This document shows, one piece after another, positions 1 to 64,000 of a DNA stretch of 64,000 bases (positions are counted from its first letter, which is position 1; each line of letters starts with the position of its first letter). Both the position numbers and the translations under genes were made by a program. Below the pieces are notes generated by a model. That model was not told where the DNA came from. It made no database searches and worked only from the letters and a program-made list of their open reading frames with translations. Source of the DNA: Alteracholeplasma palmae J233 (GTDB taxonomy: Bacteria > Bacillota_I > Bacilli_A > Acholeplasmatales > Acholeplasmataceae); contig NC_022538.1 of the NCBI RefSeq assembly GCF_000968055.1, forward strand, positions 1,399,499-1,463,498, given 5' to 3'.

Positions 1-170
1 CCACTCAAACAGGTTTAGTATCTTATCAAATAAATGTCCCAAATAATAAATATCAACAGATTCTTAATCAGTTAATTTCTAATAAGATTACTTATCGAGA
101 AGAAAATGATTCTCTTTTATTTAATGATTTGAATCAAACTTTGATTGAACTTAAAAATACTCATTTTTAA
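1..170 (+). CDS. C-terminal end of a VOC/glyoxalase-like protein (partial)
   Basis: The first 170 bases hold the last ~55 codons of a rightward gene, read in the frame starting at base 3 and ending with TAA at 168-170. The visible tail (LVSYQINVPNNKYQQI, then YREENDSLLFNDLNQTLIEL) resembles the closing strands of VOC-fold glyoxalase/dioxygenase proteins, where a DPNQ-like motif and an IEL ending with a metal-ligand Glu are common. The start and most of the protein lie outside the window, so the substrate cannot be named. A strong terminator follows directly. The VOC assignment is inference from a short segment. Confidence 0.5.
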   Translation, partial: TQTGLVSYQINVPNNKYQQILNQLISNKITYREENDSLLFNDLNQTLIELKNTHF

Positions 171-171
171 T

Positions 172-196
172 GCCTGAATTATTTCAGGCTTTTTTT
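172..196 (+). terminator. Rho-independent terminator of the VOC-like gene
   Basis: A GCCTGAA/TTCAGGC stem with a four-base loop (172-189) is followed by seven T. It lies directly after the stop codon of the rightward gene. Confidence 0.9.
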
Positions 197-222
197 ATAA
201 AAAAAAGAGCATTTAGCTCTTT
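196..222 (-). terminator. Terminator of the nusG operon
   Basis: Read leftward, an AAAGAGC/GCTCTTT stem (204-222) with a five-base loop is followed by a T run (complement of the A run at about 197-206). It begins two bases after the nusG stop codon and forms a convergent pair with the previous terminator. Confidence 0.85.
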
Positions 223-223
223 A

Positions 224-778
224 TTACATTTCTTTAAAATCTTCAAATGAAATTTCTGTTGGTGTAGCTCTACCAAAAAGATCAACATCGACAGTCATTT
301 TTTCTTGGTCATGATCAATTGAAGAAACTTCACCTTTTTGACCAGCAAACGGTCCAGAAATAATTTCAACTGTTTTACCAAGTAATCTTTCATAGTTAGG
401 TTTAGAGATTGCTCCGATTTTAAGTAAAATAGGTTTGATTTCTTCTTCAGTTAGTGGAACTGGTTTTGTTCCTCCACCACTTGAACCTAAAAACCCTGTT
501 ACACGTGGTGTGTTTCTGACAACAAACCAAGCTTCATCTGTAACAATCATTTCGACAAATACGTATCCTGGATACATTTGACGAACTTTTTCTTTTTCTT
601 TTCCATCAGCTTTTTTTTCAATGTATTTTTCTTCTGGCACTACAACATTGAAAATATAATCAGACATTCCCATACTTTCAACTCTTCGTAGTAAGTCTTG
701 TCTAACTGATTTTTCATATCCTGAATATGTTTGAATAATATACCAGCGCACTCTAGGTGTCGTATTTTGTTTCATCAT
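224..778 (-). CDS. nusG: Transcription termination/antitermination factor NusG
   Basis: 184 residues, normal NusG length. The N-terminal NGN domain begins RWYIIQTYSGYEKSVRQDL and contains the conserved MYPGYVFVEM and TPRVTGFLG segments. The C-terminal KOW domain (GPFAGQKGEVSSID) contacts ribosomal S10 or Rho in known NusG proteins. It binds RNA polymerase and modulates pausing. It is last in a secE-nusG operon; its ATG overlaps the secE TGA (ATGA), implying translational coupling. An AGGA lies eight bases upstream of the first ATG; a second ATG follows immediately. Confidence 0.97.
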   Translation of the reverse strand: MMKQNTTPRVRWYIIQTYSGYEKSVRQDLLRRVESMGMSDYIFNVVVPEEKYIEKKADGKEKEKVRQMYPGYVFVEMIVTDEAWFVVRNTPRVTGFLGSSGGGTKPVPLTEEEIKPILLKIGAISKPNYERLLGKTVEIISGPFAGQKGEVSSIDHDQEKMTVDVDLFGRATPTEISFEDFKEM

Positions 779-1185
779 GCTAATATCCTAATCACGTTTA
801 CGATAATAATATCGAAAGCTACAATAATAAATGTTAAGATTCCAGTAAATAGAACCACTCTAAATGTATATCCTGCCATTTTTTTCACTGTTGGCCAACT
901 AATTTTTTTCAATTCTGGAATTGCTGGTAAAAAGAATGGATAGATTACTAGTGCTAACCCAAGTAAGGCAACAACTAAAACTGACCAAGCAAATATTTTG
1001 TCATTTGGTGATTCACCTATGATTGGAAATCCTGTAATTTGTAAGGTCCCATTAATAAGTAAAACTGCTAATCCCATTGTTAAAATAGCAAGTAATGCTA
1101 AAACTAAAGATTCCCAACGATATTCTGTTTTTAAAACTTCAAGTAACTTACTTTTTGTTTCTTGTTCCTTTTTTTTGATTGCCAT
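775..1185 (-). CDS. secE: Preprotein translocase subunit SecE (three-helix form)
   Basis: 136 residues. The C-terminal part (ELKKISWPTVKKMAGYTFRV followed by a hydrophobic helix) is the conserved SecE core that clamps SecY. Two further hydrophobic segments precede it (about residues 27-47 and 65-90), giving three predicted membrane spans as in E. coli. Most Firmicutes have a ~60-residue single-span SecE. AGGAGG lies before the ATG. It sits between rpmG and nusG as in Bacillus. The family call is firm; the extra helices are read from hydrophobicity. Confidence 0.93.
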   Translation of the reverse strand: MAIKKKEQETKSKLLEVLKTEYRWESLVLALLAILTMGLAVLLINGTLQITGFPIIGESPNDKIFAWSVLVVALLGLALVIYPFFLPAIPELKKISWPTVKKMAGYTFRVVLFTGILTFIIVAFDIIIVNVIRILA

Positions 1186-1196
1186 GAATACGCCTC

Positions 1197-1346
1197 CTAT
1201 TTTGTCTCTTTATGTAAAGTATGTTCATTACATTTTGGACAATACTTTTTCAACTCTAAGCGTTTGTTATTTAACTGTTTGTTACGATATGTTGTGTAAT
1301 TTCTGCTTAAACAATTTTCGCAAACTAGAATTACTTTTTCACGCAT
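1197..1346 (-). CDS. rpmG: 50S ribosomal protein L33
   Basis: 49 residues starting [12 protein letters not shown]. Two Cys pairs (CENC and CPKC) form the zinc ribbon of C+ L33. The start codon follows an AAGGTGG ribosome-binding site. The gene lies between sigH-like and secE exactly as rpmGB does in Bacillus. It contrasts with S14 and L36 in this window, which are both cysteine-free forms. Confidence 0.95.
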
Positions 1347-1424
1347 TTAAAAAACCACCTTCCGTGGTCGTTTGTAAGTATATTTTATCATTTACAACCG
1401 ACATAGTCAACTTTTATTTATATA

Positions 1425-1946
1425 TTATAACACAGCTTTATACTTTTCTTTTATTCGATAAATCGTATTATATATTTGTTTTTTTGTATAATTTGTTTCA
1501 CATGCTATTTGTGTTATCTTTTTTCTTTCTTTGAAATATGCTTCATATATGATTTTTTCCATTGGATTTTTTAAATCTATTTCTTCAAACTCTTCGTAAT
1601 CTTCATGATATGCTGCATGTTTTAGAAAATGTGTTTCTTCTTGTAGCCTATATTCCGGTAGTCTATTTTTTAGTTTAAAAAACTTTCTTTTTAAGATAAG
1701 TTCAAAATATCGAGTAAATGTTTTATTTTTATTCTCATCAAAATAAACTACAGCTTTATGTAATAGCATGATTCCTTCTTGATAATAATCTTCTTGTTCC
1801 CGTTTTGGTATATCTAACAAATGGATATACTTCCAAATTAATCGTTCGTACTTTCCTACTAAATACTCTAATGATAACTCATCCTGGTAACTTTGAACTA
1901 AATAAATCAATTCATAATCATTTATTATTGGATACACATTTACCAA
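1425..1946 (-). CDS. sigH: SigH-like sigma-70 family factor
   Basis: About 173 residues, short for SigH (about 218 in Bacillus). The N-terminal half shows a region-2-like segment (LVGKYERLIWKYIHLLDIPKREQEDYYQEG with AVVYFDENKNKTFTRYFELILKRKFF). The C-terminal end (KKITQIACETNYTKKQIYNTIYRIKEK) reads as a region-4 helix-turn-helix. Position between rlmB and rpmG matches Bacillus sigH, which supports orthology; yacP, normally in between, is missing. No ATG is used: a TTG at 1946 or a GTG at 1937, behind GGGAGAG, are possible starts. In Firmicutes SigH drives competence and stationary-phase genes; its role here is unknown. Confidence 0.75.
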   Translation of the reverse strand: MVNVYPIINDYELIYLVQSYQDELSLEYLVGKYERLIWKYIHLLDIPKREQEDYYQEGIMLLHKAVVYFDENKNKTFTRYFELILKRKFFKLKNRLPEYRLQEETHFLKHAAYHEDYEEFEEIDLKNPMEKIIYEAYFKERKKITQIACETNYTKKQIYNTIYRIKEKYKAVL

Positions 1947-1955
1947 ACTCTCCCA

Positions 1956-2657
1956 TTATTTTTTTATATATGTTGCGTACATCATTAATGCAGCAGCAAC
2001 ACTCACATTTAATGAATTAACTTTCCCTTGCATTGGTATTTTAACTAACATATTACAATTTTGTTTAACAAGTTGTCTAATCCCAGACCCTTCGTTACCC
2101 ATAACTATTGCAAGTGATCCTTCTTGAGGTATATCAGTATACTCAATTGTAGCACTACCATCTGTTCCAACTACTAAAACACCTTCTTTTTGTAGTTTTA
2201 ACAAAGTTTGATGGATATTGTTAACCAGTATAATATTAGTGTGTTCAATTGCGCCTGAAGATACTTTTGCTACTGTAGCATTTAAAGGTACTTGGTGCTT
2301 TTTAGAAATAATAACACCATCATATGATGTAGCTTCTACAGTTCTTAAAATAGCTCCTAAATTTTGAGGGTCATGTAATTCATCTAATATTAAAAATCTT
2401 TGTCTAGTTTCTTTATCTAATATTTCTTCTAGTTCTTTAAATTGATAAGCTTTAACATCAGCAACCACACCTTGATGATTTTGATTATTAGTCAATTCAT
2501 TTAATGAAGCTTTATCTTTTTTTTCAAAATGAATATTTCTGTCTTTCAAAAATGCTAAAAAAGCAGAATCACTGAATTTTTCATCTAAGTACAATTTATA
2601 AACTGGTCTTTTTGCATAAATAGCTTCTTTTACTACGTTTTTTCCGTAAATAATCAT
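1956..2657 (-). CDS. rlmB: TrmH-family rRNA 2'-O-methyltransferase RlmB
   Basis: 233 residues from the ATG at 2657, which has AAAAGGAG nine bases upstream. The N-terminal substrate-binding part starts IIYGKNVVKEAI. The C-terminal SPOUT trefoil-knot motifs are present: DELHDPQNLGAILRT, IVMGNEGSGI and IPMQGKVNSLNVSVAAALMMY. RlmB-type enzymes methylate the ribose of G2251 (E. coli numbering) in 23S rRNA using SAM. The gene is directly upstream of sigH-like. An in-frame upstream extension exists but runs into the preceding hairpin and is not favoured. Confidence 0.92.
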   Translation of the reverse strand: MIIYGKNVVKEAIYAKRPVYKLYLDEKFSDSAFLAFLKDRNIHFEKKDKASLNELTNNQNHQGVVADVKAYQFKELEEILDKETRQRFLILDELHDPQNLGAILRTVEATSYDGVIISKKHQVPLNATVAKVSSGAIEHTNIILVNNIHQTLLKLQKEGVLVVGTDGSATIEYTDIPQEGSLAIVMGNEGSGIRQLVKQNCNMLVKIPMQGKVNSLNVSVAAALMMYATYIKK

Positions 2658-2680
2658 TTTATTACTCCTTTTAGTAATAT

Positions 2681-2705
2681 AAAGGCGCACTTTAAAGGCG
2701 CCTTT
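2681..2705 (-). other. Hairpin between the P-type ATPase gene and rlmB
   Basis: Read leftward, AAAGGCGC and GCGCCTTT form an eight-pair GC-containing stem, followed only by ATATTA rather than a solid T run. It sits between the ATPase stop and the rlmB ribosome-binding site. It may be a weak terminator or a processing or attenuation hairpin. Confidence 0.6.
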
Positions 2706-2708
2706 ACT

Positions 2709-5381
2709 TTATTGCATACTTGAAACTTTATTCATTATAAATTTAAAGAATTTCTTTATCCAACCATATAAATTTGAAACAATATAAATCATTTTATATG
2801 TGGCAAGAACTAATACTAATAATAACAACAACTGTGGTAAGTCTAATGGATTTAAATCTTTAACTCTGGCCATTCTAAATACCGGTGAGAATTGTAATAA
2901 ATCTGGTAAGAAAATAATTGCCGCCAAGACGATTGCAGCCATTGACATAAACAAGATAAGTCTTCTTCCATTAAATGGTAAACAAGTTCTTAGTAAGACC
3001 ATAAATGATGTAAATGTAGCTGTTAAAGAAATTAGGGTTGATGTAGCTTTGCTATCCATACCAAGGGCATTTGCAAGCCACAATATAATTAAACTGTTAA
3101 TAACTACAACTACAGCTCCTGGTAGAGCAGCTTTTACGATATTACTTAAGAAATTACCTTTAACTGCCTTGTCATTTTGTTCAAGTGCTAAGAAGAACGA
3201 TGGTATACCAATTGCAAATATGTCAATTAAATTTAATTGGATTGGGCTAATTGGATAGATACCATTTCTAATAATCGCTATAATTGCTAATAAGAATGAG
3301 AAAATAGTTTTTGTTAAAAATAAGGTTGATACTCTTTGCACGTTATTAATAACTCTTCTACCTTCAGCAACCACTTTAGGCATTGAAGAAAAGTTAGAAT
3401 CCATTAAAACAAGGTGTGATACGTTTCTTGCTGCTTCTGATCCAGATGCCATGGCAATTGAAGTATCAGCTTCTTTTAAAGCCAATATATCATTAACTCC
3501 ATCACCTGTCATCGCAACCACGCGTCCGTTATCTTTTAACGCTTCAACTAAAATACGTTTTTGTTGTGGTGATACACGACCAAATACAGAGTATTTTGTC
3601 GCTGCTCTAATAACATCTTTATCTGTTAATCCTTCTAAACTGATATAATCAGCTGCGTTATTAATTCCAGCTCTTGCTGATATATTTGAAACAGTAATTG
3701 GATTATCTCCTGAGATAACTTTTACATCTACGCCATTTTCTTTGAAATAACTAATTGTTTGAATTGCATCAGGTCTAATTGTATCTTCAATAGTAATTAA
3801 AGCAATCGGTGTAATTTTACCTGATAATTGCCCATCTTCAATCGGATTTTCTGATTGAGCAACTAATAAAACTCTATATCCTTGTTTAGCTTGTTCTGTT
3901 ACTTCTTGTTCGATAATACCAAAGTCTTTTTTAAGAATAAACTCTGGTGCTCCAATTGCGAAAGTTCCGAATTTTTCAAATTCAACTGCACTATATTTTC
4001 TTGAACTTGAGAAAGGTATGAGTTCTTTATGTCTAATTCTTTTAGCACGTCCAAATTTTTCTTCTAATGCATCTGATGTTAAATTTTGATCGTTTTGAGC
4101 ATTCATCATGGCTGATACTAAATTTTTAAGAGTTAATTTAGGTACGCTATTATATTCAATAACCCCTTTAACTTTCATAGTTCCATCAGTGATAGTTCCA
4201 GTTTTATCTAAACATAGTGTATCTACTCTGGCTAACATTTCAATACAGTAGAGTTCTTGTGCATAAGCATTATTTTCAGATAGTCTGACAAACCCTACAA
4301 CTAAAGCCATACTTGTTAATAAGAACAAGCCTGAGGGAACCATACCAATCATAGCCCCAGCAGTACCAACTACCGCTGACTGATATATAGCATAAAGTTC
4401 GCCTCCTGTAATTCCTTGACTAACTCCATTTTTAAAGTACATCATATAAAATAATGTCGCCCCAATTGGAACAATAAACACACCAATAATTCTAATCATT
4501 GTTTTTAATGATTTTAATAATTGAGATTGTGGTTTCTTATATTTTTTAGCTTGTGAAGTTATTTTTTCAATATAGATATCTTTACCAATAGCAGTTACTT
4601 GAGCATAACAGTGACCTGATATTACGAAACTACCTGAATAAAGCGTATCACCTTTGCGTTTTATAATAGGATCAGATTCTCCTGTTAATAAAGCCTCATT
4701 AACTTCTATAACGCCTTCTCTAACAACTGCGTCAGTTGATATTTGCTTACCAGCAGAAAGTGATAGGATATCATCAATAACAATCCCATCAACCCCTATT
4801 TCTTGTTCTTGATCTTCTCTAACGACATTTGAAGTAGGAGTCATTAATAAAGACAGGTTATCTAATACTTTCTTAGCATTGATCTCTTGTAAAATACCAA
4901 TTGTTAAATTGGCAAGCACGATTGCTAAGAAAAATAATTGTTTCCATTGACCGATTGAAATTAACCATCCCGCTATAGAAAAAGTTAATAAGTTGAAAAA
5001 GGTGAAAACGTTAGAGAAAATAATACCTCCAATAGTTTTACTACTACCTTTTTCTATTTTATTAATCATTCCTGCTAATTGTCTTTGTTCAACTTCTTCA
5101 TATTTTAATCCTTTTTCAATTTCAGGATTATATCTTTCAACAACTATCTCTTCAGTTTTTTTCACTCTTTTTTTAGGTGATAATGAAGGTTTTTCTTCCT
5201 TTTTTTCTAATTCACTTAATCCTAGTGGATCCCCTGACATAGATAGTGGTTCTTCTTTAACAACCGTTTTAGGTCCTTTATTTTTTTTAGATGCTTTTTT
5301 CTTAGTCACTGCAGTTTCTTCTATGACTTCATCTTCTATTATTTCTTTTTCTAAAGTTTTATTTTCATTGTCTGCATTCAT
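2709..5381 (-). CDS. HAD-family P-type cation-transporting ATPase
   Basis: 890 residues. About 90 hydrophilic, Lys/Glu-rich residues come first and are unusual. The P-type core follows: LTGES in the actuator domain, the phosphorylation motif DKTGTITDG and the hinge MTGDGVNDILALKEAD, with membrane helices before and after. In membrane helix 4 the usual PEGL is VPSGL (GMIGMVPSGLFLLTSM), so the ion cannot be assigned from known P2A/P2B signatures; related uncharacterised ATPases occur in low-GC Gram-positives. It overlaps mrnC by four bases (ATGA) and is inserted into the otherwise conserved mrnC-rlmB pair. A GGGGAG site precedes the ATG. Confidence 0.9.
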   Translation of the reverse strand: MNADNENKTLEKEIIEDEVIEETAVTKKKASKKNKGPKTVVKEEPLSMSGDPLGLSELEKKEEKPSLSPKKRVKKTEEIVVERYNPEIEKGLKYEEVEQRQLAGMINKIEKGSSKTIGGIIFSNVFTFFNLLTFSIAGWLISIGQWKQLFFLAIVLANLTIGILQEINAKKVLDNLSLLMTPTSNVVREDQEQEIGVDGIVIDDILSLSAGKQISTDAVVREGVIEVNEALLTGESDPIIKRKGDTLYSGSFVISGHCYAQVTAIGKDIYIEKITSQAKKYKKPQSQLLKSLKTMIRIIGVFIVPIGATLFYMMYFKNGVSQGITGGELYAIYQSAVVGTAGAMIGMVPSGLFLLTSMALVVGFVRLSENNAYAQELYCIEMLARVDTLCLDKTGTITDGTMKVKGVIEYNSVPKLTLKNLVSAMMNAQNDQNLTSDALEEKFGRAKRIRHKELIPFSSSRKYSAVEFEKFGTFAIGAPEFILKKDFGIIEQEVTEQAKQGYRVLLVAQSENPIEDGQLSGKITPIALITIEDTIRPDAIQTISYFKENGVDVKVISGDNPITVSNISARAGINNAADYISLEGLTDKDVIRAATKYSVFGRVSPQQKRILVEALKDNGRVVAMTGDGVNDILALKEADTSIAMASGSEAARNVSHLVLMDSNFSSMPKVVAEGRRVINNVQRVSTLFLTKTIFSFLLAIIAIIRNGIYPISPIQLNLIDIFAIGIPSFFLALEQNDKAVKGNFLSNIVKAALPGAVVVVINSLIILWLANALGMDSKATSTLISLTATFTSFMVLLRTCLPFNGRRLILFMSMAAIVLAAIIFLPDLLQFSPVFRMARVKDLNPLDLPQLLLLLVLVLATYKMIYIVSNLYGWIKKFFKFIMNKVSSMQ

Positions 5382-5758
5382 ACTGTCTCCCCACTTTCTT
5401 GATTAATATATGCAATAGATAAATTAATCAATTCCATTACTCTTTTTTCATTTGTTAACGTAAGCATACCTATTAGTGCTTCAAATCCAGTAGATAAATG
5501 ATAGGTTGCACTATCTATATTTTTTCTACCAGGTCCGCTTGAGTTTCTTCCACGTTTAAAGATTGTTATTTCATCTTCAGTTAATAAATTAGAATCAATA
5601 AAGTATTTGATAATTTTAGCTTGAGCTGTTCCAGAAGTATATGAAATAGCCTTTTTATGCAGTTTATTAACATTTGTCATACCACTATCAAGTAAGTATT
5701 TACGAATATGAAATTCATAATAAGAATCGCCTAGATAGGCTAATGTTAGACCATTCAC
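5378..5758 (-). CDS. mrnC: Mini-ribonuclease 3 (MrnC)
   Basis: 126 residues, an RNase III catalytic domain without a double-stranded-RNA-binding domain. Motifs are NGLTLAYLGDSYYEFHIRKYLL (catalytic Asp in GD), KRGRNSS and YHLSTGFEALIGMLTL. In Bacillus it trims both ends of the 23S rRNA precursor. The likely start is a GTG directly after the cysS stop, with AAGGA nine bases upstream. The order cysS-mrnC is that of Bacillus. Confidence 0.93.
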   Translation of the reverse strand: MNGLTLAYLGDSYYEFHIRKYLLDSGMTNVNKLHKKAISYTSGTAQAKIIKYFIDSNLLTEDEITIFKRGRNSSGPGRKNIDSATYHLSTGFEALIGMLTLTNEKRVMELINLSIAYINQESGETV

Positions 5759-7072
5759 TTATATCAATCCTTGTTCTGTTAATTTTTCTCTTAAAGTATC
5801 AGCAAGCCCATAATCTTTATCTTTGCGTGCTTGTTGCCATTTTTTGTATATATCAATCATATCATCTGAGATGAATGTATCTATTTTAATACCAAAAATA
5901 TTTAAGATATGAATTACAGTATTTTTATATTTTGAAACTAAATTCCGGTCTTTTTCTACATTAATTTTTTTAATTAATTCTTCAATTAAAGTTAAAACAT
6001 TAGGGGTAGAAAAGTCATCATTCATTAAATTATGAAATGATTCTAAGGACTCTGCGTCAGTTTCATTTAATATTATACCATTTAATTCTAAATTAAAGGA
6101 AGCTTTTTTAAGAGTCCTTTGGATTCTTTCATAATTCTTAGAAAATTGTTCTAATAATTCATGACTAAAGTTAATTGGTTGGCGGTAATGATGTGCCAAT
6201 ATTAATAGTTTAAAGGCTTCTGTTTTTTCTTGTTCAATCAAATCTTTTACTAAAAAAACATTTCCTAAAGACTTACTCATTTTCACATTTTCTAAATCTA
6301 GTCTACCTACATGCATAAAGTAATTGGCAAGATCTGTATTATCATGCGCACATGTTTGTGCTATTTCATTTTCATGATGAGGAAATTTCAAATCAAAGCC
6401 TCCACCATGAATATCGATTTTACCTTCAAAGATATCATGATTCATAACAGCACATTCAGTATGCCAACCAGGTCTACCAGATACCCATGGACTATCGTAT
6501 TTAATCCCTTTATCCGTCGTTTTCCATAAAGCGAAGTCTTCTGGGTTTTCTTTTTTACTATCTAATTCTTTTCTAATGTTTTGAATGAGTGTATCAATAT
6601 TTTGATTACTTAAACGTCCATAATTTTTAACTTTTTTAACTCTAAAATAGACACCACTTTCTAGTTGATATGCAAATCCTAATTGGATGAGTTCTTCAAT
6701 ATATTTAATCATAGATGCTATATAGTCAGTAGCTTTTGGCATCATATCAATCGAATTAACATTAAGAGCGTTAATAACATTAATAAAAGCATTTGTATAT
6801 GTAGTAGCTACTTCTTTTTCGGTTTGGTTTAGCTTAATAGCCTTATCAATAATTTTATCATCAACATCTGTAATATTAGTAACGTAATTCACCTTATATC
6901 CCATTGATATTAAATATTGTTTAAGCATATTAAAAAATATAAGTGGTCTAGCATTACCAATATGTATATGATCATAAACCGTTGGTCCACAAACATACAT
7001 ATCAACGCTATTTGGTTTAATAGATTTAAACTCCTCAATTTTATTTGATAAAGAATTATATATTTTTAACAT
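5759..7072 (-). CDS. cysS: Cysteinyl-tRNA synthetase
   Basis: 437 residues, class I synthetase. The HIGH-type motif is DHIHIGNARP, preceded by the zinc ligand in VCGPTVYD. Further zinc-site residues fall in HTECAVMN and HHENEIAQ. The KMSKS loop is NVKMSKSLGN. It charges tRNA-Cys with cysteine. It is the first gene of a transcript running through mrnC, the ATPase and probably rlmB-sigH. An AAGGTGG ribosome-binding site precedes the ATG. cysE, which sits between gltX and cysS in Bacillus, is absent and a lipoprotein gene takes its place. Confidence 0.97.
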   Translation of the reverse strand: MLKIYNSLSNKIEEFKSIKPNSVDMYVCGPTVYDHIHIGNARPLIFFNMLKQYLISMGYKVNYVTNITDVDDKIIDKAIKLNQTEKEVATTYTNAFINVINALNVNSIDMMPKATDYIASMIKYIEELIQLGFAYQLESGVYFRVKKVKNYGRLSNQNIDTLIQNIRKELDSKKENPEDFALWKTTDKGIKYDSPWVSGRPGWHTECAVMNHDIFEGKIDIHGGGFDLKFPHHENEIAQTCAHDNTDLANYFMHVGRLDLENVKMSKSLGNVFLVKDLIEQEKTEAFKLLILAHHYRQPINFSHELLEQFSKNYERIQRTLKKASFNLELNGIILNETDAESLESFHNLMNDDFSTPNVLTLIEELIKKINVEKDRNLVSKYKNTVIHILNIFGIKIDTFISDDMIDIYKKWQQARKDKDYGLADTLREKLTEQGLI

Positions 7073-7127
7073 TTATACCACCTTATAATCTTTCTATCTT
7101 TTCAACTTATAAGATACTTTCTATTAG

Positions 7128-7136
7128 ATTATATCA
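7128..7136 (-). promoter_or_regulatory. Extended -10 promoter for cysS
   Basis: Read leftward the sequence is TGATATAAT, an extended -10 (TGN-TATAAT), about 56 bases before the cysS ATG. No good -35 is visible at 17 bp. Confidence 0.55.
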
Positions 7137-7160
7137 CAAGTTGAAAGCTTATTTTATAGT

Positions 7161-7184
7161 AAAAAACGGCTTTTTTTGCCGTTT
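7161..7184 (-). terminator. Terminator of the gltX-lipoprotein operon
   Basis: Read leftward, AAACGGC and GCCGTTT pair around a seven-base A loop and run into six T. The stem includes the stop codon of the lipoprotein gene. Confidence 0.85.
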
Positions 7185-8742
7185 ATACTATTTTTTCTAA
7201 AATCCAATTGTTTATTTTTTTATTCTCTAAATCAGTTTTGCTAAAAATTAAAGTGTATTCTGTATCTACTACTATGTTATCTACCTTAAATAAAGCTTCT
7301 TGATATAAATAGTTTTGAGAATAGAATTTATTTGCTAGTAAATCAGTCTTTATATTTTTTATCTCATCTGTTAGAATTTCAACAGTTCCTTTTCCAATAG
7401 CGTTTGTTACAACACTATTGTTTCCTGTTACTAATCCAACTTTAATTTCTTTAATGCCTTTTATATTTTGTTCTTTTCCAACTTCTATTTTAGCATCAAC
7501 AAATACATCAGCTAATAAATAACTTCTATCATGTCCAAAAATACCACCGATGTTTATTTCACTACTAGAAGGTGTTTTTTCATCTTTTAACTTTGTAAAT
7601 TCCTTTTGATCTGCTTTAATGTTACCACTAAAATAAAGGTTTGTCTCAGTTCCTTGATTAGGTCCGATAACTTTTCCAGCAATCCCACCTATGTTTAAGT
7701 TTCTTTGACTTGTTTCTGACTCTTCATAAGAAAAATCAACATCTATTAAAGTGTTCTTTACATAAACACGAGTCATTCTACTATGCTTATTCATATTACT
7801 ATCTTCATAAGAACCAATAACTGAACCAATATAAGCACTAGGCAATTTATCAATATCCACGTTGATAGTAACATTAGAAAGGGTGATATCAGAATAACTT
7901 CCTCTAGCATATCCAGAGATAGATCCTAAATATAAACTGCTGTATTGGCTTTTATGTTTTTGATTTATTTCACTGTTTTCTATAGTAATTTTAGAAAAGA
8001 CTGCAGAATTATAACTATAACTTGATATGATTGCGATATAGTTTGTCCCGGTATTACTCTTTTCCATATTATCTATTTTAATATTAGATAGTTTTATGTT
8101 AGTAATTTTTCCACTCACTCTACCAAATAAAGAAGTATGAGATTTACTATCATTTTTAAGTATTATATTTTTTATTTCATGACCATTACCATCAAAAACG
8201 CCAGTAAAGTCTTTATCATTAAAAATAGAATTTTTTAATTCTTCAGAATTAAAATCAATATCTGCATTCAATTTATAATAAGTTTCTAATAAAACTTCTT
8301 GTGTCTTTGTATCATCTGATTCCATTACTTTTTGAATTTCTAATAATTCTTCTTTAGTATTAATAAGATATGGATTTTCTTCATCACTACCTTTAAGTAG
8401 TGTCTTTTCATTTTTTTTGTATAACTCAACCACTTTTGTTTTGTGGGTGCCAAAAATAACAATTTGATAGTCAGTATCAGCCTTTAAATTTGTTAAACTG
8501 AATTCTTTATTTTTCTCTATTTTCTCATATCTAGATACTTCTTTATCATCATTAAACGCTATTGCATACATACTATTTGAAAGAAGTTGATTCTTTTCAT
8601 CTTCCCAATTTAATTTATATGTGATTTTCTTGAAACCAATTTTAGTATCAACTATTTCTAAATTAATATTAATACTATCTTGACAAGCGATTAAAGTAAA
8701 AATTGAAAATATTGATATTACAAATATTAGGAATTTTTTCAT
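7183..8742 (-). CDS. Surface lipoprotein with GLUG-like repeats
   Basis: 519 residues from the ATG at 8742, which has TTTGGAG six bases upstream. The first 20 residues are a lipoprotein signal peptide with lipobox LIAC, so the mature N-terminal Cys is expected to be lipid-anchored outside the membrane. After a Fibronectin-III-like stretch (about residues 30-105) comes ENPYLINTKEELLEIQ and FTGVFDGNGHEIKN. Several glycine-rich units follow (GSVIGSYED, IGGIAGKVIG, IGGIFGHDR, VGLVTGNNS) like the GLUG motif of bacterial surface proteins. It sits between gltX and cysS and is probably cotranscribed with gltX. The ligand or function is unknown. Confidence 0.8.
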   Translation of the reverse strand: MKKFLIFVISIFSIFTLIACQDSININLEIVDTKIGFKKITYKLNWEDEKNQLLSNSMYAIAFNDDKEVSRYEKIEKNKEFSLTNLKADTDYQIVIFGTHKTKVVELYKKNEKTLLKGSDEENPYLINTKEELLEIQKVMESDDTKTQEVLLETYYKLNADIDFNSEELKNSIFNDKDFTGVFDGNGHEIKNIILKNDSKSHTSLFGRVSGKITNIKLSNIKIDNMEKSNTGTNYIAIISSYSYNSAVFSKITIENSEINQKHKSQYSSLYLGSISGYARGSYSDITLSNVTINVDIDKLPSAYIGSVIGSYEDSNMNKHSRMTRVYVKNTLIDVDFSYEESETSQRNLNIGGIAGKVIGPNQGTETNLYFSGNIKADQKEFTKLKDEKTPSSSEINIGGIFGHDRSYLLADVFVDAKIEVGKEQNIKGIKEIKVGLVTGNNSVVTNAIGKGTVEILTDEIKNIKTDLLANKFYSQNYLYQEALFKVDNIVVDTEYTLIFSKTDLENKKINNWILEKIV

Positions 8743-8757
8743 TTTTATCTCCAAATT

Positions 8758-10089
8758 TTAAAGCTGTTTAATTGTTTCTTTAATTCTTGATATAATTCTT
8801 TCTTTTCCAAGTAATGCTAATGAAACTGGTAAACTTGGTCCATGCATTTCTCCAGTAGTTGCAATTCTAGCTGGCATAAATAGCAATTTACCCTTAATTC
8901 CAGTGTCTTTTCCCACTTGTTTAATTGTTTGTTCTATAGTTGGTGCATCAAATTCTATTGCTTCAAAAGCGTTTAGCATTGATACTAATAATTCTTTTGA
9001 ATTATTTTCAACTAAAAATTGTTTTTCTTCTTCATTTATAACAAAATTTTCATGGAAGAAAGCTTTATATAAAGAAACTATTTCAGCAATATATGTTAGT
9101 CTATCTTGTAATAATCCTACAAGTGTTTCTAGCCATTCTTGACTTTCAATCACAATATTTTCTTTTTCTAAATATGGTCTTGCTAGTTCTGCTAATTTAC
9201 TTACTTCTAATTTTTTAATATATCTACTATTAACATAAGCTAATTTTTCTTTATCAAACATAGCTGGTGCTTTAGAAAGTCTCTTATCATCAAATAATGC
9301 AATAATTTCTTCCTGAGTTAGTATTTCTTCTTCTCCCTTAGGTGAAAAACCTAATAAAGAAATGAAGTTAAACATAGCTTCTGGAAGATATCCTAAATTT
9401 GCATATTCAGAAATAAATTGGATAACATTTTTATCTCTCTTACTTAATTTCTTTTTATTTTCATTAACAATGATAGTCATATGACCAAATACTGGAGTTT
9501 CCCATCCAAAAGCATTATAAACCATAATTTGTTTTGGTGTGTTTGTAATATGTTCTTCTCCACGTAAAACATGAGAAATTTCCATTAAGTGATCGTCTAC
9601 TACAACGGCAAAATTATAAGTTGGTATCCCATTATCTTTCATGATAATCCAATCTTCAATTTCTTTACTTTCAAATTTTAAAGTACCGCGAACCATATCA
9701 TCAAATTGATAAGTAACATTTTCTGGAACTTTAAAGCGAATAGCAAATTTATCGCTATCTTCTCTATATTCTTTATATGCTAGTCCTTTTTCTAATAATT
9801 CATTAGCATATTTAGTATATAATTCTAGTCTTTCTAATTGTCTATAAGGACCGTAATTACCACCTTTATCAGGTGATTCATTCCAATCAAGTCCTAGCCA
9901 TTTTAAATTTGTTAACTGTGACTCTTCTCCGCCCTCTACATTTCTAGCAACATCTGTGTCTTCAATTCTAATAATAAAGTCACCACCATGGTGTCTTGCG
10001 AATAAATAATTAAATAAAGCACTTCTAGCATTTCCTATATGTAGTAATCCAGTTGGGCTTGGTGCGTATCTTACACGAACTTTTTTCAT
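8758..10089 (-). CDS. gltX: Glutamyl-tRNA synthetase
   Basis: 443 residues, class I synthetase. Motifs are PSPTGLLHIGNARSALFN (HIGH), TYNFAVVVDDHLM, HVLRGEEHITNTP and the KMSKS variant KKLSKRDKNV. It attaches glutamate to tRNA-Glu; whether it also charges tRNA-Gln (non-discriminating form) cannot be told from sequence alone. An AGAAGG site precedes the ATG. It is the first gene of a two-gene transcript with the GLUG lipoprotein. Confidence 0.96.
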   Translation of the reverse strand: MKKVRVRYAPSPTGLLHIGNARSALFNYLFARHHGGDFIIRIEDTDVARNVEGGEESQLTNLKWLGLDWNESPDKGGNYGPYRQLERLELYTKYANELLEKGLAYKEYREDSDKFAIRFKVPENVTYQFDDMVRGTLKFESKEIEDWIIMKDNGIPTYNFAVVVDDHLMEISHVLRGEEHITNTPKQIMVYNAFGWETPVFGHMTIIVNENKKKLSKRDKNVIQFISEYANLGYLPEAMFNFISLLGFSPKGEEEILTQEEIIALFDDKRLSKAPAMFDKEKLAYVNSRYIKKLEVSKLAELARPYLEKENIVIESQEWLETLVGLLQDRLTYIAEIVSLYKAFFHENFVINEEEKQFLVENNSKELLVSMLNAFEAIEFDAPTIEQTIKQVGKDTGIKGKLLFMPARIATTGEMHGPSLPVSLALLGKERIISRIKETIKQL

Positions 10090-10116
10090 ACTTAAAATAC
10101 CTTCTTTCGTAATACT

Positions 10117-10145
10117 ATTATATCTTATATTGTGTTTTTTAACAA
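10117..10145 (-). promoter_or_regulatory. Promoter for gltX
   Basis: Read leftward: TTGTTA (complement of 10140-10145), 17 bp, then TATAAT (complement of 10117-10122), about 27 bases before the gltX start. Confidence 0.7.
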
Positions 10146-10177
10146 TATCAACTTACCTTAACAAAACATTATAATTA

Positions 10178-10204
10178 AAAGAAAAGCCCCCAATAAAGGG
10201 AGCT
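10178..10204 (-). terminator. Terminator of the rplM-rpsI operon
   Basis: Read leftward, AGCTCCC pairs with GGGGGCT (one G-T pair; 10185-10204) and runs into TTTTCTTTT. It follows the rpsI stop by about 25 bases. Confidence 0.9.
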
Positions 10205-10228
10205 TGACACAATTGTGTAACCAAACAA

Positions 10229-10624
10229 TTAACGTTTTGAGAATTGTGGTGCACGACGTGCTTTCTTTAAACCATATTTCTTACGTTCTTTAGAACGAGG
10301 ATCTCTAGTTATTAGTCCTGCAGGTTTTAAGATTTGTCTTAACTCTGCATTAACTTCTAGTAAAGCTCTTGTAATCCCTAAACGGATTGCACCTGCTTGA
10401 CCAGTTAATCCACCACCATTAACATTAGCAACTACATCATATTTATCTGCGTTTTCAGTTAATGCTAAAGGTTGTAATACGTCTAAGCGAGTTGCTGCTG
10501 ATGGAATATATTCTTCGAATTCTCTTCCATTAACAATAAACTTACCTGTACCTGTTGTAAGAATAACACGAGCCACTGAACTCTTACGACGCCCAGTACC
10601 AAAATATTGAACTTTATTAGCCAT
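10229..10624 (-). CDS. rpsI: 30S ribosomal protein S9
   Basis: 131 residues from the ATG at 10624, with GGAGG nine bases upstream. An upstream in-frame extension overlaps rplM and is rejected. Typical S9 features are [14 protein letters not shown] near the start, [15 protein letters not shown] in the middle and the basic tail [19 protein letters not shown], which reaches the P-site tRNA. It is the second gene of the rplM-rpsI operon. Confidence 0.97.
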
Positions 10625-10628
10625 AGTG

Positions 10629-11057
10629 TTATACCTCCAAACTTTCTGGTTGTTGCGCTTGATGTTTGTGTTCTGCATCAGCATATACAAATAATTTCTT
10701 AGCCATTGCTGAGCCTAACTTAGTGTGTGGCAACATACCGATAACAGCTTTTTCTACCATACGAGTTGGGAATTTAGCCATCATTTCTTCAGCAGTAGTT
10801 TCTTTTAAACCACCGTTGTATCCTGAATGATTGTAATAAATTTTGTTTGACCATTTTTTACCAGTCAATTTGATTTTATCTGCATTAACGATAATTACAT
10901 AGTCACCATTATCCACGTGAGGGGTGTATGTTGGTTTATGTTTACCTTTTAAAACAGATGCTACTACAGTTGCAAGACGACCTAAAGTTTTACCTTCAGC
11001 GTCTACGACAAACCATTTGCGTTCAATAGTTTGTTCATTTGCCATAAATGTTTTCAT
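10629..11057 (-). CDS. rplM: 50S ribosomal protein L13
   Basis: 142 residues. The conserved start is [19 protein letters not shown], with [22 protein letters not shown] and GMLPHTKLG motifs. It is an early-assembly 23S-binding protein. AAGGAG lies before the ATG. The gene has its own promoter and a ~70-base leader in which the L13 leader element of Firmicutes would be expected. In Bacillus the pair follows truA; here it has moved away from truA to the pyrR side. Confidence 0.97.
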
Positions 11058-11125
11058 TTTTTGTTTTCTCCTTATTCTTATTAAATCATTAATAAGGGCT
11101 TGTGGAATTTTTTTGAATCGTACCT
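11058..11125 (-). promoter_or_regulatory. Leader of rplM (candidate L13 autoregulatory leader)
   Basis: The untranslated stretch between the mapped -10 box and rplM is about 70 bases and contains a hairpin of CTTATT and AATAAG around a TAATGATTT segment just before the ribosome-binding site. Firmicute rplM genes often carry an L13 leader bound by L13; the match here is positional plus one hairpin, not a covariance-model hit. Confidence 0.45.
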
Positions 11126-11130
11126 ATCTA

Positions 11131-11159
11131 ATAATACTATATTGGATATTAAAAGTCAA
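11131..11159 (-). promoter_or_regulatory. Promoter for rplM-rpsI
   Basis: Read leftward: TTGACT (complement of 11154-11159), 17 bp spacer, TATTAT (complement of 11131-11136). Near-consensus vegetative promoter. Confidence 0.85.
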
Positions 11160-11187
11160 TCTTTTTATGTCTATTTATAAAAAGAAA

Positions 11188-11679
11188 TTAATCTAAATAA
11201 ACACACTGATTATTAAAGTCCACAATTACCTTTTCTTCTTTACTTGTTGGAATGTTTTTGCCTACATAATCAGCTCTAATAGGAAGTTCTCTATGCCCTC
11301 TATCTACTAGCACTGCTAATTGTACTTTACTAGGTCTTGCCATATCAACAAGGGCATCCATAGCTGCTCTAACTGATCTTCCTGTGAATAATACATCATC
11401 TACTAGAATAACATTTTTATTAGCTACTTCTAATTTTTCTTTATTCGTAATGACATCAGTCATATCATCTCTATATGCTGTAATATCAATCCCAAAAACA
11501 GTAATATCAACATCTGCGAATCTTTTAAGATTTTCTTTAATAATTTCTGCAATTGGTAGACCTTTTTTCATAATACCAACTAAAACAATTTCTTCTAAAT
11601 CATTATTTCTTTCTATGATTTCATGGGTCATTCTTTTGAGCGTTCTTGAAAGTTGCTCACTATTTAATATTTCTTTCAT
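11188..11679 (-). CDS. pyrR: PyrR bifunctional pyrimidine regulator / uracil phosphoribosyltransferase
   Basis: 163 residues, normal for PyrR (about 180 in Bacillus). The PRPP-binding loop is NVILVDDVLFTGRSVRAAMDAL. The PyrR-specific segments IVLVGIMKKGLPIAE and LVDRGHRELPIRADYVGKNIPTS are present. PyrR binds pyr mRNA leaders when UMP/UTP is high and favours termination, and has weak uracil PRTase activity. It is divergent from the uracil permease gene, whose leader carries a matching binding loop, so the regulator and its target are adjacent. The predicted transcript start leaves only about ten bases before the ATG. Confidence 0.95.
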   Translation of the reverse strand: MKEILNSEQLSRTLKRMTHEIIERNNDLEEIVLVGIMKKGLPIAEIIKENLKRFADVDITVFGIDITAYRDDMTDVITNKEKLEVANKNVILVDDVLFTGRSVRAAMDALVDMARPSKVQLAVLVDRGHRELPIRADYVGKNIPTSKEEKVIVDFNNQCVYLD

Positions 11680-11695
11680 TTACATCACCATTTAT

Positions 11696-11704
11696 ATTAT
11701 ACCA
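11696..11704 (-). promoter_or_regulatory. Extended -10 promoter for pyrR
   Basis: Read leftward: TGGTATAAT, an extended -10, 16 bases before the pyrR ATG. The -35 is poor. It lies back-to-back with the uracil permease promoter. Confidence 0.6.
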
Positions 11705-11722
11705 ATTTTTTACAAATTATAG

Positions 11723-11751
11723 TTGCATGTTATATTTCATTATGGTATACT
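11723..11751 (+). promoter_or_regulatory. Promoter for the uracil permease gene
   Basis: TTGCAT (11723-11728), 17 bp, TATACT (11746-11751). Transcription would start just before the PyrR binding loop. Confidence 0.8.
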
Positions 11752-11766
11752 CTTAACAAATGAAGT

Positions 11767-11857
11767 CCTTTAAAGAGCACCCGTGAGTGTTTTAAGGTAT
11801 CGTAATTCATCATACCCTAAACTATAAAAGGACACCTATTTTGGTGTCCTTATTTTT
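11767..11857 (+). promoter_or_regulatory. PyrR-dependent attenuator (binding loop plus terminator)
   Basis: Three hairpins are visible. First, CCTTTAAA/TTTTAAGG (11767-11797) encloses GAGCACCCGTGAGTGT, which carries the CCNGUGAG core of PyrR binding loops. Second, GGTAT/ATACC (11796-11816). Third, an intrinsic terminator AAGGACACC/GGTGTCCTT (11828-11851) followed by T's. PyrR bound to the first loop should permit the terminator, shutting off the permease when pyrimidine nucleotides are abundant. Mechanism inferred from Bacillus. Confidence 0.85.
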
Positions 11858-11888
11858 AAAGGAATCATAAAAAGAAAGGATGTCTTTT

Positions 11889-13301
11889 ATGACTCAAAAA
11901 AATGTAGTTGGTTATCTTCCAGATGACAAGCCTAGTTTAGGCAAAAGTATTCTCTTTGCATTACAACAATTCTTAGTGATGCTCCCTGCCACAGTTCTTG
12001 CTGCTTTAATTATGAATGGTAGAGGCATTGAGATCTACAGTATTCCTGCAGCAGTGTTTGCTTCTGGTGTAGCAACAATTTGTTTCCTTCTTGTAACAAG
12101 AGGAAAAATTCCTTTATATTATGGTTCAAGTTTCTCATATATTCCAGCAGTAGCAATCATCACTACTAAATTTACAGGAGTAGGCGCTGATGCAGTATTT
12201 GGAGCAATCATGGTTGCCTCTATCATTTCTGGTTTTATGAGTATTGGTGCAGGTTTATTAATTAAATACTTTGGTCAAGATAAAATTGATAAAATACTAC
12301 CTGGGCACATTACAGGAATGATCGCGATGATTATCGGATTATCACTTGCAGGAAATACAATGACTGGTATTTTACAAGTAAGTGTCTCTGGTGATGTTAA
12401 TTGGTTATCTGTTCTAATAGCTTTAATTACTTTCATTACAATTACCGTATTGACAGTTGTATTAAAAAAAGGATTTATTAGTCAATTACCAATTTTATTA
12501 GGTATTGGAGTAGGTGTATTTTTCTCATATTTAATTTATGTTCCTTTAACAATTGGTGGTAATTATTTTGAGGCAATCGGGTCTTATTTTTCAAATATTC
12601 CTGCTGGACAAATTAGTTTATTTGAACATATGCCTTGGAATACATTAGCTCCTGCGTTTAAACAACCTGAAATTATTGTAACAGCAATCTTAGCAATCTT
12701 CCCAATAGCATTTGCTACTATTCCAGAATCTGCAGCACACGTCAACCAAGTAGATTTATATGTGAATAACTTAGCTGAACAAATGGGGGTTGAAAAAAGA
12801 TATAATATCAAAGATGAATTAGACACAAACTTAATCGGTGATGGTATTGGTGATATCATAGCTGTATTATGCGGTGGTCCTGCTGGTACGAATTATGGTG
12901 AAAACGTGAGTGCTTCTGCAGTTACTAAAAACTTTTCATCTTATGTATTTTATATAGCAGGTGCTATAGCAATTGTTGTTGGTATTTTATTAGATTTAAT
13001 TGGTAATATTAATATTAGCGAATTATTAACACAACCTGTTATTCAAGGCGTTAGCTTATACTTATTTGGAGCAATCGCAGTTCAAGGTATCGCCTTAATG
13101 ATTGAAAAGAAAATTAATGTTTTCGATCCTAAAGTGGTTGCGGTTATGGCCTTTATAGCAATCGTAGGTCTAGGCGTAGATAGTATTAAAGTAACTGATA
13201 CTTTCTTATTACCAGGTATTGGTGTAGCTGCTTTTGGTGGTATTTTACTCAACTTGCTTTTAATCTGGTTAGAAAAATTATTTAAAACTAAAAACCAATA
13301 A
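11889..13301 (+). CDS. uraA: Uracil permease (NCS2 family)
   Basis: 470 residues from the ATG at 11889, chosen because AAAGGA then lies eight bases upstream; the ATG at 11880 abuts the same site. About 14 hydrophobic segments are visible. NCS2 features include the Gln-rich start LFALQQFLVMLPAT, YYGSSFSYIPAVA, the Glu-containing IPESAAHVNQVDLYVNN and the NYGENVSASAVTKNFSS segment of uracil/xanthine permeases. The PyrR attenuator in its leader argues for uracil as substrate. It is a proton-coupled importer in known members. A terminator follows, so the transcript is monocistronic. Confidence 0.9.
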   Translation: MTQKNVVGYLPDDKPSLGKSILFALQQFLVMLPATVLAALIMNGRGIEIYSIPAAVFASGVATICFLLVTRGKIPLYYGSSFSYIPAVAIITTKFTGVGADAVFGAIMVASIISGFMSIGAGLLIKYFGQDKIDKILPGHITGMIAMIIGLSLAGNTMTGILQVSVSGDVNWLSVLIALITFITITVLTVVLKKGFISQLPILLGIGVGVFFSYLIYVPLTIGGNYFEAIGSYFSNIPAGQISLFEHMPWNTLAPAFKQPEIIVTAILAIFPIAFATIPESAAHVNQVDLYVNNLAEQMGVEKRYNIKDELDTNLIGDGIGDIIAVLCGGPAGTNYGENVSASAVTKNFSSYVFYIAGAIAIVVGILLDLIGNINISELLTQPVIQGVSLYLFGAIAVQGIALMIEKKINVFDPKVVAVMAFIAIVGLGVDSIKVTDTFLLPGIGVAAFGGILLNLLLIWLEKLFKTKNQ

Positions 13302-13334
13302 ACATTCTTATCGTTAAAAATTCATATTAAATAG

Positions 13335-13369
13335 AAAATCGCCTTTATAAATTAAAAGCGATTTTTTTT
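13335..13369 (+). terminator. Terminator of the uracil permease gene
   Basis: AAAATCGC/GCGATTTT stem with a 15-base loop, then a T run to 13369. Confidence 0.85.
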
Positions 13370-13383
13370 ATTAATGTAAATTT

Positions 13384-14247
13384 TTATTTAATTTGCCCTT
13401 CTATTTCTGAAAGATTATCAACTCTAGGTCTTTCAATCAGTGTAAAGTTAGATGAATTGATTTTATATGTATGTAATCCATCACCTTCTGTTTGAGTTGG
13501 GTTAGTAAAATATAGTTCATTGATACCGGTAATACCAACGCCTAATAAACTAGAAACCTTAACAACCAATTTGATTTTAGTAAAGACATTAACTTCTTGA
13601 TTAAAAAAATTACTTTTCTTATCGACGATCAAATTAACAATTAAATTATTTCGTTTAGTTTGCTCATTATATAGAATATATCCTTCAGTAAATAATTCTT
13701 TATTCGTTGGATAAAAATAAAATTTCTCATTTTCTTTTTCAAATCTAATTTCATTGACGTTGATTCTAGAAACCATTTTTCCTTCTAATACTTTAAATGG
13801 AATTCTAATAGAATAAAAATCATATAATTCATCACTTACTTCAATATCTTTAACTTCACCAACTGTTTCTATTAAGTGAAATCCAAACAAAGGATTATTA
13901 AGATATTTATTTTTATATCGTTCTGATTCTTTATAAATCAACATTCTATCTGTAAATTCAATAATAGAATAGTTTGCTGAGGCAAACTGTAATTCTCTAA
14001 ATAGTTCTGCTCTTTTATTCATATCATCATTAATTTTGCTTACAGTTTTATTATGTGCATAAACTAAAAAACTAAATAATGCACTTGAGATAAATGAAGC
14101 GAAAGCAACAATTAAAACGGCAATACGAATACCTATGACATTAAAACTAGCTGCTAATTCATCACCAAAAAATAAAGAAACGATAGAGAAAATAAAAATA
14201 GCAATCGTGCTAATGATTAAATACTTAAATAGTTTATTTTGTTTCAT
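13384..14247 (-). CDS. Membrane protein of unknown function
   Basis: 287 residues. Two hydrophobic spans occur near the N-terminus (about residues 9-28 and 41-63), followed by a Lys/Glu-rich cytosolic or extracellular domain with no motif I recognise (FHLIETVGEVKDIEVSDELYDFYSIRIPF; GVGITGINELYFTNP). A GAGG site precedes the ATG. It lies downstream of the broken RCC1 gene, separated from it by a terminator-like hairpin, and may have its own promoter inside that hairpin (TATAAT near 14283). Function unknown. Confidence 0.7.
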   Translation of the reverse strand: MKQNKLFKYLIISTIAIFIFSIVSLFFGDELAASFNVIGIRIAVLIVAFASFISSALFSFLVYAHNKTVSKINDDMNKRAELFRELQFASANYSIIEFTDRMLIYKESERYKNKYLNNPLFGFHLIETVGEVKDIEVSDELYDFYSIRIPFKVLEGKMVSRINVNEIRFEKENEKFYFYPTNKELFTEGYILYNEQTKRNNLIVNLIVDKKSNFFNQEVNVFTKIKLVVKVSSLLGVGITGINELYFTNPTQTEGDGLHTYKINSSNFTLIERPRVDNLSEIEGQIK

Positions 14248-14250
14248 AAT

Positions 14251-14301
14251 AAAACCTCGTCTAATTAATATGATTATATTATATCATATTTATAAACGAG
14301 G
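14251..14301 (-). terminator. Terminator-like hairpin after the RCC1 pseudogene
   Basis: Read leftward, CCTCGT pairs with ACGAGG (14255-14301), with additional internal pairing of ATATGAT and ATCATAT, followed by TTTT. It separates the exported-protein/RCC1 operon from the membrane-protein gene. Confidence 0.65.
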
Positions 14302-14311
14302 CTGTTGATAA

Positions 14312-14827
14312 TCAATTGAATTCCCATTTAGCATATAAAACACGTGTGCTATCTGACATAATTTGATTATTTGCTAATTTAGTCTGATAGTTTGCATCAC
14401 AGTACCATCCTGAAAATATATATCCTGATTTTTGGTATTGGTAAGGGTTAAATGCATAACCTTTAGGTAGATTATCTGTGTGAACAGTTACCCACTTTAG
14501 AGAGCCAAGCACAACTATTTCAGTTGGATCGACAGTATTGCCATTCCCTAGTTGTCCATAATTATTATGTCCCCAAGCATAGAGTTCTTGATTATTATCT
14601 ATAGCAAGATTAAACTGATAAGATGAGGCTACTTTATGATAACCAGTTCCTGTCATTTCTTTATATTCAACTGATTATATTGATGCCCAAGCTGCTGTTT
14701 CATGCTGAACTTCTGTACTTTTAACTACGTTTGTATTATTGATTTGATCAATCCAATAAGAATGTGTAGCAGTCAAAGTTAGCATAATACATAAAATAGT
14801 TACAAACCCAATTGCTAGTTTCTTCAT
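14312..14827 (-). pseudogene. Truncated RCC1-repeat secreted protein with in-frame stop
   Basis: Starting at the ATG at 14827 (GGAGATG upstream) the frame encodes a signal-peptide-like start MKKLAIGFVTILCIMLTLTA then HSYWID, and reaches a TAA at 14675-14677 after 50 codons. The same frame continues with SVEYKEMTGTGYHKVA, one RCC1 repeat (LAIDNNQELYAWGHNNYGQLGNG in two segments) and an InlB-type repeat (SGYIFSGWYCD to VLYAKWEFN), stopping at TGA 14312-14314. The intact paralog at 15531-17036 aligns across the stop (YKELKQSFTTIT..YNLAID), showing one ancestral gene. Only one of about seven RCC1 blades remains, so both an internal deletion and a nonsense change are seen. Confidence 0.85.
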
Positions 14828-14843
14828 ATTGATCATCTCCTAA

Positions 14844-15356
14844 CTATATTGTTACTTCAAATTTAAGTGTAATTGTGATTTTTTTACCTGCGATTTTTGC
14901 ATATTCTGTAGCATTTGCTGGTTCACTAGTAAATTCAATCGTTGCTGATACGTTATTTAAAGGTGTTCCGATAATAATTTCTTTATTAGTCCATCCCTTT
15001 AAAGTAAATAGACTTGTTACATCATCTGTCCCAGCTTTAACTGATACTAACTGAGCTTTTAAACTTCCCTTTGTTCCTTCTGCGCCTACCCCATTCCAAG
15101 TAAAGTTGAATTTAGGTTGAATTGAGCTTACTGAAGTCCCTGGATTTTCTTTTCCAACTGGTACTAGTTTTCCTGTACCATTTATTTTTGATACATCTAA
15201 TGTGGTTGTTACTACTCCACCTGTTCCAATTTCAGCTTCTGTGTTTGCGTTACTACTTGTTCCTGTTGCGCTTGCTGCCCAGTATGCATATGCTCCACCT
15301 GTTAATGTAAGTATTGCCATGATAATTAGTATTGGTAAAATTAATTTTTTCTTCAT
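14844..15356 (-). CDS. Exported protein with SipW-type signal sequence, paralog A
   Basis: 170 residues. The N-terminus MKKKLILPILIIMAILTLTGGAYAYWA is a signal peptide whose Gly-Gly-aromatic end resembles TasA/camelysin-class, SipW-processed proteins. The mature part is Gly/Thr/Val-rich with shared blocks VVTTTLDV, LVPVGKENPG, WNGVGAEGTKGSLKAQLVSV, LFTLKG, IIIGTPL and EYAKIAGKKITITLKFEV, which recur in the proteins at 17055-17570 and 19870-20382. AAGGAG precedes the ATG. It is followed after 16 bp by the RCC1 pseudogene and preceded by a direct-repeat operator. The TasA analogy is inference; no sipW is in the window. Confidence 0.8.
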   Translation of the reverse strand: MKKKLILPILIIMAILTLTGGAYAYWAASATGTSSNANTEAEIGTGGVVTTTLDVSKINGTGKLVPVGKENPGTSVSSIQPKFNFTWNGVGAEGTKGSLKAQLVSVKAGTDDVTSLFTLKGWTNKEIIIGTPLNNVSATIEFTSEPANATEYAKIAGKKITITLKFEVTI

Positions 15357-15426
15357 ATTTGTATTCTCCTTAATAAATTATTATTTTTAAACCCTTATTT
15401 AAAGCTCTTTGTTTGGGTTCGCCTAA

Positions 15427-15432
15427 AGTATA
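15427..15432 (-). promoter_or_regulatory. -10 box of paralog A promoter
   Basis: Read leftward TATACT, about 70 bases before the ATG. The hexamer 17 bp upstream is ACTAAA, far from TTGACA, so an activator is expected. The direct-repeat pair starts 27 bp upstream of this box. Confidence 0.65.
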
Positions 15433-15459
15433 TCTTGTTTTTTTCTATCTTTAGTTTTT

Positions 15460-15490
15460 ATGTTATGAAACCATGTTCAAATGTCATGAA
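15460..15490 (-). promoter_or_regulatory. LytTR-type direct-repeat operator 1
   Basis: ATGTTATGAA (15460-15469) and ATGTCATGAA (15481-15490) on the plus strand, start-to-start 21 bp, i.e. two helical turns. AgrA/LytTR regulators bind pairs of ~9-bp direct repeats with 12-13 bp between them next to weak -35 regions. The same repeat pair is found at 17669-17699 and 20448-20478. Confidence 0.75.
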
Positions 15491-15530
15491 CGCGTATTGT
15501 AATATAAATAAATGATATTTATCGGCTATT

Positions 15531-17036
15531 TTAAAGTGGTTTAATTTCCCATTTGGCGTATAAAACTCTATTTTCTACAGGATAAATCATACTTTCCTGA
15601 AATAACGTTATTCCTTTTGAATCTAAAAACCATCCTAAAAAAGTATATTTTTTCTTATAATTAGCTTCAAACTCTATCAAATCAATTGGATATTCATTAT
15701 AAACATCTTCAATATGGTAAGTTTCCCACTGGTTATTAATAGCTGTTGGCAAGACTTCTTCTAATTTACTATGTAATCCTAATTGTCCAGTTAGATCTGA
15801 ACCCATACCATATATTAACCCTTCAGAATTTTGTATTAGCGTATGTTTAACACCAAAACTAATCGATATATAGTTTGGATGATCGTCATTTACCATATTT
15901 AGTATTTTTTGCGGCGTAAAAATAATTAAATCATTACCTCGATAGCCTAAGTTACCTTTATTATTGAAACCCCATGTATAAACCTCATTTGTCTCTGTAA
16001 TAATAGCTGTTGCAGTCTTATCATGTTGGCTAAAAAAGGCATCTTTTATATTCATATTGCTTAAATCTGTGTTCTTAATAGGCTTTTTCACTATATCATT
16101 ATGATTTAAGCCTAATTCTGCATATGCATTTTTTCCCCAAACATATACGTTTTTTTCCTGAGTTATTATGAGTCCACAATCTTTTCCGACAGCATATTTT
16201 TTGATTATTTCTGTTTCTGGTAAAATAATTTTTTCTGGTGTATAGATTATTTTACTTTGTTCTATGCCAAGTTGATTGACATCATTTTTTCCCCAAACAT
16301 AAAGTTCACCTTGGTCAGATAAAGCTACTACGCCTTCTTTTTGTATTCCTAAAGTTGTTATATTTATTCCTTGTTCGTCTAAGTATTCTATTTTTTGTGG
16401 TTCATTATTTCCAACATTTGGAGAACCATTACATAACTTACCATTAGAATTCATGCCCCAACTATATACTTTTTTAGACTTAGTTACTATATAACTAGCA
16501 TAGTGTCCTGCATATATTTTTTCAATTTCAATGTTATTTTCTCTAAAAAAAGTGACTTCTCTTGGCTCATAGTAAACACTCTCACTATTTGATCCTAAAC
16601 CTAACTCTCCAACTGAATTATTGCCCCAACTATATAATTTTCCACTTTCTGTTAAAGCCAATGCATGGGAAAAACCTGCAGAAACATCTACAATTTTTTC
16701 ATTATTTAAACCTGTAGGTAATTCTGTTGGAAGATATAGTATTCTAACATCATCTGGTGCACATAAAATACCTTTATTATTAGCTCCCCACCCAAATAAA
16801 TTACCCTTAGCATCAATGGCTAGATTATAATCAGGTCCTGATGTAATAGTTGTGAAACTTTGTTTCAATTCTTTATATATAAACTGTTTTTTTGAAAGCC
16901 AATTTCCTATATAGACTTTGGATATACTATTTTTATCATTTCCTAGAACGTTATTTGCCCAATATGATCCTGATTGACTTAAAGAAAAAAGCATAACCAG
17001 AAAAAGGGCAATTATAAATTTAACCTTTTGTTTCAT
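15531..17036 (-). CDS. Secreted RCC1-repeat protein with InlB-type repeat
   Basis: 501 residues. The signal sequence ends SQSGSYWANN, sharing the S-Y-W motif of the neighbouring exported proteins. Seven RCC1-like units follow, marked by LFGWGANNKG, LYSWGNNSVGELGLG, VYSWGMNSNGKL, LYVWGKNDVNQLG, VYVWGKNAYAELGL, VYTWGFNNKGNLG and IYGMGSDLTGQLGL, enough for one beta-propeller. The C-terminal 70 residues (YTFLGWFLDS to RVLYAKWEI) match the Listeria-Bacteroides/InlB B repeat found on bacterial surface proteins. It lies 18 bp after the exported protein at 17055-17570 and is probably cotranscribed with it under the LytTR operator. The binding partner is unknown. Confidence 0.82.
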   Translation of the reverse strand: MKQKVKFIIALFLVMLFSLSQSGSYWANNVLGNDKNSISKVYIGNWLSKKQFIYKELKQSFTTITSGPDYNLAIDAKGNLFGWGANNKGILCAPDDVRILYLPTELPTGLNNEKIVDVSAGFSHALALTESGKLYSWGNNSVGELGLGSNSESVYYEPREVTFFRENNIEIEKIYAGHYASYIVTKSKKVYSWGMNSNGKLCNGSPNVGNNEPQKIEYLDEQGINITTLGIQKEGVVALSDQGELYVWGKNDVNQLGIEQSKIIYTPEKIILPETEIIKKYAVGKDCGLIITQEKNVYVWGKNAYAELGLNHNDIVKKPIKNTDLSNMNIKDAFFSQHDKTATAIITETNEVYTWGFNNKGNLGYRGNDLIIFTPQKILNMVNDDHPNYISISFGVKHTLIQNSEGLIYGMGSDLTGQLGLHSKLEEVLPTAINNQWETYHIEDVYNEYPIDLIEFEANYKKKYTFLGWFLDSKGITLFQESMIYPVENRVLYAKWEIKPL

Positions 17037-17054
17037 AATGTGCCCTCTTTTTTA

Positions 17055-17570
17055 TTATGGTGTAACAGTAAATTTAATTGTTAATGTAATTTGTTTGCCT
17101 GCAATTTTAGCATACTCTGCCGCTGTTGAAGGTTCATCTGTAAATTCAATATCCAGAGTAACTGTCTTAGGTGTTCCAACAACAAGTTCACTTGAACTTA
17201 GATTCTTTAGTGTAAATAAGTTTTCAAGTGTTTGATTTTCTGAATTAGTTACTGATACTATTTCATAACTAATCGTACCAGCTACACCTTCAGCACCAGA
17301 ACCAGTCCAATTCATTTGAAAACTAGTAGTAATTTTACTAACAGTTTCTCCTGACACTTCTCTTCCTACTGGAACTAAAGTTTGCGTATTAGCTGTTCCA
17401 TTGACTGTCACTTGAGTGGTAACAACTCCTGCTTGACCTATATTTAAGTTATTACTTGTATTAGTATTAGCACCATTGATGCTTGATGCCCAATAAGCAT
17501 AAGCTCCACCTGTTAATGTTAACAAGAGTAACATAATTACTATTGGCAAGAATAATTTTTTGTTTTTCAT
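17055..17570 (-). CDS. Exported protein with SipW-type signal sequence, paralog B
   Basis: 171 residues, clearly homologous to paralog A: signal MKNKKLFLPIVIMLLLLTL then GGAYAYWASS, blocks NIGQAGVVTTQVTV, LVPVGREVSG, WTGSGAEGVAGTISYEIVSV, LFTLKNL, LVVGTPKTV and EYAKIAGKQITLTIKF. About 140 mature residues with a beta-rich, Thr/Val/Gly composition. AGAGGAG precedes the ATG. It is first in a two-gene unit with the intact RCC1 protein and is divergent from the LytTR regulator and kinase genes; a direct-repeat operator lies between them. Confidence 0.82.
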   Translation of the reverse strand: MKNKKLFLPIVIMLLLLTLTGGAYAYWASSINGANTNTSNNLNIGQAGVVTTQVTVNGTANTQTLVPVGREVSGETVSKITTSFQMNWTGSGAEGVAGTISYEIVSVTNSENQTLENLFTLKNLSSSELVVGTPKTVTLDIEFTDEPSTAAEYAKIAGKQITLTIKFTVTP

Positions 17571-17635
17571 TTTATAATTCTCCTCTCATATTAATGAAAT
17601 TTTGTGATAAAATTATTTCATAATATTACAGTTAA

Positions 17636-17641
17636 ATTATA
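17636..17641 (-). promoter_or_regulatory. -10 box of paralog B promoter
   Basis: Read leftward TATAAT, about 65 bases before the ATG. The -35 position holds ATTAAA. The direct-repeat pair starts 27 bp upstream, the same spacing as at paralog A. Confidence 0.7.
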
Positions 17642-17668
17642 CTCAAGTTTATTTAAAGTTTAATATTC

Positions 17669-17699
17669 ATGTCATGAAAGGTCTTATTTATGATATGAA
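17669..17699 (-). promoter_or_regulatory. LytTR-type direct-repeat operator 2
   Basis: ATGTCATGAA (17669-17678) and ATGATATGAA (17690-17699) on the plus strand, spaced 21 bp start to start. It lies between the divergent paralog B gene and the LytTR regulator gene, so it could act on both. Confidence 0.75.
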
Positions 17700-17785
17700 T
17701 TGCATATTTTATTACAATCAATTTGCTTTTTTCTCATATAATCCTTACAATAAACGTATATACAACTAAAAAGAGAGGTTTTCAT

Positions 17786-18517
17786 ATGAATATAAACATT
17801 GCCTTGTGTGATGATGATAAAGATGTTTTATCTCACTATAAAAAAATGATTTCAAATATTTCTACACCTTATATTTTAAATATTAATACCTTTTTAAATG
17901 CTATGGACTTATTAGATGCAGTAGAAAATGACTTAAACTACTATCATCTTGTTTTACTAGATGTGGAAATGTCCAATTATAATGGGATAGAAATATCAAA
18001 ATCATTGCGAAAAAGCGGTTTTCAAAATGAAATCATTTTCCTAACAGATTATGTTGATTATGCTTATGAAGCTTTTGACTCTTATCCTTTTCAATATTTA
18101 CATAAAAAAACCTTGACCAAAGAAAAATTCACTTCAGTCTTAACTAAAGTCTTTGCTTTACAAGATAAAAAACAACGAGAGGTCTTTATCGCAAACACTA
18201 AAGGTGAAACTAAAATCATTCCCTATAGTTTTATTGCCTGTTTTGAGGCACAAGGCAGATACATAGTCATTTATTATGAGATGAATAAATCATTTGAGTT
18301 TATACATACTATCCAGGAATTAGAAAACAAACTTCCAAAGTCTGATTTTATTAGAGTCCACCGATCATATATCATAAACATGGCTTATTTAGATTCCTTT
18401 CAAGGCAACTACTTAAAACTTAAAAATGGTCTTATTATTCCAATAGGTGCTACAAGGTTAAAAGAAGTTAAAGATTTATTTACTAAATACTTAATTAAAC
18501 AAACAGAGGAGGAGTAA
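17786..18517 (+). CDS. LytTR-family response regulator (AgrA-like), RR1
   Basis: 243 residues from the ATG at 17786, which has AGAGAGG upstream; the longer in-frame extension lacks a site. The receiver domain (residues 1-120) has the acidic pocket CDDD, phospho-acceptor Asp59 in LLDVEM, and the late receiver segment DSYPFQYLHKK. The C-terminal LytTR DNA-binding domain (about 137-238) shows VFIANTKGETKIIPYSFI, FEAQGRYIVIYY and FIRVHRSYIINMAYLDSF. It is followed after seven bases by the AgrC-like kinase gene and so forms a two-component system with it. It probably binds the 21-bp-spaced repeats nearby. Confidence 0.93.
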   Translation: MNINIALCDDDKDVLSHYKKMISNISTPYILNINTFLNAMDLLDAVENDLNYYHLVLLDVEMSNYNGIEISKSLRKSGFQNEIIFLTDYVDYAYEAFDSYPFQYLHKKTLTKEKFTSVLTKVFALQDKKQREVFIANTKGETKIIPYSFIACFEAQGRYIVIYYEMNKSFEFIHTIQELENKLPKSDFIRVHRSYIINMAYLDSFQGNYLKLKNGLIIPIGATRLKEVKDLFTKYLIKQTEEE

Positions 18518-18524
18518 TCATATT

Positions 18525-19847
18525 ATGGGATTTATTATTGGTTTTATCGCTATTTTTATTTATTTTAGAAAAAATTTCAAAATTAGAAAACAAAAATGGT
18601 ATGATTTTGTCATTGCTGGTTTAGCTTTTATTGCGTATACAATTGCTAGTTATTACATAGATTTCGGCTTTTATCATTTATTATTAATTTTTGCAGTCCA
18701 TGTTTCCATCTATTACCTTGCAGTTGGTATGCGCTGGATCGAAGCTTCTTTTGCAGGTACACTTCTACTCTTTACTTTCTATTCTACGCGAGGTGTCATT
18801 CTTTCTATTTATGCCTTAATAAAAAATCAAAGCATTGCTGAAATTTCTAATTCTAGCGATGCCTTGATTATTAGTCATATTGCGTCTATAGTAGGTTTCT
18901 TCATACTTCTTGTTTTTGTTAAATTTATGAAAAGAGAAAAATTTGTTTTACTTTTCTCAGTTAAAAGACAAACTATTTTCTTAACCTTATATACTTTAAT
19001 TGAAGTTTGCTATATCTATATTATCAATCAAGGGCGTTATGTCTTAACGAATAATATTTGGTATTCTTTAACTTATCTTTCTACAAGTATTCTTTCGATT
19101 GCGGTATTTGGTTATATTTTACATAACATCATTAGATTAATAAAAACAATTGAAAATGAAATATATACTGTTAGATTAGAAGAACAATTAGATAATCAAA
19201 TTATTCATTACGAACAATATCAATCTTATATCAAAGAACTAGCAAAGTTTAAGCATGATCATGGTAACCTGATGAAATCTCTTAAACAATTAATTAAGTC
19301 TAACAATAATGAAAAAGCCCTAGAATTACTTGATGAATCTATTGAAGACGATATTTTTGAAGCCATGTCAGCTATTGAAAAAACATCTAATTCATTTATC
19401 GTAGACGCAATCATCTTTGATTATGCTAATAAATGTAAAATCAATCATATAGATTTTAAATCAAGTGTTAAATTTCCTAATAGTATTAACTTTTCACAGT
19501 TAGAATTAATGAAAATTTTTAGTAATGTTTTAAGTAACGCTCTTGAAGCATCTATTAAAAGTCCTGAAAATAAAAGATTTATTACAATAAGCAGTAAAGC
19601 TGTCTCTAACTGGCTTGTGATAAAAATTTCAAACAATTATGAAACAGATATTATTGTAGAAGATGATCAGTATATCACCAGTAAATCAGATAAAGTTTTA
19701 CACGGGTTTGGACTTAGAATTATAAATGATATTATTACTAAAAAGGGGGGACTTGTAAAATTCTTTATTGATAAAAATAAAAAAGTCTTTTCAGTACAAC
19801 TCTCGATTCCTAAAACTACATTAGATAATCAAAAAGATGATGAATAA
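18525..19847 (+). CDS. AgrC/ComD-like sensor histidine kinase
   Basis: 440 residues. The first ~205 residues carry six or so membrane spans with short loops, as in peptide-sensing HPK10 kinases. A coiled-coil-like stretch leads to the H-box LAKFKHDHGN (likely His244, compare FRHDYxN in AgrC). The N-box is SNVLSNALEAS (about residues 333-343) and the G-box LHGFGLRII (392-400), forming a HATPase_c/GHKL domain. GGAGGAG precedes the ATG. It pairs with RR1. No AgrB or AgrD-like gene is seen next to it, so the signal is unknown. Confidence 0.92.
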   Translation: MGFIIGFIAIFIYFRKNFKIRKQKWYDFVIAGLAFIAYTIASYYIDFGFYHLLLIFAVHVSIYYLAVGMRWIEASFAGTLLLFTFYSTRGVILSIYALIKNQSIAEISNSSDALIISHIASIVGFFILLVFVKFMKREKFVLLFSVKRQTIFLTLYTLIEVCYIYIINQGRYVLTNNIWYSLTYLSTSILSIAVFGYILHNIIRLIKTIENEIYTVRLEEQLDNQIIHYEQYQSYIKELAKFKHDHGNLMKSLKQLIKSNNNEKALELLDESIEDDIFEAMSAIEKTSNSFIVDAIIFDYANKCKINHIDFKSSVKFPNSINFSQLELMKIFSNVLSNALEASIKSPENKRFITISSKAVSNWLVIKISNNYETDIIVEDDQYITSKSDKVLHGFGLRIINDIITKKGGLVKFFIDKNKKVFSVQLSIPKTTLDNQKDDE

Positions 19848-19873
19848 CAATTTATTCACCATCTTTTTTTTAT
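19834..19873 (+). terminator. Terminator of the RR1-kinase operon
   Basis: AAAGATG..TGAATAA pairs with TTATTCA..CATCTTT (19834-19867), followed by T's. It overlaps the kinase stop codon. Confidence 0.85.
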
Positions 19874-20382
19874 GCGATATTTTCTGCAATGACTTCAAAT
19901 TCAAGTTTAATAATAATCTTGCTCTCTATTAATTTTAAATACTCTTCTTTGTTTTCTGGCTCATTTTTAAAAGAAACTTCTATTTCATATACTTTTTTAG
20001 TACCTGCAACAATTTCTTCTTCATTTACTAATGATACTTTAAATAAATAATTTAATCTTTCATTAGAAATTTTTTGATTTATATCCTCTAATTGTACGTT
20101 TACTTTTAAAGTACCTCTGGCTCCGCTTGCTCCAGTACCTGTCCATAAAACATCATATTTAAATATTTGTGAAGATTCTCCCTCTATTCCTTCTGGAACC
20201 AAAATCTCTATTTTTGAGTTATCCATAACTTGTAATGTAGTATTTACTTTCTGTGCATCTTTAATTTTAATAAAGTAATCACTATTATTTATATTATTTT
20301 GATTGATAGAAAGAAAGATGATTAACACGAGTAATATTAACAAGGGTATTAGAATATATAAATTCTTTTTTATTTTATCCAT
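19870..20382 (-). CDS. Membrane-anchored homolog of the exported proteins, paralog C
   Basis: 170 residues from the ATG at 20382 (AGAGAGGTGAG upstream); upstream codons fall in the promoter. Residues 1-30 form one hydrophobic span (KNLYILIPLLILLVLIIF) but the GGAYAYW cleavage region of paralogs A and B is missing, so it may stay anchored. The body keeps the family blocks: ILVPEGIEGESSQ, LWTGTGASGARGTLKVNV, LNYLFKVSLV, IVAGTKKV, and EEYLKLIESKIIIKLEFEV. It lies between the kinase and RR2 with its own direct-repeat operator and has no RCC1 partner. Confidence 0.78.
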   Translation of the reverse strand: MDKIKKNLYILIPLLILLVLIIFLSINQNNINNSDYFIKIKDAQKVNTTLQVMDNSKIEILVPEGIEGESSQIFKYDVLWTGTGASGARGTLKVNVQLEDINQKISNERLNYLFKVSLVNEEEIVAGTKKVYEIEVSFKNEPENKEEYLKLIESKIIIKLEFEVIAENIA

Positions 20383-20412
20383 AAATCTCACCTCTCTGCT
20401 TAAAGCACCTAG

Positions 20413-20418
20413 ATTATA
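20413..20418 (-). promoter_or_regulatory. -10 box of paralog C promoter
   Basis: Read leftward TATAAT, about 30 bases before the ATG. The -35 position is ACAAAA. The operator starts 29 bp upstream. Confidence 0.65.
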
Positions 20419-20447
20419 CCCTATCGATGGCATCATTTTGTATGTGG

Positions 20448-20478
20448 ATGTCATGAAAAGTGGTTTTTATGTCGTGAA
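20448..20478 (-). promoter_or_regulatory. LytTR-type direct-repeat operator 3
   Basis: ATGTCATGAA (20448-20457) and ATGTCGTGAA (20469-20478) on the plus strand, spaced 21 bp start to start. It lies between divergent paralog C and RR2. Confidence 0.75.
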
Positions 20479-20534
20479 CTTTTGATTTTTATTTTCAAAA
20501 TTACATTACAATAAATATAAGGATGTGAGAAATT

Positions 20535-21251
20535 TTGAAAATAAACATAGCCATCTTGGATGATGATGAAAAGGTATTAAATAATTACAATGAGGTAATT
20601 AATAACTTAGATTCAAATAATAACTTTAAAACAGACCTCTTTTCTAAGGAAAGAACTTTTTTTCATAAAGCAATATCAGATATCAATTTTTATCATATAT
20701 TAATTCTTGACATTAATTTAGGACAAAAAAATGGGATAGAAACAGCTAAAGAACTGAGAAATAAAGGTTATATGAATGAAATTATTTTTATAACTAACTA
20801 TGTAGACTATGCTTTCGATGCTTTTGATGCCTATCCTTTTCATTACTTATTAAAAGAAACTACTAGTGAATCTGAATTCTCATCTATTTTACTTAAAGCC
20901 GTGAATACTCAGATAGAAAAACAAAGTGATATTTTTAGAGCAACCTCTAAGGGTAAAACTATTCTTATTCCTTATCATAAGATTGAGTATTTTGAAGTTA
21001 TTGGCAGATACATAACTGTCTTTTATGATAATAAAAGCTTTAAATTCATAGATACTATTACACATTTAGAACAAAAACTTCCTCAAAAGAAATTTGCACG
21101 AGTGCATAGATCCTATATTATAAATATGCGTTTTATAGATTCTTTCCAAGAAGAATATCTCTTTTTAAGAAATGGAAAATTAATTCCTTTGGGTAAAACT
21201 CGTATTCAAGAAACAAAAAAACTCTTTTCAGAGTTTTTAAGTTTATCATAA
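20535..21251 (+). CDS. LytTR-family response regulator, RR2 (no adjacent own kinase)
   Basis: 238 residues. It starts with TTG at 20535 behind AAGGATGTGAG; no suitable ATG is present. Receiver domain: LDDDE acidic pocket, Asp59 in LILDINLG, FDAYPFHYLLKE. LytTR domain: FRATSKGKTILIPYHKIEYF, VIGRYITVFYD, ARVHRSYIINMRFIDSF. It is closely similar to RR1, so it probably arose by duplication. No separate kinase gene accompanies it; the kinase at 18525 could serve both. It may read the same direct repeats and modulate the same promoters. Confidence 0.92.
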   Translation: MKINIAILDDDEKVLNNYNEVINNLDSNNNFKTDLFSKERTFFHKAISDINFYHILILDINLGQKNGIETAKELRNKGYMNEIIFITNYVDYAFDAFDAYPFHYLLKETTSESEFSSILLKAVNTQIEKQSDIFRATSKGKTILIPYHKIEYFEVIGRYITVFYDNKSFKFIDTITHLEQKLPQKKFARVHRSYIINMRFIDSFQEEYLFLRNGKLIPLGKTRIQETKKLFSEFLSLS

Positions 21252-21258
21252 ATATGTA

Positions 21259-22662
21259 TTAAAATAATTTGAATCCTACTGAATAGAATGCAAAATATAG
21301 TATAAATCCTGCTGAGAAGATGTATATTAATGGATGTATTTTTCTTGCTTTACCACTAGCTAGCATTGAAACTGTATATGTAATAAATCCAAATGCAATA
21401 CCATCAGAAACTGAATAAGTAACAACCATTCCGATAATTGTCATAAAACTTGAGATTGCAATAATTTTATCTGACCAGTTAATTTCACCAATTTGTTGTG
21501 CCATTATAGCTCCAACTAAAATCAATGCCATTGATGTCACCGATAAAACATTAAATATACTCATAATAGGGAATAACAACACAGATAATAGGAATAATCC
21601 ACCTACTACTAAATTTGAGAATCCTGTTTTAGCTCCTGATTCAACACCGGTTGCTGATTCAACAAATGATGTAATTTCTGGAGTTCCCATTGTAGAACTA
21701 ATAAGTGTTCCTACTGCATCAGCAAACAATGCTTTTTCTAACTTTGGAATGCCACCATTTTCATCTTTAATACCTGCTGCTTTTGTTACTGCCACTAATG
21801 TACCTGCAGTATCAAAAATATCAACAAATAATAATGCAAAGACAATAATTGGTAATGTAGCTAATTTAGCACCAGCTGTTATAACACCAGGAGTGTCTTC
21901 GAACATTGTTTTAAATCCAGTAATAAAACCACCAAAAGTATCTGAGAAGGTACCTAATTCACTATAACTTAAAATTTTAATTTCTGGAATTCCAGGAACT
22001 TTTAATAACGCTAAAATCACATATAAGACTGCTGTAATTAAGATTGCGTATATAAATGCAAATCTAGAAATCTTTTTATTTTTAACATTATATAGAGCAA
22101 AAATCACAAGAACTCCAAATAAAGCTACTAAAACTGTTGGTTGTGATAAGTTACCTAATTCAACTCCAGTTGATCCACTTGGAACGATAATTCCTGCATT
22201 TTGTAACCCTACAAAAGCAATAAAGAATCCAATACCTGCACCAATTGCAGATTTCAATCCATCTGGAATTGCATCAATTAATTTTTTTCTAAGTGATGTA
22301 AAAGAAATAGCTACGAAGATAAGTCCACCAATAAATGATGCAGCTAATGCTTCTTGCCAACTATATCCTATTGTTAATACAATTGTGTAAGTAAAGAAGG
22401 CATTTACTCCCATACCAGGTGCTAATGCTACTGGATAGTTTGCTGTAAAAGCCATAATAATAGTTGCAATCGCTGCCCCTACTGCTGTTGCTATAAATGC
22501 TCCACCTAGTGGAACACCTGCGTTACCAATCATTGTTGGATTAACAGCTAAGATATAACTCATTGCTAAAAATGTTACAAGACCACCTAATGTTTCTTTT
22601 TTAAAATTGGTCCCACGTTTTTCAAATTGAAAAAACGATTTGATCTTTTCTATGAAAGACAT
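21259..22662 (-). CDS. pbuG: Purine (hypoxanthine/guanine) permease, AzgA/PbuG type
   Basis: 467 residues from the ATG at 22662, with AAAAAGGAG upstream. A longer in-frame reading runs through the riboswitch terminator and is rejected. The N-terminus has FKKETLGGLVTFLAMSYILAVNPTM and the motif APGMGVNAFFTYT of the AzgA-like NCS2 branch. Further motifs are IGAGIGFFIAFVGLQNAGI, FVDIFDTAGTLVAVTKAAG and GTPEITSFVESATGVESGAKTG. About 12-14 spans. It imports purine bases by proton symport in known members. The guanine-type riboswitch in its leader fits this role. Gene symbol by analogy to Bacillus. Confidence 0.9.
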   Translation of the reverse strand: MSFIEKIKSFFQFEKRGTNFKKETLGGLVTFLAMSYILAVNPTMIGNAGVPLGGAFIATAVGAAIATIIMAFTANYPVALAPGMGVNAFFTYTIVLTIGYSWQEALAASFIGGLIFVAISFTSLRKKLIDAIPDGLKSAIGAGIGFFIAFVGLQNAGIIVPSGSTGVELGNLSQPTVLVALFGVLVIFALYNVKNKKISRFAFIYAILITAVLYVILALLKVPGIPEIKILSYSELGTFSDTFGGFITGFKTMFEDTPGVITAGAKLATLPIIVFALLFVDIFDTAGTLVAVTKAAGIKDENGGIPKLEKALFADAVGTLISSTMGTPEITSFVESATGVESGAKTGFSNLVVGGLFLLSVLLFPIMSIFNVLSVTSMALILVGAIMAQQIGEINWSDKIIAISSFMTIIGMVVTYSVSDGIAFGFITYTVSMLASGKARKIHPLIYIFSAGFILYFAFYSVGFKLF

Positions 22663-22706
22663 TTTTTTTCTCCTTTTTATTTTTTTGTAATCGACGATAT
22701 CAAAAA

Positions 22707-22861
22707 TAAAAAAAACCACTAAATTCTTGACTAAAGAATAATGGTCACATCTACATTTGACAACATCCATTTATAAAAAACAAAAGGAGTTGACAATCGT
22801 AGTCGCAAAATTTACGGTTCTGCGGTAGAGACTTGATCACCATATCTGATCGGATATACGA
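22707..22861 (-). promoter_or_regulatory. Guanine-type purine riboswitch with terminator
   Basis: Read leftward the aptamer (22797-22861) has P1 TCGTA/TACGA, P2 GATCA/TGATC with loop GATATGG, J2/3 AAGTCTCTACC, P3 GCA-type stem with the loop ACCGTAAAT identical to the Bacillus xpt aptamer, and J3/1 GACTACGA. The discriminator base (position 74, xpt numbering) is C, predicting guanine/hypoxanthine rather than adenine. U48 of the usual J2/3 is C. Downstream an imperfect ACCA..TTCTT / AAGAA..TGGT hairpin (22715-22745) is followed by eight T, an OFF-switch terminator. Confidence 0.9.
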
Positions 22862-22880
22862 TATATCGAATACGAGTATA

Positions 22881-22909
22881 ATTATAGCAAACATTTATTT
22901 AAATGTAAA
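22881..22909 (-). promoter_or_regulatory. Promoter for the purine permease
   Basis: Read leftward: TTTACA (complement of 22904-22909), 17 bp, TATAAT (complement of 22881-22886), just upstream of the aptamer. Confidence 0.8.
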
Positions 22910-23056
22910 CCACTAATCTTCATATTTCTTATTAATTGTTGTTAAAATCACAGTTTTTGCTAAAAAACTAGTTTTTTTACATAGATTTTACTTTTATACC
23001 CCGTATTAACTCTTTTTTTCTTGCATCATTATCAAATTTATACTATTATTTATAAA

Positions 23057-23215
23057 TTATTGTACAATAATAATACGACTATGTTTGATAATTGATGGAC
23101 TGTGTTCAATAATTTCTGGTTGTTTTCCGTTACCAAATTGCGCTGAAAGTTCACCAACAGCAATCGTTGTAACTAATAATGCCATAGTCAATACAACTTT
23201 GAACATTTTTTTCAT
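23057..23215 (-). CDS. Small exported peptide precursor (candidate pheromone)
   Basis: 52 residues from an ATG with a strong AAGGGGGTGAG site. It starts MKKMFKVVLTMALLVTTIAVG, a Sec-type signal segment with a possible cut after ELSA. The 27-residue tail contains imperfect heptads PEIIEHS / PSIIKHS and ends RIIIVQ. Gene size, signal sequence and divergence from an XRE-TPR regulator (next gene) resemble PapR/SHP-type pheromone genes of RRNPP systems, and the Ile-rich C-terminus is reminiscent of streptococcal SHP peptides. No homology search was possible, so the role is inference; the open frame and its ribosome site are directly visible. Confidence 0.7.
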   Translation of the reverse strand: MKKMFKVVLTMALLVTTIAVGELSAQFGNGKQPEIIEHSPSIIKHSRIIIVQ

Positions 23216-23261
23216 TAATACTCACCCCCTTTTATAACCTTATTTTAGGCGTGAGCATTTT

Positions 23262-23290
23262 TTAACACTAGGGCGAAACTGTCCTATAAT
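23262..23290 (+). promoter_or_regulatory. Promoter for the XRE-TPR regulator
   Basis: TTAACA (23262-23267), 17 bp, TATAAT (23285-23290). The start codon at 23305 lies only about eight bases after the expected transcript start, so the mRNA may be almost leaderless. An imperfect GTG-N12-CAC dyad (23251-23268) overlaps the -35. Confidence 0.7.
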
Positions 23291-23304
23291 GAATGGAGAT
23301 TAAT

Positions 23305-24225
23305 ATGGAATATCTATCATATTCAAAAGAACTATCATTATTCTTTGAAAAGCTTAGAATATTAAGAGGTTTCTCACAAGAATCATTTACTTCTGAAATT
23401 ATATCTTTAAGACAGTACCGACGTTATCTTAGTGGTGAGTATCAAATACCACAGTCAGTGATCAATCTTCTTTCTAAAAGACTTGGATTAAGACCTGAAC
23501 ATCTTATACTAGAATTTGAATCTAAAAGAATTCAAGAAGCTAATACCTTAAATAACTTTCATAATGCCATTGTGAATAAAGACTTTAAAAAGGCTGATGA
23601 ATATGAAAAAAATATTATCAAAGATAATATTATAGATGCTAATAATTTACTTATTTATGAGTATTCTATTTTATTAAGAAAATATTATATGAATTTAATT
23701 TCAGAACCTACTTTCATCGATGATGTCAAAGAATTAATTTCATATTCTACTTTATTTAATAAAAATGCTTATTCTTCTACTGAACTGATTATAGTTTCAA
23801 GCCTATTATCATTTTCTAGTTTCAAGGAAAAAGATAAAATCATCACAATTATAAAAGGATTCCTTTCTCATAAAACTTATCTGTTAAGCGGACAAAACGA
23901 AAAAACGCTACTCCTTTGTTACTACAGACTAGCGGATTATGCAGGGCTTAATGGAAATTTCAGTGAAGTCATCACCTTATGTAATGAAGCAATTAACTAT
24001 GGAAAACAAGTTAAATCAAATTATCTACTTGCTGATTTCTTTTATTACAAAGCTCTTGCCTATCACTTTCTTGATGATCCTTCTCATACGAATGATTCAC
24101 TTTTAAAACTATTTTATACACTTAAGATAGAAGATAACAATAAAAAAATCACCTATTACAGTGATTTAATTAAAAACTATTTTAATGATGATTTAATAAC
24201 ATTAGTTAGCAAAATAGACAAATGA
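23305..24225 (+). CDS. XRE-family regulator with TPR-like C-terminus (RRNPP/Rgg-like)
   Basis: 306 residues from the ATG at 23305 (GGAG six bases upstream; the ATG at 23293 has none). Residues 1-65 form an XRE helix-turn-helix (KELSLFFEKLRILRGFSQ, LRQYRRYLSGEYQIPQ, LLSKRLGLRP). The remaining ~240 residues are helical repeats of TPR type (NAIVNKDFKKADEYEKNI; YYRLADYAGLNGNFSEVITLCNEAINYG; FFYYKALAYHFLDDP). Length and architecture match Rgg/PlcR/NprR-class cytoplasmic receptors that bind re-imported peptides. The divergent 52-residue exported peptide gene 89 bp away is the natural ligand candidate. It ends in TGA within its terminator. Confidence 0.82.
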   Translation: MEYLSYSKELSLFFEKLRILRGFSQESFTSEIISLRQYRRYLSGEYQIPQSVINLLSKRLGLRPEHLILEFESKRIQEANTLNNFHNAIVNKDFKKADEYEKNIIKDNIIDANNLLIYEYSILLRKYYMNLISEPTFIDDVKELISYSTLFNKNAYSSTELIIVSSLLSFSSFKEKDKIITIIKGFLSHKTYLLSGQNEKTLLLCYYRLADYAGLNGNFSEVITLCNEAINYGKQVKSNYLLADFFYYKALAYHFLDDPSHTNDSLLKLFYTLKIEDNNKKITYYSDLIKNYFNDDLITLVSKIDK

Positions 24226-24240
24226 CTGTCTATTTTTTTT
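24212..24240 (+). terminator. Terminator of the XRE-TPR regulator gene
   Basis: AAATAGACA/TGTCTATTT stem (24212-24235) and a T run to 24240, overlapping the stop codon; read leftward it abuts the end of the yitT-like gene. Confidence 0.85.
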
Positions 24241-25204
24241 ATGCAATTGTCTTTTTCTTAAAGTTACCATAAACATGGTTAACAGGCGTTGTTATGATAA
24301 ATGATTTGTCATCAACTCTTCTAACAATGTCTAATAAGCTTTGCAATTCATAACTAGATATAACAACATATATTAAAATCTTATCATGTTGTGAGTAGGC
24401 ACCTTGAACTTTAGTCAATGTAACCCCTCTATATAGTTTCACTAGGATATCATTAATAACTTCTTTAGGTGATTCTGTAATGATTTGAACTCCCATATAA
24501 AGATATCCGGTGTGTATTTTATCAGTTGCAATCGTCGTGACTATAATTCTAATAATTGTATATAAGAAGACTAATCCTGCAACACTATTAACTGCAGCTT
24601 TATTATTACCTGCTATAATAGCACCAAATAATGCAATAAGCACATTTAGAACCATGGAGATAAATCCTACAGATTGTCCTTTTTTTAATGAAACATATTG
24701 GGCAACTATATCTAAACCACCTGTTGATGTACCAAATTTAAGAGCACCACCAACACCAATACCAATCAGTAATCCTCCCATAATAGCCGCAAGCAATGCT
24801 TGATCAGGACTACCAATACCTAAGTTGATTTTGGGGATAAAACCAATAACAATTGACTGAATAATAATAGATATAAAACTATATATTGTAAATCTTTTAG
24901 ACACTCCAAACCATCCAAGTGCTAAAACTGGGATGTTTCCAACAATAATAAAGATGGACATAAAAATGTCTCCAACTTTACTACCTTCTGCAATCGCACC
25001 ATTTAATACGAGTAAATCTCTTATTACTTGGGCAAGTCCTGGAATACCACCTGTATACATATGTACACTTGAAGCTTCAAGAAACCATACAACTCCAAGA
25101 CCATATATCAAAGTAAATATAACCACAGCAAAAAAACGTTTAATCTCGGGTCCTATTTTTAATCTAAATTGTTCACTTTGAATCACACTTTTTAATTTTT
25201 GCAT
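24239..25204 (-). CDS. YitT-family membrane protein (DUF161/DUF2179)
   Basis: 321 residues. The N-terminal ~200 residues contain five or six membrane spans with family motifs YTGGIPGLAQVI, GWFGVSKRFTIYS and GGALKFGTSTGGLDIVAQYVS. The C-terminal ~80 residues form the soluble DUF2179 domain (ESPKEVINDILVKLYRGVTLTKVQGAYSQHDKILIYVVIS, DDKSFIITTPVNHVYGNFKK). The transport substrate of this family is not established. It starts one base after the metG stop, with AGAGGAT as ribosome site, so it is cotranscribed with metG. Confidence 0.88.
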   Translation of the reverse strand: MQKLKSVIQSEQFRLKIGPEIKRFFAVVIFTLIYGLGVVWFLEASSVHMYTGGIPGLAQVIRDLLVLNGAIAEGSKVGDIFMSIFIIVGNIPVLALGWFGVSKRFTIYSFISIIIQSIVIGFIPKINLGIGSPDQALLAAIMGGLLIGIGVGGALKFGTSTGGLDIVAQYVSLKKGQSVGFISMVLNVLIALFGAIIAGNNKAAVNSVAGLVFLYTIIRIIVTTIATDKIHTGYLYMGVQIITESPKEVINDILVKLYRGVTLTKVQGAYSQHDKILIYVVISSYELQSLLDIVRRVDDKSFIITTPVNHVYGNFKKKTIA

Positions 25205-25205
25205 C

Positions 25206-26762
25206 TTAATCCTCTAATATATGATTTATTTTCTTATCCAGTTCAAATCTTTCAAATAATACTTTTGCTTCCCCTAGTTCTTTTTCTTTTGTTACACCAA
25301 ATGTTTCTAGACTAGTAAATGTAGTTTCTTCTGCCTTTATTTGTTCTAATATATTTTCTGCTGTTTCTGGTAAAAATGGTTTTAATAAAACTGCAATATA
25401 TCTAATAGTTTCTACTAAATGATATAACACATGATCAAGTGTTTCTTGAGCATTTTCATCTTTGAATAATTTCCATGGTTCTGAAACATCAATATACTTA
25501 TTAGCATAACGAGCAAGTTGAACTACTTCTTCTAGTGCCTCCCCTATTTTTAATGAATCAATGAATGTTCTCATACGTGGTAAAACTTCTAATGCTTTTT
25601 CTTCCAAGCTCAGTTCAAATGGTTCTTTTAAGATAACTCTTTTAATATGACCATCACGATATTTTTTAGCCATTCCAATAGTTCTATTAACTAAATTACC
25701 AATTGTATTTGCTAAATCACTATTATTTCTTTCAATTAAAAGTTCATATGTAATATTACCATCTTGAGCATATGGTATTTCATGTAAAACATAATATCTT
25801 AACACATCTACACCAAAATGTTTAACTAAATCATCTGTATATAAGACATTCCCAACTGACTTGCTCATCTTATTTTTATCAAATAAGATCCATGGATGAC
25901 AGAAAATTTGTTTAGGTAATTCTAATTCTAATGCCATTAATAATATCGGCCAATAAATTGTATGAAATCTAGCAATATCTTTTCCAATTAAATGAATATC
26001 TGCAGGCCATAACTTATTAAATAATTCTGTTTTTGGTTCATTAGGATGATATCCTATTCCAGTAATATAGTTACTTAAAGCATCTATCCAAACATAAATA
26101 ACATGTTTAGGATCAAATGGTACTGGAATGCCCCATTTAAAGGATGTTCTTGAAATAGAAAGATCTGGAAGTGGTTCTTTTAAGAAATTTTGAATCATTT
26201 CATTTTTTCTACTTTCAGGTCTAATAAAATCTGGATGAGTTTCAATATGCTTTAAAAGTCTTTCTTGATATTTTTCTAATTTTAAGAAATATGCATCTTC
26301 ACTTGTCCAAACAGGAATATCTCCATTAGGTCCTTTGCCATCTACAATATCGTTTTCAGAGATATAAGCCTCTTCAGCAACCGAATACCAACCTTCATAT
26401 TTACCTAAATAAATATCTCCTTGATCATATAATTTTTGAAAAATAGCTTGAACTGATTTTTCATGATCACTATCAGTTGTACGAATAAATTTATCATAGC
26501 TTACGCCAACTAAATCATAAATTCTTTTAATTTCAGAAGAAATCATATCCACATATGCTTTAGGTTTAAGTTCTTGTTTTGCTGCATTCGTTTCAATTTT
26601 TTGCCCGTGTTCATCTGTTCCTGTTTGAAAAAAGACTTCATGTCCATCTAATCTTTTAAATCTAGCGATAGCGTCCGCTAGAATGACTTCATATACATTT
26701 CCTATATGTGGAATTGCTGAAGCATATGCGATTGCACTTGTTATATAAAATTTTTCTTTCAT
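25206..26762 (-). CDS. metG: Methionyl-tRNA synthetase
   Basis: 518 residues from the ATG at 26762 (ATGGAGG upstream); the in-frame extension into the leader is rejected. Motifs: AYASAIPHIGNVYEVILAD (HIGH), FQTGTDEHGQKIE, WSVAEEAYI-like YSVAEEAYISEND, KDIARFHTIYWPI and NKMSKSVGNVLY (KMSKS). It has no C-terminal tRNA-binding (EMAP-like) extension, unlike longer Bacillus MetG. The leader carries a T-box with an AUG specifier, so expression should respond to uncharged tRNA-Met. Confidence 0.96.
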   Translation of the reverse strand: MKEKFYITSAIAYASAIPHIGNVYEVILADAIARFKRLDGHEVFFQTGTDEHGQKIETNAAKQELKPKAYVDMISSEIKRIYDLVGVSYDKFIRTTDSDHEKSVQAIFQKLYDQGDIYLGKYEGWYSVAEEAYISENDIVDGKGPNGDIPVWTSEDAYFLKLEKYQERLLKHIETHPDFIRPESRKNEMIQNFLKEPLPDLSISRTSFKWGIPVPFDPKHVIYVWIDALSNYITGIGYHPNEPKTELFNKLWPADIHLIGKDIARFHTIYWPILLMALELELPKQIFCHPWILFDKNKMSKSVGNVLYTDDLVKHFGVDVLRYYVLHEIPYAQDGNITYELLIERNNSDLANTIGNLVNRTIGMAKKYRDGHIKRVILKEPFELSLEEKALEVLPRMRTFIDSLKIGEALEEVVQLARYANKYIDVSEPWKLFKDENAQETLDHVLYHLVETIRYIAVLLKPFLPETAENILEQIKAEETTFTSLETFGVTKEKELGEAKVLFERFELDKKINHILED

Positions 26763-26778
26763 TTTTTCCTCCATAACT

Positions 26779-27013
26779 AAAAAAACGTCCTTAAACAAAT
26801 TCTAAGGACGAATGATCGCGGTACCACCTTAGTTCTAATTACAATTATTATAATTAGCACTCTTCTTGTAACGTAAGATCACGTTTAAATCTACATATCG
26901 ATTTAAAAGCTCCAAGACCATTTTCGCTAAACTTTTTTATCTATTTACACCAGCCATAGACTCTCTTTAAAAGAAAATTTAGTTACTCTTCTTTTCATTG
27001 CTATATTTAGTTT
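26779..27013 (-). promoter_or_regulatory. T-box leader (methionine) of metG-yitT
   Basis: Read leftward the leader contains AGAGAG and GGCTGGTG typical of T-box stem I, a candidate AUG specifier (complement of 26919-26921), the canonical T-box core AAGGTGGTACCGCG (complement of 26817-26830) and the terminator CGTCCTTA/TAAGGACG (26786-26810) with a T run. Uncharged tRNA-Met pairing with UGGN in the T-box bulge should form the antiterminator. The specifier fits the downstream metG. Confidence 0.93.
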
Positions 27014-27019
27014 GTCTCT

Positions 27020-27048
27020 ATTATATAATAAGAATCTTTTAGATTCAA
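27020..27048 (-). promoter_or_regulatory. Promoter for metG
   Basis: Read leftward: TTGAAT (complement of 27043-27048), 17 bp, TATAAT (complement of 27020-27025). It overlaps a short GAATCTAAAAGATTC dyad after rsmI. Confidence 0.75.
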
Positions 27049-27050
27049 TA

Positions 27051-27893
27051 TCATTTAATTTTATATGCTTGATAAATATCGCTTTTCTTAACATTTCTGT
27101 CTTTTGCTACTAATTTCAAAGCTTCTTTTTCTGTGTATCCTTGCTTAATATAGAGCAATACATGTGCTTCTATTGTTATTTCGTTATAATCTACTTCTAT
27201 TTGATTACCTTCTATGATTAAAACATACTCTCCAAGAAGATTTAATTCTGTTTTTAATATATCTTCTATATACCCATTAGTAATGGTCTCAAATTTTTTA
27301 GTAAGTTCTCTTGCTAAAGAAATTTTTCTATTGCCATAAACTTCATATATAACTTGAAGCGTTTTTTCTATTCTTTTTGGAGATTCATAAATAATGAGGG
27401 CTTCTTGATAACTTTTATATTTTTCTAAGAAAGTTTTTTGATCACTTTGTTTTCTTGGCAAAAAACCAATGAAGATAAAAGGCATTGGTGCAATATTAGA
27501 TGTTATAAGTGCAGTAAGTAAAGCACTTGCTCCTGGTATTGCCACAACAGGATATTCATTTTGCATTACTGTTTGGGTGATTTCATAGCCTGGATCACTT
27601 ATCATAGGGGTCCCAGCATCACTGACTAAGGCAATATGATTATTTTCTGATAATAGTTTTAAAATCAGTTCTTCTTTTTCAAACTTATTATGCTCATGAT
27701 AAGAAATCAGTTTTTTATTAATAAAATAATGTTTTAATAATTTATCTGTTACTCTGGTATCTTCTGCTAAGATATAATCAACTGAGCTTAATATTTCAAT
27801 AGCTCTATATGTAATATCTTTAAGATTTCCTATTGGAGTTGAGACAATATATAAAGTTGGTTTTTGTTCTTTAAAACTTATTTGATTAATCAT
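27051..27893 (-). CDS. rsmI: 16S rRNA (cytidine-1402-2'-O)-methyltransferase RsmI
   Basis: 280 residues from the ATG at 27893; upstream in-frame codons overlap trmN6. Motifs of the tetrapyrrole-methylase-like fold: YIVSTPIGNLKDITYRAI, LAEDTRVTDKLLKHY, HEHN, LVSDAGTPMISDPGYE and IPGASALLTALITS. It methylates the ribose of C1402 in the decoding centre with SAM. The order tmk-holB-ricT-trmN6-rsmI matches Bacillus minus yabA and yazA. Confidence 0.94.
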   Translation of the reverse strand: MINQISFKEQKPTLYIVSTPIGNLKDITYRAIEILSSVDYILAEDTRVTDKLLKHYFINKKLISYHEHNKFEKEELILKLLSENNHIALVSDAGTPMISDPGYEITQTVMQNEYPVVAIPGASALLTALITSNIAPMPFIFIGFLPRKQSDQKTFLEKYKSYQEALIIYESPKRIEKTLQVIYEVYGNRKISLARELTKKFETITNGYIEDILKTELNLLGEYVLIIEGNQIEVDYNEITIEAHVLLYIKQGYTEKEALKLVAKDRNVKKSDIYQAYKIK

Positions 27894-27912
27894 ATTTATC
27901 ACTTCGCTTTTC

Positions 27913-28623
27913 TTAATCCTTTTTAGAATAAACTGCTTTAAAATATTCTGTATATTCATTTTGACTTTGATAAATCACTAATGGTGGTAAGATTTTAACA
28001 CCCTCATTACCTTTTTTTACTGCTTTAATTAATAAGTGGTTAGGTTCTTTATGTATATATGGATGAACAAATTGTATTTCTTTAACAACAAGGTCAAACT
28101 TGTTACACAAATTCATAATATCAGTTAACCTATCTGGTCTATGAATCATATAAAAACTGCCACCATGCTTTAATATTTGAGATGTTTTTTTAATTAATTG
28201 TTCTAAGTTGAGATATATTTCATGTCTTGCAATTTCGCTATCAAGGCTTAAGTTTCTTTTTGTCTCTTGATTCACTTTAAAAAAAGGCGGATTAGAAACA
28301 ACCATATCAATATCTTTCATAAAGTCAATTTCATTATAGTCTATATGATGGCAAGATAATTGATCTTCTAAACTATTTAATTTAATATTTTCTAATGCTA
28401 GATGATATCTTTTTTCCTGTATCTCTACACCAATAATTTTAGCTTTTGTTTTTTCACTTAAATAAAGCATTAAAGCCCCATTACCTGTACCAACATCAAC
28501 AATTTTTTTATCACTTTTTCTAGTCTTAATAAAAAGAGAAAGTAAGATGGTGTCTAAATTAAATGACATACCCGTTTCTTGCTTTATCTTTTTGTTAGAT
28601 CCGATTAAATCTCTAGTTACCAT
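27913..28623 (-). CDS. trmN6: tRNA1(Val) A37 N6-methyltransferase-like protein (TrmN6/YabB)
   Basis: 236 residues. The SAM-binding motif is IVDVGTGNGALMLYLSEK and the adenine-N6 catalytic motif is VVSNPPFF. The C-terminal part (GGSFYMIHRPDRLTDIM, PNHLLIKAVKKG) is typical of this family. It is related to E. coli YfiC, which modifies A37 of tRNA1-Val; the substrate here is inferred. It overlaps ricT by 11 bases, suggesting coupling. Confidence 0.87.
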   Translation of the reverse strand: MVTRDLIGSNKKIKQETGMSFNLDTILLSLFIKTRKSDKKIVDVGTGNGALMLYLSEKTKAKIIGVEIQEKRYHLALENIKLNSLEDQLSCHHIDYNEIDFMKDIDMVVSNPPFFKVNQETKRNLSLDSEIARHEIYLNLEQLIKKTSQILKHGGSFYMIHRPDRLTDIMNLCNKFDLVVKEIQFVHPYIHKEPNHLLIKAVKKGNEGVKILPPLVIYQSQNEYTEYFKAVYSKKD

Positions 28624-29413
28624 TAGATTCTAAACTTTCTAAAGAAATCCACTCATAACTAGATGTTTCCAAATGTTTAATTTGAATCTTTTGTCCTAGT
28701 ACATTAATATTAACAACTAAAACTTTTTCACCATTAACTAAAATCATATCAGAAACATCAGGCATTTTTTCTTTTAAATCAGTGTAAACATCATCATCGT
28801 ATTTAATGCAACAAAGTAACTTTCCACAAACACCTGATATTTTTTGAGGATTTAATGATAAGTTTTGATTCTTAGCCATTTTAATAGATATCGTGTCAAA
28901 TTCACCAATAAAAGTGGAACAGCACAAGATAAGTCCACATGGACCAATACCACCAATAATCTTAGCGGCATCTCTGGAACCTATTTGTCTAAGTTCTAAT
29001 CTTGTTTTATATTTTTGATTAAGTACTTTGATAAGTTCTCTAAAATCAATACGATCATCTGATTCAAAATAAACAAGCAATTTTTTTCTATCCAAAGTAT
29101 ATTCAGCATCAACAATCTTCATTTTTAACTTTAAATCAAAGGCAACTTGCTTAGCTACTTGATAGACATCTTTATTTAACAATTGATTTTCCTCATAGTT
29201 AAATAAGTCTTCTTCATTAGCCATTCTTATGATTGGTTTAATTTGAGTTTCTATTTCTGAATCATCAATTTCTTTTATTTTAGAAACTTTTCCAATTTCT
29301 AATCCTCTAATTGTTTCTACTACAACTAAAGAGTTATCTGTAACATTTAAATTATTCAAACCAAAATAATATTTTTTACCTGCTGTTTTAAATTGAACTA
29401 AAGCAACCTTCAT
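28613..29413 (-). CDS. ricT: RicT/YaaT PSP1-domain regulatory protein
   Basis: 266 residues with the PSP1 domain. The Cys-rich signature is visible as GPCGLILCCSTFIGEF and GVCGKLLCCIKYD. In Bacillus RicT works with RicA and RicF, binds iron-sulphur clusters and promotes RNase Y-dependent mRNA maturation. It overlaps holB by four bases and lies upstream of trmN6; yabA, normally between ricT and trmN6, is absent. Confidence 0.93.
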   Translation of the reverse strand: MKVALVQFKTAGKKYYFGLNNLNVTDNSLVVVETIRGLEIGKVSKIKEIDDSEIETQIKPIIRMANEEDLFNYEENQLLNKDVYQVAKQVAFDLKLKMKIVDAEYTLDRKKLLVYFESDDRIDFRELIKVLNQKYKTRLELRQIGSRDAAKIIGGIGPCGLILCCSTFIGEFDTISIKMAKNQNLSLNPQKISGVCGKLLCCIKYDDDVYTDLKEKMPDVSDMILVNGEKVLVVNINVLGQKIQIKHLETSSYEWISLESLESNGN

Positions 29414-30354
29414 TTTCTTGGTCTCCTTTTTTCTAGTTTAGTTATAAGAGAACTGAATGCTAATTCTAAGTTGATATAATATCTTTGTTCTTTAATCTTA
29501 TCTTGTATATCAGAAATCATATTTTGACATTGGATAACATTTAACTTAGTTGAGTTGACTGATAAAGTATCATCTTTTTTAAAATATACTTCTTGATGCA
29601 TATGAATATGTATAATATCTAAAAAATATTTTATTAAGATTTCTAAAAATAATTCAAACCATTTTTTATCTTCCCATAAGAAAGTAGGAAGTCCTAATAA
29701 AATTCTAAGTGTTTCTGATGTTTTTTGCCAGTTTCTAGTCAACTTTAAAAAGGTTTCTTTAACAGATAAATAATTGGGATCTTCTAATAATTCTAAAGCA
29801 TCCTTAACATCTTTTGTGATAACTGAAAGTAAGTAAGCATCTTCTTCTAAAATCTGATTTTCAATTAAATCATTAACAATCTCATTTTCAGTTTGTTCAT
29901 TTAATAAAATAACTTGGCTTCTAGAAATAATAGTTGGAAGAACTTGTTCTTTTTGGCTTGTTAAAAGGATTCCTATTGTTTCTGTTCCTTTTGGTTCTTC
30001 CATAAATTTCAGTAAACTATTCGCAGCTGAGATTGTAAGAGTTTCTATATCTTCAATAATATAAACTCTAGGTCCACCAATTAAAGATGTTTTATTAAAC
30101 TCATCTTGAAGAAAACTTATTTGTTCTTTTTTAATGGAGTTTCCTTCTTTTTCTAAATATATAAGATTTGCATAATTAAAAGTTTCTACTAACTCTTTTA
30201 ATTTAGGATGATCTTTATAATTTTTAAATATTTCATATGCGATTTCTAAGGCAAGTTCTTTTTTTCCTAGATTTGTTCCACCACTTAACATATATAGATG
30301 CGATAATCTGTTATTACTAATTGCCTTTTTAAACCATTCTAGTGTTTTTTTCAT
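29410..30354 (-). CDS. holB: DNA polymerase III subunit delta'
   Basis: 314 residues. An AAA+-type clamp-loader fold is recognisable from LSHLYMLSGGTNLGKKELALEIA (degenerate P-loop), RVYIIEDIETLTISAANSLLKFMEEP and TIGILLTSQKEQVLPTIISRSQVILL. The Walker A is altered (GTNLGKKE), as expected for delta', which does not hydrolyse ATP. The zinc-binding Cys of many delta' proteins are not evident. It overlaps tmk by four bases. Confidence 0.9.
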   Translation of the reverse strand: MKKTLEWFKKAISNNRLSHLYMLSGGTNLGKKELALEIAYEIFKNYKDHPKLKELVETFNYANLIYLEKEGNSIKKEQISFLQDEFNKTSLIGGPRVYIIEDIETLTISAANSLLKFMEEPKGTETIGILLTSQKEQVLPTIISRSQVILLNEQTENEIVNDLIENQILEEDAYLLSVITKDVKDALELLEDPNYLSVKETFLKLTRNWQKTSETLRILLGLPTFLWEDKKWFELFLEILIKYFLDIIHIHMHQEVYFKKDDTLSVNSTKLNVIQCQNMISDIQDKIKEQRYYINLELAFSSLITKLEKRRPRK

Positions 30355-30962
30355 ATTAGTGTTTTTACTTTATTGTAAATAATACTATAGATACTATCAA
30401 TTGTTTGATTACCATCTATAATAAATATTCTTTTTTCATCTTTTTTAGCAATTTGTAAATAACCATTTCTAACTTTATCATGGAAACTACAATCTTCTAA
30501 ATCTAATCGATCAATTTTATGTTTCCTATTATTATTGATTCTTGCCTGACCAATTTTTGTGTCTAGGTCAATATATATTGTTAAATCCGGCATATAGTTA
30601 AGGGCATATACATTTATTTTATTAATAAATTCTTCTCCTAGTTCTCTAGCATATCCTTGATAAGCCATGGAACTATCTATATATCTATCACATAGAACTA
30701 TTTTATTATCATTTAGTGCAGGAATAACTACTTCATCTAAGTGTTGTGCTCTAGAAGCCGCATATAATAAAGCTTCTGTTCTAGAAGTAATTTCTTTATT
30801 TTCAGGATTAAGTAGAACCTTTCTAATTTGTTCTGCTATACTACTTCCTCCAGGTTCTCTAGTAGAAACCACTTGAAAGTTTTCATTTTGTAATTGTCTA
30901 GTAAGTTTTTCTATAATTGTTGTTTTCCCGGTTCCTTCTCCGCCCTCAAATGTAATAAACAT
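30351..30962 (-). CDS. tmk: Thymidylate kinase
   Basis: 203 residues from the ATG at 30962, with GAGGTGAAGG just upstream; a GTG nine bases earlier is a poorer start. Walker A is FEGGEGTGKTTIIEKL; the substrate motif is STREPGGSSIAEQIR; DRYIDSSMAYQGYAR follows. It phosphorylates dTMP to dTDP. First of the tmk-holB-ricT-trmN6-rsmI run. Confidence 0.96.
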   Translation of the reverse strand: MFITFEGGEGTGKTTIIEKLTRQLQNENFQVVSTREPGGSSIAEQIRKVLLNPENKEITSRTEALLYAASRAQHLDEVVIPALNDNKIVLCDRYIDSSMAYQGYARELGEEFINKINVYALNYMPDLTIYIDLDTKIGQARINNNRKHKIDRLDLEDCSFHDKVRNGYLQIAKKDEKRIFIIDGNQTIDSIYSIIYNKVKTLI

Positions 30963-30998
30963 ATCCTTCACCTCTAATTTTATTATCTCATACTTTAT

Positions 30999-31727
30999 CT
31001 ATTTATAATAGATTCTTTTTAAACATAATCCTTTTGCGTCTGCTGTTTTACCAGCTAATTTTCTATCTTTTGTCTCAAACATTTTTGTAATAATATCCAT
31101 TGTTTTTTTATGTCTACCAATATCTATTAAAGTACCTACCATCGATCTAACCATATACTTTAAAAAATGGTTACCATGAACAATAAAAATATATGCATTT
31201 CTTGTTTCTTTTAATTCTACCTGATACATTGTTTTTGTTACTGTTTTATCCATAATTTCAGTCCCAAACGCTGTAAAGTCATGTGTTCCTATAAAGAGGT
31301 TAGATGCTTGTTTCATCAATTCATAATCTAGATTAGGTATATATACTTGAAATCTATTGTTAAAGGGGGTTAATTCTTTTTTTGAAAAGACGTAATGATA
31401 TACTTTAGATTTTGCTGAGTGCCTTGCATGAAAACTTTCATTTTTTTTAGTTGTCTTAACAATTTTAATATCGTTAGGTAACCTTTTATTGACGGCATCT
31501 GTAAAAGTATTAGCTTCTATCTTTAAGTCTGTTTCAAAATGAAGCACTTGTCCTTCTGCATGCACACCTTTATCGGTTCTGCTTGCAGCATAAGTTTTTA
31601 TCTTTATCTTAGTCATTAACTCTAATGCTTTTTCAATAACTTCTTGAATCGTTGTTTCATGAGGTTGCATTTGATAGCCATGATAGTTTGTTCCATCATA
31701 TGACACAACCATTTTAAAAACTGACAT
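30999..31727 (-). CDS. truA: tRNA pseudouridine synthase A
   Basis: 242 residues. The catalytic Asp lies in AASRTDKGVHAEGQVLHF; the start MVVSYDGTNYHGYQMQPH and the tail FLKYMVRSMVGTLIDIGR are typical. It makes pseudouridine 38-40 in the anticodon arm. It overlaps ecfT by 14 bases, the conserved ecfA1-ecfA2-ecfT-truA order of Bacillus, but here it leads on to tmk rather than rplM-rpsI. Confidence 0.95.
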   Translation of the reverse strand: MSVFKMVVSYDGTNYHGYQMQPHETTIQEVIEKALELMTKIKIKTYAASRTDKGVHAEGQVLHFETDLKIEANTFTDAVNKRLPNDIKIVKTTKKNESFHARHSAKSKVYHYVFSKKELTPFNNRFQVYIPNLDYELMKQASNLFIGTHDFTAFGTEIMDKTVTKTMYQVELKETRNAYIFIVHGNHFLKYMVRSMVGTLIDIGRHKKTMDIITKMFETKDRKLAGKTADAKGLCLKRIYYK

Positions 31728-32709
31728 ATGCCGCCACTATCCTGAAACAAATGATTCCTATAAGCACTGATAAGCTTACTATTAAAGCTAGAATATCTTT
31801 AGATGCCCATCTGTAACTTGCAAGTTTTGTACGAGGCGCACCTAGAACGTACCCTCTTACTTCCATAGCATTGCTTAGATCCAATGATCTTTTAAATGAG
31901 ATAACAAATATTGGGACTAAAAGTGAAATGATTTGCCCTAATTTTTGAATAAATTTACTTTCTTTAAATTCAACTCCACGAGATGCTTGAGCTTTCATAA
32001 TTTTTTCTGTTTCTTCTAATAAAGTAGGAATAGATCTTAAAGTTAATGATAACATCATTGCAAATATTGAAACAGGCACTCCAATATACTTTAATGGTTT
32101 AAGTACAGTTTCTAATCCATCATTAAGTTCAGTTGTAGAGGTTGTATAAGTTAATAATGAGGCAATAATAATAACTGTCATAATTCTTACAAAAATAAAT
32201 AAGACTCTTATCACCGCATCAGAATAAATAGCTAACTTATAATTAGCCCATGGCATATAAGGCAAATATGCTTGTAAGACAAAAATTAAAACTACAGTTA
32301 TTAAAAAATAAATAGTTCTAAATTTAATATATTTTTTAGTAAAATTATAGAATATGATTAATCCAATAATAGCACCAAAACTAGCTAATCCAAAAGACAT
32401 ATCTGTTTCAAGCCATAAAGTTCCTGTTTGGATATAAAAGACTTGAATAATTGATGTGAAAACTAAAAGGAATACAATTCCTTTAAGATTGTTCATAACA
32501 TTCTTGAAAGGTACTGAAGAAATAAAGACTAATAGTAACGCAAAAATAAATAAACTTCCTAATAAAATCAGGTTGATCATTTTCAGTTCAATTGGAATTA
32601 AGAAAATGGATACCATAAGAAGGATCATACTAATAATCTTAACACTAGGAATCATTCTATGCAGTAAAGAATTTCCTGGTAAATACTGTCCAATTTTAAT
32701 ATTATTCAT
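31714..32709 (-). CDS. ecfT: ECF transporter transmembrane component EcfT
   Basis: 331 residues, longer than the ~265 of Bacillus EcfT. It contains about six to eight hydrophobic segments and the coupling motif with the ARG-like sequence MKAQASRGVEFKE plus a second DLSNAMEVRGYVLGAPRT. The extra length lies in a central hydrophobic region (about residues 110-170). With EcfA1 and EcfA2 it forms the shared energising module that binds vitamin-specific S components; none of those is in the window. Confidence 0.92.
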   Translation of the reverse strand: MNNIKIGQYLPGNSLLHRMIPSVKIISMILLMVSIFLIPIELKMINLILLGSLFIFALLLVFISSVPFKNVMNNLKGIVFLLVFTSIIQVFYIQTGTLWLETDMSFGLASFGAIIGLIIFYNFTKKYIKFRTIYFLITVVLIFVLQAYLPYMPWANYKLAIYSDAVIRVLFIFVRIMTVIIIASLLTYTTSTTELNDGLETVLKPLKYIGVPVSIFAMMLSLTLRSIPTLLEETEKIMKAQASRGVEFKESKFIQKLGQIISLLVPIFVISFKRSLDLSNAMEVRGYVLGAPRTKLASYRWASKDILALIVSLSVLIGIICFRIVAAYVSF

Positions 32710-33556
32710 TTATCTTAACCTCCTTTAAATAATCTAGGAGTTCATTATAAGTGTATTTAGCCTCATAAGGCACTTTAGCAGTTTTTTCTAAATGCTTAAG
32801 TATCTTAATTGGAGTTGGGTAATCTAGGTGAAATGTATTGAAATTAGGATGTGAAAAAAGTGCTTCTTTTGTTCCATCAAAAACAATTTTACCGTGATTT
32901 AATACAAGAACACGTTTTGCATATTGCGCAACAATATCCATATCATGTGTAATTAAAATAACTGTTTTATTTTCTTTATCATGTATTTCTTTAAATATTT
33001 CCATAATATCTTCTTGACCTTGAGGATCTAGACCTCTTGTTGGTTCATCAAGAACTAATACTTCTGGTTCCATTGCAAGAATACCAGCAATTGCGACTCT
33101 TCTCATTTGCCCACCACTAATTCTAAATGGCGACTGTTCATAAAGAGGTTCTTCGATTTTGACAGTTTCTAAGGCTTTTTTAGCTTTTATCATTGCCTCA
33201 TCTACGCTACTTCTAAAATTTCTTGGGCCAAACATAACATCTTTTAAAATAGTACTTTCAAAAAGTTGATATTCAGGAAATTGAAATACTAATCCTACTT
33301 TTTGTCTTAAATAATTAATTTTAGTGTTTTTCTTTTTAGGCGGTAATTCTTGATTAAAAACTTTTAAATTACCACTTGTTGGTAATAACAAAGCATTCAT
33401 CAATTGAACTAATGTGGACTTCCCTGATCCTGTTTGTCCACAAATAGCAATAAATTCATTTTTATCATCAATATTTAAGTCAATATTATCTAAAGCTTTA
33501 TATGTTTTTTTGATGGCTTTATATTCATAATTTACTTTTTCAAATTGTATGCCCAT
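32702..33556 (-). CDS. ecfA2: ECF transporter ATPase EcfA2
   Basis: 284 residues. Walker A AICGQTGSGKSTLVQLM, Q-loop FQFPEYQLFE, signature ISGGQMRRVAIAG, Walker B VLVLDEPTRGLDPQGQ and switch His LITHDMD. It overlaps ecfA1 by 25 bases and ecfT by eight. Heterodimerises with EcfA1 to power vitamin uptake. Confidence 0.95.
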   Translation of the reverse strand: MGIQFEKVNYEYKAIKKTYKALDNIDLNIDDKNEFIAICGQTGSGKSTLVQLMNALLLPTSGNLKVFNQELPPKKKNTKINYLRQKVGLVFQFPEYQLFESTILKDVMFGPRNFRSSVDEAMIKAKKALETVKIEEPLYEQSPFRISGGQMRRVAIAGILAMEPEVLVLDEPTRGLDPQGQEDIMEIFKEIHDKENKTVILITHDMDIVAQYAKRVLVLNHGKIVFDGTKEALFSHPNFNTFHLDYPTPIKILKHLEKTAKVPYEAKYTYNELLDYLKEVKINE

Positions 33557-34338
33557 AATGCATCCACCAACTTTTTATTTATTTCATGACCTGATTTTTT
33601 AATATCATGATAAAGTCTTAAACTGTAAGGTAACTTTAATCTAGCGTCTATTAGGATTTTTTCTTCTTTAAAGACTTCTAAAGGAGTTCCTTGTAAAACA
33701 AGGTTTCCCTCGTTTAAAACAAGTATATAATCACTTTTAGAAGCAAAATCAAGATCATGAGTAATGGTAATTATTGTCTTTTCGTGTTCTTTATTGAGTT
33801 TATATATTAATTCTGATATTTCTAAAACACCTTCAGGGTCTAACATAGAAGTAGCTTCATCAAAAATGATTACTTCTTGTTCCATGGCTAAACTAGCTGC
33901 AATCGCAACTCTTTGTTTTTGTCCACCTGATAGTTGTTGAGGCTCTTTATCAAGATACTCTTCCATACCTACTAGTTTTGCATAATGATGAATTCTTTCA
34001 ATCATTTCATTTTTAGGAATTTGTTGATTTTCAAGTCCAAACGCAATATCATGTTTAACTGTAACCCCAACAAATTGATTATCTGGATTTTGAAAAACAA
34101 TACCTATTTTTCTTCTTACTTCTGCTAAATTATTTTCATTAATTTCTAAATCATCAATTGTAATTGTGCCTTTTTGCGGTTCTAAAAGACCTACCAATAA
34201 TTTTGACAGTGTTGACTTTCCTGATCCATTATGACCAATAATTGAAATCCACTTTCCTTTTGGAATATTAAAAGATATTTCTTTTAGTGTCTCAGATGAA
34301 TTATAATATGAAAATGAAAGGTTATCTACTTTTATCAT
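33532..34338 (-). CDS. ecfA1: ECF transporter ATPase EcfA1
   Basis: 268 residues from the ATG at 34338 (AAAGGGTGA upstream). Walker A SIIGHNGSGKSTLSKLL, Q-loop FQNPDNQFVGVTV, signature LSGGQKQRVAIAA, Walker B VIIFDEATSMLDPEG (Ala replaces the usual Pro), switch His ITHDLD. First gene of the ecfA1-ecfA2-ecfT-truA operon. Confidence 0.95.
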   Translation of the reverse strand: MIKVDNLSFSYYNSSETLKEISFNIPKGKWISIIGHNGSGKSTLSKLLVGLLEPQKGTITIDDLEINENNLAEVRRKIGIVFQNPDNQFVGVTVKHDIAFGLENQQIPKNEMIERIHHYAKLVGMEEYLDKEPQQLSGGQKQRVAIAASLAMEQEVIIFDEATSMLDPEGVLEISELIYKLNKEHEKTIITITHDLDFASKSDYILVLNEGNLVLQGTPLEVFKEEKILIDARLKLPYSLRLYHDIKKSGHEINKKLVDALWAYNLKK

Positions 34339-34456
34339 TTTTTCACCCTTTCTATCTTTCTTATTATAACATTTATCATTATCAATATAAAGATAAATAG
34401 ATACCATTATGGCATTTTGACGTTAAATCCGTTATAATAAAATTGAGGTGTTTATT

Positions 34457-34771
34457 ATGGCATTAGAATTAGAATTAATTGATTTTAAAAAAGATGTTTT
34501 AGATAACAATATCATTTCTATCGTCTTTTTTCACGCTTCTTGGTGTAGAAACTGTAAATCTTTATTTCCAGTCTTAGAAAACCTTGAAGAAGATTTATAT
34601 CCACTTATCCAAGTTATTAGTGTCGATGCAGAAAAAAATGCAGACTTTAGCGATCAATATGAAATTATGAGTTTACCAACATGTCTTATTTTTAAAAATG
34701 GCATACTAGTTGAAAAAATCATTGGTCTTAATAGCTTTGAAAAAATGAAAGAGATGATTTTAAATGTATGA
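34457..34771 (+). CDS. Thioredoxin-like protein (WCRNC active site)
   Basis: 104 residues from the ATG at 34457 (TGAGGTG upstream; a GTG three codons earlier is less likely). Thioredoxin fold: FFHASWCRNCKSLFPVLENL, VDAEKNADFSDQYEIMSLPTCLIFKNG with the cis-Pro in LPT. The active site is WCRNC rather than WCGPC, so redox potential may differ. A TATAAT at 34433-34438 marks the likely promoter. It overlaps the thioredoxin-reductase-like gene by eight bases, so the two probably form a redox pair. Confidence 0.87.
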   Translation: MALELELIDFKKDVLDNNIISIVFFHASWCRNCKSLFPVLENLEEDLYPLIQVISVDAEKNADFSDQYEIMSLPTCLIFKNGILVEKIIGLNSFEKMKEMILNV

Positions 34772-35612
34772 TACGATAGTTATCGGTCTTGGACCTGCTG
34801 GGGCAACCGCGGCTATTTACTTGAAACGATTTAATAATGATGTTTTATTAATTGGAAAAGACCTCGGTGCTTTAAAAGAAAGTGATATGATTGAAAATTA
34901 TTATGGGTTTGCTGAACCTATTTCAGGCAATATTATTGTCGCAAACGGTATTAAACAAGCTGAAAGACACGGTGTACCAATCATAAGAGATTCTGTGATT
35001 AATATAGATGAGCATGATAATTACTTTATTGTTACAACCGAACATGCTGTTTTTGAAGCAAAAACTATTTTATTAGCCACAGGAAAAAATAGAAAAAGAC
35101 TTCCAGTTGAAGGCTTTAATGCTTATCGTGGGAAAGGTATTAGTCTATGTGTTACTTGTGATGGCTTTTTCTTTAGAAAAAAGAAAATAGGCATTATTGG
35201 TGATGGTCCTTACATGTTACACGAATTAAGTCTTTTAACTAACTTAACTGATGATATTACTATTTTTAGTAATGGGATAAATATTAAAAATGATTCTTAT
35301 AAAGTAGTTACCGAACCTATTACAGGGTTTTATGGAGATAGTAAGTTAACTAGTTTGAAAACTAGTAATGCTACTTATCAGTTAGATGGAGTATTTGTTG
35401 CGATAGGCTCTCCTTCTGCTTTAGAATTTGCTCAAAGTTTAGGCATCATTCTAGATAAGGAAACCATTATAGTTGATGACAACTTCCAAACAAATAACCC
35501 TGGGGTGTTTGCGGCTGGTGATGTTATTGGTGGGTTTTTACAAATTTCAAAAGCTGTTTGCGATGGTACAAACGCTGCTAGAAAAATCCATGAATATTTA
35601 AGAAAAAAATAA
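34764..35612 (+). CDS. Thioredoxin reductase-like FAD/NAD(P)H oxidoreductase
   Basis: 282 residues. FAD-binding GLGPAGATAAIYLKR, the redox motif LCVTCDGFFFRKKKIGIIG (CxxC followed by an NAD(P)H-binding Rossmann entry IGDGPY, degenerate compared with GGGxSA), and the C-terminal FAD motif NPGVFAAGDVIGGFLQISKAVCDG. It is about 25 residues shorter than Bacillus TrxB, and the second nucleotide-binding site is poor, so the electron donor is uncertain. Coupled to the thioredoxin gene upstream. Confidence 0.85.
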   Translation: MYDTIVIGLGPAGATAAIYLKRFNNDVLLIGKDLGALKESDMIENYYGFAEPISGNIIVANGIKQAERHGVPIIRDSVINIDEHDNYFIVTTEHAVFEAKTILLATGKNRKRLPVEGFNAYRGKGISLCVTCDGFFFRKKKIGIIGDGPYMLHELSLLTNLTDDITIFSNGINIKNDSYKVVTEPITGFYGDSKLTSLKTSNATYQLDGVFVAIGSPSALEFAQSLGIILDKETIIVDDNFQTNNPGVFAAGDVIGGFLQISKAVCDGTNAARKIHEYLRKK

Positions 35613-35667
35613 AAAGCATATCTAATAGCTTTAGTAATACAAAGTTATTAGCATATGCTCTTTTTTT
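35613..35667. terminator. Bidirectional terminator between trxB-like and pepF
   Basis: AAAGCATAT..CTAATA..CTTT pairs with AAAG..TATTAG..ATATGCT across 35613-35660, with T's on the right and A's on the left, serving both convergent genes. Confidence 0.85.
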
Positions 35668-37357
35668 ATAATTTTTTATCGTCTACTTGATCTAAGTATT
35701 CTTTAATTGGTTTAATAATTTCTTTAATGCTTCCTTTTATGAAAGGATTTTTTAATTTTGATGCTTCAACTAATCCTAAAAAGCTCTTAGAACCACCTAA
35801 TTTACATAGGCTTAGATAGCTTTCCCAAGCCTTTTTATAATCTTCTCTACTCTTAGTCCAGTATTGGAAGGCGCATACTTGGGCAAGCGTATAATCGATA
35901 TAATAGAATGGTGAACTAAAGATATGTCCTTGTCTAAGCCAGAATCCACCGTTTTCTAAGAATTCATCTTCATCATATTTTTTGAACGGTAAGTATTGTT
36001 TTTCTAGTTTTCTCCATACTTGTCTTCTTTCAGTTGGAGTAAGACTTGGGTTTTCATATACTTCGTGTTGGAAGTGATCTACTAATGCTCCATATGGTAA
36101 GAAAGTCACTGCACCTGCTAAATGTGAAAATTTATATTTTTCAGTATCTTCTAAGAAAAATTCATTAATCCATGGCCATGCTAGAAATTCCATACTCATA
36201 GAATGAATTTCAGCTGCTTCCATTGTTGGCCAACGATATTCTGGAATTAAGTTTCTACTTTGATATACTTGGAATGCATGTCCAGCTTCATGTGTTAAAA
36301 CATCAACATCATGTGAGGTTCCATTAAAGTTAGCAAATATAAATGGGGCATTATAACTTGGTAAAAAGGTACAGTATCCTCCTCCTTGTTTTCCTGGTTT
36401 ACTATCTAATTCTAATAATCCATTTTTTAACATAAAAGTAAAGAATTCATCAGTTTCTTTTGACATCTCTTTATACATCTTAGTTGCCTTTTCTACTTGC
36501 CAATCCTTATTTCCTTTAGGTGTAGGATTACCTGATAAAAATGATAAAGTCAAATCATAACTTTGTGGGTTTTTAATGCCTAAACGTTTAGCTTTTCTTT
36601 CTGTTAATTCATTAACAAGTGGCACAACTGTTTCATAAATTTGCTCTCTATATGCTTTTACTTCTTTTGACGTATAATCAGTTCTACCAAATCTGTCATA
36701 GCCTAATTGTACAAAGTTTTCATATCCTAATCTTTTAGCAATTCTAGTTCTAACTTGAACCATATCATCATAAATTCTATCATATGCTTCTAAATTATCA
36801 CTGAAGAATTTAGAGACTGCTAAATTAGCTTGTTTTCTTGTTTCTCTATCTGTTGATTGAACAAATGGAGCCATTTGACTTAAGTTATAAATACTTCCTT
36901 CAAATTCTATTTGAGCACTAGAAGTTAGTTTTGAATATTCTGTTGATAATTTATTTTCTAGTTGCAAGTCTTCAACTATTTCAGGCTTAAAAGTTTTTTT
37001 AGAAACTTCTGCTTGTTTAAATAGAAGTTCTCCAAACTCTTTTACTAGAGCTTCTCTGTTTTTACTTGTTAATATTTTATTAGTAAATTCATTGCTAATT
37101 TCTTGTAAGTAAGGCATATTTTCATCGAAAAATGCTTGTTCTGCCTCATAGTATTCATCTCTAGTATCGATACTATTTCTGATTGATGCTAAAGTAATCA
37201 TTGTTTCTACTTTATCATTTAAAGCATGAAATGCTTTAATAGCTTTTATCTCAGTAGCAGCATCTTTTCCATTTGAGATACTTTCTAAAATAGTTTTAGC
37301 TTCTTTTTTATATTCTTCAATACTTGGTCGTTGATATGGGAATTCATTAAATGTCAT
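35666..37357 (-). CDS. pepF: M3-family oligoendopeptidase F-like metallopeptidase
   Basis: 563 residues. The zinc motif is DVLTHEAGHAFQVYQSR (HExxH), with the third ligand expected in MEAAEIHSMSMEFL. The N-terminus FNEFPYQRPSIEEYKKEA and FLPSYNAPFIFANFNGTSHDV are typical of the short PepF branch. It cleaves cytosolic oligopeptides in known members. Monocistronic between a bidirectional terminator and the nuclease gene. Confidence 0.93.
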   Translation of the reverse strand: MTFNEFPYQRPSIEEYKKEAKTILESISNGKDAATEIKAIKAFHALNDKVETMITLASIRNSIDTRDEYYEAEQAFFDENMPYLQEISNEFTNKILTSKNREALVKEFGELLFKQAEVSKKTFKPEIVEDLQLENKLSTEYSKLTSSAQIEFEGSIYNLSQMAPFVQSTDRETRKQANLAVSKFFSDNLEAYDRIYDDMVQVRTRIAKRLGYENFVQLGYDRFGRTDYTSKEVKAYREQIYETVVPLVNELTERKAKRLGIKNPQSYDLTLSFLSGNPTPKGNKDWQVEKATKMYKEMSKETDEFFTFMLKNGLLELDSKPGKQGGGYCTFLPSYNAPFIFANFNGTSHDVDVLTHEAGHAFQVYQSRNLIPEYRWPTMEAAEIHSMSMEFLAWPWINEFFLEDTEKYKFSHLAGAVTFLPYGALVDHFQHEVYENPSLTPTERRQVWRKLEKQYLPFKKYDEDEFLENGGFWLRQGHIFSSPFYYIDYTLAQVCAFQYWTKSREDYKKAWESYLSLCKLGGSKSFLGLVEASKLKNPFIKGSIKEIIKPIKEYLDQVDDKKL

Positions 37358-37411
37358 ACATGTATACTTCCTTTTCTAAATTATTGTTATTATACGCTTA
37401 ATAGTTAATTT

Positions 37412-39847
37412 TTACAAGTTAATGTTTAAATCATCATTTTTAAAAATAATTGCCTTATCAAATTTTGATAATGGATTAAATACAAATTCTTTATATACTT
37501 GCGTTAGTTGTTGGTTTTGACTAATTTCTTTGTAGAAGTACTGTTCCACATATCCAGGGTTATCAACATATGGGTTTCTATTTCCTTGATATTCGTAGAT
37601 AACGTTGTTACGTTGGACTTCAAACTCTGAAACCGGATCTTCCTTGTGCCATGCTAATAAAGTGTCTAACATGCTCATTTTAGCTCCTTGTGGCTTGTAG
37701 TTAGTAGATGAATCATTTGTAAGTACTTCATTAACAAGTGTTAAAATATTATGATAACGTGTTGCCATATAAAATAAAATTCTAGCTGTGTCGCCTCTTT
37801 GATCATCTCCTGTATAATAAGCATTTCTACCAACAGTTTGATTTTTAGTGTTTTTTTCTTCTGGATTTTCAAAGTATCTATTACTTCTTGAACTATTAGT
37901 CGATGGGACTATTGCACGTAGATTATAAAGATCAGTTCCTTGATTTCTTGTACCATTTTCTACTCTTTCTATACCTAATCTTGAATTTGGCCATACATGT
38001 TCTCTTGCCCAAGATGTTCCACCATCCCAATAAATAACACTGATTAGAGCATTATCATATGCCCCATAAAGGTATGTTTTATCATCTTTTTTGATATAAT
38101 CTGATTGTTCTAAAATAAATCGTGCTTCACCATAAGATCTTGGTGTCATAGTATCAGTTAAAATTTTAGATAATTCTGCTTTAAATGCTTCTTTTGATAA
38201 ACCATTCAAGCTAGCATAATATGTTAAATTATCGTAAGGCGCTAAATCAGACAGTTTATTAGTTACTTTTCTTTCATCTTCAAAGCGTTCTTTAATTTCT
38301 TCTAAGCCACCTTTTTCTGGTTCATCGCTCATAAATACTATTCTTTTATCTCTGTTATGGTCAAATAAAACATTATCAATAGTTACATTACCTACACCAT
38401 CTTTAATGACTTCAAACTTAATATAAACAGCTTCTTTTGTATCAAGTTCATATATATATTTAGTTGGATTTTTACTTAATGTATAGTCTACTTCATTTGT
38501 AAAATTCTTACCATCTTTTGAATAAGAAACTTTTAAATTGTTTTTAGCACTTGTTTTAGCATAGAATTCAACTTTATTTAATTCAGCTATAGAGAATTTA
38601 GTTAAAGCATATGGGGTTACGTGGGTTCTATCATATGTTCTCATTTGTAAAGATGCAATATCATTTATCACTTGTGTTTTTGTTGAAGTGACTGTTCCAT
38701 ATACAATTTCCCATTGATATGTTTCTTCACCTGTGATGCGGGGCTTTTCATTGTTATAGGTAGAGCTTGGAATAAATCCTTCTTTTTCTTCAAAAGTTAC
38801 TAAAGAAGGTTGTTTCCATATACTAATTTCTTTTTCTAAAATGACATCACCATTATTATTTTTTATAACTAATTTAAAGTCTTCATCATTTTTATTCATA
38901 TCAGATATAATAAAAATATTTTCTGCAGTTGAATCTATTAAGTTTTCGTTAATATAAACTTGTAAAGAATCAGAGTAAATATCTTCTGAAAAATTAACTG
39001 TTGGATCATTATCAAACGCTTGTTTTATATTATTAAGAGATGATTTAACATATATATCGGTATTCTCACTAAAAATTAATTGATCTATTTTTTGTGTATA
39101 AAAAGGATCTTTATAATAATCAAAACTAATCACTTCATTGCTAAAAAATGGTGAATCAATTACAATTCCTTTTTCTACTAATTCTTGAAAAATTTCTAAG
39201 CCGTTTTCATCTATATAATTAATTTGAATAAGTTTTATTTCAACTATTGTTATTGGGACTTCATATGTTTTAACATAATTTATTGCATCAATATTTACCT
39301 TTAAAACTAGATTTACATTTTCTTCTGCTCTATTAATTGTTACATTATAGTTATCTGTTATTATAAAATTTTGATTTTCTTCAATACTATAGGTTACTTT
39401 GTATCCTTTGTAAGTATCTGGCAAAACAAAATCATTTTTAAGATATTCATTACTTAGATTTGTTCCATATGTAATATCAAATGTATCTCCAAATGTTTCA
39501 TCTTTTAAAATAGTTAAGTTAAACACTTTCTTATTTTTATTTAGATCATTTTTAAAGGATGCCGTTAAGGACACTTTTTGTTCCTCTTGTAGTTGTTTTA
39601 CTTCTACTTTGTTATTATTTACTATTAGAGAATCACTATCGCTGATCCATTCAATTTCTTCTTTACTTACTTCATTAACTAAAGTAAATGATTCTTTAAT
39701 ATTATTTTGATCTATATTATTACCATAATCAATTTTGATATTATTTAATAACTCACTAAAATCTTTTTCTTTATTTAAACATCCAACTAATAAAATAGTT
39801 GAAAACACTGTGATTGTTAAAGCTAATATTATTCTTATTTTTTTCAT
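37412..39847 (-). CDS. Surface lipoprotein with endonuclease I domain
   Basis: 811 residues from the ATG at 39847 (GGAAGG upstream). A lipoprotein signal peptide ends in LLVGC. The first ~500 residues are beta-rich repeats of surface type (bacterial immunoglobulin-like and MucBP/InlB-like segments). The C-terminal ~270 residues carry the His-Me-finger endonuclease I signature: WAREHVWPNSRLG, GTDLYNLRAIVPSTNSSRSN and the following ARILFYMATRYH. The predicted role is degradation of extracellular DNA to obtain nucleotides, useful to a nucleotide-scavenging organism. It may share transcription with the small membrane protein upstream, although a terminator separates them. Confidence 0.87.
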   Translation of the reverse strand: MKKIRIILALTITVFSTILLVGCLNKEKDFSELLNNIKIDYGNNIDQNNIKESFTLVNEVSKEEIEWISDSDSLIVNNNKVEVKQLQEEQKVSLTASFKNDLNKNKKVFNLTILKDETFGDTFDITYGTNLSNEYLKNDFVLPDTYKGYKVTYSIEENQNFIITDNYNVTINRAEENVNLVLKVNIDAINYVKTYEVPITIVEIKLIQINYIDENGLEIFQELVEKGIVIDSPFFSNEVISFDYYKDPFYTQKIDQLIFSENTDIYVKSSLNNIKQAFDNDPTVNFSEDIYSDSLQVYINENLIDSTAENIFIISDMNKNDEDFKLVIKNNNGDVILEKEISIWKQPSLVTFEEKEGFIPSSTYNNEKPRITGEETYQWEIVYGTVTSTKTQVINDIASLQMRTYDRTHVTPYALTKFSIAELNKVEFYAKTSAKNNLKVSYSKDGKNFTNEVDYTLSKNPTKYIYELDTKEAVYIKFEVIKDGVGNVTIDNVLFDHNRDKRIVFMSDEPEKGGLEEIKERFEDERKVTNKLSDLAPYDNLTYYASLNGLSKEAFKAELSKILTDTMTPRSYGEARFILEQSDYIKKDDKTYLYGAYDNALISVIYWDGGTSWAREHVWPNSRLGIERVENGTRNQGTDLYNLRAIVPSTNSSRSNRYFENPEEKNTKNQTVGRNAYYTGDDQRGDTARILFYMATRYHNILTLVNEVLTNDSSTNYKPQGAKMSMLDTLLAWHKEDPVSEFEVQRNNVIYEYQGNRNPYVDNPGYVEQYFYKEISQNQQLTQVYKEFVFNPLSKFDKAIIFKNDDLNINL

Positions 39848-39865
39848 GCCATTACCTTCCTGTAA

Positions 39866-39894
39866 TAAAAAAAGCAAACAAAAATTTGCTTTTT
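39866..39894 (-). terminator. Terminator of the small membrane protein gene
   Basis: Read leftward AAAAGCAAA/TTTGCTTTT (39870-39893) followed by a T run. Confidence 0.8.
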
Positions 39895-39913
39895 ATTAAT
39901 TTAAAAACTCTAA

Positions 39914-40345
39914 TTATTTTTCGTATTCTACGTTATTTAAAACTAATTTTTTCTTGCTAACAAAATCTACTACTAAGTATTCAGTATCAATAGCTTGTCT
40001 TCTTTGAATGACATCATTTTCTTCAATTACTTCAACAACTTTAATATCTCTACCTGCAAATATGTTATTTCCTTTTACAACTTGTTTTTGTTGATGTAAT
40101 TGGAATTTCTCAGCATTTCCTTCAGCATCTACAACCCATAATACACCCTTTTTTTCAACTATTACAGATCCTTGCCCTTCTTTATGGAAAACGCCTGCAA
40201 ATGATTCGGCTGGTCTTACCAATAAGAAAACGATAAGTGCAACAACTAATACGATAGCTACAATCACTAATACTGTCCACCATACATATTCTTGAGCAAA
40301 TAAATTATTCATCCAATCATTAAAACTAAAAAGATATTTAAACAT
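39914..40345 (-). CDS. Small single-span membrane protein of unknown function
   Basis: 143 residues from the ATG at 40345 (GGAGG upstream); an in-frame extension is rejected. One long hydrophobic span (VWWTVLVIVAIVLVVALIVFLLV, split here as residues about 20-42) is preceded by a short amphipathic start. The soluble tail (about 100 residues) looks beta-rich: GSVIVEKKGVLWVVDAEGN, QKQVVKGNNIFAGRDIKVVEV. No family recognised; the tail is reminiscent of NfeD/OB-like small beta barrels, which is only a guess. It lies just after rplQ. Confidence 0.7.
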   Translation of the reverse strand: MFKYLFSFNDWMNNLFAQEYVWWTVLVIVAIVLVVALIVFLLVRPAESFAGVFHKEGQGSVIVEKKGVLWVVDAEGNAEKFQLHQQKQVVKGNNIFAGRDIKVVEVIEENDVIQRRQAIDTEYLVVDFVSKKKLVLNNVEYEK

Positions 40346-40392
40346 TACTATACCTCCAAGGTTAAGCTTTACTATAATTATACATAAATAAG

Positions 40393-40422
40393 CAAAAAAA
40401 AACAAGCCTAAGACTTGTTTTT
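40393..40422 (-). terminator. Terminator of the ribosomal-protein superoperon
   Basis: Read leftward AAAACAAG/CTTGTTTT (40399-40421) followed by nine T's, just after rplQ. Confidence 0.9.
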
Positions 40423-40432
40423 AAAGTTGTGA

Positions 40433-40789
40433 TTATATAAATTCAATGATTGCCATTGGTGCAGCATCGCCACGACGAGGAACGGTTTTAATGATACGAG
40501 TGTATCCACCTTTTCTGTCTGTGTATCTACCTGCAATAACATCAAATAATTTTTGTACTGCTGTTTGATTTTCTAAAGCCATTTCATCGCGAACTAATGA
40601 AGCCGCTTGACGACGTGCACTTAGAGTGCCTTCTTTGGCTAAAGTAACCATTTTATCAGCTAATTTTTGTAATTCTTTAGCTTTAGCTTCAGTAGTAACA
40701 ATTCTATCGTTAATGATTAAATCAGTTACTAAATCGCGTAATAAAGCTTTTCTTTGGTCGCTATTGCGGCTAAGTTTACTATAAGCCAT
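40433..40789 (-). CDS. rplQ: 50S ribosomal protein L17
   Basis: 118 residues, normal length. Motifs: [57 protein letters not shown]. Last gene of the S10-spc-alpha superoperon, five bases after rpoA; a strong terminator follows. In Bacillus ecfA1 would come next; here that block is displaced by about 6 kb. Confidence 0.97.
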
Positions 40790-40794
40790 GGTTA

Positions 40795-41793
40795 TTACTC
40801 CTTATCTTCGTCATAATCAAGATCAAATCTTGAATCTTTGCTCATGCTATGTTCAAATTCTAAGCCATTTTCAGCAAGTTTTTCTTTAAGTTCTTTAAAT
40901 GATTTACGTCCTAAACTTCTAAAGCGCATTACTTCTTCTTCAGTTAGTTTTACTAATTCAGCAACTGTTGCAATTCCTGAACGTTTTAGACTGTTAAATA
41001 GTCTAACTGATAAATCAAGTTGTTCAACTCTCATTTCTAACTTCTTACTACTTGGCTCTTCTGTTGGTTCATATATAAAATCTTTTTGAGATGCTTGTTC
41101 TCCAATTTGAACGATTACATTAAAATAATCAACTAACATTTTTGAAGCTAATGATAATGCTTCTTTTACATCGATAGCACCATTAGTTTCAATTTCAATT
41201 GTTAATTCATCGCTATCTCCTCTTGTTTTTTCAACATGATAAGATACTCTTTCTACTGGCGTATATAATGAGTCAATAGGAATAACTCCCACTTCGTATT
41301 TACTATATACTTTATTATTTTCTGCGCTAACATATCCGATTCCACGTCTAATTGTGACAACCATAGATAGTTTTCCATCTTCAGCTAAGTTTGCAATAAC
41401 TTGATCTGGATTGATAACAGTTACGCCATCAACGCGATTAAAGTCAGCTGCAGTTACAACTCCAGGTCCGACTGCGTATAACTCTAATTTTTGTTCATAT
41501 TGAGAGTCGTCAGAGTCAACAGAGAATACAACCTTTTTTAAATTAAGGACGATTTCCATTACGTCTTCGTAAACTCCACTGATAGTTGAAAATTCATGTT
41601 CTACACCGTCAATTTTTGTATTAACGATTGCAGCACCTGGCAATGAAGATAGTAAAACTCTTCTTAAAGCATTACCAATTGTTACTCCGTATCCTCTTTC
41701 TAAAGGTCTAATAACAAATTTACCCTTATTTCCATCAACAGATATTTCTTCAACTGCACTTGGTTTTTCAAATTTTAAGTCTTTCACAAGCAT
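40795..41793 (-). CDS. rpoA: RNA polymerase subunit alpha
   Basis: 332 residues. The N-terminal dimerisation domain has [30 protein letters not shown]. The C-terminal domain has [42 protein letters not shown], which binds UP elements and activators. A Ser/acidic tail follows. It overlaps neither neighbour and sits between rpsK and rplQ. Confidence 0.98.
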
Positions 41794-41805
41794 TACCTCC
41801 CCGGA

Positions 41806-42192
41806 TTATCCACGTGGACGTTTTGGTGGTCTACATCCATTATGTGGTACTGGTGTTACGTCTTTGATAGCTGTAATTTCTAGTCCAGCTGTTTGTAATG
41901 AACGAATTGCTGCTTCACGTCCAGGTCCTGGACCTTTAATGAATACTTCAACTTTGATCATTCCATTTTCCATTGCTGCTTTAGCTGCAGCTTCTGCTGA
42001 CATTTGTGCAGCAAATGGTGTTGACTTACGGCTACCTTTAAATTGTAAAACTCCCGCACTACTCCATGCTACTGCATTTCCTTCTGGGTCTGTGATAGTT
42101 ACGATTGTATTGTTAAATGTTGTATGAATATGTGCAATACCTAGGGGAATGTTTTTCTTAACTCTACGTTTAGTTGTTTTCTTACGTGCCAT
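41806..42192 (-). CDS. rpsK: 30S ribosomal protein S11
   Basis: 128 residues: [55 protein letters not shown] and the C-terminal [16 protein letters not shown]. Part of the 30S platform near the E site. 13 bp after rpsM. Confidence 0.98.
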
Positions 42193-42205
42193 TTTCTATT
42201 CCTCC

Positions 42206-42571
42206 TTATTTCTTCTTACCAGCGATCGCTTTTGCTTTACCTTTTCTAGTACGTGCATTATTTCTAGTGTTTTGTCCACGAACTGGTAAATTTCTACGAT
42301 GGCGGATACCACGATATGAGCCGATTTCCATTAAACGTTTAATATTTAATGTTACTTCTCTTCTTAAATCACCTTCAACAGTGACATTTGCAATTTCTGT
42401 ACGAATTGCTGATAATTGGTCTTCTGTTAAGTCTTTAACACGAACATCTTCACTAATATTTGCATTTGCTAAGATTGTTTTAGATGTTGTTAGACCAATA
42501 CCATAAATATATGTTAACGAAACCACAACACGTTTGTCACGTGGAATGTCAACGCCTGCTATTCTTGCCAT
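42206..42571 (-). CDS. rpsM: 30S ribosomal protein S13
   Basis: 121 residues: [26 protein letters not shown] start, helix-two-turn-helix region and the basic tail [24 protein letters not shown] split by family motifs. Contacts P-site tRNA and bridge B1. Follows rpmJ by 12 bp. Confidence 0.98.
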
Positions 42572-42583
42572 AGTTCTGTCTCC

Positions 42584-42700
42584 TTAACCTTGTCTTTGGT
42601 TATTTCTTCTAACTTTTTTGTTGATTACATAAACGCGGCCTTTACGACGTACAATGATGTCATCTGCACTACGTTTCTTTACGGATGCTCTAACTTTCAC
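42584..42700 (-). CDS. rpmJ: 50S ribosomal protein L36, cysteine-free form
   Basis: 38 residues, starting with GTG behind [42 protein letters not shown]. The ends match L36, but the zinc ligands (C..C..C..H in the common form) are replaced ([15 protein letters not shown]), so it is a C- paralog not needing zinc. Located between infA and rpsM as usual. Confidence 0.95.
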
Positions 42701-42712
42701 TTTGTGTCCTCC

Positions 42713-42931
42713 TTATTTACGGCGATAAGTAATTCGCCCACGGGTTAAATCATATGGTGATAATTCAACTGTAACTTTATCACCAGGTAAAATGCGTATG
42801 TTGTTGATACGGATTTTACCAGAAACATGAGCTAGAACGATATGTCCGTTTTCTAACTCTACTTTAAATTTAGTATTAGGTAATACTTCAATGACTTTAG
42901 CTTCTACTTCAATTAAATCTTCTCTAGCCAT
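42713..42931 (-). CDS. infA: Translation initiation factor IF-1
   Basis: 72 residues, an S1/OB-fold: [55 protein letters not shown]. Binds the ribosomal A site during initiation. Between map and rpmJ as in Bacillus. Confidence 0.98.
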
Positions 42932-42935
42932 TCAC

Positions 42936-43691
42936 TCACTCCTTTATTGTAGACAAAATTTCATATCCTGTCTCAGTAATAACAATCGTATGTTCATAAT
43001 GTGCACTATACTTCTTGTCGCTTGTTACGGTTGTCCAGTTATCTGATAGAATTCTTACTCTTTTTGTGCCTAGATTTAGCATTGGTTCAACACAAAATGT
43101 CATACCTGGTTTTAATAATGCTCCTTGTTTTGGTGCTCCAAAATTAGGTACATATGGATCTTCATGTAAACTTTGTCCAATTCCATGTCCGGTAAACTCT
43201 TCGACAATACCATAACCATATGGTTTAACGAATTGTTCAATAGCATGTGAAATGTCAGATACATGATTACCTGGTTTGGCTTGTTCTAAACCAATAAATA
43301 ATGATTTTTCTGTGACCTCTAACAATTGTTTTACTTCATCAGAAATATTGCCAACTGGATATGTCCATGCAGAATCTGAATGGTATCCTTTATAACATAC
43401 TCCTAAATCAACTGTAATAATATCACCATCTTTTAAGATTTTCTTTTTAGATGGAATACCATGTACAACAACTTCATTAACTGATGCGCAGATTGATCCC
43501 GGAAAACCATTATAGTTTTTAAATGAGGGAGTTGCTCCTTGATCTTTTATGAAATTTTCAGCGAGTATATCAAGCTGATGAGTACTAACACCTGGTTTAA
43601 TATGAGGCACTAACATCTTACGAGTCATGTCTAATATTTCTCCTGCTTTTTTCATCAACTCAATTTCTCTTTTTGACTTTATTAAAATCAT
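42936..43691 (-). CDS. map: Methionine aminopeptidase type I
   Basis: 251 residues. Metal ligands in [23 protein letters not shown] (two Asp), [16 protein letters not shown] (His), FCVEPML (Glu) and [11 protein letters not shown] (Glu). Removes initiator Met from nascent proteins. Directly follows adk; its ATG is adjacent to the adk stop. Confidence 0.97.
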
Positions 43692-44336
43692 TTACTCACC
43701 TAATGCCTTTAAGATAGTTTGGGTAACTTCGTCAATTGACTTCATACCATCTACCTTGTATACAAGATTTTGATTTTGATAATATTCGATAATAGGGAAT
43801 GTTTCATCCTTATATACCTTTAAACGGTTTAAAACTGTTTCTTCTTTATCATCAGCTCTTTGAATTAATGGTGTAGAATCGTTATCACATAGTCCCGCAA
43901 CTTTTGGTGGGTTGTTATCAATATGATATACAGCTCCACATGTTGGGCAAACTCTTCTACCAGTAATTCTTTTAACCAAAACTTTGTCATCTGCAGTAAT
44001 ATCAACTGCTGCAGTTAATTTAATGCCTTTTCTTTCAAATAATTCATCTAAGAATTTTGCTTGAGCTAGATTTCTAGGAAATCCATCTAGTAGAAAACCA
44101 TTTTTGATATCACTATCTAAAAAGCGATCTTCTACCATTTGGTTTGTTACTTCATCAGGAACTAATAGTCCTTTATCAGTATAACTTTTTGCAAGCTTTC
44201 CTAAACTTGTATTTTCTTTAAAATGTTTTCTAAACATATCCCCTGTAGAAATATGAGGGATGTTTAATTTTTTTGACAGCACAGATGCTTGTGAACCTTT
44301 TCCAACACCTGGAGGCCCCATAAGAATAAGTTGCAC
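43692..44336 (-). CDS. adk: Adenylate kinase
   Basis: 214 residues. P-loop LMGPPGVGKGSQAS, DGFPRNLAQAKFLDEL, and a long LID domain with RVCPTCGAVYHIDNNPP: two of the usual four zinc Cys are here and the second pair is reduced to GLCDND (Cys and Asp), the four-ligand Cys3-Asp pattern known from Gram-positive adk. Interconverts ATP, ADP and AMP. Between secY and map. Confidence 0.97.
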   Translation of the reverse strand: MQLILMGPPGVGKGSQASVLSKKLNIPHISTGDMFRKHFKENTSLGKLAKSYTDKGLLVPDEVTNQMVEDRFLDSDIKNGFLLDGFPRNLAQAKFLDELFERKGIKLTAAVDITADDKVLVKRITGRRVCPTCGAVYHIDNNPPKVAGLCDNDSTPLIQRADDKEETVLNRLKVYKDETFPIIEYYQNQNLVYKVDGMKSIDEVTQTILKALGE

Positions 44337-44350
44337 TTTTACACCACCTG

Positions 44351-45625
44351 TTAAAATAGACCTGTATATTGGTCTTTGTTAGCTGCAGCTTCAATTTGTT
44401 GAGTTGTTTCAACAGCAACCCCTACGATGATAAGTAAACTTGTACCACCAATTGAAATTGCACTTGCTTCTGCTGCTGTGAAACCAAAAATCCAGCTAGT
44501 GATAATTGGAAGTGCTGCAAGTACTGCAATAAACACTGTACCAATTACTGTAATCTTAAATAAGATTTTAGCAATGAAATTTTTAGTATCTTCTCCTGGT
44601 CTAATCCCTGGAATATAAGCATCTTGTTTAGATAAATTGTCAGCCATTTGAGTTGGGTTAACTGTCATAAACGTATAAAAGAATGAGAATATAACAATTA
44701 AAATCATATATAATATGAACCCTAATGGTTCTTGTGAGTTAAAGATGTTATTAATCCAAGTGCTAGTACCTGAAGTACTGTTACTTGTTAGCCCAACAAT
44801 AGTAAGTGGAATACTTGTTAATGTTGAAGCAAAGATTACAGGTAATACCCCAGCACTGTTAATTTTAAGTGGGATATTAGAATCTGTTTTACCTTGTCTA
44901 TTCGCATATTGAATAGGGATTTTTCGTGTTGCAACGTATACATATATAACTGCTAGTAGAATAAAGATGTTAAGTAAGACGATAATACTGAATAATCCTA
45001 AGTTTCCCCATGTGAAACTTGATCCCAAGTATTTTTGAGATAAAGTTGTATACATGATAGGTAAGCTAGTAACCATACCAGTAACAATCATAATTGATGT
45101 TCCGTTTCCTACACCTTTAGCAGTGATTAAATCAGCCAGCCAAATTGTTACAGCAGATGCTGCAGTAACTGTTAGGGCCATATATAAATAAATCCAAATA
45201 CTTTGTCGAACACCATGTTGTAATGGAGAACCTACACCTAAAATTAATAATAATGCTTGAGCAAATGCTAATGCAATTGCTAAATATCGTGTTAATCTAG
45301 CGCTTTTTTGTTTACCAGCCTCACCTTGTTCGTTCCATTCTTTTAAAGAAGGAATTACAGTTTGTAATAACTGTACTGCAATGGATGCAGTAATATAAGG
45401 CGATATTCCCAATGAGAATACTGAGAAACGAGCTAACGCTTGCCCACTATAACTATTTAATATAGATAAGAATCCAGATCCAAAATCAGTGGTTAATTGT
45501 TCTTTATTGAACAGTGGAATTGGAATATAACTAGCAATCTTAAATACTAGTATGATGAGCAGGGTGATTGCAATGCGAAGCATTACAGTTTTGTTACTTA
45601 ATACTAGTTTTATACGTTGCCACAC
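44351..45625 (-). CDS. secY: Preprotein translocase channel subunit SecY
   Basis: 424 residues with ten hydrophobic spans. Motifs: LLIILVFKIASYIPIP, FSLGISPYITASIAVQLLQ, plug-adjacent segment, EQGEAGKQKSARLTRYLAIALAF, GNGTSIMIVTG, YANRQGKTDSNIPLKINSAGVLPVIFAS in pieces and PTQMADNLSKQDAYIPGIRPG. Forms the SecYE channel with the SecE at 775-1185. Two bases after rplO. Confidence 0.97.
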   Translation of the reverse strand: MWQRIKLVLSNKTVMLRIAITLLIILVFKIASYIPIPLFNKEQLTTDFGSGFLSILNSYSGQALARFSVFSLGISPYITASIAVQLLQTVIPSLKEWNEQGEAGKQKSARLTRYLAIALAFAQALLLILGVGSPLQHGVRQSIWIYLYMALTVTAASAVTIWLADLITAKGVGNGTSIMIVTGMVTSLPIMYTTLSQKYLGSSFTWGNLGLFSIIVLLNIFILLAVIYVYVATRKIPIQYANRQGKTDSNIPLKINSAGVLPVIFASTLTSIPLTIVGLTSNSTSGTSTWINNIFNSQEPLGFILYMILIVIFSFFYTFMTVNPTQMADNLSKQDAYIPGIRPGEDTKNFIAKILFKITVIGTVFIAVLAALPIITSWIFGFTAAEASAISIGGTSLLIIVGVAVETTQQIEAAANKDQYTGLF

Positions 45626-45626
45626 A

Positions 45627-46064
45627 CTAAATCACCTCTACAGTTCCGCCAACTGCTAAGATTGCATCGTTTGCAGCTTTTGAAAACTTGCTTGCTTTAA
45701 CAGTTAATTTTTTTGTTAATTCGCCATTTGCTAATACTTTAACACCTGACAATAACTTAGTAACGATTCTTTTTTCTAATAATACTTCTGGAGTGATAAT
45801 ATCACCATCATTAAAAATTTCTAAATCTGTTAAATTAACTACAGCATATTCTTTTCTAGTGAAGTTGTTGAATCCTCTTTTAGGAATTCTTTGGAAGAAA
45901 GGAAGTTGTCCCCCTTCAAATCCAGGACGTGTGCCTCCGCCTGAGCGTGCTAATTGTCCTTTGTTACCTTTACCAGAAGTTTTTCCGGTTCCGCTACCTG
46001 GACCACGGCCTAAACGTTTGCGTGATTGACGTGCACCTGCTACGGGTTTTAATTCGTTTAACAT
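45627..46064 (-). CDS. rplO: 50S ribosomal protein L15
   Basis: 145 residues: N-terminal Gly/Arg-rich extension [20 protein letters not shown] and [20 protein letters not shown], then the globular C-terminal domain. Between rpmD and secY. Confidence 0.97.
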
Positions 46065-46079
46065 GATGTGTCTTCCTCC

Positions 46080-46259
46080 TTACGCTATTTCTTTGACAGA
46101 AACAAAGTGTGAAATTGTTTTAATCATTCCACGGATTGCTTCGTTGTCATCTTTTACTACGGTTTGATTAATTTTAGTTAATCCTAATGCTTTAGCTGTT
46201 CTTGCTTGGTTTGGTTTACGGCCAATTAGGCTCTTAGTTAATGTAATTTCAAATTTCAT
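46080..46259 (-). CDS. rpmD: 50S ribosomal protein L30
   Basis: 59 residues: [40 protein letters not shown]. Its ATG overlaps the rpsE stop (TAATG), indicating translational coupling. Too short for many gene callers but clearly present in the rpsE-rplO gap. Confidence 0.97.
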
Positions 46260-46762
46260 TATAGTAAACCTGCCACATCTACACCGCGTAGTTTTGCTAC
46301 TTGTTCAGGTGTTCTTAATAATTCAAGACCATTAAATGTTGCTCTAACCATGTTGATTGGAGTTCTTGAACCAATTGATTTTGACAAGATGTCAGTAATT
46401 CCAGCTAATTCAAATACGATACGAACCGCACCACCAGCAATAACTCCAGTACCTTCAGCAGCAGGTTTGAAGAAAATTTTTCCTGCTCCAAAGTTTCCTG
46501 TTATTTCGTGTGGAATTGTTGTTCCTACTAATGGAACTGTGATTAAATTTTTTCTTGCGTCTTCTACTGCTTTTTTAATTGCTTCAGGTACTTCTTGAGC
46601 TTTACCTGTACCGAAACCAACGTGACCTTTTCTATCGCCTACAACAACTAATGCTGAGAAACGGAAACGACGGCCACCTTTAACTACTTTAGTTACACGG
46701 TTTATCGCAACAACTTTTTCTTCAAAAACAACTTCTTGTTCTTTAAGTTCATTTTTCGCCAT
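46259..46762 (-). CDS. rpsE: 30S ribosomal protein S5
   Basis: 167 residues from the ATG at 46762 behind AAGGAGGAAG; the upstream extension overlaps rplR and is rejected. Motifs: [57 protein letters not shown]. Part of the mRNA entry channel. Confidence 0.98.
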
Positions 46763-46775
46763 TGTTTCTTCCTCC

Positions 46776-47129
46776 TTAGAATTGTAAGCCTGCTTCACGA
46801 GCAGCTTCAGCTAATGCTTTAATACGTCCATGGTATAAATAACCACTTCTGTCAAATACAATAGTATTAATACCATTGTCTAATGCTTTTTTAGCAATTA
46901 ATTGTCCTAATGCTGTTGCAGCTTCGATATTAGAACCTTTTACGTTTGTTTCTTGGCTACGTGCGCTAACTAATGTTACTTGTTTTTCATCGTCAACAAG
47001 TTGGACATAGAGCGCTGTGTTTGAACGGTATACACTTAAACGTGGGCGTTCATTAGTACCAATAACAGTCTTTCTGATACGTAAATGACGTTTTTGACGA
47101 TTTACGTTTGATGATTGTTTTGTTATCAT
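46776..47129 (-). CDS. rplR: 50S ribosomal protein L18
   Basis: 117 residues: [58 protein letters not shown]. Binds 5S rRNA in the central protuberance. Confidence 0.98.
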
Positions 47130-47147
47130 AGTCTACTATATCCTTTC

Positions 47148-47687
47148 TTATTTAGCAGTTTTCCCAGCCTTACGAGGAACATATTCACCAACATAACGAA
47201 TACCTTTTCCTTTGTATGGTTCTGGTTTGCGTAATTTTCTAATGTTTGCTGAGAATTCACCAACTAATTGTTTGTCAATTCCGCTAATTGTTAATTCAGT
47301 ATTTTTAGGAACTTCAACTGTTAATCCAGCAGGAATATCTAATTCAACTGGATGAGAGAATCCTAATGCTAATACTAATTTAGATCCTTGTAATTGAGCT
47401 CTATACCCAACCCCAATGATTTCTAATTGTTTTTTGAATCCTTCACTAACACCATGAATCATGTTTGCTAGTAAAGCACGAGTAGTTCCGTGAATTTTTT
47501 TGATAAATCTTTCATCATTAGGACGAGCTACTTTTAAGCTTCCTTCTTCTAATGATAAAATTAAATTTTCGTTGAATTGGAATTCAAGTTGTCCTTTAGG
47601 TCCTTTAACAGTAACGAAATTGTTTTCGTTAATGTCTACAGTAACTGAAGCAGGAACTTGAATCACTTTATTACCTATACGTGACAT
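47148..47687 (-). CDS. rplF: 50S ribosomal protein L6
   Basis: 179 residues: [66 protein letters not shown]. Two tandem L6 folds near the sarcin-ricin loop. Confidence 0.98.
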
Positions 47688-47702
47688 AATTTCCTCCTTA
47701 TA

Positions 47703-48098
47703 TTACCATACGTAAGCTAAAACTTCGCCGCCAACTTTAGCTAAACGAGCTTCGCGATCTGTTAAAATCCCTTTTGAAGTTGAGATTAATGCAATTCCTA
47801 AACCATTTAATACTTTAGGTAATTGTTCAACTTGTGCATAAACACGGAGACCTGGTTTCGATATCCTTTTTAACCCTTTAATAACTCTTTCATTTTCTAG
47901 AGTGTATTTAAGTGTTACTACGATATTTGCTTTTTCAGTTTTTTGAATGCTGAAATCCTTGATGAATCCTTCTTTTTTTAATACTGATAATACTTCAGCT
48001 TTTAATTTAGAAGCAGGGATTTCAACTTTTGGATGACGCATTTTGTTTGCATTACGAATACGAGTTAACATATCCGCGATTGGATCAGTCATAACCAT
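47703..48098 (-). CDS. rpsH: 30S ribosomal protein S8
   Basis: 131 residues: [59 protein letters not shown] (last part GGEVLAYVW). The first ATG (48098) has GGAGG at good spacing. In E. coli S8 represses the spc operon by binding rplE mRNA. Confidence 0.98.
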
Positions 48099-48113
48099 TT
48101 TATATCCTCCTTC

Positions 48114-48383
48114 TTACCAGCTAGCTTTTTTAACGCCTGGTAGTTCGCCTTTGTGTGCTAAATCACGGAATTTGATACGTGAAATACCAAATTTACGCAT
48201 ATATGCACGAGGTCTTCCATCTATTGAGTCTCTATTACGTAATCTTACTGGTGATGCGTTTGCAGGAATTTTTGCTAATCCTTCATAATCTCCAGCTTCT
48301 TTAAGAGCTCTTCTTTTTTCAGCATAAATAGCTACAAGTTCGCGTTGTTTTTGATCTTTTGCAATCTTTGATTTTTTTGCCAT
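48114..48383 (-). CDS. rpsN: 30S ribosomal protein S14, cysteine-free form
   Basis: 89 residues, the longer zinc-independent (C-) S14: [59 protein letters not shown]. The CxxC pairs of the 61-residue Bacillus RpsN1 are absent (compare [10 protein letters not shown]). It occupies the spc-operon position usually held by the short C+ form. Confidence 0.97.
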
Positions 48384-48394
48384 GTGCTTACTCC

Positions 48395-48934
48395 TTATTT
48401 CTTAAACGGCATACCGAATAAGCTTAATAATTTTTTAGCTTCTTCGTCTGTTTGAGCCGTTGTTACGATAACAATATCCATACCGCGAACTTTTTTCACT
48501 TTATCGATATTGATTTCTGGGAATACGATTTGTTCTCTAAGACCTAACGTATAGTTCCCTCTACCATCAAATGCGTTTCCAGAAACGCCTCTAAAATCTC
48601 TTACACGAGGTAATGCAATTTGGATTAATTTTTCTAAGAAAAGATACATACGTTCTCCTCTTAAAGTAACTTTAGCACCAATAGGCATTTGTTCTCTTAG
48701 TTTAAAGTTTGCAATTGATTTTTTTGCTTTTGTAACTACTGGACGTTGTCCACTTAATTGCATTAATTCTTCTACAGCATCATCTAATACTTTTGAGTTG
48801 AATACAGCGTCACCAACACCCATGTTGATAACGATTTTTTCAAGTTTAGGTACTTGCATTGCTGAAGAATAGTTAAATGTTTTTATAAGTTCGGATTTGA
48901 CAACATCGTTATATACTGTTTTTAAATTACTCAT
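48395..48934 (-). CDS. rplE: 50S ribosomal protein L5
   Basis: 179 residues: [29 protein letters not shown]-like [40 protein letters not shown]. Binds 5S rRNA and touches P-site tRNA. Confidence 0.98.
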
Positions 48935-48948
48935 TCGTCATTTCCTCC

Positions 48949-49299
48949 TTATTTTTTAGCAGAATCAATGGTAGTTCCAGATTTTCTAGCAAATCTTACT
49001 TTTTTACCATTTTCTACACGGAATCCAACTTTTGTTGGTTCTCCACTTTTTGGATCAAGTAAAGCAACATTTGAAACATGGATAGGAGCTTCAACTTCTA
49101 TAATTCCACCTTTATCGTTTGCTTGTGTTGGGCGTTGATGTTTTTTAACAACATTAACTCCTTCAACAACTACTCTATCTTGACTTTTTAATACTTTTAG
49201 AACGCGTCCTGTTTTACGAGTTTTTGTTCCTTTTTTATCAGTTACAAATTGATCACGTCCAGCAATCACTGCAACTGTATCACCAGTTTTAATATACAT
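48949..49299 (-). CDS. rplX: 50S ribosomal protein L24
   Basis: 116 residues: KOW start [54 protein letters not shown]. Assembly initiator that binds the 5' end of 23S rRNA. The loop after the first KOW strand is slightly longer than usual. Confidence 0.97.
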
Positions 49300-49312
49300 A
49301 GATATGACCTCC

Positions 49313-49681
49313 TTATAACACTTCTGGAGCTAGAGAAACGATCTTCATGAAGCTTTTTTCTCTTAGTTCTCTTGCCACTGGCCCGAAAATACGAGTTCCA
49401 CGTGGTGTTAAATCATCTTTAATAATTACTGCTGCATTTTCATCAAATTTAATGTATGATCCGTCTACACGACGTAATCCGCTTTTCGTACGAACGATAA
49501 CTGCTTTTACTACATCACCTTTTTTAACTGTACCAGCTGGAATTGCTTTTTTTACAGTCACTACTACAACATCACCGATGTTAGCATAGCGACGGCGCGT
49601 ACCACCTAATACTTTAATAACTAAGACTTCTTTAGCGCCACTGTTATCAGCGACAACCAATCTACTTTCTTGTTGTATCAT
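49313..49681 (-). CDS. rplN: 50S ribosomal protein L14
   Basis: 122 residues: [60 protein letters not shown]. Forms bridge B8 with 16S rRNA. Confidence 0.98.
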
Positions 49682-49695
49682 CGTTTACGCCTCCT

Positions 49696-49959
49696 TTACA
49701 CTAAATCAGCATGTGAAACCACTTTTAAAACACGGAATCTCTTAGTTTTTGATAGTGGTCTAGTTTCGATGATTGTTACAGTATCTCCTAATTTAGCGAT
49801 ACCTTCTTCATCATGCACATGATATTTTTTAGATTGTTTAACTCTTTTTCCGTATAAACGGTCTTTTTTATAATTGTTTACAACAACAGTAACAGTTTTT
49901 TCCATTTTATCGGATACAACTGTTCCGGTATACACTTTTCTTTGATTACGTTCCATCAT
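49696..49959 (-). CDS. rpsQ: 30S ribosomal protein S17
   Basis: 87 residues from the first of two adjacent ATGs behind [67 protein letters not shown]. The longer frame overlaps rpmC and is rejected. Confidence 0.97.
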
Positions 49960-49969
49960 TGTATCCTCC

Positions 49970-50158
49970 TTACTCATTACGTTCACTGATGATTGTTTTC
50001 ATCTGTGCTATTGTTTTTCTAACTTTATTAATACGTGCAGTATTTTCTAATTGGCCTACTGCTAGTTGGAAGCGCAAGTTGAATAATTCAGCTTTTAGCT
50101 CAGCAATTTTAGCTTCTAACTCAGTAGTGTCAAGTTTACGGATTTCAGCTGCTTTCAC
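49970..50158 (-). CDS. rpmC: 50S ribosomal protein L29
   Basis: 62 residues, GTG start overlapping the rplP stop (GTGA): [40 protein letters not shown] helical hairpin near the tunnel exit that helps dock SRP and trigger factor. Confidence 0.97.
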
Positions 50159-50571
50159 GCTTCTTCACCTCTTTTAACAATTTTAGTTTTAATTGGTAAT
50201 TTATGAGATGCTAATCTTAACGCTTCAATAGCTACTGCATCAGTAACACCATTGATTTCAAATAAGATTTTTCCTTCTTTAACAACAGCTACCCAATGAT
50301 CAGGAGCCCCTTTACCAGAACCCATACGTACTTCTAGAGGTTTCTTAGTTTTTGCTAAATGTGGGAAAATATTAATCCATACTTTACCTAAACGTTTCAT
50401 ATGACGAGTCATTGCAATACGAGCAGCTTCGATTTGTCTATTTGTAATCCAAGCTCCTTCTTTAGCAACTAATGCATAATCACCGTTAATAATTTCATTT
50501 CTACCTTTTGCTTTTCCTTCATAGCTTACGCGATGAGGACGACGGTATTTCGTTCTTTTAGGCATTAACAT
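50155..50571 (-). CDS. rplP: 50S ribosomal protein L16
   Basis: 138 residues: [60 protein letters not shown]. The ATG at 50571 has AAAGGAGG nine bases upstream; a second ATG is two codons inside. Organises the A-site tRNA elbow. Confidence 0.98.
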
Positions 50572-50573
50572 AA

Positions 50574-51296
50574 TTATTTGCCTCCTTTACGATTGCGTCT
50601 TTGTGGTCTTGGTGCAGAAGCTTCAAATGGTTTTCTTGTATCTAAGATTGTTTGTCCAGGTAATACTTCGCCATGGAAAACCCATACTTTGATACCTAAA
50701 ACTCCATATGTTGTATGAGCTTCAGCTGTTGCATAGTCTACGTCTGCACGTAAAGTATGTAATGGAACGCGTCCTTCTGAATATCCTTCGCTACGAGCCA
50801 TTTCAGCTCCACCTAGACGACCTGATACTAAAGTTTTAACTCCTTTAGCACCTGATTTTAAGGCACGTTGGATAGCAATCTTTTGAACACGTCTGAATGA
50901 CGCACGATTTTCAAGTTGTTCAGCCATGTTTTGTGCAACTAATTCTGCAACTTTTTCAGGGCGTTTAACTTCAACTACGTTAAATACGATTTCTTTTTTA
51001 GTTAAGTATTCTAATTCAGAAACAGCTTTATTTCTTGTTTCACCATCTCTACCAATTACAATACCAGGTTTAGCAGTATATAAAGTAACTTTAATACGAT
51101 CTTTTGCTTTACCTTTAAGACGTTCGATTTCAATTTGAGAAACGCCGGCTTTTTTGTAAACTTTGTTTAAATATTTACGAATGTTGTAGTCTTCATTAAT
51201 TAATGCAGGTACATCTTTTTCGTTTGCATACCATTTTGATTCCCATGAACGGATGATTCCTAAACGAAGTCCGTTTGGATTAGTTTTTTGACCCAT
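50574..51296 (-). CDS. rpsC: 30S ribosomal protein S3
   Basis: 240 residues: [22 protein letters not shown] domain [59 protein letters not shown]. mRNA entry-tunnel protein. Confidence 0.98.
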
Positions 51297-51308
51297 TGTT
51301 TCCCTCCT

Positions 51309-51644
51309 TTATTCTCTTTCTGCTACTACCACAGTAATGTGGCTAGTTCTTTTTTGAATGATATCGCCTTGACCTTTAGCTCTTGGCAATAATCTTTTAA
51401 GTCTTACGCCTTCTCCAACGTAAGCTTCTTTTACATATAATTTAGTTTCGTCTAAGTTCAAGTTGTGTGATGCGTTAGCTACTGCACTATTTAACACCTT
51501 TAAAATAATTGGTGAGGCAGCGCGTGGTGTAAACATTAAGATAGCTTGTGCTTCTTTAATATTTTGCCCACGGATTAAATCAATCACTAAGCGTGCTTTT
51601 CTTGGTGCAATACGAACTGTTTTTGCAATTGCTTTTGCTTCCAT
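51309..51644 (-). CDS. rplV: 50S ribosomal protein L22
   Basis: 111 residues: [39 protein letters not shown], and the tunnel-lining hairpin [19 protein letters not shown], where macrolide-resistance changes map in other species. Start behind GGAGG. Confidence 0.98.
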
Positions 51645-51662
51645 GTTTTAATTCTCCTCCAA

Positions 51663-51941
51663 TTATTTTTTCTTAGCTTTCTTATCTTTTTCGTGTCCAC
51701 GGAATGTACGTGTTGGAGCAAATTCTCCTAATTTATGACCAACCATATCTTCTGTAATATAAACTGGTAAATGTTCTCTACCGTTATATACAGCGATTGT
51801 GTGACCAATAAATTCTGGGAAAATGGTTGAACGACGTGACCATGTTTGTATAACTTTTTTCTCATTGGCAGCATTTTGTTTTTGTACTTTAACTAATAAG
51901 TGTGAGTCACAAAATGGGCCTTTTTTAATTGAACGTGCCAT
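51663..51941 (-). CDS. rpsS: 30S ribosomal protein S19
   Basis: 92 residues: [60 protein letters not shown]. Head protein forming bridge B1 with S13. Confidence 0.98.
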
Positions 51942-51954
51942 AATTCCCTCCTAA

Positions 51955-52785
51955 TTATTTCGTGCGGCGTCTAATAATTAATGAAGTAGACGCTTTCTTG
52001 CTATCACGTGTTTTAATACCACGTGCTTTTTTACCCCATGGGGTCATTGGTGACTTACGTCCTACTGGTGTACGTCCTTCACCACCACCGTGTGGGTGAT
52101 CATTAGGGTTCATTACAGAACCACGAACAGTTGGACGAATTCCTAAGTGACGTGTTTTACCTGCTTTACCTACGTTTACTAATTCGTATGATTCGTTACC
52201 AACTGAACCAACTGTAGCACGACAAGTTCCTAATATTTTACGAACTTCTCCTGATTGTAAACGTACTAAAACGTATTTAGCTTCACGTCCAAGGATTTGT
52301 ACTGAAGCACCTGCACTACGTGCAATTTGTCCACCTTTACCTGGACTTAATTCGATGTTGTGTACAACTGTACCAACTGGAATATTCATAATAGGTAATG
52401 CGTTACCTGTTTTGATGTCTACTTCAGCACCTGATTCAACAGTCATTCCGACTACTAAACCTTTAGGAGCTAAAATATATCTTTTTTCTCCATCTAAATA
52501 ATGGATTAATGCGATGTTTGCACTTCTGTTTGGATCATACTCGATTGTTGCTACTTTACCAATAACATTATCTTTATTTCTTTTGAAATCAATAACACGG
52601 TATTTTCTTTTAGCACCGCCACCGATGTGTCTAACAGTCATTTTACCTTGATTGTTACGTCCACCAGTACGTTTGATTGGCTCAAGTAGTGATTTTTCAG
52701 GAGTAGATGTTGTAATTTCTTCGAATGTTAAAACACTCATATTACGACGACCATTTGTCGTTGGTTTGTATTTTTTAACCGCCAT
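51955..52785 (-). CDS. rplB: 50S ribosomal protein L2
   Basis: 276 residues: [58 protein letters not shown], and the peptidyl-transferase-proximal [20 protein letters not shown]. Confidence 0.98.
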
Positions 52786-52815
52786 AGGTTAATTCTCCTC
52801 TAACTTTCACTTATT

Positions 52816-53103
52816 TTATAGTGCAAAAGCGTCTATTTTTTGACCTTCTGCTAATTTTACTACTGCTTTTTTATATCCAGCAGTGAATCCTTCATATTTA
52901 CCCATTCTTTTTTTCTTAGGTAATACGGTTACTGTATTAACTGAAACAACTTTTACATTAAATATTGTTTCAATCGCTTTTTTGATTTCAACTTTATTTG
53001 CAGTTTTTTCAACTTTAAAAGTATATTTATTTTCTGTTTCAATTAAATTCATTGATTGTTCAGTAACGATAGGAGCTTTGATTAGTTCATAATATTTAGT
53101 CAT
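52816..53103 (-). CDS. rplW: 50S ribosomal protein L23
   Basis: 95 residues: YELIKAPIVTEQSMNLIE, YTFKVEKTANKVEIKKAIE, FNVKVVSVNTVTVLPKKKRM. Tunnel-exit docking site for trigger factor and SRP. Its ATG overlaps the rplD stop. Confidence 0.98.
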   Translation of the reverse strand: MTKYYELIKAPIVTEQSMNLIETENKYTFKVEKTANKVEIKKAIETIFNVKVVSVNTVTVLPKKKRMGKYEGFTAGYKKAVVKLAEGQKIDAFAL

Positions 53104-53726
53104 TAAGCTAATACCTCCTCAAAGTATGAAACAGCATCTTTAGTTAATACTAGTTTTTTACAATTTAATAAATCGTAAACACTTACGTGTGAAGCAACTT
53201 CTAATGAAACACCTGGGATGTTTCTTGCTGCTAATACTACGTTGTCTGATAATTCAGCTGATACTACTAAGATTTTTCCTGTTAGATTTAAGCTATCTAA
53301 GATTGCTTTAAAATCTTTTGTTTTACGAGTTTCTAAATTAAAGTTTTCAACAACAACGATTTGTTCTCTTTTAACGTGAGCAGATAATGCTGAACGTAAA
53401 GCTAACTTACGAACTTTTTGATTTACTTTAACTTCATAGCTTCTTGGTGTTGGACCGAATACGATACCACCACCACGCCATTGTGGTGATCTGATTGAAC
53501 CTTGGCGTGCGCGTCCAGTTCCTTTTTGTCTCCATGGTTTCTTACCGCCACCTGAAACATCTGCTCTGTTTTTAACTGAGTGTGTTCCTTGACGCATTGC
53601 AGCTCTTTGAGCGTTTACTACATCATATAAAACTTGTTGGTTTGGTTCGATACCGAAAACTTGTTCAGATAGGGTTAATTGTTCCACTTTAGAACCTGAT
53701 TGATTTAATACATCATATTTTGGCAT
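53103..53726 (-). CDS. rplD: 50S ribosomal protein L4
   Basis: 207 residues: MPKYDVLNQSGSKVEQLTL, tunnel loop KKPWRQKGTGRARQGSIRSP with GGGIVFGPTPRSYEVKVNQK. In gamma-proteobacteria L4 autoregulates the S10 operon; whether it acts on the leader here is unknown. Confidence 0.98.
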   Translation of the reverse strand: MPKYDVLNQSGSKVEQLTLSEQVFGIEPNQQVLYDVVNAQRAAMRQGTHSVKNRADVSGGGKKPWRQKGTGRARQGSIRSPQWRGGGIVFGPTPRSYEVKVNQKVRKLALRSALSAHVKREQIVVVENFNLETRKTKDFKAILDSLNLTGKILVVSAELSDNVVLAARNIPGVSLEVASHVSVYDLLNCKKLVLTKDAVSYFEEVLA

Positions 53727-53737
53727 ATTACCCCTCC

Positions 53738-54379
53738 TTATTTAGCACTCTTAATTGCAGATTTTACTACTACAAAACCTTTTTTAGGTCCTGGAATACT
53801 TCCGCTAATTAACAATACTTCATTTTCTGTGTCAACAGCTACAACTTTTAAGTTTTGAACTGTTACTTGTTCGTTACCCATTTGTCCAGGTAAGTTCTTA
53901 CCTTTCATGTTTCCTTTGATAGGTCCCATAGAACCTGGTCTACGGTGGTATCTAGAACCATGAGTCATAGGTCCTCTTGATTGATTATGGCGCTTAATAG
54001 CACCTGCAAAACCTTGCCCTTTTGAAGTTCCTGTAACGTCAACAACTTCTCCTGCTGCAAATAAGTTTAGATCTACAGAGTTACCTGCCTCTAAATTCGC
54101 TAATTCATTTGTAAGCTCTTCTTTAAAGCGAATTTCTTTAACGAAGCGCTTAGGTGCTGTATTAGCTTTTTTCACGTGCCCTAATTCAGGCTTGTTACTC
54201 AATGTTTCACGTTTTGATTCAAAACCAACTTGAGTTGCTACATAACCATCTATTTCGACAGTTTTTTGTTGTAGAACTACGTTGTCAGCTACATCAATAA
54301 CGGTTACTGGAATTAAAACACCATTTTCATCGAAAACTTGTGTCATTCCGATTTTTCTACCTAAGATTCCTTTGGCCAT
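53738..54379 (-). CDS. rplC: 50S ribosomal protein L3
   Basis: 213 residues: [58 protein letters not shown] and [18 protein letters not shown]. Assembly initiator close to the peptidyl-transferase centre. Confidence 0.98.
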
Positions 54380-54411
54380 TGCTGTTCCTCTTTCTTTTTA
54401 TTTATTATAAA

Positions 54412-54720
54412 TTATTTTTTTAATACGATATCGATACCTGATGGTAAATCAATATGCATTAGAGCGTCAATCGTTTTTGAATTTGGATTAACGATTTGGA
54501 TTAAACGTTTATGCGTACGACGTTCAAATTGTTCACGTGAAGTTTTATTAACGTGTGGTGAACGTAAAATTGTGAAGATTTCCTTCTTTGTAGGTAGTGG
54601 TACTGGTCCATTAACTGTTGCACCTGTTTTAACTACGCTTTCAACAATTTTCTTAGCAGCTTGATCAATTAGTCTGTGATCATAAGCTTTTAAACGAATC
54701 TTAATTACTTCTTTTGCCAT
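54412..54720 (-). CDS. rpsJ: 30S ribosomal protein S10
   Basis: 102 residues: [59 protein letters not shown]. First gene of the superoperon that runs through to rplQ; also the ribosomal partner of NusG. GGAGAC-type site upstream; a ~125-base leader precedes it. Confidence 0.98.
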
Positions 54721-54847
54721 TTTTTTGTCTCCTTCCGCCTATATTCTGTTTGCATAGACTTGCTCCTTGAGAAAACCCGACCTTAGACAACGGCTATCCG
54801 TGTATCGGCAACCTCTCAAATCACAGCCAACTCATAATTACATGAGC
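54721..54847 (-). promoter_or_regulatory. Structured leader of the S10-spc-alpha superoperon
   Basis: Between the promoter and rpsJ is a ~125-base untranslated leader that is much more GC-rich than its surroundings. Read leftward it has a 5' hairpin CTCAT/ATGAG (54831-54846) and a large stem closed by TTGAGA/TCTCAA (54767-54819) that encloses CGGATAGCCG and GGTTGCC segments. The structure suggests autoregulation by a ribosomal protein; which one cannot be told. Confidence 0.65.
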
Positions 54848-54853
54848 CTTTCT

Positions 54854-54882
54854 ATTATACAAAAAAAAAGCCTATATTGCAA
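54854..54882 (-). promoter_or_regulatory. Promoter of the ribosomal-protein superoperon
   Basis: Read leftward: TTGCAA (54877-54882), 17 bp containing nine T, TATAAT (complement of 54854-54859). It is the only good promoter seen upstream of the whole cluster. Confidence 0.85.
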
Positions 54883-54908
54883 GACTTTTTCTATATAAAA
54901 TACTATTT

Positions 54909-56327
54909 TTATATTTTATCGCTATTTATAAGTTGATTATATTCGTTTAAGCAATCGACAGTAATAATAAAATTTTTATATCCCATTTTAAACGTTTTTA
55001 ATAGTATTTCTTTATTTTTCAAGAGTTTACCCATAATATAATCAGGTTTATTTCTTAATCTTGAATGTTGATGGATTTCTCTTACCTCATTCATAAAATC
55101 ATTTTTAAACTCTGACAAATTAATATAGTCTTTTTCTTCATATAATTCATTATAAAGTTTTTTTGTATCTAATATAAGAAAATCAAAAGGCTTATAATGT
55201 TTCAAATACTCATAAACAACCTCGTTATCTATCATGATACCTACTTCAAGTAATTGTTCATATGGGTATAGTTTCAAGCTTGATTCAATTAAATGTCTAT
55301 AAAAGATATAATCTTGATCATTTGTAATTGAAGGAAAGACAACTTTCACATTACAATTCTTGCTAATTTCATTGATACAATATAATTCTAACTCATACAT
55401 AGAGTAATGCCTTGATAAAATATGTGGGTGTAATCTTGCATCTTCTTCTATGCCTAAATACTGATAGATTAATTGTTGATCTGGAAATATAATGATTAAT
55501 TCTCTTCCAGGAAAAGCATCTATTATTTTATTATATTCTTCTATTCTATCTTTTTTAGTTACTACAAGATTTTGTCTGAGATACATATTTTCTGTCCTAA
55601 TTAAAATTGCATCTACTAAATCTTTATTTTCTATTTTTTCAATTTCTTTAATGCTGCTTAACTCTACACCTATTTTTCCTTTGCGTATTTTTCTAGCATA
55701 ATATAACACTTCTTTTCTTAACTGATCGTTATCTGTAAAAACTAATTGCTCTTCAGGATATTTAGCATTTGAATCAAACTCATATAATTCTTTGGGTTCT
55801 TTAGGGTCTACCAAGTTAATCTCTTCTATATTTTGTGGAAGGTTTATGATATGTTGTGGTGTTGCGTTTTTTAATGTTAATTTAATTATCTTATCATAAG
55901 GTAATTGCATAATCATAAAAACTCTTTCTATTTGATAAATAAACCTTTTGAAAGATGTGTTTATAATTTCAAGTCCTGATAAAATATTGTATTGTGTTTT
56001 TTCAACACAAGTTTCTTTAATAACTTCATGAATAATTAAATCCCATTTTTTGAATAACTGTTCTTTTAAATTTGTTGTTTTAAAAAACTCTTTTTCATCT
56101 AGTGCTTTCATTAATCTATTATAGGCTTCTTGTAAAACTGTTATGTCATTAATACAATTATTCTTTTGATAGTAGCCCAATCTAGTTAACCAAAACAATC
56201 TTTCGATTTCTCTTTTTATCACTAATTTTATCCATTTTTTCTTTTCTTTGATAGCTGTTTTATCTTTATCTATTAATTCTTCTACATCAATAGAAATAAC
56301 TACATAGTTGCCATGCTTATCTGTCAT
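54909..56327 (-). CDS. Degenerate PTS enzyme I-like protein
   Basis: 472 residues. The second half follows the order of motifs in the PEP-binding barrel of PtsI: GVELSSIKEIEKIEN..ILIRTENMYLRQ (PtsI GIGLLRTEFLYM), EEYNKIIDAFPGRELIIIFP (PtsI AVIVRTLDIGG), LHPHILSRHYSMYELELY (PtsI NPFLGYRAIR), VKVVFPSITNDQD (PtsI LKIMFPMI) and VGIMIDNEVVYEYL..FDFLILDTKKLY (PtsI GIMVE..DFFSIGTNDL). The phospho-His domain (GGxTSH) is missing and DIGGDK is replaced by IFPDQQ, so normal PEP chemistry is unlikely. The first ~200 residues are helical and unrecognised. It lies next to the S10 promoter. Role unknown. Confidence 0.65.
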   Translation of the reverse strand: MTDKHGNYVVISIDVEELIDKDKTAIKEKKKWIKLVIKREIERLFWLTRLGYYQKNNCINDITVLQEAYNRLMKALDEKEFFKTTNLKEQLFKKWDLIIHEVIKETCVEKTQYNILSGLEIINTSFKRFIYQIERVFMIMQLPYDKIIKLTLKNATPQHIINLPQNIEEINLVDPKEPKELYEFDSNAKYPEEQLVFTDNDQLRKEVLYYARKIRKGKIGVELSSIKEIEKIENKDLVDAILIRTENMYLRQNLVVTKKDRIEEYNKIIDAFPGRELIIIFPDQQLIYQYLGIEEDARLHPHILSRHYSMYELELYCINEISKNCNVKVVFPSITNDQDYIFYRHLIESSLKLYPYEQLLEVGIMIDNEVVYEYLKHYKPFDFLILDTKKLYNELYEEKDYINLSEFKNDFMNEVREIHQHSRLRNKPDYIMGKLLKNKEILLKTFKMGYKNFIITVDCLNEYNQLINSDKI

Positions 56328-56417
56328 TTATTGTTATCTCCTTTTTTTACCTTCCATATATTATATATATTTCCTTTTCTTAAAGCCATCATTTTTTTGT
56401 GCAGCCCCTTTTTTTAT

Positions 56418-56444
56418 AAAAAAAAAGACGCTTTTTAGCATCTT
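56418..56444 (-). terminator. Terminator of the degV-marR operon
   Basis: Read leftward AGATGC/GCGTCT (56426-56443; one G-T pair) with a six-base loop, followed by a run of T. Confidence 0.85.
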
Positions 56445-56882
56445 TCAATATTTATCTTTAAAATAAAGTCTAATACTATCTAAAGATTTCATGAGAGCTT
56501 CATCTTTATCAAGTTCAAGTTCTTTAAATATAGAATCAATCATTTCATCATGAAACTCATCATGGATGACTAAGACTTTTAATGCTTCTTCTGTTAATTT
56601 AAGATAAACTTTTCTTCTATCTTCCTCATCACGATACCTATAGACATATCCTTTTTTGACAAGAACGTTTACTGAAGTGGTTAGGGTTCCTAATGTTACT
56701 CTAAGTTTTTTAGCAACGCTTCCCATTGTGGTGTCAGATACATTTCTAATGGCCTCAAGAACATGAACTTCTGTCATGGAAAGTGTAACACCTCTATGTC
56801 TTAAAGTAGTTTCTTCTATACTTAAGATATGATTAAACACCTCAACTAGTAGTTCATTAATAATTTCTTTTGACTTTGCCAT
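56445..56882 (-). CDS. MarR-family regulator (FabT-like context)
   Basis: 145 residues from the ATG at 56882, with GGAAGGATG upstream. Winged helix: LSMTEVHVLEAIRNVSDTTM, GSVAKKLRVTLGTLTTSVNV, LVKKGYVYRYRDEEDRRKVY. It is cotranscribed with the DegV gene. In streptococci the MarR protein FabT controls fatty-acid synthesis and DegV proteins (FakB) deliver fatty acids, so a lipid-related job is a reasonable inference, not shown by the sequence. Confidence 0.85.
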   Translation of the reverse strand: MAKSKEIINELLVEVFNHILSIEETTLRHRGVTLSMTEVHVLEAIRNVSDTTMGSVAKKLRVTLGTLTTSVNVLVKKGYVYRYRDEEDRRKVYLKLTEEALKVLVIHDEFHDEMIDSIFKELELDKDEALMKSLDSIRLYFKDKY

Positions 56883-56899
56883 TTTTGTATCATCCTTCC

Positions 56900-57751
56900 T
56901 CAATCTAATTCAACATACCCTATGCCCATTGCCCCTGGTCCAGTATGAGCTCCTACTACTGGGGTTAACGGTAATAAAGTAACTTCAGCTTTTGGATTTT
57001 GTTTTTGTATTCTTTCTTTTTGTTCTAATGCTAGTTTTTCATCTAGTGTATAAAGGATAAAGGCTCTAATATTTTCTTTTCCTTTTATGCCATCTAAAAC
57101 ATTTCTCACTAAGGCTTCTTGTGCTTTAGCAGTTGTTCTAATTTTTTCAAATGGAATAAGCTTTCCATCCACAATTTTTAAAATAGGTTTAATTTTTAGT
57201 AATGTTCCTAAAAAACCGCTTGTTTGTGATAATCTACCATTTTTTACTAAATACTTTAATGTATCCACTAAAAAGAATATATTTATATTATCTCTTATTT
57301 TCTCTAATTTTTCAACAATTATAGACGCTTCCAAGCCATCTTTAATCATTTTCTCTGCTTCTAGTGCTAATAAAGCTTCTCCGAATGAAGCTGACATAGA
57401 ATCAACTACATGAACGTTAATCCCCTCAACCATACTCTTAGCTAATATGCATCCTTGATAAGAACCTGATAACTTTGATGATACCGCGATGACTATCACA
57501 TCGGTATATCCTTCACTTTTAAGTTTTTCATAACTTTCAGCAACTTTCCCCGCTGATGCTTGTGATGTTGAGATATCCGCATTTGGTTTATCTAGCATCA
57601 TCTGATAAAAATCATTTGCTTTAATTTCTGTGTGATCTATATATTCTTTTCCGTCAAAGTGTACTGTTAGTCTTAAAACCTCTATTGGTATGTTTAATTT
57701 TACGTAATCTATTCCTGATGTAGATGTAATTGCTAATGCTATTTTCTTCAA
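56900..57751 (-). CDS. DegV-family fatty-acid-binding protein (FakB-like)
   Basis: About 283 residues from a TTG at 57751 that has AAGGAG eight bases upstream; longer in-frame readings cross the promoter. DegV motifs: AITSTSGIDYV, ADISTSQASAGKVAESYEKL, VIAVSSKLSGSYQGCILAK, VHVVDSMSASFGEALLALEA and LKYLVKNGRLS, then VVGAHTGPGAMGIGYV near the C-terminus. Known DegV proteins bind one fatty acid for phosphorylation by FakA. Upstream of the MarR gene in one transcript. Confidence 0.9.
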   Translation of the reverse strand: MKKIALAITSTSGIDYVKLNIPIEVLRLTVHFDGKEYIDHTEIKANDFYQMMLDKPNADISTSQASAGKVAESYEKLKSEGYTDVIVIAVSSKLSGSYQGCILAKSMVEGINVHVVDSMSASFGEALLALEAEKMIKDGLEASIIVEKLEKIRDNINIFFLVDTLKYLVKNGRLSQTSGFLGTLLKIKPILKIVDGKLIPFEKIRTTAKAQEALVRNVLDGIKGKENIRAFILYTLDEKLALEQKERIQKQNPKAEVTLLPLTPVVGAHTGPGAMGIGYVELD

Positions 57752-57797
57752 TTTTGTTTCTCCTTCAAAATATTTGAATATCAAAGTATTCTTTAAT

Positions 57798-57825
57798 ATA
57801 ATAACATACTTTTTCATTATTTCAA
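57798..57825 (-). promoter_or_regulatory. Promoter for degV-marR
   Basis: Read leftward: TTGAAA (complement of 57820-57825), 16 bp, TATTAT (complement of 57798-57803). Confidence 0.65.
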
Positions 57826-57836
57826 GTAAAATAAAA

Positions 57837-57875
57837 GAAAAAAGACTTATAACTGCATTTACAGCTAAAAGTCTT
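57837..57875 (-). terminator. Terminator of the lone tRNA-Asp gene
   Basis: Read leftward AAGACTTTTAGCTG pairs with CAGTTATAAGTCTT (57842-57875) and runs into TTTTTTC. Confidence 0.85.
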
Positions 57876-57889
57876 GTTGTATATATAAA

Positions 57890-57965
57890 TGGCGGTCCGG
57901 ACGGGATTTGAACCCGCGATCTCCTGCGTGACAGGCAAGCATGTTAACCCCTACACCACCGGACC
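57890..57965 (-). tRNA. tRNA-Asp (GTC), single-gene copy
   Basis: 76 bases with encoded CCA; acceptor GGTCCGG/CCGGACC, anticodon loop CTGTCAC giving GTC. The sequence is identical to the copy at 59095-59170 in the main cluster. It has its own promoter and terminator. Confidence 0.97.
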
Positions 57966-57975
57966 ATGCCATTTA

Positions 57976-58005
57976 ATTGTATCAAATTTATTGACTAAAA
58001 GTCAA
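57976..58005 (-). promoter_or_regulatory. Promoter for the lone tRNA-Asp
   Basis: Read leftward: TTGACT (complement of 58000-58005), 18 bp, TACAAT (complement of 57976-57981), about ten bases before the tRNA 5' end. Confidence 0.75.
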
Positions 58006-58857
58006 TTATTTATTACTATTTTCTAGATAATATTTTATAATTGCTTGAGTTCCTAGATCACCTAGATTTTTCTCATTTAATATATGATAAATATCTCTAA
58101 CTTGTTTAACAACAAGAGGTGAAAAATCAGCTTCTTCTATAATTAAATTTAAGTCTTTTAAAAAGTGTTTGATATAAAAGCCTGGATCTGTATTTCCTGA
58201 TATCATTTTAGGTCCGTTATTGATTGCTTGCCAAGAGGTTGCTGATCCGCCCGATATCACACTAAGCATTTTATCAACGTCTAAAGATTTTTCTTTAGCA
58301 TAGACAAGGCTTTCAGCTAAGGCACCTATTGTACCAGCGATTGCTGCTTGGTTAGCAAGTTTAGCATGCTGTCCATTACCAGCATGACCCATAAAATTAA
58401 TTGTTTTACCTAATTTTTCAAAAATTGTTAATACTTTAGAAAATACTTTTTCATCTCCCCCAACCATAATAGATAAAGTAGCGTTAATAGCGCCTAAATC
58501 TCCACCTGTTACAGGGGCATCTAATAAATCAAAACCTTTTTCTTTTCCTTCTAAGTACAACTCTTTAGCAAGTGTTGGTGATGAGGTTGTCATATCAACA
58601 ATGATTGTGCCTTTTTTAGCATGTTTAAATACTTCTGTTGTAACTTCTTTCACATCTTTAGGATATCCTACAATAGTAAACACTATATCAGCATCTTTAA
58701 CACACTCGTTAATTGATTTGCATACTGTTACATCGTTTTTTAATTCAAGAGCTCTTTCATAAGTTCTGTTGTAAACAGATACATCGTATCCAGCTTTTTT
58801 TAAATTAAGCGCCATTGGTTTACCCATAACACCTGTTCCAATCCATGCAATTTTCAT
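58006..58857 (-). CDS. 3-hydroxyisobutyrate dehydrogenase-family reductase (GarR/MmsB-like)
   Basis: 283 residues from the ATG at 58857 (TTGGAGG upstream). Rossmann start IAWIGTGVMGKPMALNLKKAG with the NADP-compatible NRT after strand 2; substrate motif LLDAPVTGGDLGA; catalytic Lys in GHAGNGQHAKLANQ; C-terminal GFYIKHFLKDLNLIIEEA. Members oxidise or reduce small beta-hydroxyacids such as tartronate semialdehyde or 3-hydroxyisobutyrate; the exact substrate cannot be read from sequence. Confidence 0.9.
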   Translation of the reverse strand: MKIAWIGTGVMGKPMALNLKKAGYDVSVYNRTYERALELKNDVTVCKSINECVKDADIVFTIVGYPKDVKEVTTEVFKHAKKGTIIVDMTTSSPTLAKELYLEGKEKGFDLLDAPVTGGDLGAINATLSIMVGGDEKVFSKVLTIFEKLGKTINFMGHAGNGQHAKLANQAAIAGTIGALAESLVYAKEKSLDVDKMLSVISGGSATSWQAINNGPKMISGNTDPGFYIKHFLKDLNLIIEEADFSPLVVKQVRDIYHILNEKNLGDLGTQAIIKYYLENSNK

Positions 58858-58965
58858 AGCTACCTCCAAGTTATTTATATACTATATTATATACCAATTT
58901 TATAGTTTGCTCTATTAATTAATCCTTAAACATTAACTCTTATTATTAAAAAATAGCAATTAAGC

Positions 58966-58996
58966 ATAAAAAAAACCATCTATTAAGACGGTTTTT
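58966..58996 (-). terminator. Terminator of the rRNA-tRNA operon
   Basis: Read leftward AAAACCGTC/GATGGTTTT (58972-58995; one G-T pair) with a run of T. It follows the tRNA-Phe gene, the last of the cluster. Confidence 0.88.
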
Positions 58997-59011
58997 GTTT
59001 ATTTATATTAG

Positions 59012-59087
59012 TGGTGGCTCCGGACGGAATTGAACCGCCGACACGAGGCTCTTCAGGCCACTGCTCTACCAACTGAGCTACAGAGCC
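59012..59087 (-). tRNA. tRNA-Phe (GAA)
   Basis: 76 bases, CCA encoded; acceptor GGCTCTG/CGGAGCC, loop CTGAAGA. The anticodon stem GTGGC/GCCTC has a T-T mismatch at position 28-42. Confidence 0.95.
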
Positions 59088-59094
59088 AAACTAA

Positions 59095-59170
59095 TGGCGG
59101 TCCGGACGGGATTTGAACCCGCGATCTCCTGCGTGACAGGCAAGCATGTTAACCCCTACACCACCGGACC
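59095..59170 (-). tRNA. tRNA-Asp (GTC), cluster copy
   Basis: 76 bases, identical to the lone copy at 57890-57965. Confidence 0.97.
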
Positions 59171-59174
59171 ATTT

Positions 59175-59251
<77 letters not shown>

Positions 59252-59306
59252 ATATTATTATACTACATATTTAATTGATTCGTTAATTTCTACCCAGAAA
59301 ATTAAC

Positions 59307-59397
59307 TGGCGGAGGAAGAGGGATTCGAACCCCCGCGCCTTTTACAGCCTGTCGGTTTTCAAGACCGATCCCTTCAGCCGGACTTGGGTATTCCTCC
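59307..59397 (-). tRNA. tRNA-Ser (TGA)
   Basis: 91 bases with long variable arm; acceptor GGAGGAA/TTCCTCC, anticodon loop CTTGAAA, discriminator G. Confidence 0.96.
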
Positions 59398-59419
59398 GTA
59401 AGTGTATCTATAAGTGATA

Positions 59420-59496
59420 TGGTGGACCCGGTAGGACTCGAACCTACGGCCGACCGGTTATGAGCCGGTAGCTCTAACCAACTGAGCTACGGGTCC
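59420..59496 (-). tRNA. tRNA-Ile2 (CAT, lysidine type)
   Basis: 77 bases; acceptor GGACCCG/CGGGTCC, anticodon CAT. The body resembles Bacillus tRNA-Ile(CAT) rather than elongator Met (GGACC start, GGCTCATAACC anticodon arm), and in gene order it sits between Met and Ser where Bacillus has Ile2. C34 would be converted to lysidine by TilS. Confidence 0.85.
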
Positions 59497-59500
59497 TTAT

Positions 59501-59577
59501 TGGTAGCGGCGGGGGGGATCGAACCCACGACCTCACGGGTATGAACCGTGCACTCTAGCCAGCTGAGCTACGCCGCC
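59501..59577 (-). tRNA. Elongator tRNA-Met (CAT)
   Basis: 77 bases; acceptor GGCGGCG/CGCCGCT-type end, anticodon arm ACGGTTCATACCCGT, close to Bacillus elongator tRNA-Met. Confidence 0.93.
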
Positions 59578-59622
59578 ATATCAATATATTTCATTCGTAC
59601 ATGTTCATTGCAAAAATTAAAT

Positions 59623-59698
59623 TGGTGGAGCTTAGCGGGATCGAACCGCTGACCTCCTGCGTGCAAGGCAGGCGCTCTCCCAGCTGAGCTAAAGCCCC
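59623..59698 (-). tRNA. tRNA-Ala (TGC), cluster copy
   Basis: 76 bases starting GGGGCTTTAGCTC, anticodon loop CTTGCAC. Identical to the spacer copy at 63109-63184. Confidence 0.97.
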
Positions 59699-59703
59699 AA
59701 AAA

Positions 59704-59788
59704 TGGTACCTGAAGTCGGACTTGAACCGACACGGCGTAAGCCACAGGATTTTAAGTCCTGCGTGTCTACCGATTCCACCATTCAGGC
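59704..59788 (-). tRNA. tRNA-Leu (TAA)
   Basis: 85 bases with long variable arm; acceptor GCCTGAA/TTCAGGT, anticodon loop CTTAAAA. Confidence 0.96.
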
Positions 59789-59808
59789 ATACTGGTATAA
59801 AAAATAAA

Positions 59809-59884
59809 TGGTGTCCCGTGAAAGATTCGAACTTTCGACACCTTGATTAAAAGTCAAGTGCTCTACCGACTGAGCTAACGGGAC
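59809..59884 (-). tRNA. tRNA-Lys (TTT)
   Basis: 76 bases; acceptor GTCCCGT/ACGGGAC, anticodon loop CTTTTAA. Confidence 0.97.
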
Positions 59885-59890
59885 GTGTAG

Positions 59891-59966
<76 letters not shown>

Positions 59967-59981
59967 ATTTGATAATTTAAA

Positions 59982-60057
59982 TGGTGGAGGATGACGGGCT
60001 CGAACCGCCGACCCTCTGCTTGTAAGGCAGATGCTCTCCCAACTGAGCTAATCCTCC
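59982..60057 (-). tRNA. tRNA-Val (TAC)
   Basis: 76 bases; acceptor GGAGGAT/ATCCTCC, anticodon loop CTTACAA. First tRNA after 5S rRNA. Confidence 0.97.
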
Positions 60058-60076
60058 ATATTAATTTTTAGAGATA

Positions 60077-60188
60077 CTGCCTGGCAACGTCCTATCTTCG
60101 CACACTGTACTATTTTCGGCGCTGAAGTGCTTAACTGCTGTGTTCGGTATGGGAACAGGTGTTTCCACTTCGCCATCGTCACCAGACA
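60077..60188 (-). rRNA. rrf: 5S ribosomal RNA
   Basis: About 110 bases. Read leftward it opens GTCTGGTGACGATGGCG and contains CACCTGTTCCCATACCGAAC and GTTGCCAGGC, the conserved 5S elements; the ends pair to close helix I. Exact ends are estimated from that pairing. Confidence 0.93.
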
Positions 60189-60220
60189 TCTCTCAAAACT
60201 AGATAAATTCTATTAAAAGT

Positions 60221-63057
<2,837 letters not shown>

Positions 63058-63108
63058 TATATTTCTTTTCTTTTAACAGAATTTTATCTACTTTTCAAAG
63101 ATCTCTTT

Positions 63109-63184
63109 TGGTGGAGCTTAGCGGGATCGAACCGCTGACCTCCTGCGTGCAAGGCAGGCGCTCTCCCAGCTGAGCTAAAGCCCC
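63109..63184 (-). tRNA. tRNA-Ala (TGC) in the 16S-23S spacer
   Basis: 76 bases, identical to the copy at 59623-59698. Confidence 0.97.
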
Positions 63185-63190
63185 AAATAA

Positions 63191-63267
<77 letters not shown>

Positions 63268-63384
63268 GTTATTTATATAACTTGCTTTGCTGCCACCGTA
63301 GAAACACTAAATATTAATTATAGTCTTTCAAAACTGAATATGATGAGTAATTTGGTTGTTGCATTTTTAATGCCTTTCTCCTTA

Positions 63385-64000
<616 letters not shown>

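Follow-up and report, generated by a model that had tools for sequence, protein, structure and literature searches.

Tandem direct repeats as likely LytTR-type activator operators of four TasA-like exported protein genes in Alteracholeplasma palmae

The AgrA/agr P2-P3 system of Staphylococcus aureus pairs a LytTR response regulator, for which the consensus is ACAGTTAAG, with the GHKL kinase AgrC. Related arrangements include the HdrRM and BrsRM systems of Streptococcus, with direct repeats of ~9 bp separated by a 12-bp gap, and the YpdB/yhjX operator of Escherichia coli, with direct repeats of GGCATTTCAT. To our knowledge, few regulons have been defined in cell-wall-less bacteria, and Alteracholeplasma palmae is a cell-wall-less mollicute. 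A LytTR operator is made up of two repeats, each 9-11 nt long, with 11-13 nt between them, and there is no common consensus (PMC4847170); such operators are placed close upstream of the -35 element (PMC6193735), and in AgrA the FhRhHRS motif contacts the DNA (PMC4227749). In Bacillus subtilis, the operon tapA-sipW-tasA is under SinR (PMC9674648).

The preliminary description of a 64-kb stretch of A. palmae DNA (genome positions 1399499-1463498 of a single-contig genome; the whole stretch analyzed here, referred to as the window) had reported three tandem repeat pairs, each 21 bp from start to start, and all three are read directly where it placed them (Table 1). On the forward strand, S1 reads ATGTTATGAA-N11-ATGTCATGAA from 15460, S2 reads ATGTCATGAA-N11-ATGATATGAA from 17669, and S3 reads ATGTCATGAA-N11-ATGTCGTGAA from 20448, with zero, one, and one mismatches, respectively, to the pattern ATGTYATGAA-N11-ATGTYATGAA. 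At up to three mismatches, the window holds five matches to this pattern (two of which are overlapping readings of the same sites) compared with 0.05 expected from shuffles. At up to one mismatch, the A. palmae genome (1,554,229 bp) holds S1-S3 only, and 87 other genomes of the family (~106 Mb, summed from rounded sizes) hold two matches. A whole-genome scan gave a fourth site, S4, at genome positions 724358-724388, 0.69 Mb from the window, which was first found independently as a match with two mismatches to the original pattern; both mismatches lie in its distal half-site, which is weak. In all four sites, the half-sites are 10-nt repeats separated by a gap of 11 nt (n = 4).

Table 1. Coordinates of features in the window
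Feature	Coordinates	Strand	Description
Short RCC1-like exported protein gene	14312..14836	(-)	After P1; broken by one in-frame TAA
P1, exported TasA-like protein	14844..15356	(-)	170 aa; signal peptide ending GGAYAYW
P1 -10 box TATACT	15427..15432	(-)	27 nt after S1, no -35; putative promoter
Operator S1	15460..15490	(-)	TTCATGACAT-N11-TTCATAACAT toward exported gene P1; would put P1 under the site
RCC1-repeat exported protein	15531..17036	(-)	501 aa; C-terminal List_Bact_rpt; downstream of P2
P2, exported TasA-like protein	17055..17570	(-)	171 aa; AlphaFold2 model and Foldseek
P2 -10 box TATAAT	17636..17641	(-)	27 nt after S2, no -35; putative promoter
Operator S2	17669..17699	(-)	Before exported gene P2
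Possible RR1 promoter TTGCTT-17-TACAAT	17723..17751	(+)	Putative; element in common with RR4 promoter
RR1, response regulator	17786..18517	(+)	Receiver and LytTR; LytTR 67.8 bits, Response_reg 44.1 bits; FIRVHRS
HK1, membrane sensor kinase	18525..19847	(+)	GHKL, HATPase_c_5 75.2 bits; phosphoacceptor region KFKHD
P3, divergent exported TasA-like paralogue	19870..20382	(-)	170 aa; signal peptide without AYW motif
P3 -10 box TATAAT	20413..20418	(-)	29 nt after S3, no -35; putative promoter
Possible weak third half-site	20427..20436	(-)	Putative; in register with S3; 3 mismatches over the pair
Operator S3	20448..20478	(-)	Before exported gene P3
RR2, LytTR response regulator	20535..21251	(+)	LytTR 68.3 bits; no adjacent kinase; 48% identical to RR1

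The genome-wide work consisted of pattern and profile searches. A consensus read toward the exported genes and derived from S1-S4, TTSAYRWCAK-N10-TTTCATRACAT, matches exactly four places in the genome (S1-S4) with zero mismatches, and the next-best match, with two mismatches, lies within a V-type ATPase gene; because the consensus was drawn from the sites themselves, we place weight on the gap to the next match and not on the zero mismatches. Genome sites at three mismatches were mostly not clearly above the reversed-pattern control. Further, a blind search for the best 31-mer block, which used no prior consensus, recovered exactly the four operators and scored 142.5 bits compared with 112.1 +/- 3.3 bits in shuffles (maximum, 123.5). 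A profile search found exactly four members of the exported family in A. palmae (P1-P3 and the fourth copy, P4), and the start codon of each lies 65-103 nt after a site. An operator is present at every exported paralogue and clearly at no other gene; the genome-wide repeat search suggested in the preliminary description came out strongly in its favor, with four sites, each before an exported-family gene. The sites, their number, geometry, and conservation, and their gene neighborhood are direct readings of the DNA.

The sites also stand in a fixed relation to the putative promoters of the exported genes. The preliminary description had placed -10 boxes 27, 27, and 29 nt from S1-S3, without a usable -35 element, and this was borne out; at S4, the -10 box of P4 (TATACT) follows the site by 28 nt in the exported-gene direction. 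No hexamer with more than a 3/6 match to TTGACA was found as a -35 element at a spacing of 16-18 bp. The probability of the -10 placement at all four sites is ~1e-7 in shuffled linkers, with the choice of window allowed for. A -10 box at 27-29 nt sets the operator at about -70 to -40, and the exported-gene promoters are probably poor at firing alone and look activator-dependent. The assignment of LytTR-type geometry to the repeats agrees with the published operator rules (PMC4847170, PMC6193735). Overall, we consider it likely that the tandem repeats are operators of LytTR (AgrA/VirR-type) activators for the exported genes.

All four sites precede paralogous genes, and the locus at S4 is a duplicate of that in the window, with kinases that are 68% identical; the repeats could, in principle, be inert remnants of a recent gene duplication. 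Comparison of S1-S4 anchored on the operator gives pairwise identities of 73% and 93% for the two half-sites, whereas the spacer (36%), the upstream flank (36%), and the linker (38%) have diverged to near background. Site conservation is here that between paralogues of one genome, in place of that between species. The paralogy of P1-P3 that had been claimed holds, with identities of 50% and 28-29%, and P3, the most divergent (BLASTP E = 8e-18 against P4), still has a site although it is only 28-29% identical to the others, which points to selection. Half-sites that are kept amid a spacer, linker, and flanks near background indicate a footprint and not a duplication remnant, and we find the remnant explanation, which the footprint disfavors, hardly credible.

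We next consider which regulators may act at these operators. RR1 and RR2 score above the Pfam cut-offs for PF00072 and PF04397. In the paralogous locus (L042; genome 719000-732000), S4 separates an RCC1-like gene and the exported gene from the genes for LytTR regulator RR4 and kinase HK4. RR4 has receiver and LytTR domains, aligns throughout with RR1 and RR2, and is 68% identical to RR1, as HK4 is to HK1; in both cases, the kinase gene follows the regulator gene. The FhRhHRS motif is kept in RR1, RR2, and RR4, as FIRVHRS and FARVHRS. The locus at S4 is bordered by a likely transposase cluster (L042 7833-9209).

LytTR regulator genes adjoin three of the four operators, and the sites might instead serve on the + strand as autoregulation operators of the regulator genes, with control of the exported genes being secondary. 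LytTR systems are often autoregulated (PMC6193735), and S2 and S3 do lie directly upstream of RR1 and RR2. However, S1 has no regulator gene on its + side, yet it is the most perfect repeat among the sites. Further, the proposed promoters of RR1 and RR4, which have the element CAATCAATTTGCTTTTTT in common, start ~24 and ~150 nt from the S2 and S4 operators, respectively, compared with the constant 27-29 nt to the exported-gene -10 box at all four sites. This variable distance, together with S1, means that regulation of the RR genes from these sites, although possible, is not supported, and we regard autoregulation as the main role of the sites as very unlikely.

A further alternative is that the operators exist but that the transcription factor binding them is not one of the adjacent LytTR regulators. 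The half-site has a partly palindromic core, TCATGA, and is not the AgrA consensus, and LytTR binding is itself predicted from sequence. We nevertheless consider another factor unlikely: as well as adjoining LytTR regulator genes at three of four places, the sites have the spacing, the tandem orientation, and the place before a -35-less promoter that are traits of LytTR operators. Further, a fifth, weaker pair (TTTAGAACA / TTTCATAACA, with three mismatches; genome 898056-898086, L043 7057-7087) is likewise located between the gene for RR3, a LytTR regulator, and a divergent membrane-protein gene, with a -10-like TAAAGT at 27 nt. RR3 belongs to a further LytTR pair, called the fourth, which is more distant from the others, and a relation of its weak repeat pair to the operators is suggestive only.

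The proposed targets resemble TasA-type fiber subunits. Pfam and NCBIfam offered no fitting family for the exported proteins, their TasA/camelysin models matched none of 16 family members, and a search of PDB sequences with the family found no relative. An AlphaFold2 model of P2, built with 16 relatives, predicts a β-sandwich after the signal peptide (pLDDT 74), and its only PDB match under an E value of 0.001 in Foldseek was the TasA fiber 8aur; this match is weak, with an E value of 6.3e-5 but a TM score of 0.34 and 14% identity. VIA-align matched the model to generic sandwiches only (Z up to 6.7), and the absence of TasA from its top rows was not counted against TasA. Residues 30-50 of the model, after the signal peptide, have a pLDDT <50, which would fit a donor strand but is no evidence of one. 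In relatives, homologues of the exported proteins lie in one cassette between GAPDH and an ung-like gene, and this cassette also holds candidate SipW-type peptidases, recognized by appearance only and not by model search; no LytTR gene was found among the inspected neighbors of the cassette. A. palmae has three matches to TIGR02228 (two over the cut-off), one of which occupies the corresponding GAPDH-ung position, where no TasA-like gene is present. As the SipW-type peptidases of A. palmae lie away from the exported genes, the link is not physical here. We conclude that the exported proteins look like TasA-type fiber subunits from their signal peptide, from the linkage to SipW-type candidates in relatives, and, weakly, from the predicted fold, which is a supported resemblance and not proven membership.

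RCC1-like genes follow three of the four exported genes (P1, P2, and P4), and the one after P1 is broken by a TAA after 53 codons, with the rest of the frame open. We note three observations on secreted proteins and their peptidases. First, the GAPDH-ung neighborhood is conserved (L108 4066-8322, L084-L103), and A. palmae keeps one SipW-type peptidase gene there. Second, a separate region (L107; genome 574000-592000) groups SipW-type peptidases with several small exported proteins; the latter have signal peptides of the FAW type, are not matched by the TasA-like profile, and have no operator. Third, the window encodes, at 7183-8754, a predicted lipoprotein-like secreted protein of 523 aa without a clear family match.

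The locus had been thought to be self-contained. We do not accept this, because the second locus has paralogues of the regulator, kinase, and exported protein as well as an operator of its own and the likely SipW-type peptidases lie elsewhere. The view that such a system is unusual for a wall-less bacterium was only partly right: LytTR domains occur in 46 of 88 Acholeplasmataceae genomes, but in none of the 29 of the small-genome genus g11, presumably the phytoplasmas. No genome in the family or order was found to keep regulator and target together in intact form, and neither RR1 nor HK1 retrieved a relative in scans of GTDB contigs. One genome of the same genus (G009) is without LytTR, the exported family, and the operator site. 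In another genus, a genome (G014) has a decayed locus (L122 9263-11316) in which an intact kinase with 55% identity to HK1 lies next to RCC1 fragments and no regulator, exported gene, or operator was found; this kinase beside an RCC1-like remnant indicates that the kinase and the RCC1 partner go together beyond A. palmae. Within the family, no such repeat is seen in the intergenic DNA that precedes 16 other LytTR regulator genes. In the literature, we found no paper joining Acholeplasma and LytTR and, judged by title and abstract, nothing relevant joining Acholeplasma and TasA.

We propose that the repeats, read as TTCATRACAT-N11-TTCATRACAT toward the exported genes, would act as LytTR activator operators in the following way. 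Membrane kinases of the GHKL type, HK1 and its paralogue HK4, would sense a signal and phosphorylate RR1 and RR4, and perhaps also RR2, which is an orphan. Bound as a tandem dimer to one face of the DNA, at half-sites that are separated by two helical turns and lie at about -70 to -40, the regulator would then recruit RNA polymerase to promoters with a good -10 box and no -35 element. The output would be the four TasA-like exported proteins, which SipW-type signal peptidases would mature; in three cases, the gene for a secreted RCC1-like protein (one now broken) comes after the exported gene. In this scheme, we infer binding, the identity of the regulator, phosphorylation, activation rather than repression, the signal, and fiber formation; the choice of regulator, the signal, and the filaments reach beyond the operator reading. 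The fullest form of the proposal, TasA-type filaments on a bare membrane with a secreted RCC1-like propeller partner and an AgrA-like LytTR circuit over two loci, is tentative and, in our view, doubtful. TasA-like proteins are unexpected where no wall anchors a matrix, and such exported proteins, with likely SipW-type processing, appear in about one-third of the sampled Acholeplasmataceae (profile matches in 30 of 88 genomes). A single genome yields the operators (n = 4), their consensus, their targets, and the candidate regulators, all of which are open to direct testing.

Compared with known systems, the A. palmae loci share with agr a receiver-LytTR regulator, a GHKL membrane kinase, and control of exported proteins (the last predicted here), as well as tandem direct repeats at a distance of ~21 bp, placed upstream of promoters whose -35/-10 arrangement is suboptimal. 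Unlike in agr, the repeat sequence differs, with a half-site not close to the AgrA consensus quoted above or to the VirR consensus, and the operators face exported genes, whereas those in agr face a regulatory RNA. AgrB (PF04647) has no match in the A. palmae genome, which leaves no evidence of an Agr-type peptide, and we reject an Agr-type peptide system. YpdB/yhjX also combines a LytTR regulator with direct repeats containing TTTCAT, compared with TTTCATRACAT in the proximal half-sites here; this resemblance is short and may be due to chance, and YpdB/yhjX differs in having a LytS-type kinase, a transporter as target, and no exported protein family. The exported jelly-roll protein (predicted here) and the SipW-type signal peptide recall tapA-sipW-tasA of B. 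subtilis; in A. palmae, however, SipW is unlinked, an RCC1-like partner takes the place of TapA, and the putative regulator is LytTR and not SinR. Finally, the Streptococcus LytTR Regulatory Systems (HdrRM and BrsRM) likewise have direct repeats close upstream of the promoter, but in them the partner of the LytTR protein is a membrane inhibitor, whereas A. palmae has a receiver domain and a kinase.

What the first reader, a model, noticed from the sequence alone, without database searches (positions are those of the whole stretch)
23057..24225. Candidate RRNPP quorum-sensing pair: 52-residue peptide gene divergent from an XRE-TPR regulator
A tiny gene with a very strong ribosome site encodes a signal peptide plus a 27-residue tail (PEIIEHS-PSIIKHS-RIIIVQ). 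It is divergent, 89 bp away, from a 306-residue XRE plus TPR-like protein of Rgg/PlcR size. Divergent shp-rgg pairs and exported PapR/Phr precursors are the classical layout, and the Ile-rich end recalls SHP pheromones. Such cytoplasmic peptide signalling is not, to my knowledge, described in mollicutes.
Basis: partly seen in the sequence, partly recalled or inferred. Interest (0 to 1): 0.85.

Follow-up and report, generated by a model that had tools for sequence, protein, structure and literature searches.

The report
Peptide quorum sensing in wall-less bacteria
A tiny secreted-peptide gene beside a regulator in Acholeplasma palmae belongs to a widespread, apparently unreported family of peptide-based cell-to-cell signalling circuits in cell-wall-less bacteria, with a shared DNA switch that also sits in front of a predicted pore-forming protein gene and a probable short RNA.

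Summary
Observation confirmed: a 52-aa signal-peptide ORF (23057-23215, -) lies 89 bp from a divergent 306-aa HTH-TPR regulator (23305-24225, +) in A. palmae J233. The regulator occurs in 45/88 Acholeplasmataceae genomes. Of 77 core regulators, 71 have a divergent small ORF (53 by a strict signal-peptide scan; about 3 of 200 control genes). Many precursors carry 2-8 tandem copies of a ~13-aa unit, kept by synonymous change. The predicted fold matches RRNPP receptors (PlcR, ComR, PrgX, Rgg). A palindrome (TAGGACA-N4-YGYCCTA; GACA core as in the ComR box) lies at fixed distance from the peptide promoter. In this genome it recurs with identical spacing before a MACPF lipoprotein gene next to the Opp operon, a membrane protein gene, and a probable ~135-nt RNA. 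Best reading: an autoinducing RRNPP-type pheromone circuit, apparently new for Mollicutes. Export, binding and activation are inferred, not tested.

The parts
23057..23215 (-). Pheromone precursor gene, 52 aa (stop included in the coordinates)
   Evidence: conserved divergent position in the family
23141..23215 (-). Codons for the predicted signal peptide, residues 1-25
   Evidence: sequence reading; hydrophobicity scan
23105..23137 (-). Codons for the conserved core FGNGKQPEIIE, residues 27-37
   Evidence: identical in L062 with 5 synonymous codon changes; similar FGxxxxPEIxE in L003, L004, L070, L095
23221..23232 (-). Shine-Dalgarno sequence AAAGGGGGTGAG
23242..23247 (-). -10 box TAAAAT of the peptide promoter
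   Evidence: 22 nt after the CCT of the operator, as in 43 of 45 distinct sites
23269..23286 (-). Palindromic operator TAGGACAGTTTCGCCCTA
23285..23290 (+). TATAAT, likely -10 box of the regulator; overlaps the operator
   Evidence: sequence reading
23305..24225 (+). HTH-TPR regulator, 306 aa (alternative start 23293)
23410..23424 (+). Codons R36-R40 of the DNA-reading helix; R36 and R40 invariant in 44 homologues and aligned with the two DNA-reading arginines of ComR

Best explanation
An autoinducing RRNPP-type quorum-sensing circuit. The precursor is exported by Sec and cut by signal peptidase; further proteolysis frees a short peptide from the FGNGKQPEIIE core; the oligopeptide permease Opp takes it back in; it binds the TPR domain of the divergent regulator, which then binds the GACA-N4-TGYC palindrome as a dimer and activates promoters that carry the palindrome in place of a -35 box, 22 nt upstream of the -10. 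Targets are its own precursor gene (positive feedback) and, in A. palmae, a secreted MACPF lipoprotein, a membrane protein and a probable short terminated RNA. Shown here: the conserved pair, purifying selection on the peptide, predicted fold, operator, fixed promoter geometry, further operator sites, and genes for Opp, signal peptidase I and an M50 protease. Inferred: export, the exact mature peptide, re-import, binding, and activation rather than repression.
For: Pair conservation against control genes; core identical in the nearest relative with synonymous changes only; tandem unit arrays with 802 synonymous to 223 nonsynonymous codon differences between copies and dN below dS in most close pairs; AlphaFold model pLDDT 89.6 whose best 50 PDB matches are PlcR, ComR, PrgX, Rgg2/3, NrpR and one Listeria regulator; profile matches to Rgg2 (2e-4) and ComR (6e-4); operator at fixed distance from the peptide start (sd 6.0) but not from the regulator (sd 12.6), p 4e-8; four operator-plus-(-10) sites in the own genome with no match of the reversed pattern; ComR reads GACA with R35/R39, aligned with invariant R36/R40; Opp, signal peptidase and M50 genes present; regulator and peptide similarity correlate over 46 representatives, r 0.48, 0 of 2000 permutations (expected from shared descent too).
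Against: No experiment. TM-scores to solved receptors are only about 0.5 (rmsd 8-10 A). Pfam TPR models match few members weakly. Six of 77 core regulators have no recognisable peptide gene and eight have leaderless ones, which do not fit Sec export. The mature peptide is unknown, and a core of 11-13 residues is longer than the 5-10 stated for RRNPPA pheromones. Target regulation rests on site sequence and spacing only; the A. laidlawii group shows only the peptide promoter under the strict pattern.
Confidence: 0.87

Rival explanations
1. The small protein is a secreted antimicrobial or other effector, and the regulator is its dedicated transcription factor, sensing something else.
For: Secreted small peptides with repeats; other operator targets look like competition genes (MACPF, RHS-type).
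Against: Receptor fold is that of peptide-pheromone receptors; identical repeated short acidic units and peptide-receptor co-inheritance; no dedicated immunity gene recognised beside the window's peptide gene.
Confidence: 0.06
2. The peptide acts inside the producing cell, as an intracellular switch or timer, rather than between cells.
For: Leaderless divergent ORFs with the same core in eight members.
Against: Most members, including the window's, have a signal peptide with a strong SD; Opp is present, with a target gene next to its operon.
Confidence: 0.05
3. The 52-aa frame is a chance ORF next to an ordinary XRE regulator.
For: AT-rich genome, short frame.
Against: About 3 of 200 control genes against 53-71 of 77 regulators; synonymous-change signature.
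Confidence: 0.02

Closest known systems
ComR-ComS (XIP) of streptococci
   Same: HTH-TPR receptor; pseudo-palindromic operator with GACA/TGTC inverted repeat; two arginines in the recognition helix at the same aligned positions; operator upstream of the signal gene.
   Different: Precursors here mostly carry a classical signal peptide and often several pheromone units; core peptides are acidic with Pro-Glu/Asp; gene pair is divergent; no sigma-X-type target was recognised among the four own-genome sites.
PlcR-PapR of the Bacillus cereus group
   Same: Best fold match; Sec-type precursor; activation of secreted proteins including, here, a predicted pore former.
   Different: The operator here is TAGGACA-N4-YGYCCTA, not the PlcR box (the latter from memory); core is near the signal peptide in the window, not at the C-terminus.
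Rgg-SHP of streptococci
   Same: Divergent small gene and HTH-TPR regulator (layout from memory); profile similarity to Rgg2/Rgg3.
   Different: The Ile-rich end is not conserved in relatives; precursors are longer and have signal peptides; operator is ComR-like.
Multi-copy Phr propeptides (Rap-Phr3T, Rap-Phr105)
   Same: Several pheromone copies in one precursor (PMC11343458).
   Different: That paper states 1-4 repeats; here up to 8. Rap receptors act by protein contact; these carry an HTH.

Membership tests
RRNPP(A) peptide receptors, broad sense | N-terminal HTH (except Rap) | tested here: met
   HTH_3 hits in 21 of 26 members; below the curated cut-off in the window protein; helices in the model
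RRNPP(A) peptide receptors, broad sense | C-terminal TPR-like superhelix of RRNPP type | tested here: met
   Model and Foldseek: PlcR, ComR, PrgX, Rgg; TM about 0.5
RRNPP(A) peptide receptors, broad sense | Adjacent gene for a secreted propeptide | tested here: met
   secretion predicted from hydrophobicity only
RRNPP(A) peptide receptors, broad sense | Processed peptide re-imported by Opp | not testable with these tools
   OppA, C, D, F genes present; transport not testable
RRNPP(A) peptide receptors, broad sense | Peptide binds the TPR domain and switches activity | not testable with these tools
   needs binding assay or complex prediction
ComR subfamily | GACA/TGTC operator read by two conserved arginines | tested here: met
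ComR subfamily | Control of comX/sigma-X and competence | tested here: inconclusive
   No sigma factor recognised at the four own-genome operator sites, but no dedicated search for one was made
Rgg-SHP | Short hydrophobic pheromone at the C-terminus | tested here: not met
   Conserved part is FGNGKQPEIIE, not the Ile-rich end
PlcR-PapR | PlcR box operator | tested here: not met
   The conserved site is TAGGACA-N4-YGYCCTA; PlcR box from memory
RRNPP_detector strict candidates | Receptor matches TPR profile models | tested here: not met
   Window protein has no TPR hit; 5 of 26 members match TPR_8 weakly. Pfam used here, not the detector's own models

The most novel reading that the evidence does not exclude
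A separate lineage of RRNPP-type quorum sensing spread through free-living mollicutes and related orders, with pheromone precursors of up to eight units, which through a ComR-box-like operator switches on competition genes (MACPF, RHS-type secreted proteins, radical-SAM genes) and short RNAs in cell-wall-less bacteria.
Probability: 0.6. Interest if true: 0.9.

Novelty: new variant of a known kind. Interest (0 to 1): 0.82.

Why it matters
I found no report of peptide quorum sensing in mollicutes, which are usually regarded as poor in regulation. Here signal, receptor, operator, promoter geometry and candidate targets can all be read from sequence, and the circuit is present in A. laidlawii, a cultured model species, so it is directly testable. 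Long arrays of pheromone units give a natural test of why bacteria multiply pheromone copies, and the conserved operator offers a way to map regulons in dozens of genomes. The published large survey covered Firmicutes and viruses and asks for TPR model matches, so it would have missed this family.

Tried and rejected
SHP-like Ile-rich pheromone: rejected, not the conserved part. A single-protein scan of genome contigs found nothing and the full alignment was too diverse; closer sequences worked. Pfam/NCBIfam give nothing useful beyond HTH_3. Neighbours of the pair in the window (purine riboswitch plus permease; YitT/DUF2179 protein) look unrelated; no target next door. Strict operator search in the A. 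laidlawii group finds only the peptide promoter. A common sequence among the non-coding targets: none found across the terminated ones. Distant tandem paralogues without peptide genes (L024, L026, L086, L090-L093) were left out of the family.

Full report
WHERE. By the same table G063 (contig of 1,496,992 bp) is A. laidlawii PG-8 and G050 (1,877,792 bp) is A. brassicae 0502. The identifications rest on size alone.

OBSERVATION. Both genes are as described. The small ORF starts at 23215 (-), has the Shine-Dalgarno sequence AAAGGGGGTGAG and encodes 52 aa. The regulator starts at 23305 (+), with an in-frame ATG at 23293. 89 bp lie between the start codons.

A FAMILY OF PAIRS. A paralogous regulator in the same genome (38% identical, L002) also has a divergent signal-peptide ORF, of 75 aa. 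A profile of the regulators finds members in 45 of 88 Acholeplasmataceae genomes, 52 of 160 of the order and 57 of 395 genomes drawn from the class. There is none in the small-genome genus g8 (0.3-0.9 Mb), which I take to be phytoplasmas. Named records include Peloplasma aerotolerans, Tenericutes MO-XQ, Mycoplasmatota zrk7 and zrk2, and Izemoplasma. Of 77 core regulators with enough upstream sequence, 53 have a strictly defined divergent signal-peptide ORF within 200 bp. Ten more were missed only by thresholds or contig ends, or lie further off, and eight have a leaderless divergent ORF with a similar core. Among control genes in the same loci the rate is about 3 of 200, once duplicate regulators are removed.

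THE PEPTIDES. A common unit of about 13 residues has the form L-[DG]-F-x-x-x-G-x-P-[ED]-[WFYIL]-[VI]-x. Many precursors carry it in tandem: LDFHNSGNPEYEE eight times in L010, LDFDNCGEPDWVR six times in L029, LDYEDSGFPEWIE three times in L009; 32 of 69 precursors have a 6-mer at least twice, although one of these (L011) is masked sequence. 48 of 69 tails match a loose core pattern, against a mean of 13.6 and a maximum of 26 in 500 shuffles; the A. laidlawii group has another core. Copies within arrays differ by 802 synonymous and 223 nonsynonymous codon changes (the unit finder tolerates few amino-acid changes, so this ratio is biased). Close orthologue pairs mostly give dN below dS, for example 6 synonymous and 0 nonsynonymous between A. 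laidlawii and G034. The window's nearest relative has the identical FGNGKQPEIIE with 5 of 11 codons changed synonymously, although the regulators are only 45-48% identical. The next nearest have FGDKGHPEIFE, FGEDTEPEIVE and FGEDQEPEIVE. This marks the active part better than the Ile-rich end, which relatives do not share.

THE RECEPTOR. AlphaFold2 on 44 sequences gives pLDDT 89.6 and pTM 0.79. The best 50 Foldseek matches in the PDB are PlcR, ComR, PrgX, Rgg2, Rgg3, a streptococcal NrpR, and one Listeria regulator of unstated type. TM-scores are about 0.5 with rmsd 8-10 A: the class of fold is clear, the curvature differs. Sequence profiles reach Rgg2 at 2e-4 and ComR at 6e-4.

THE OPERATOR. 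Between the genes lies a palindrome, TAGGACAGTTTCGCCCTA in the window (23269-23286, -). A site scoring 12 or more of 16 is found at 59 of 69 pairs. Among these its distance to the peptide start is nearly constant (most 45-60 nt, sd 6.0), its distance to the regulator is not (14-62, sd 12.6; variance-ratio p 4e-8). A -10 box follows 22 nt after the CCT in 43 of 45 distinct sites although 21-25 was allowed; I see no good -35 box. That is the geometry of an activator site (inference). In the window the site also overlaps a TATAAT before the regulator, which would allow autoregulation (inference). The ComR box has the same GACA/TGTC inverted repeat, read by R35 and R39 (PMC5131891); the aligned R36 and R40 here are invariant.

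OTHER OPERATOR SITES. Operator plus -10 occurs four times in the own genome, the reversed pattern never: at the peptide gene; before a lipoprotein with a MACPF domain (E 3e-13) and Listeria-Bacteroides repeats, directly after the Opp operon; before a 588-aa predicted membrane protein; and before a stretch of about 135 nt that ends in a terminator-like hairpin, upstream of a QueH-like gene. Across the family, 25 of 88 genomes have matches, against one match of the reversed pattern. In relatives the downstream genes include CBM96 and RHS-type proteins, radical-SAM proteins and an AAA_15 ATPase, and there are further terminated non-coding stretches (L165, L178, L190). That these genes are regulated is inferred from site and spacing.

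MACHINERY. Genes for OppA, C, D and F, signal peptidase I and an M50 protease are present. OppB was not looked for separately.

MECHANISM AND RIVALS. An autoinducing RRNPP-type circuit explains all of this. An antimicrobial peptide, an intracellular timer and a chance frame are weighed under the rivals; the leaderless variants are the best reason to keep the timer open.

NOVELTY. Searches of open-access papers found no RRNPP system in mollicutes. The large RRNPP_detector survey covered Firmicutes and viruses. I class the finding as a new variant of a known kind: it works like RRNPP signalling, but fits none of the named subfamilies in full.

Noticed in passing
window 17723-21251: Two LytTR response regulators and a GHKL histidine kinase with a 194-aa protein of no Pfam family between them (19870-20454): a possible second, agr-like signalling system a few kb from the pair.
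   Followed up: no
window 22780-22881 (-) and 26801-27007 (-): Purine riboswitch before the xanthine/uracil-type permease gene, and a T-box leader before a methionyl-tRNA-synthetase-like gene.
   Followed up: no
L002:231-1394 (own genome, about 1,542.9-1,544.1 kb): The paralogous pair: peptide gene followed within about 10 bp by a codirectional gene that looks like a nucleotidyltransferase toxin by eye but has no Pfam hit.
   Followed up: partly
G000:C1:1494723-1494765 (L200): Operator and -10 in front of a roughly 135-nt non-coding stretch ending in a terminator-like hairpin; fold z-score -2.1. A quorum-controlled small RNA would be unusual.
   Followed up: partly
L028:2878-3768: Three identical 52-aa signal-peptide genes in tandem, spaced 366 bp, upstream of a regulator in A. 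brassicae; ORFs of another peptide type lie between them.
   Followed up: no
L007, L047, L048, L055, L061, L071, L074, L075, upstream of the regulator: Divergent ORFs with a good SD and a similar core but no signal peptide: a leaderless form of the signal.
   Followed up: partly
L168, L172, L173, just after the -10 box: Shared leader sequence (ATTATGAGATGATGTAATTTTCG) in front of unrelated target genes.
   Followed up: no
G004:C1:271854-274541 and G050:C1:192457-193152: Regulator copies that are split or carry a stop, next to peptide genes: apparently decaying circuits.
   Followed up: no
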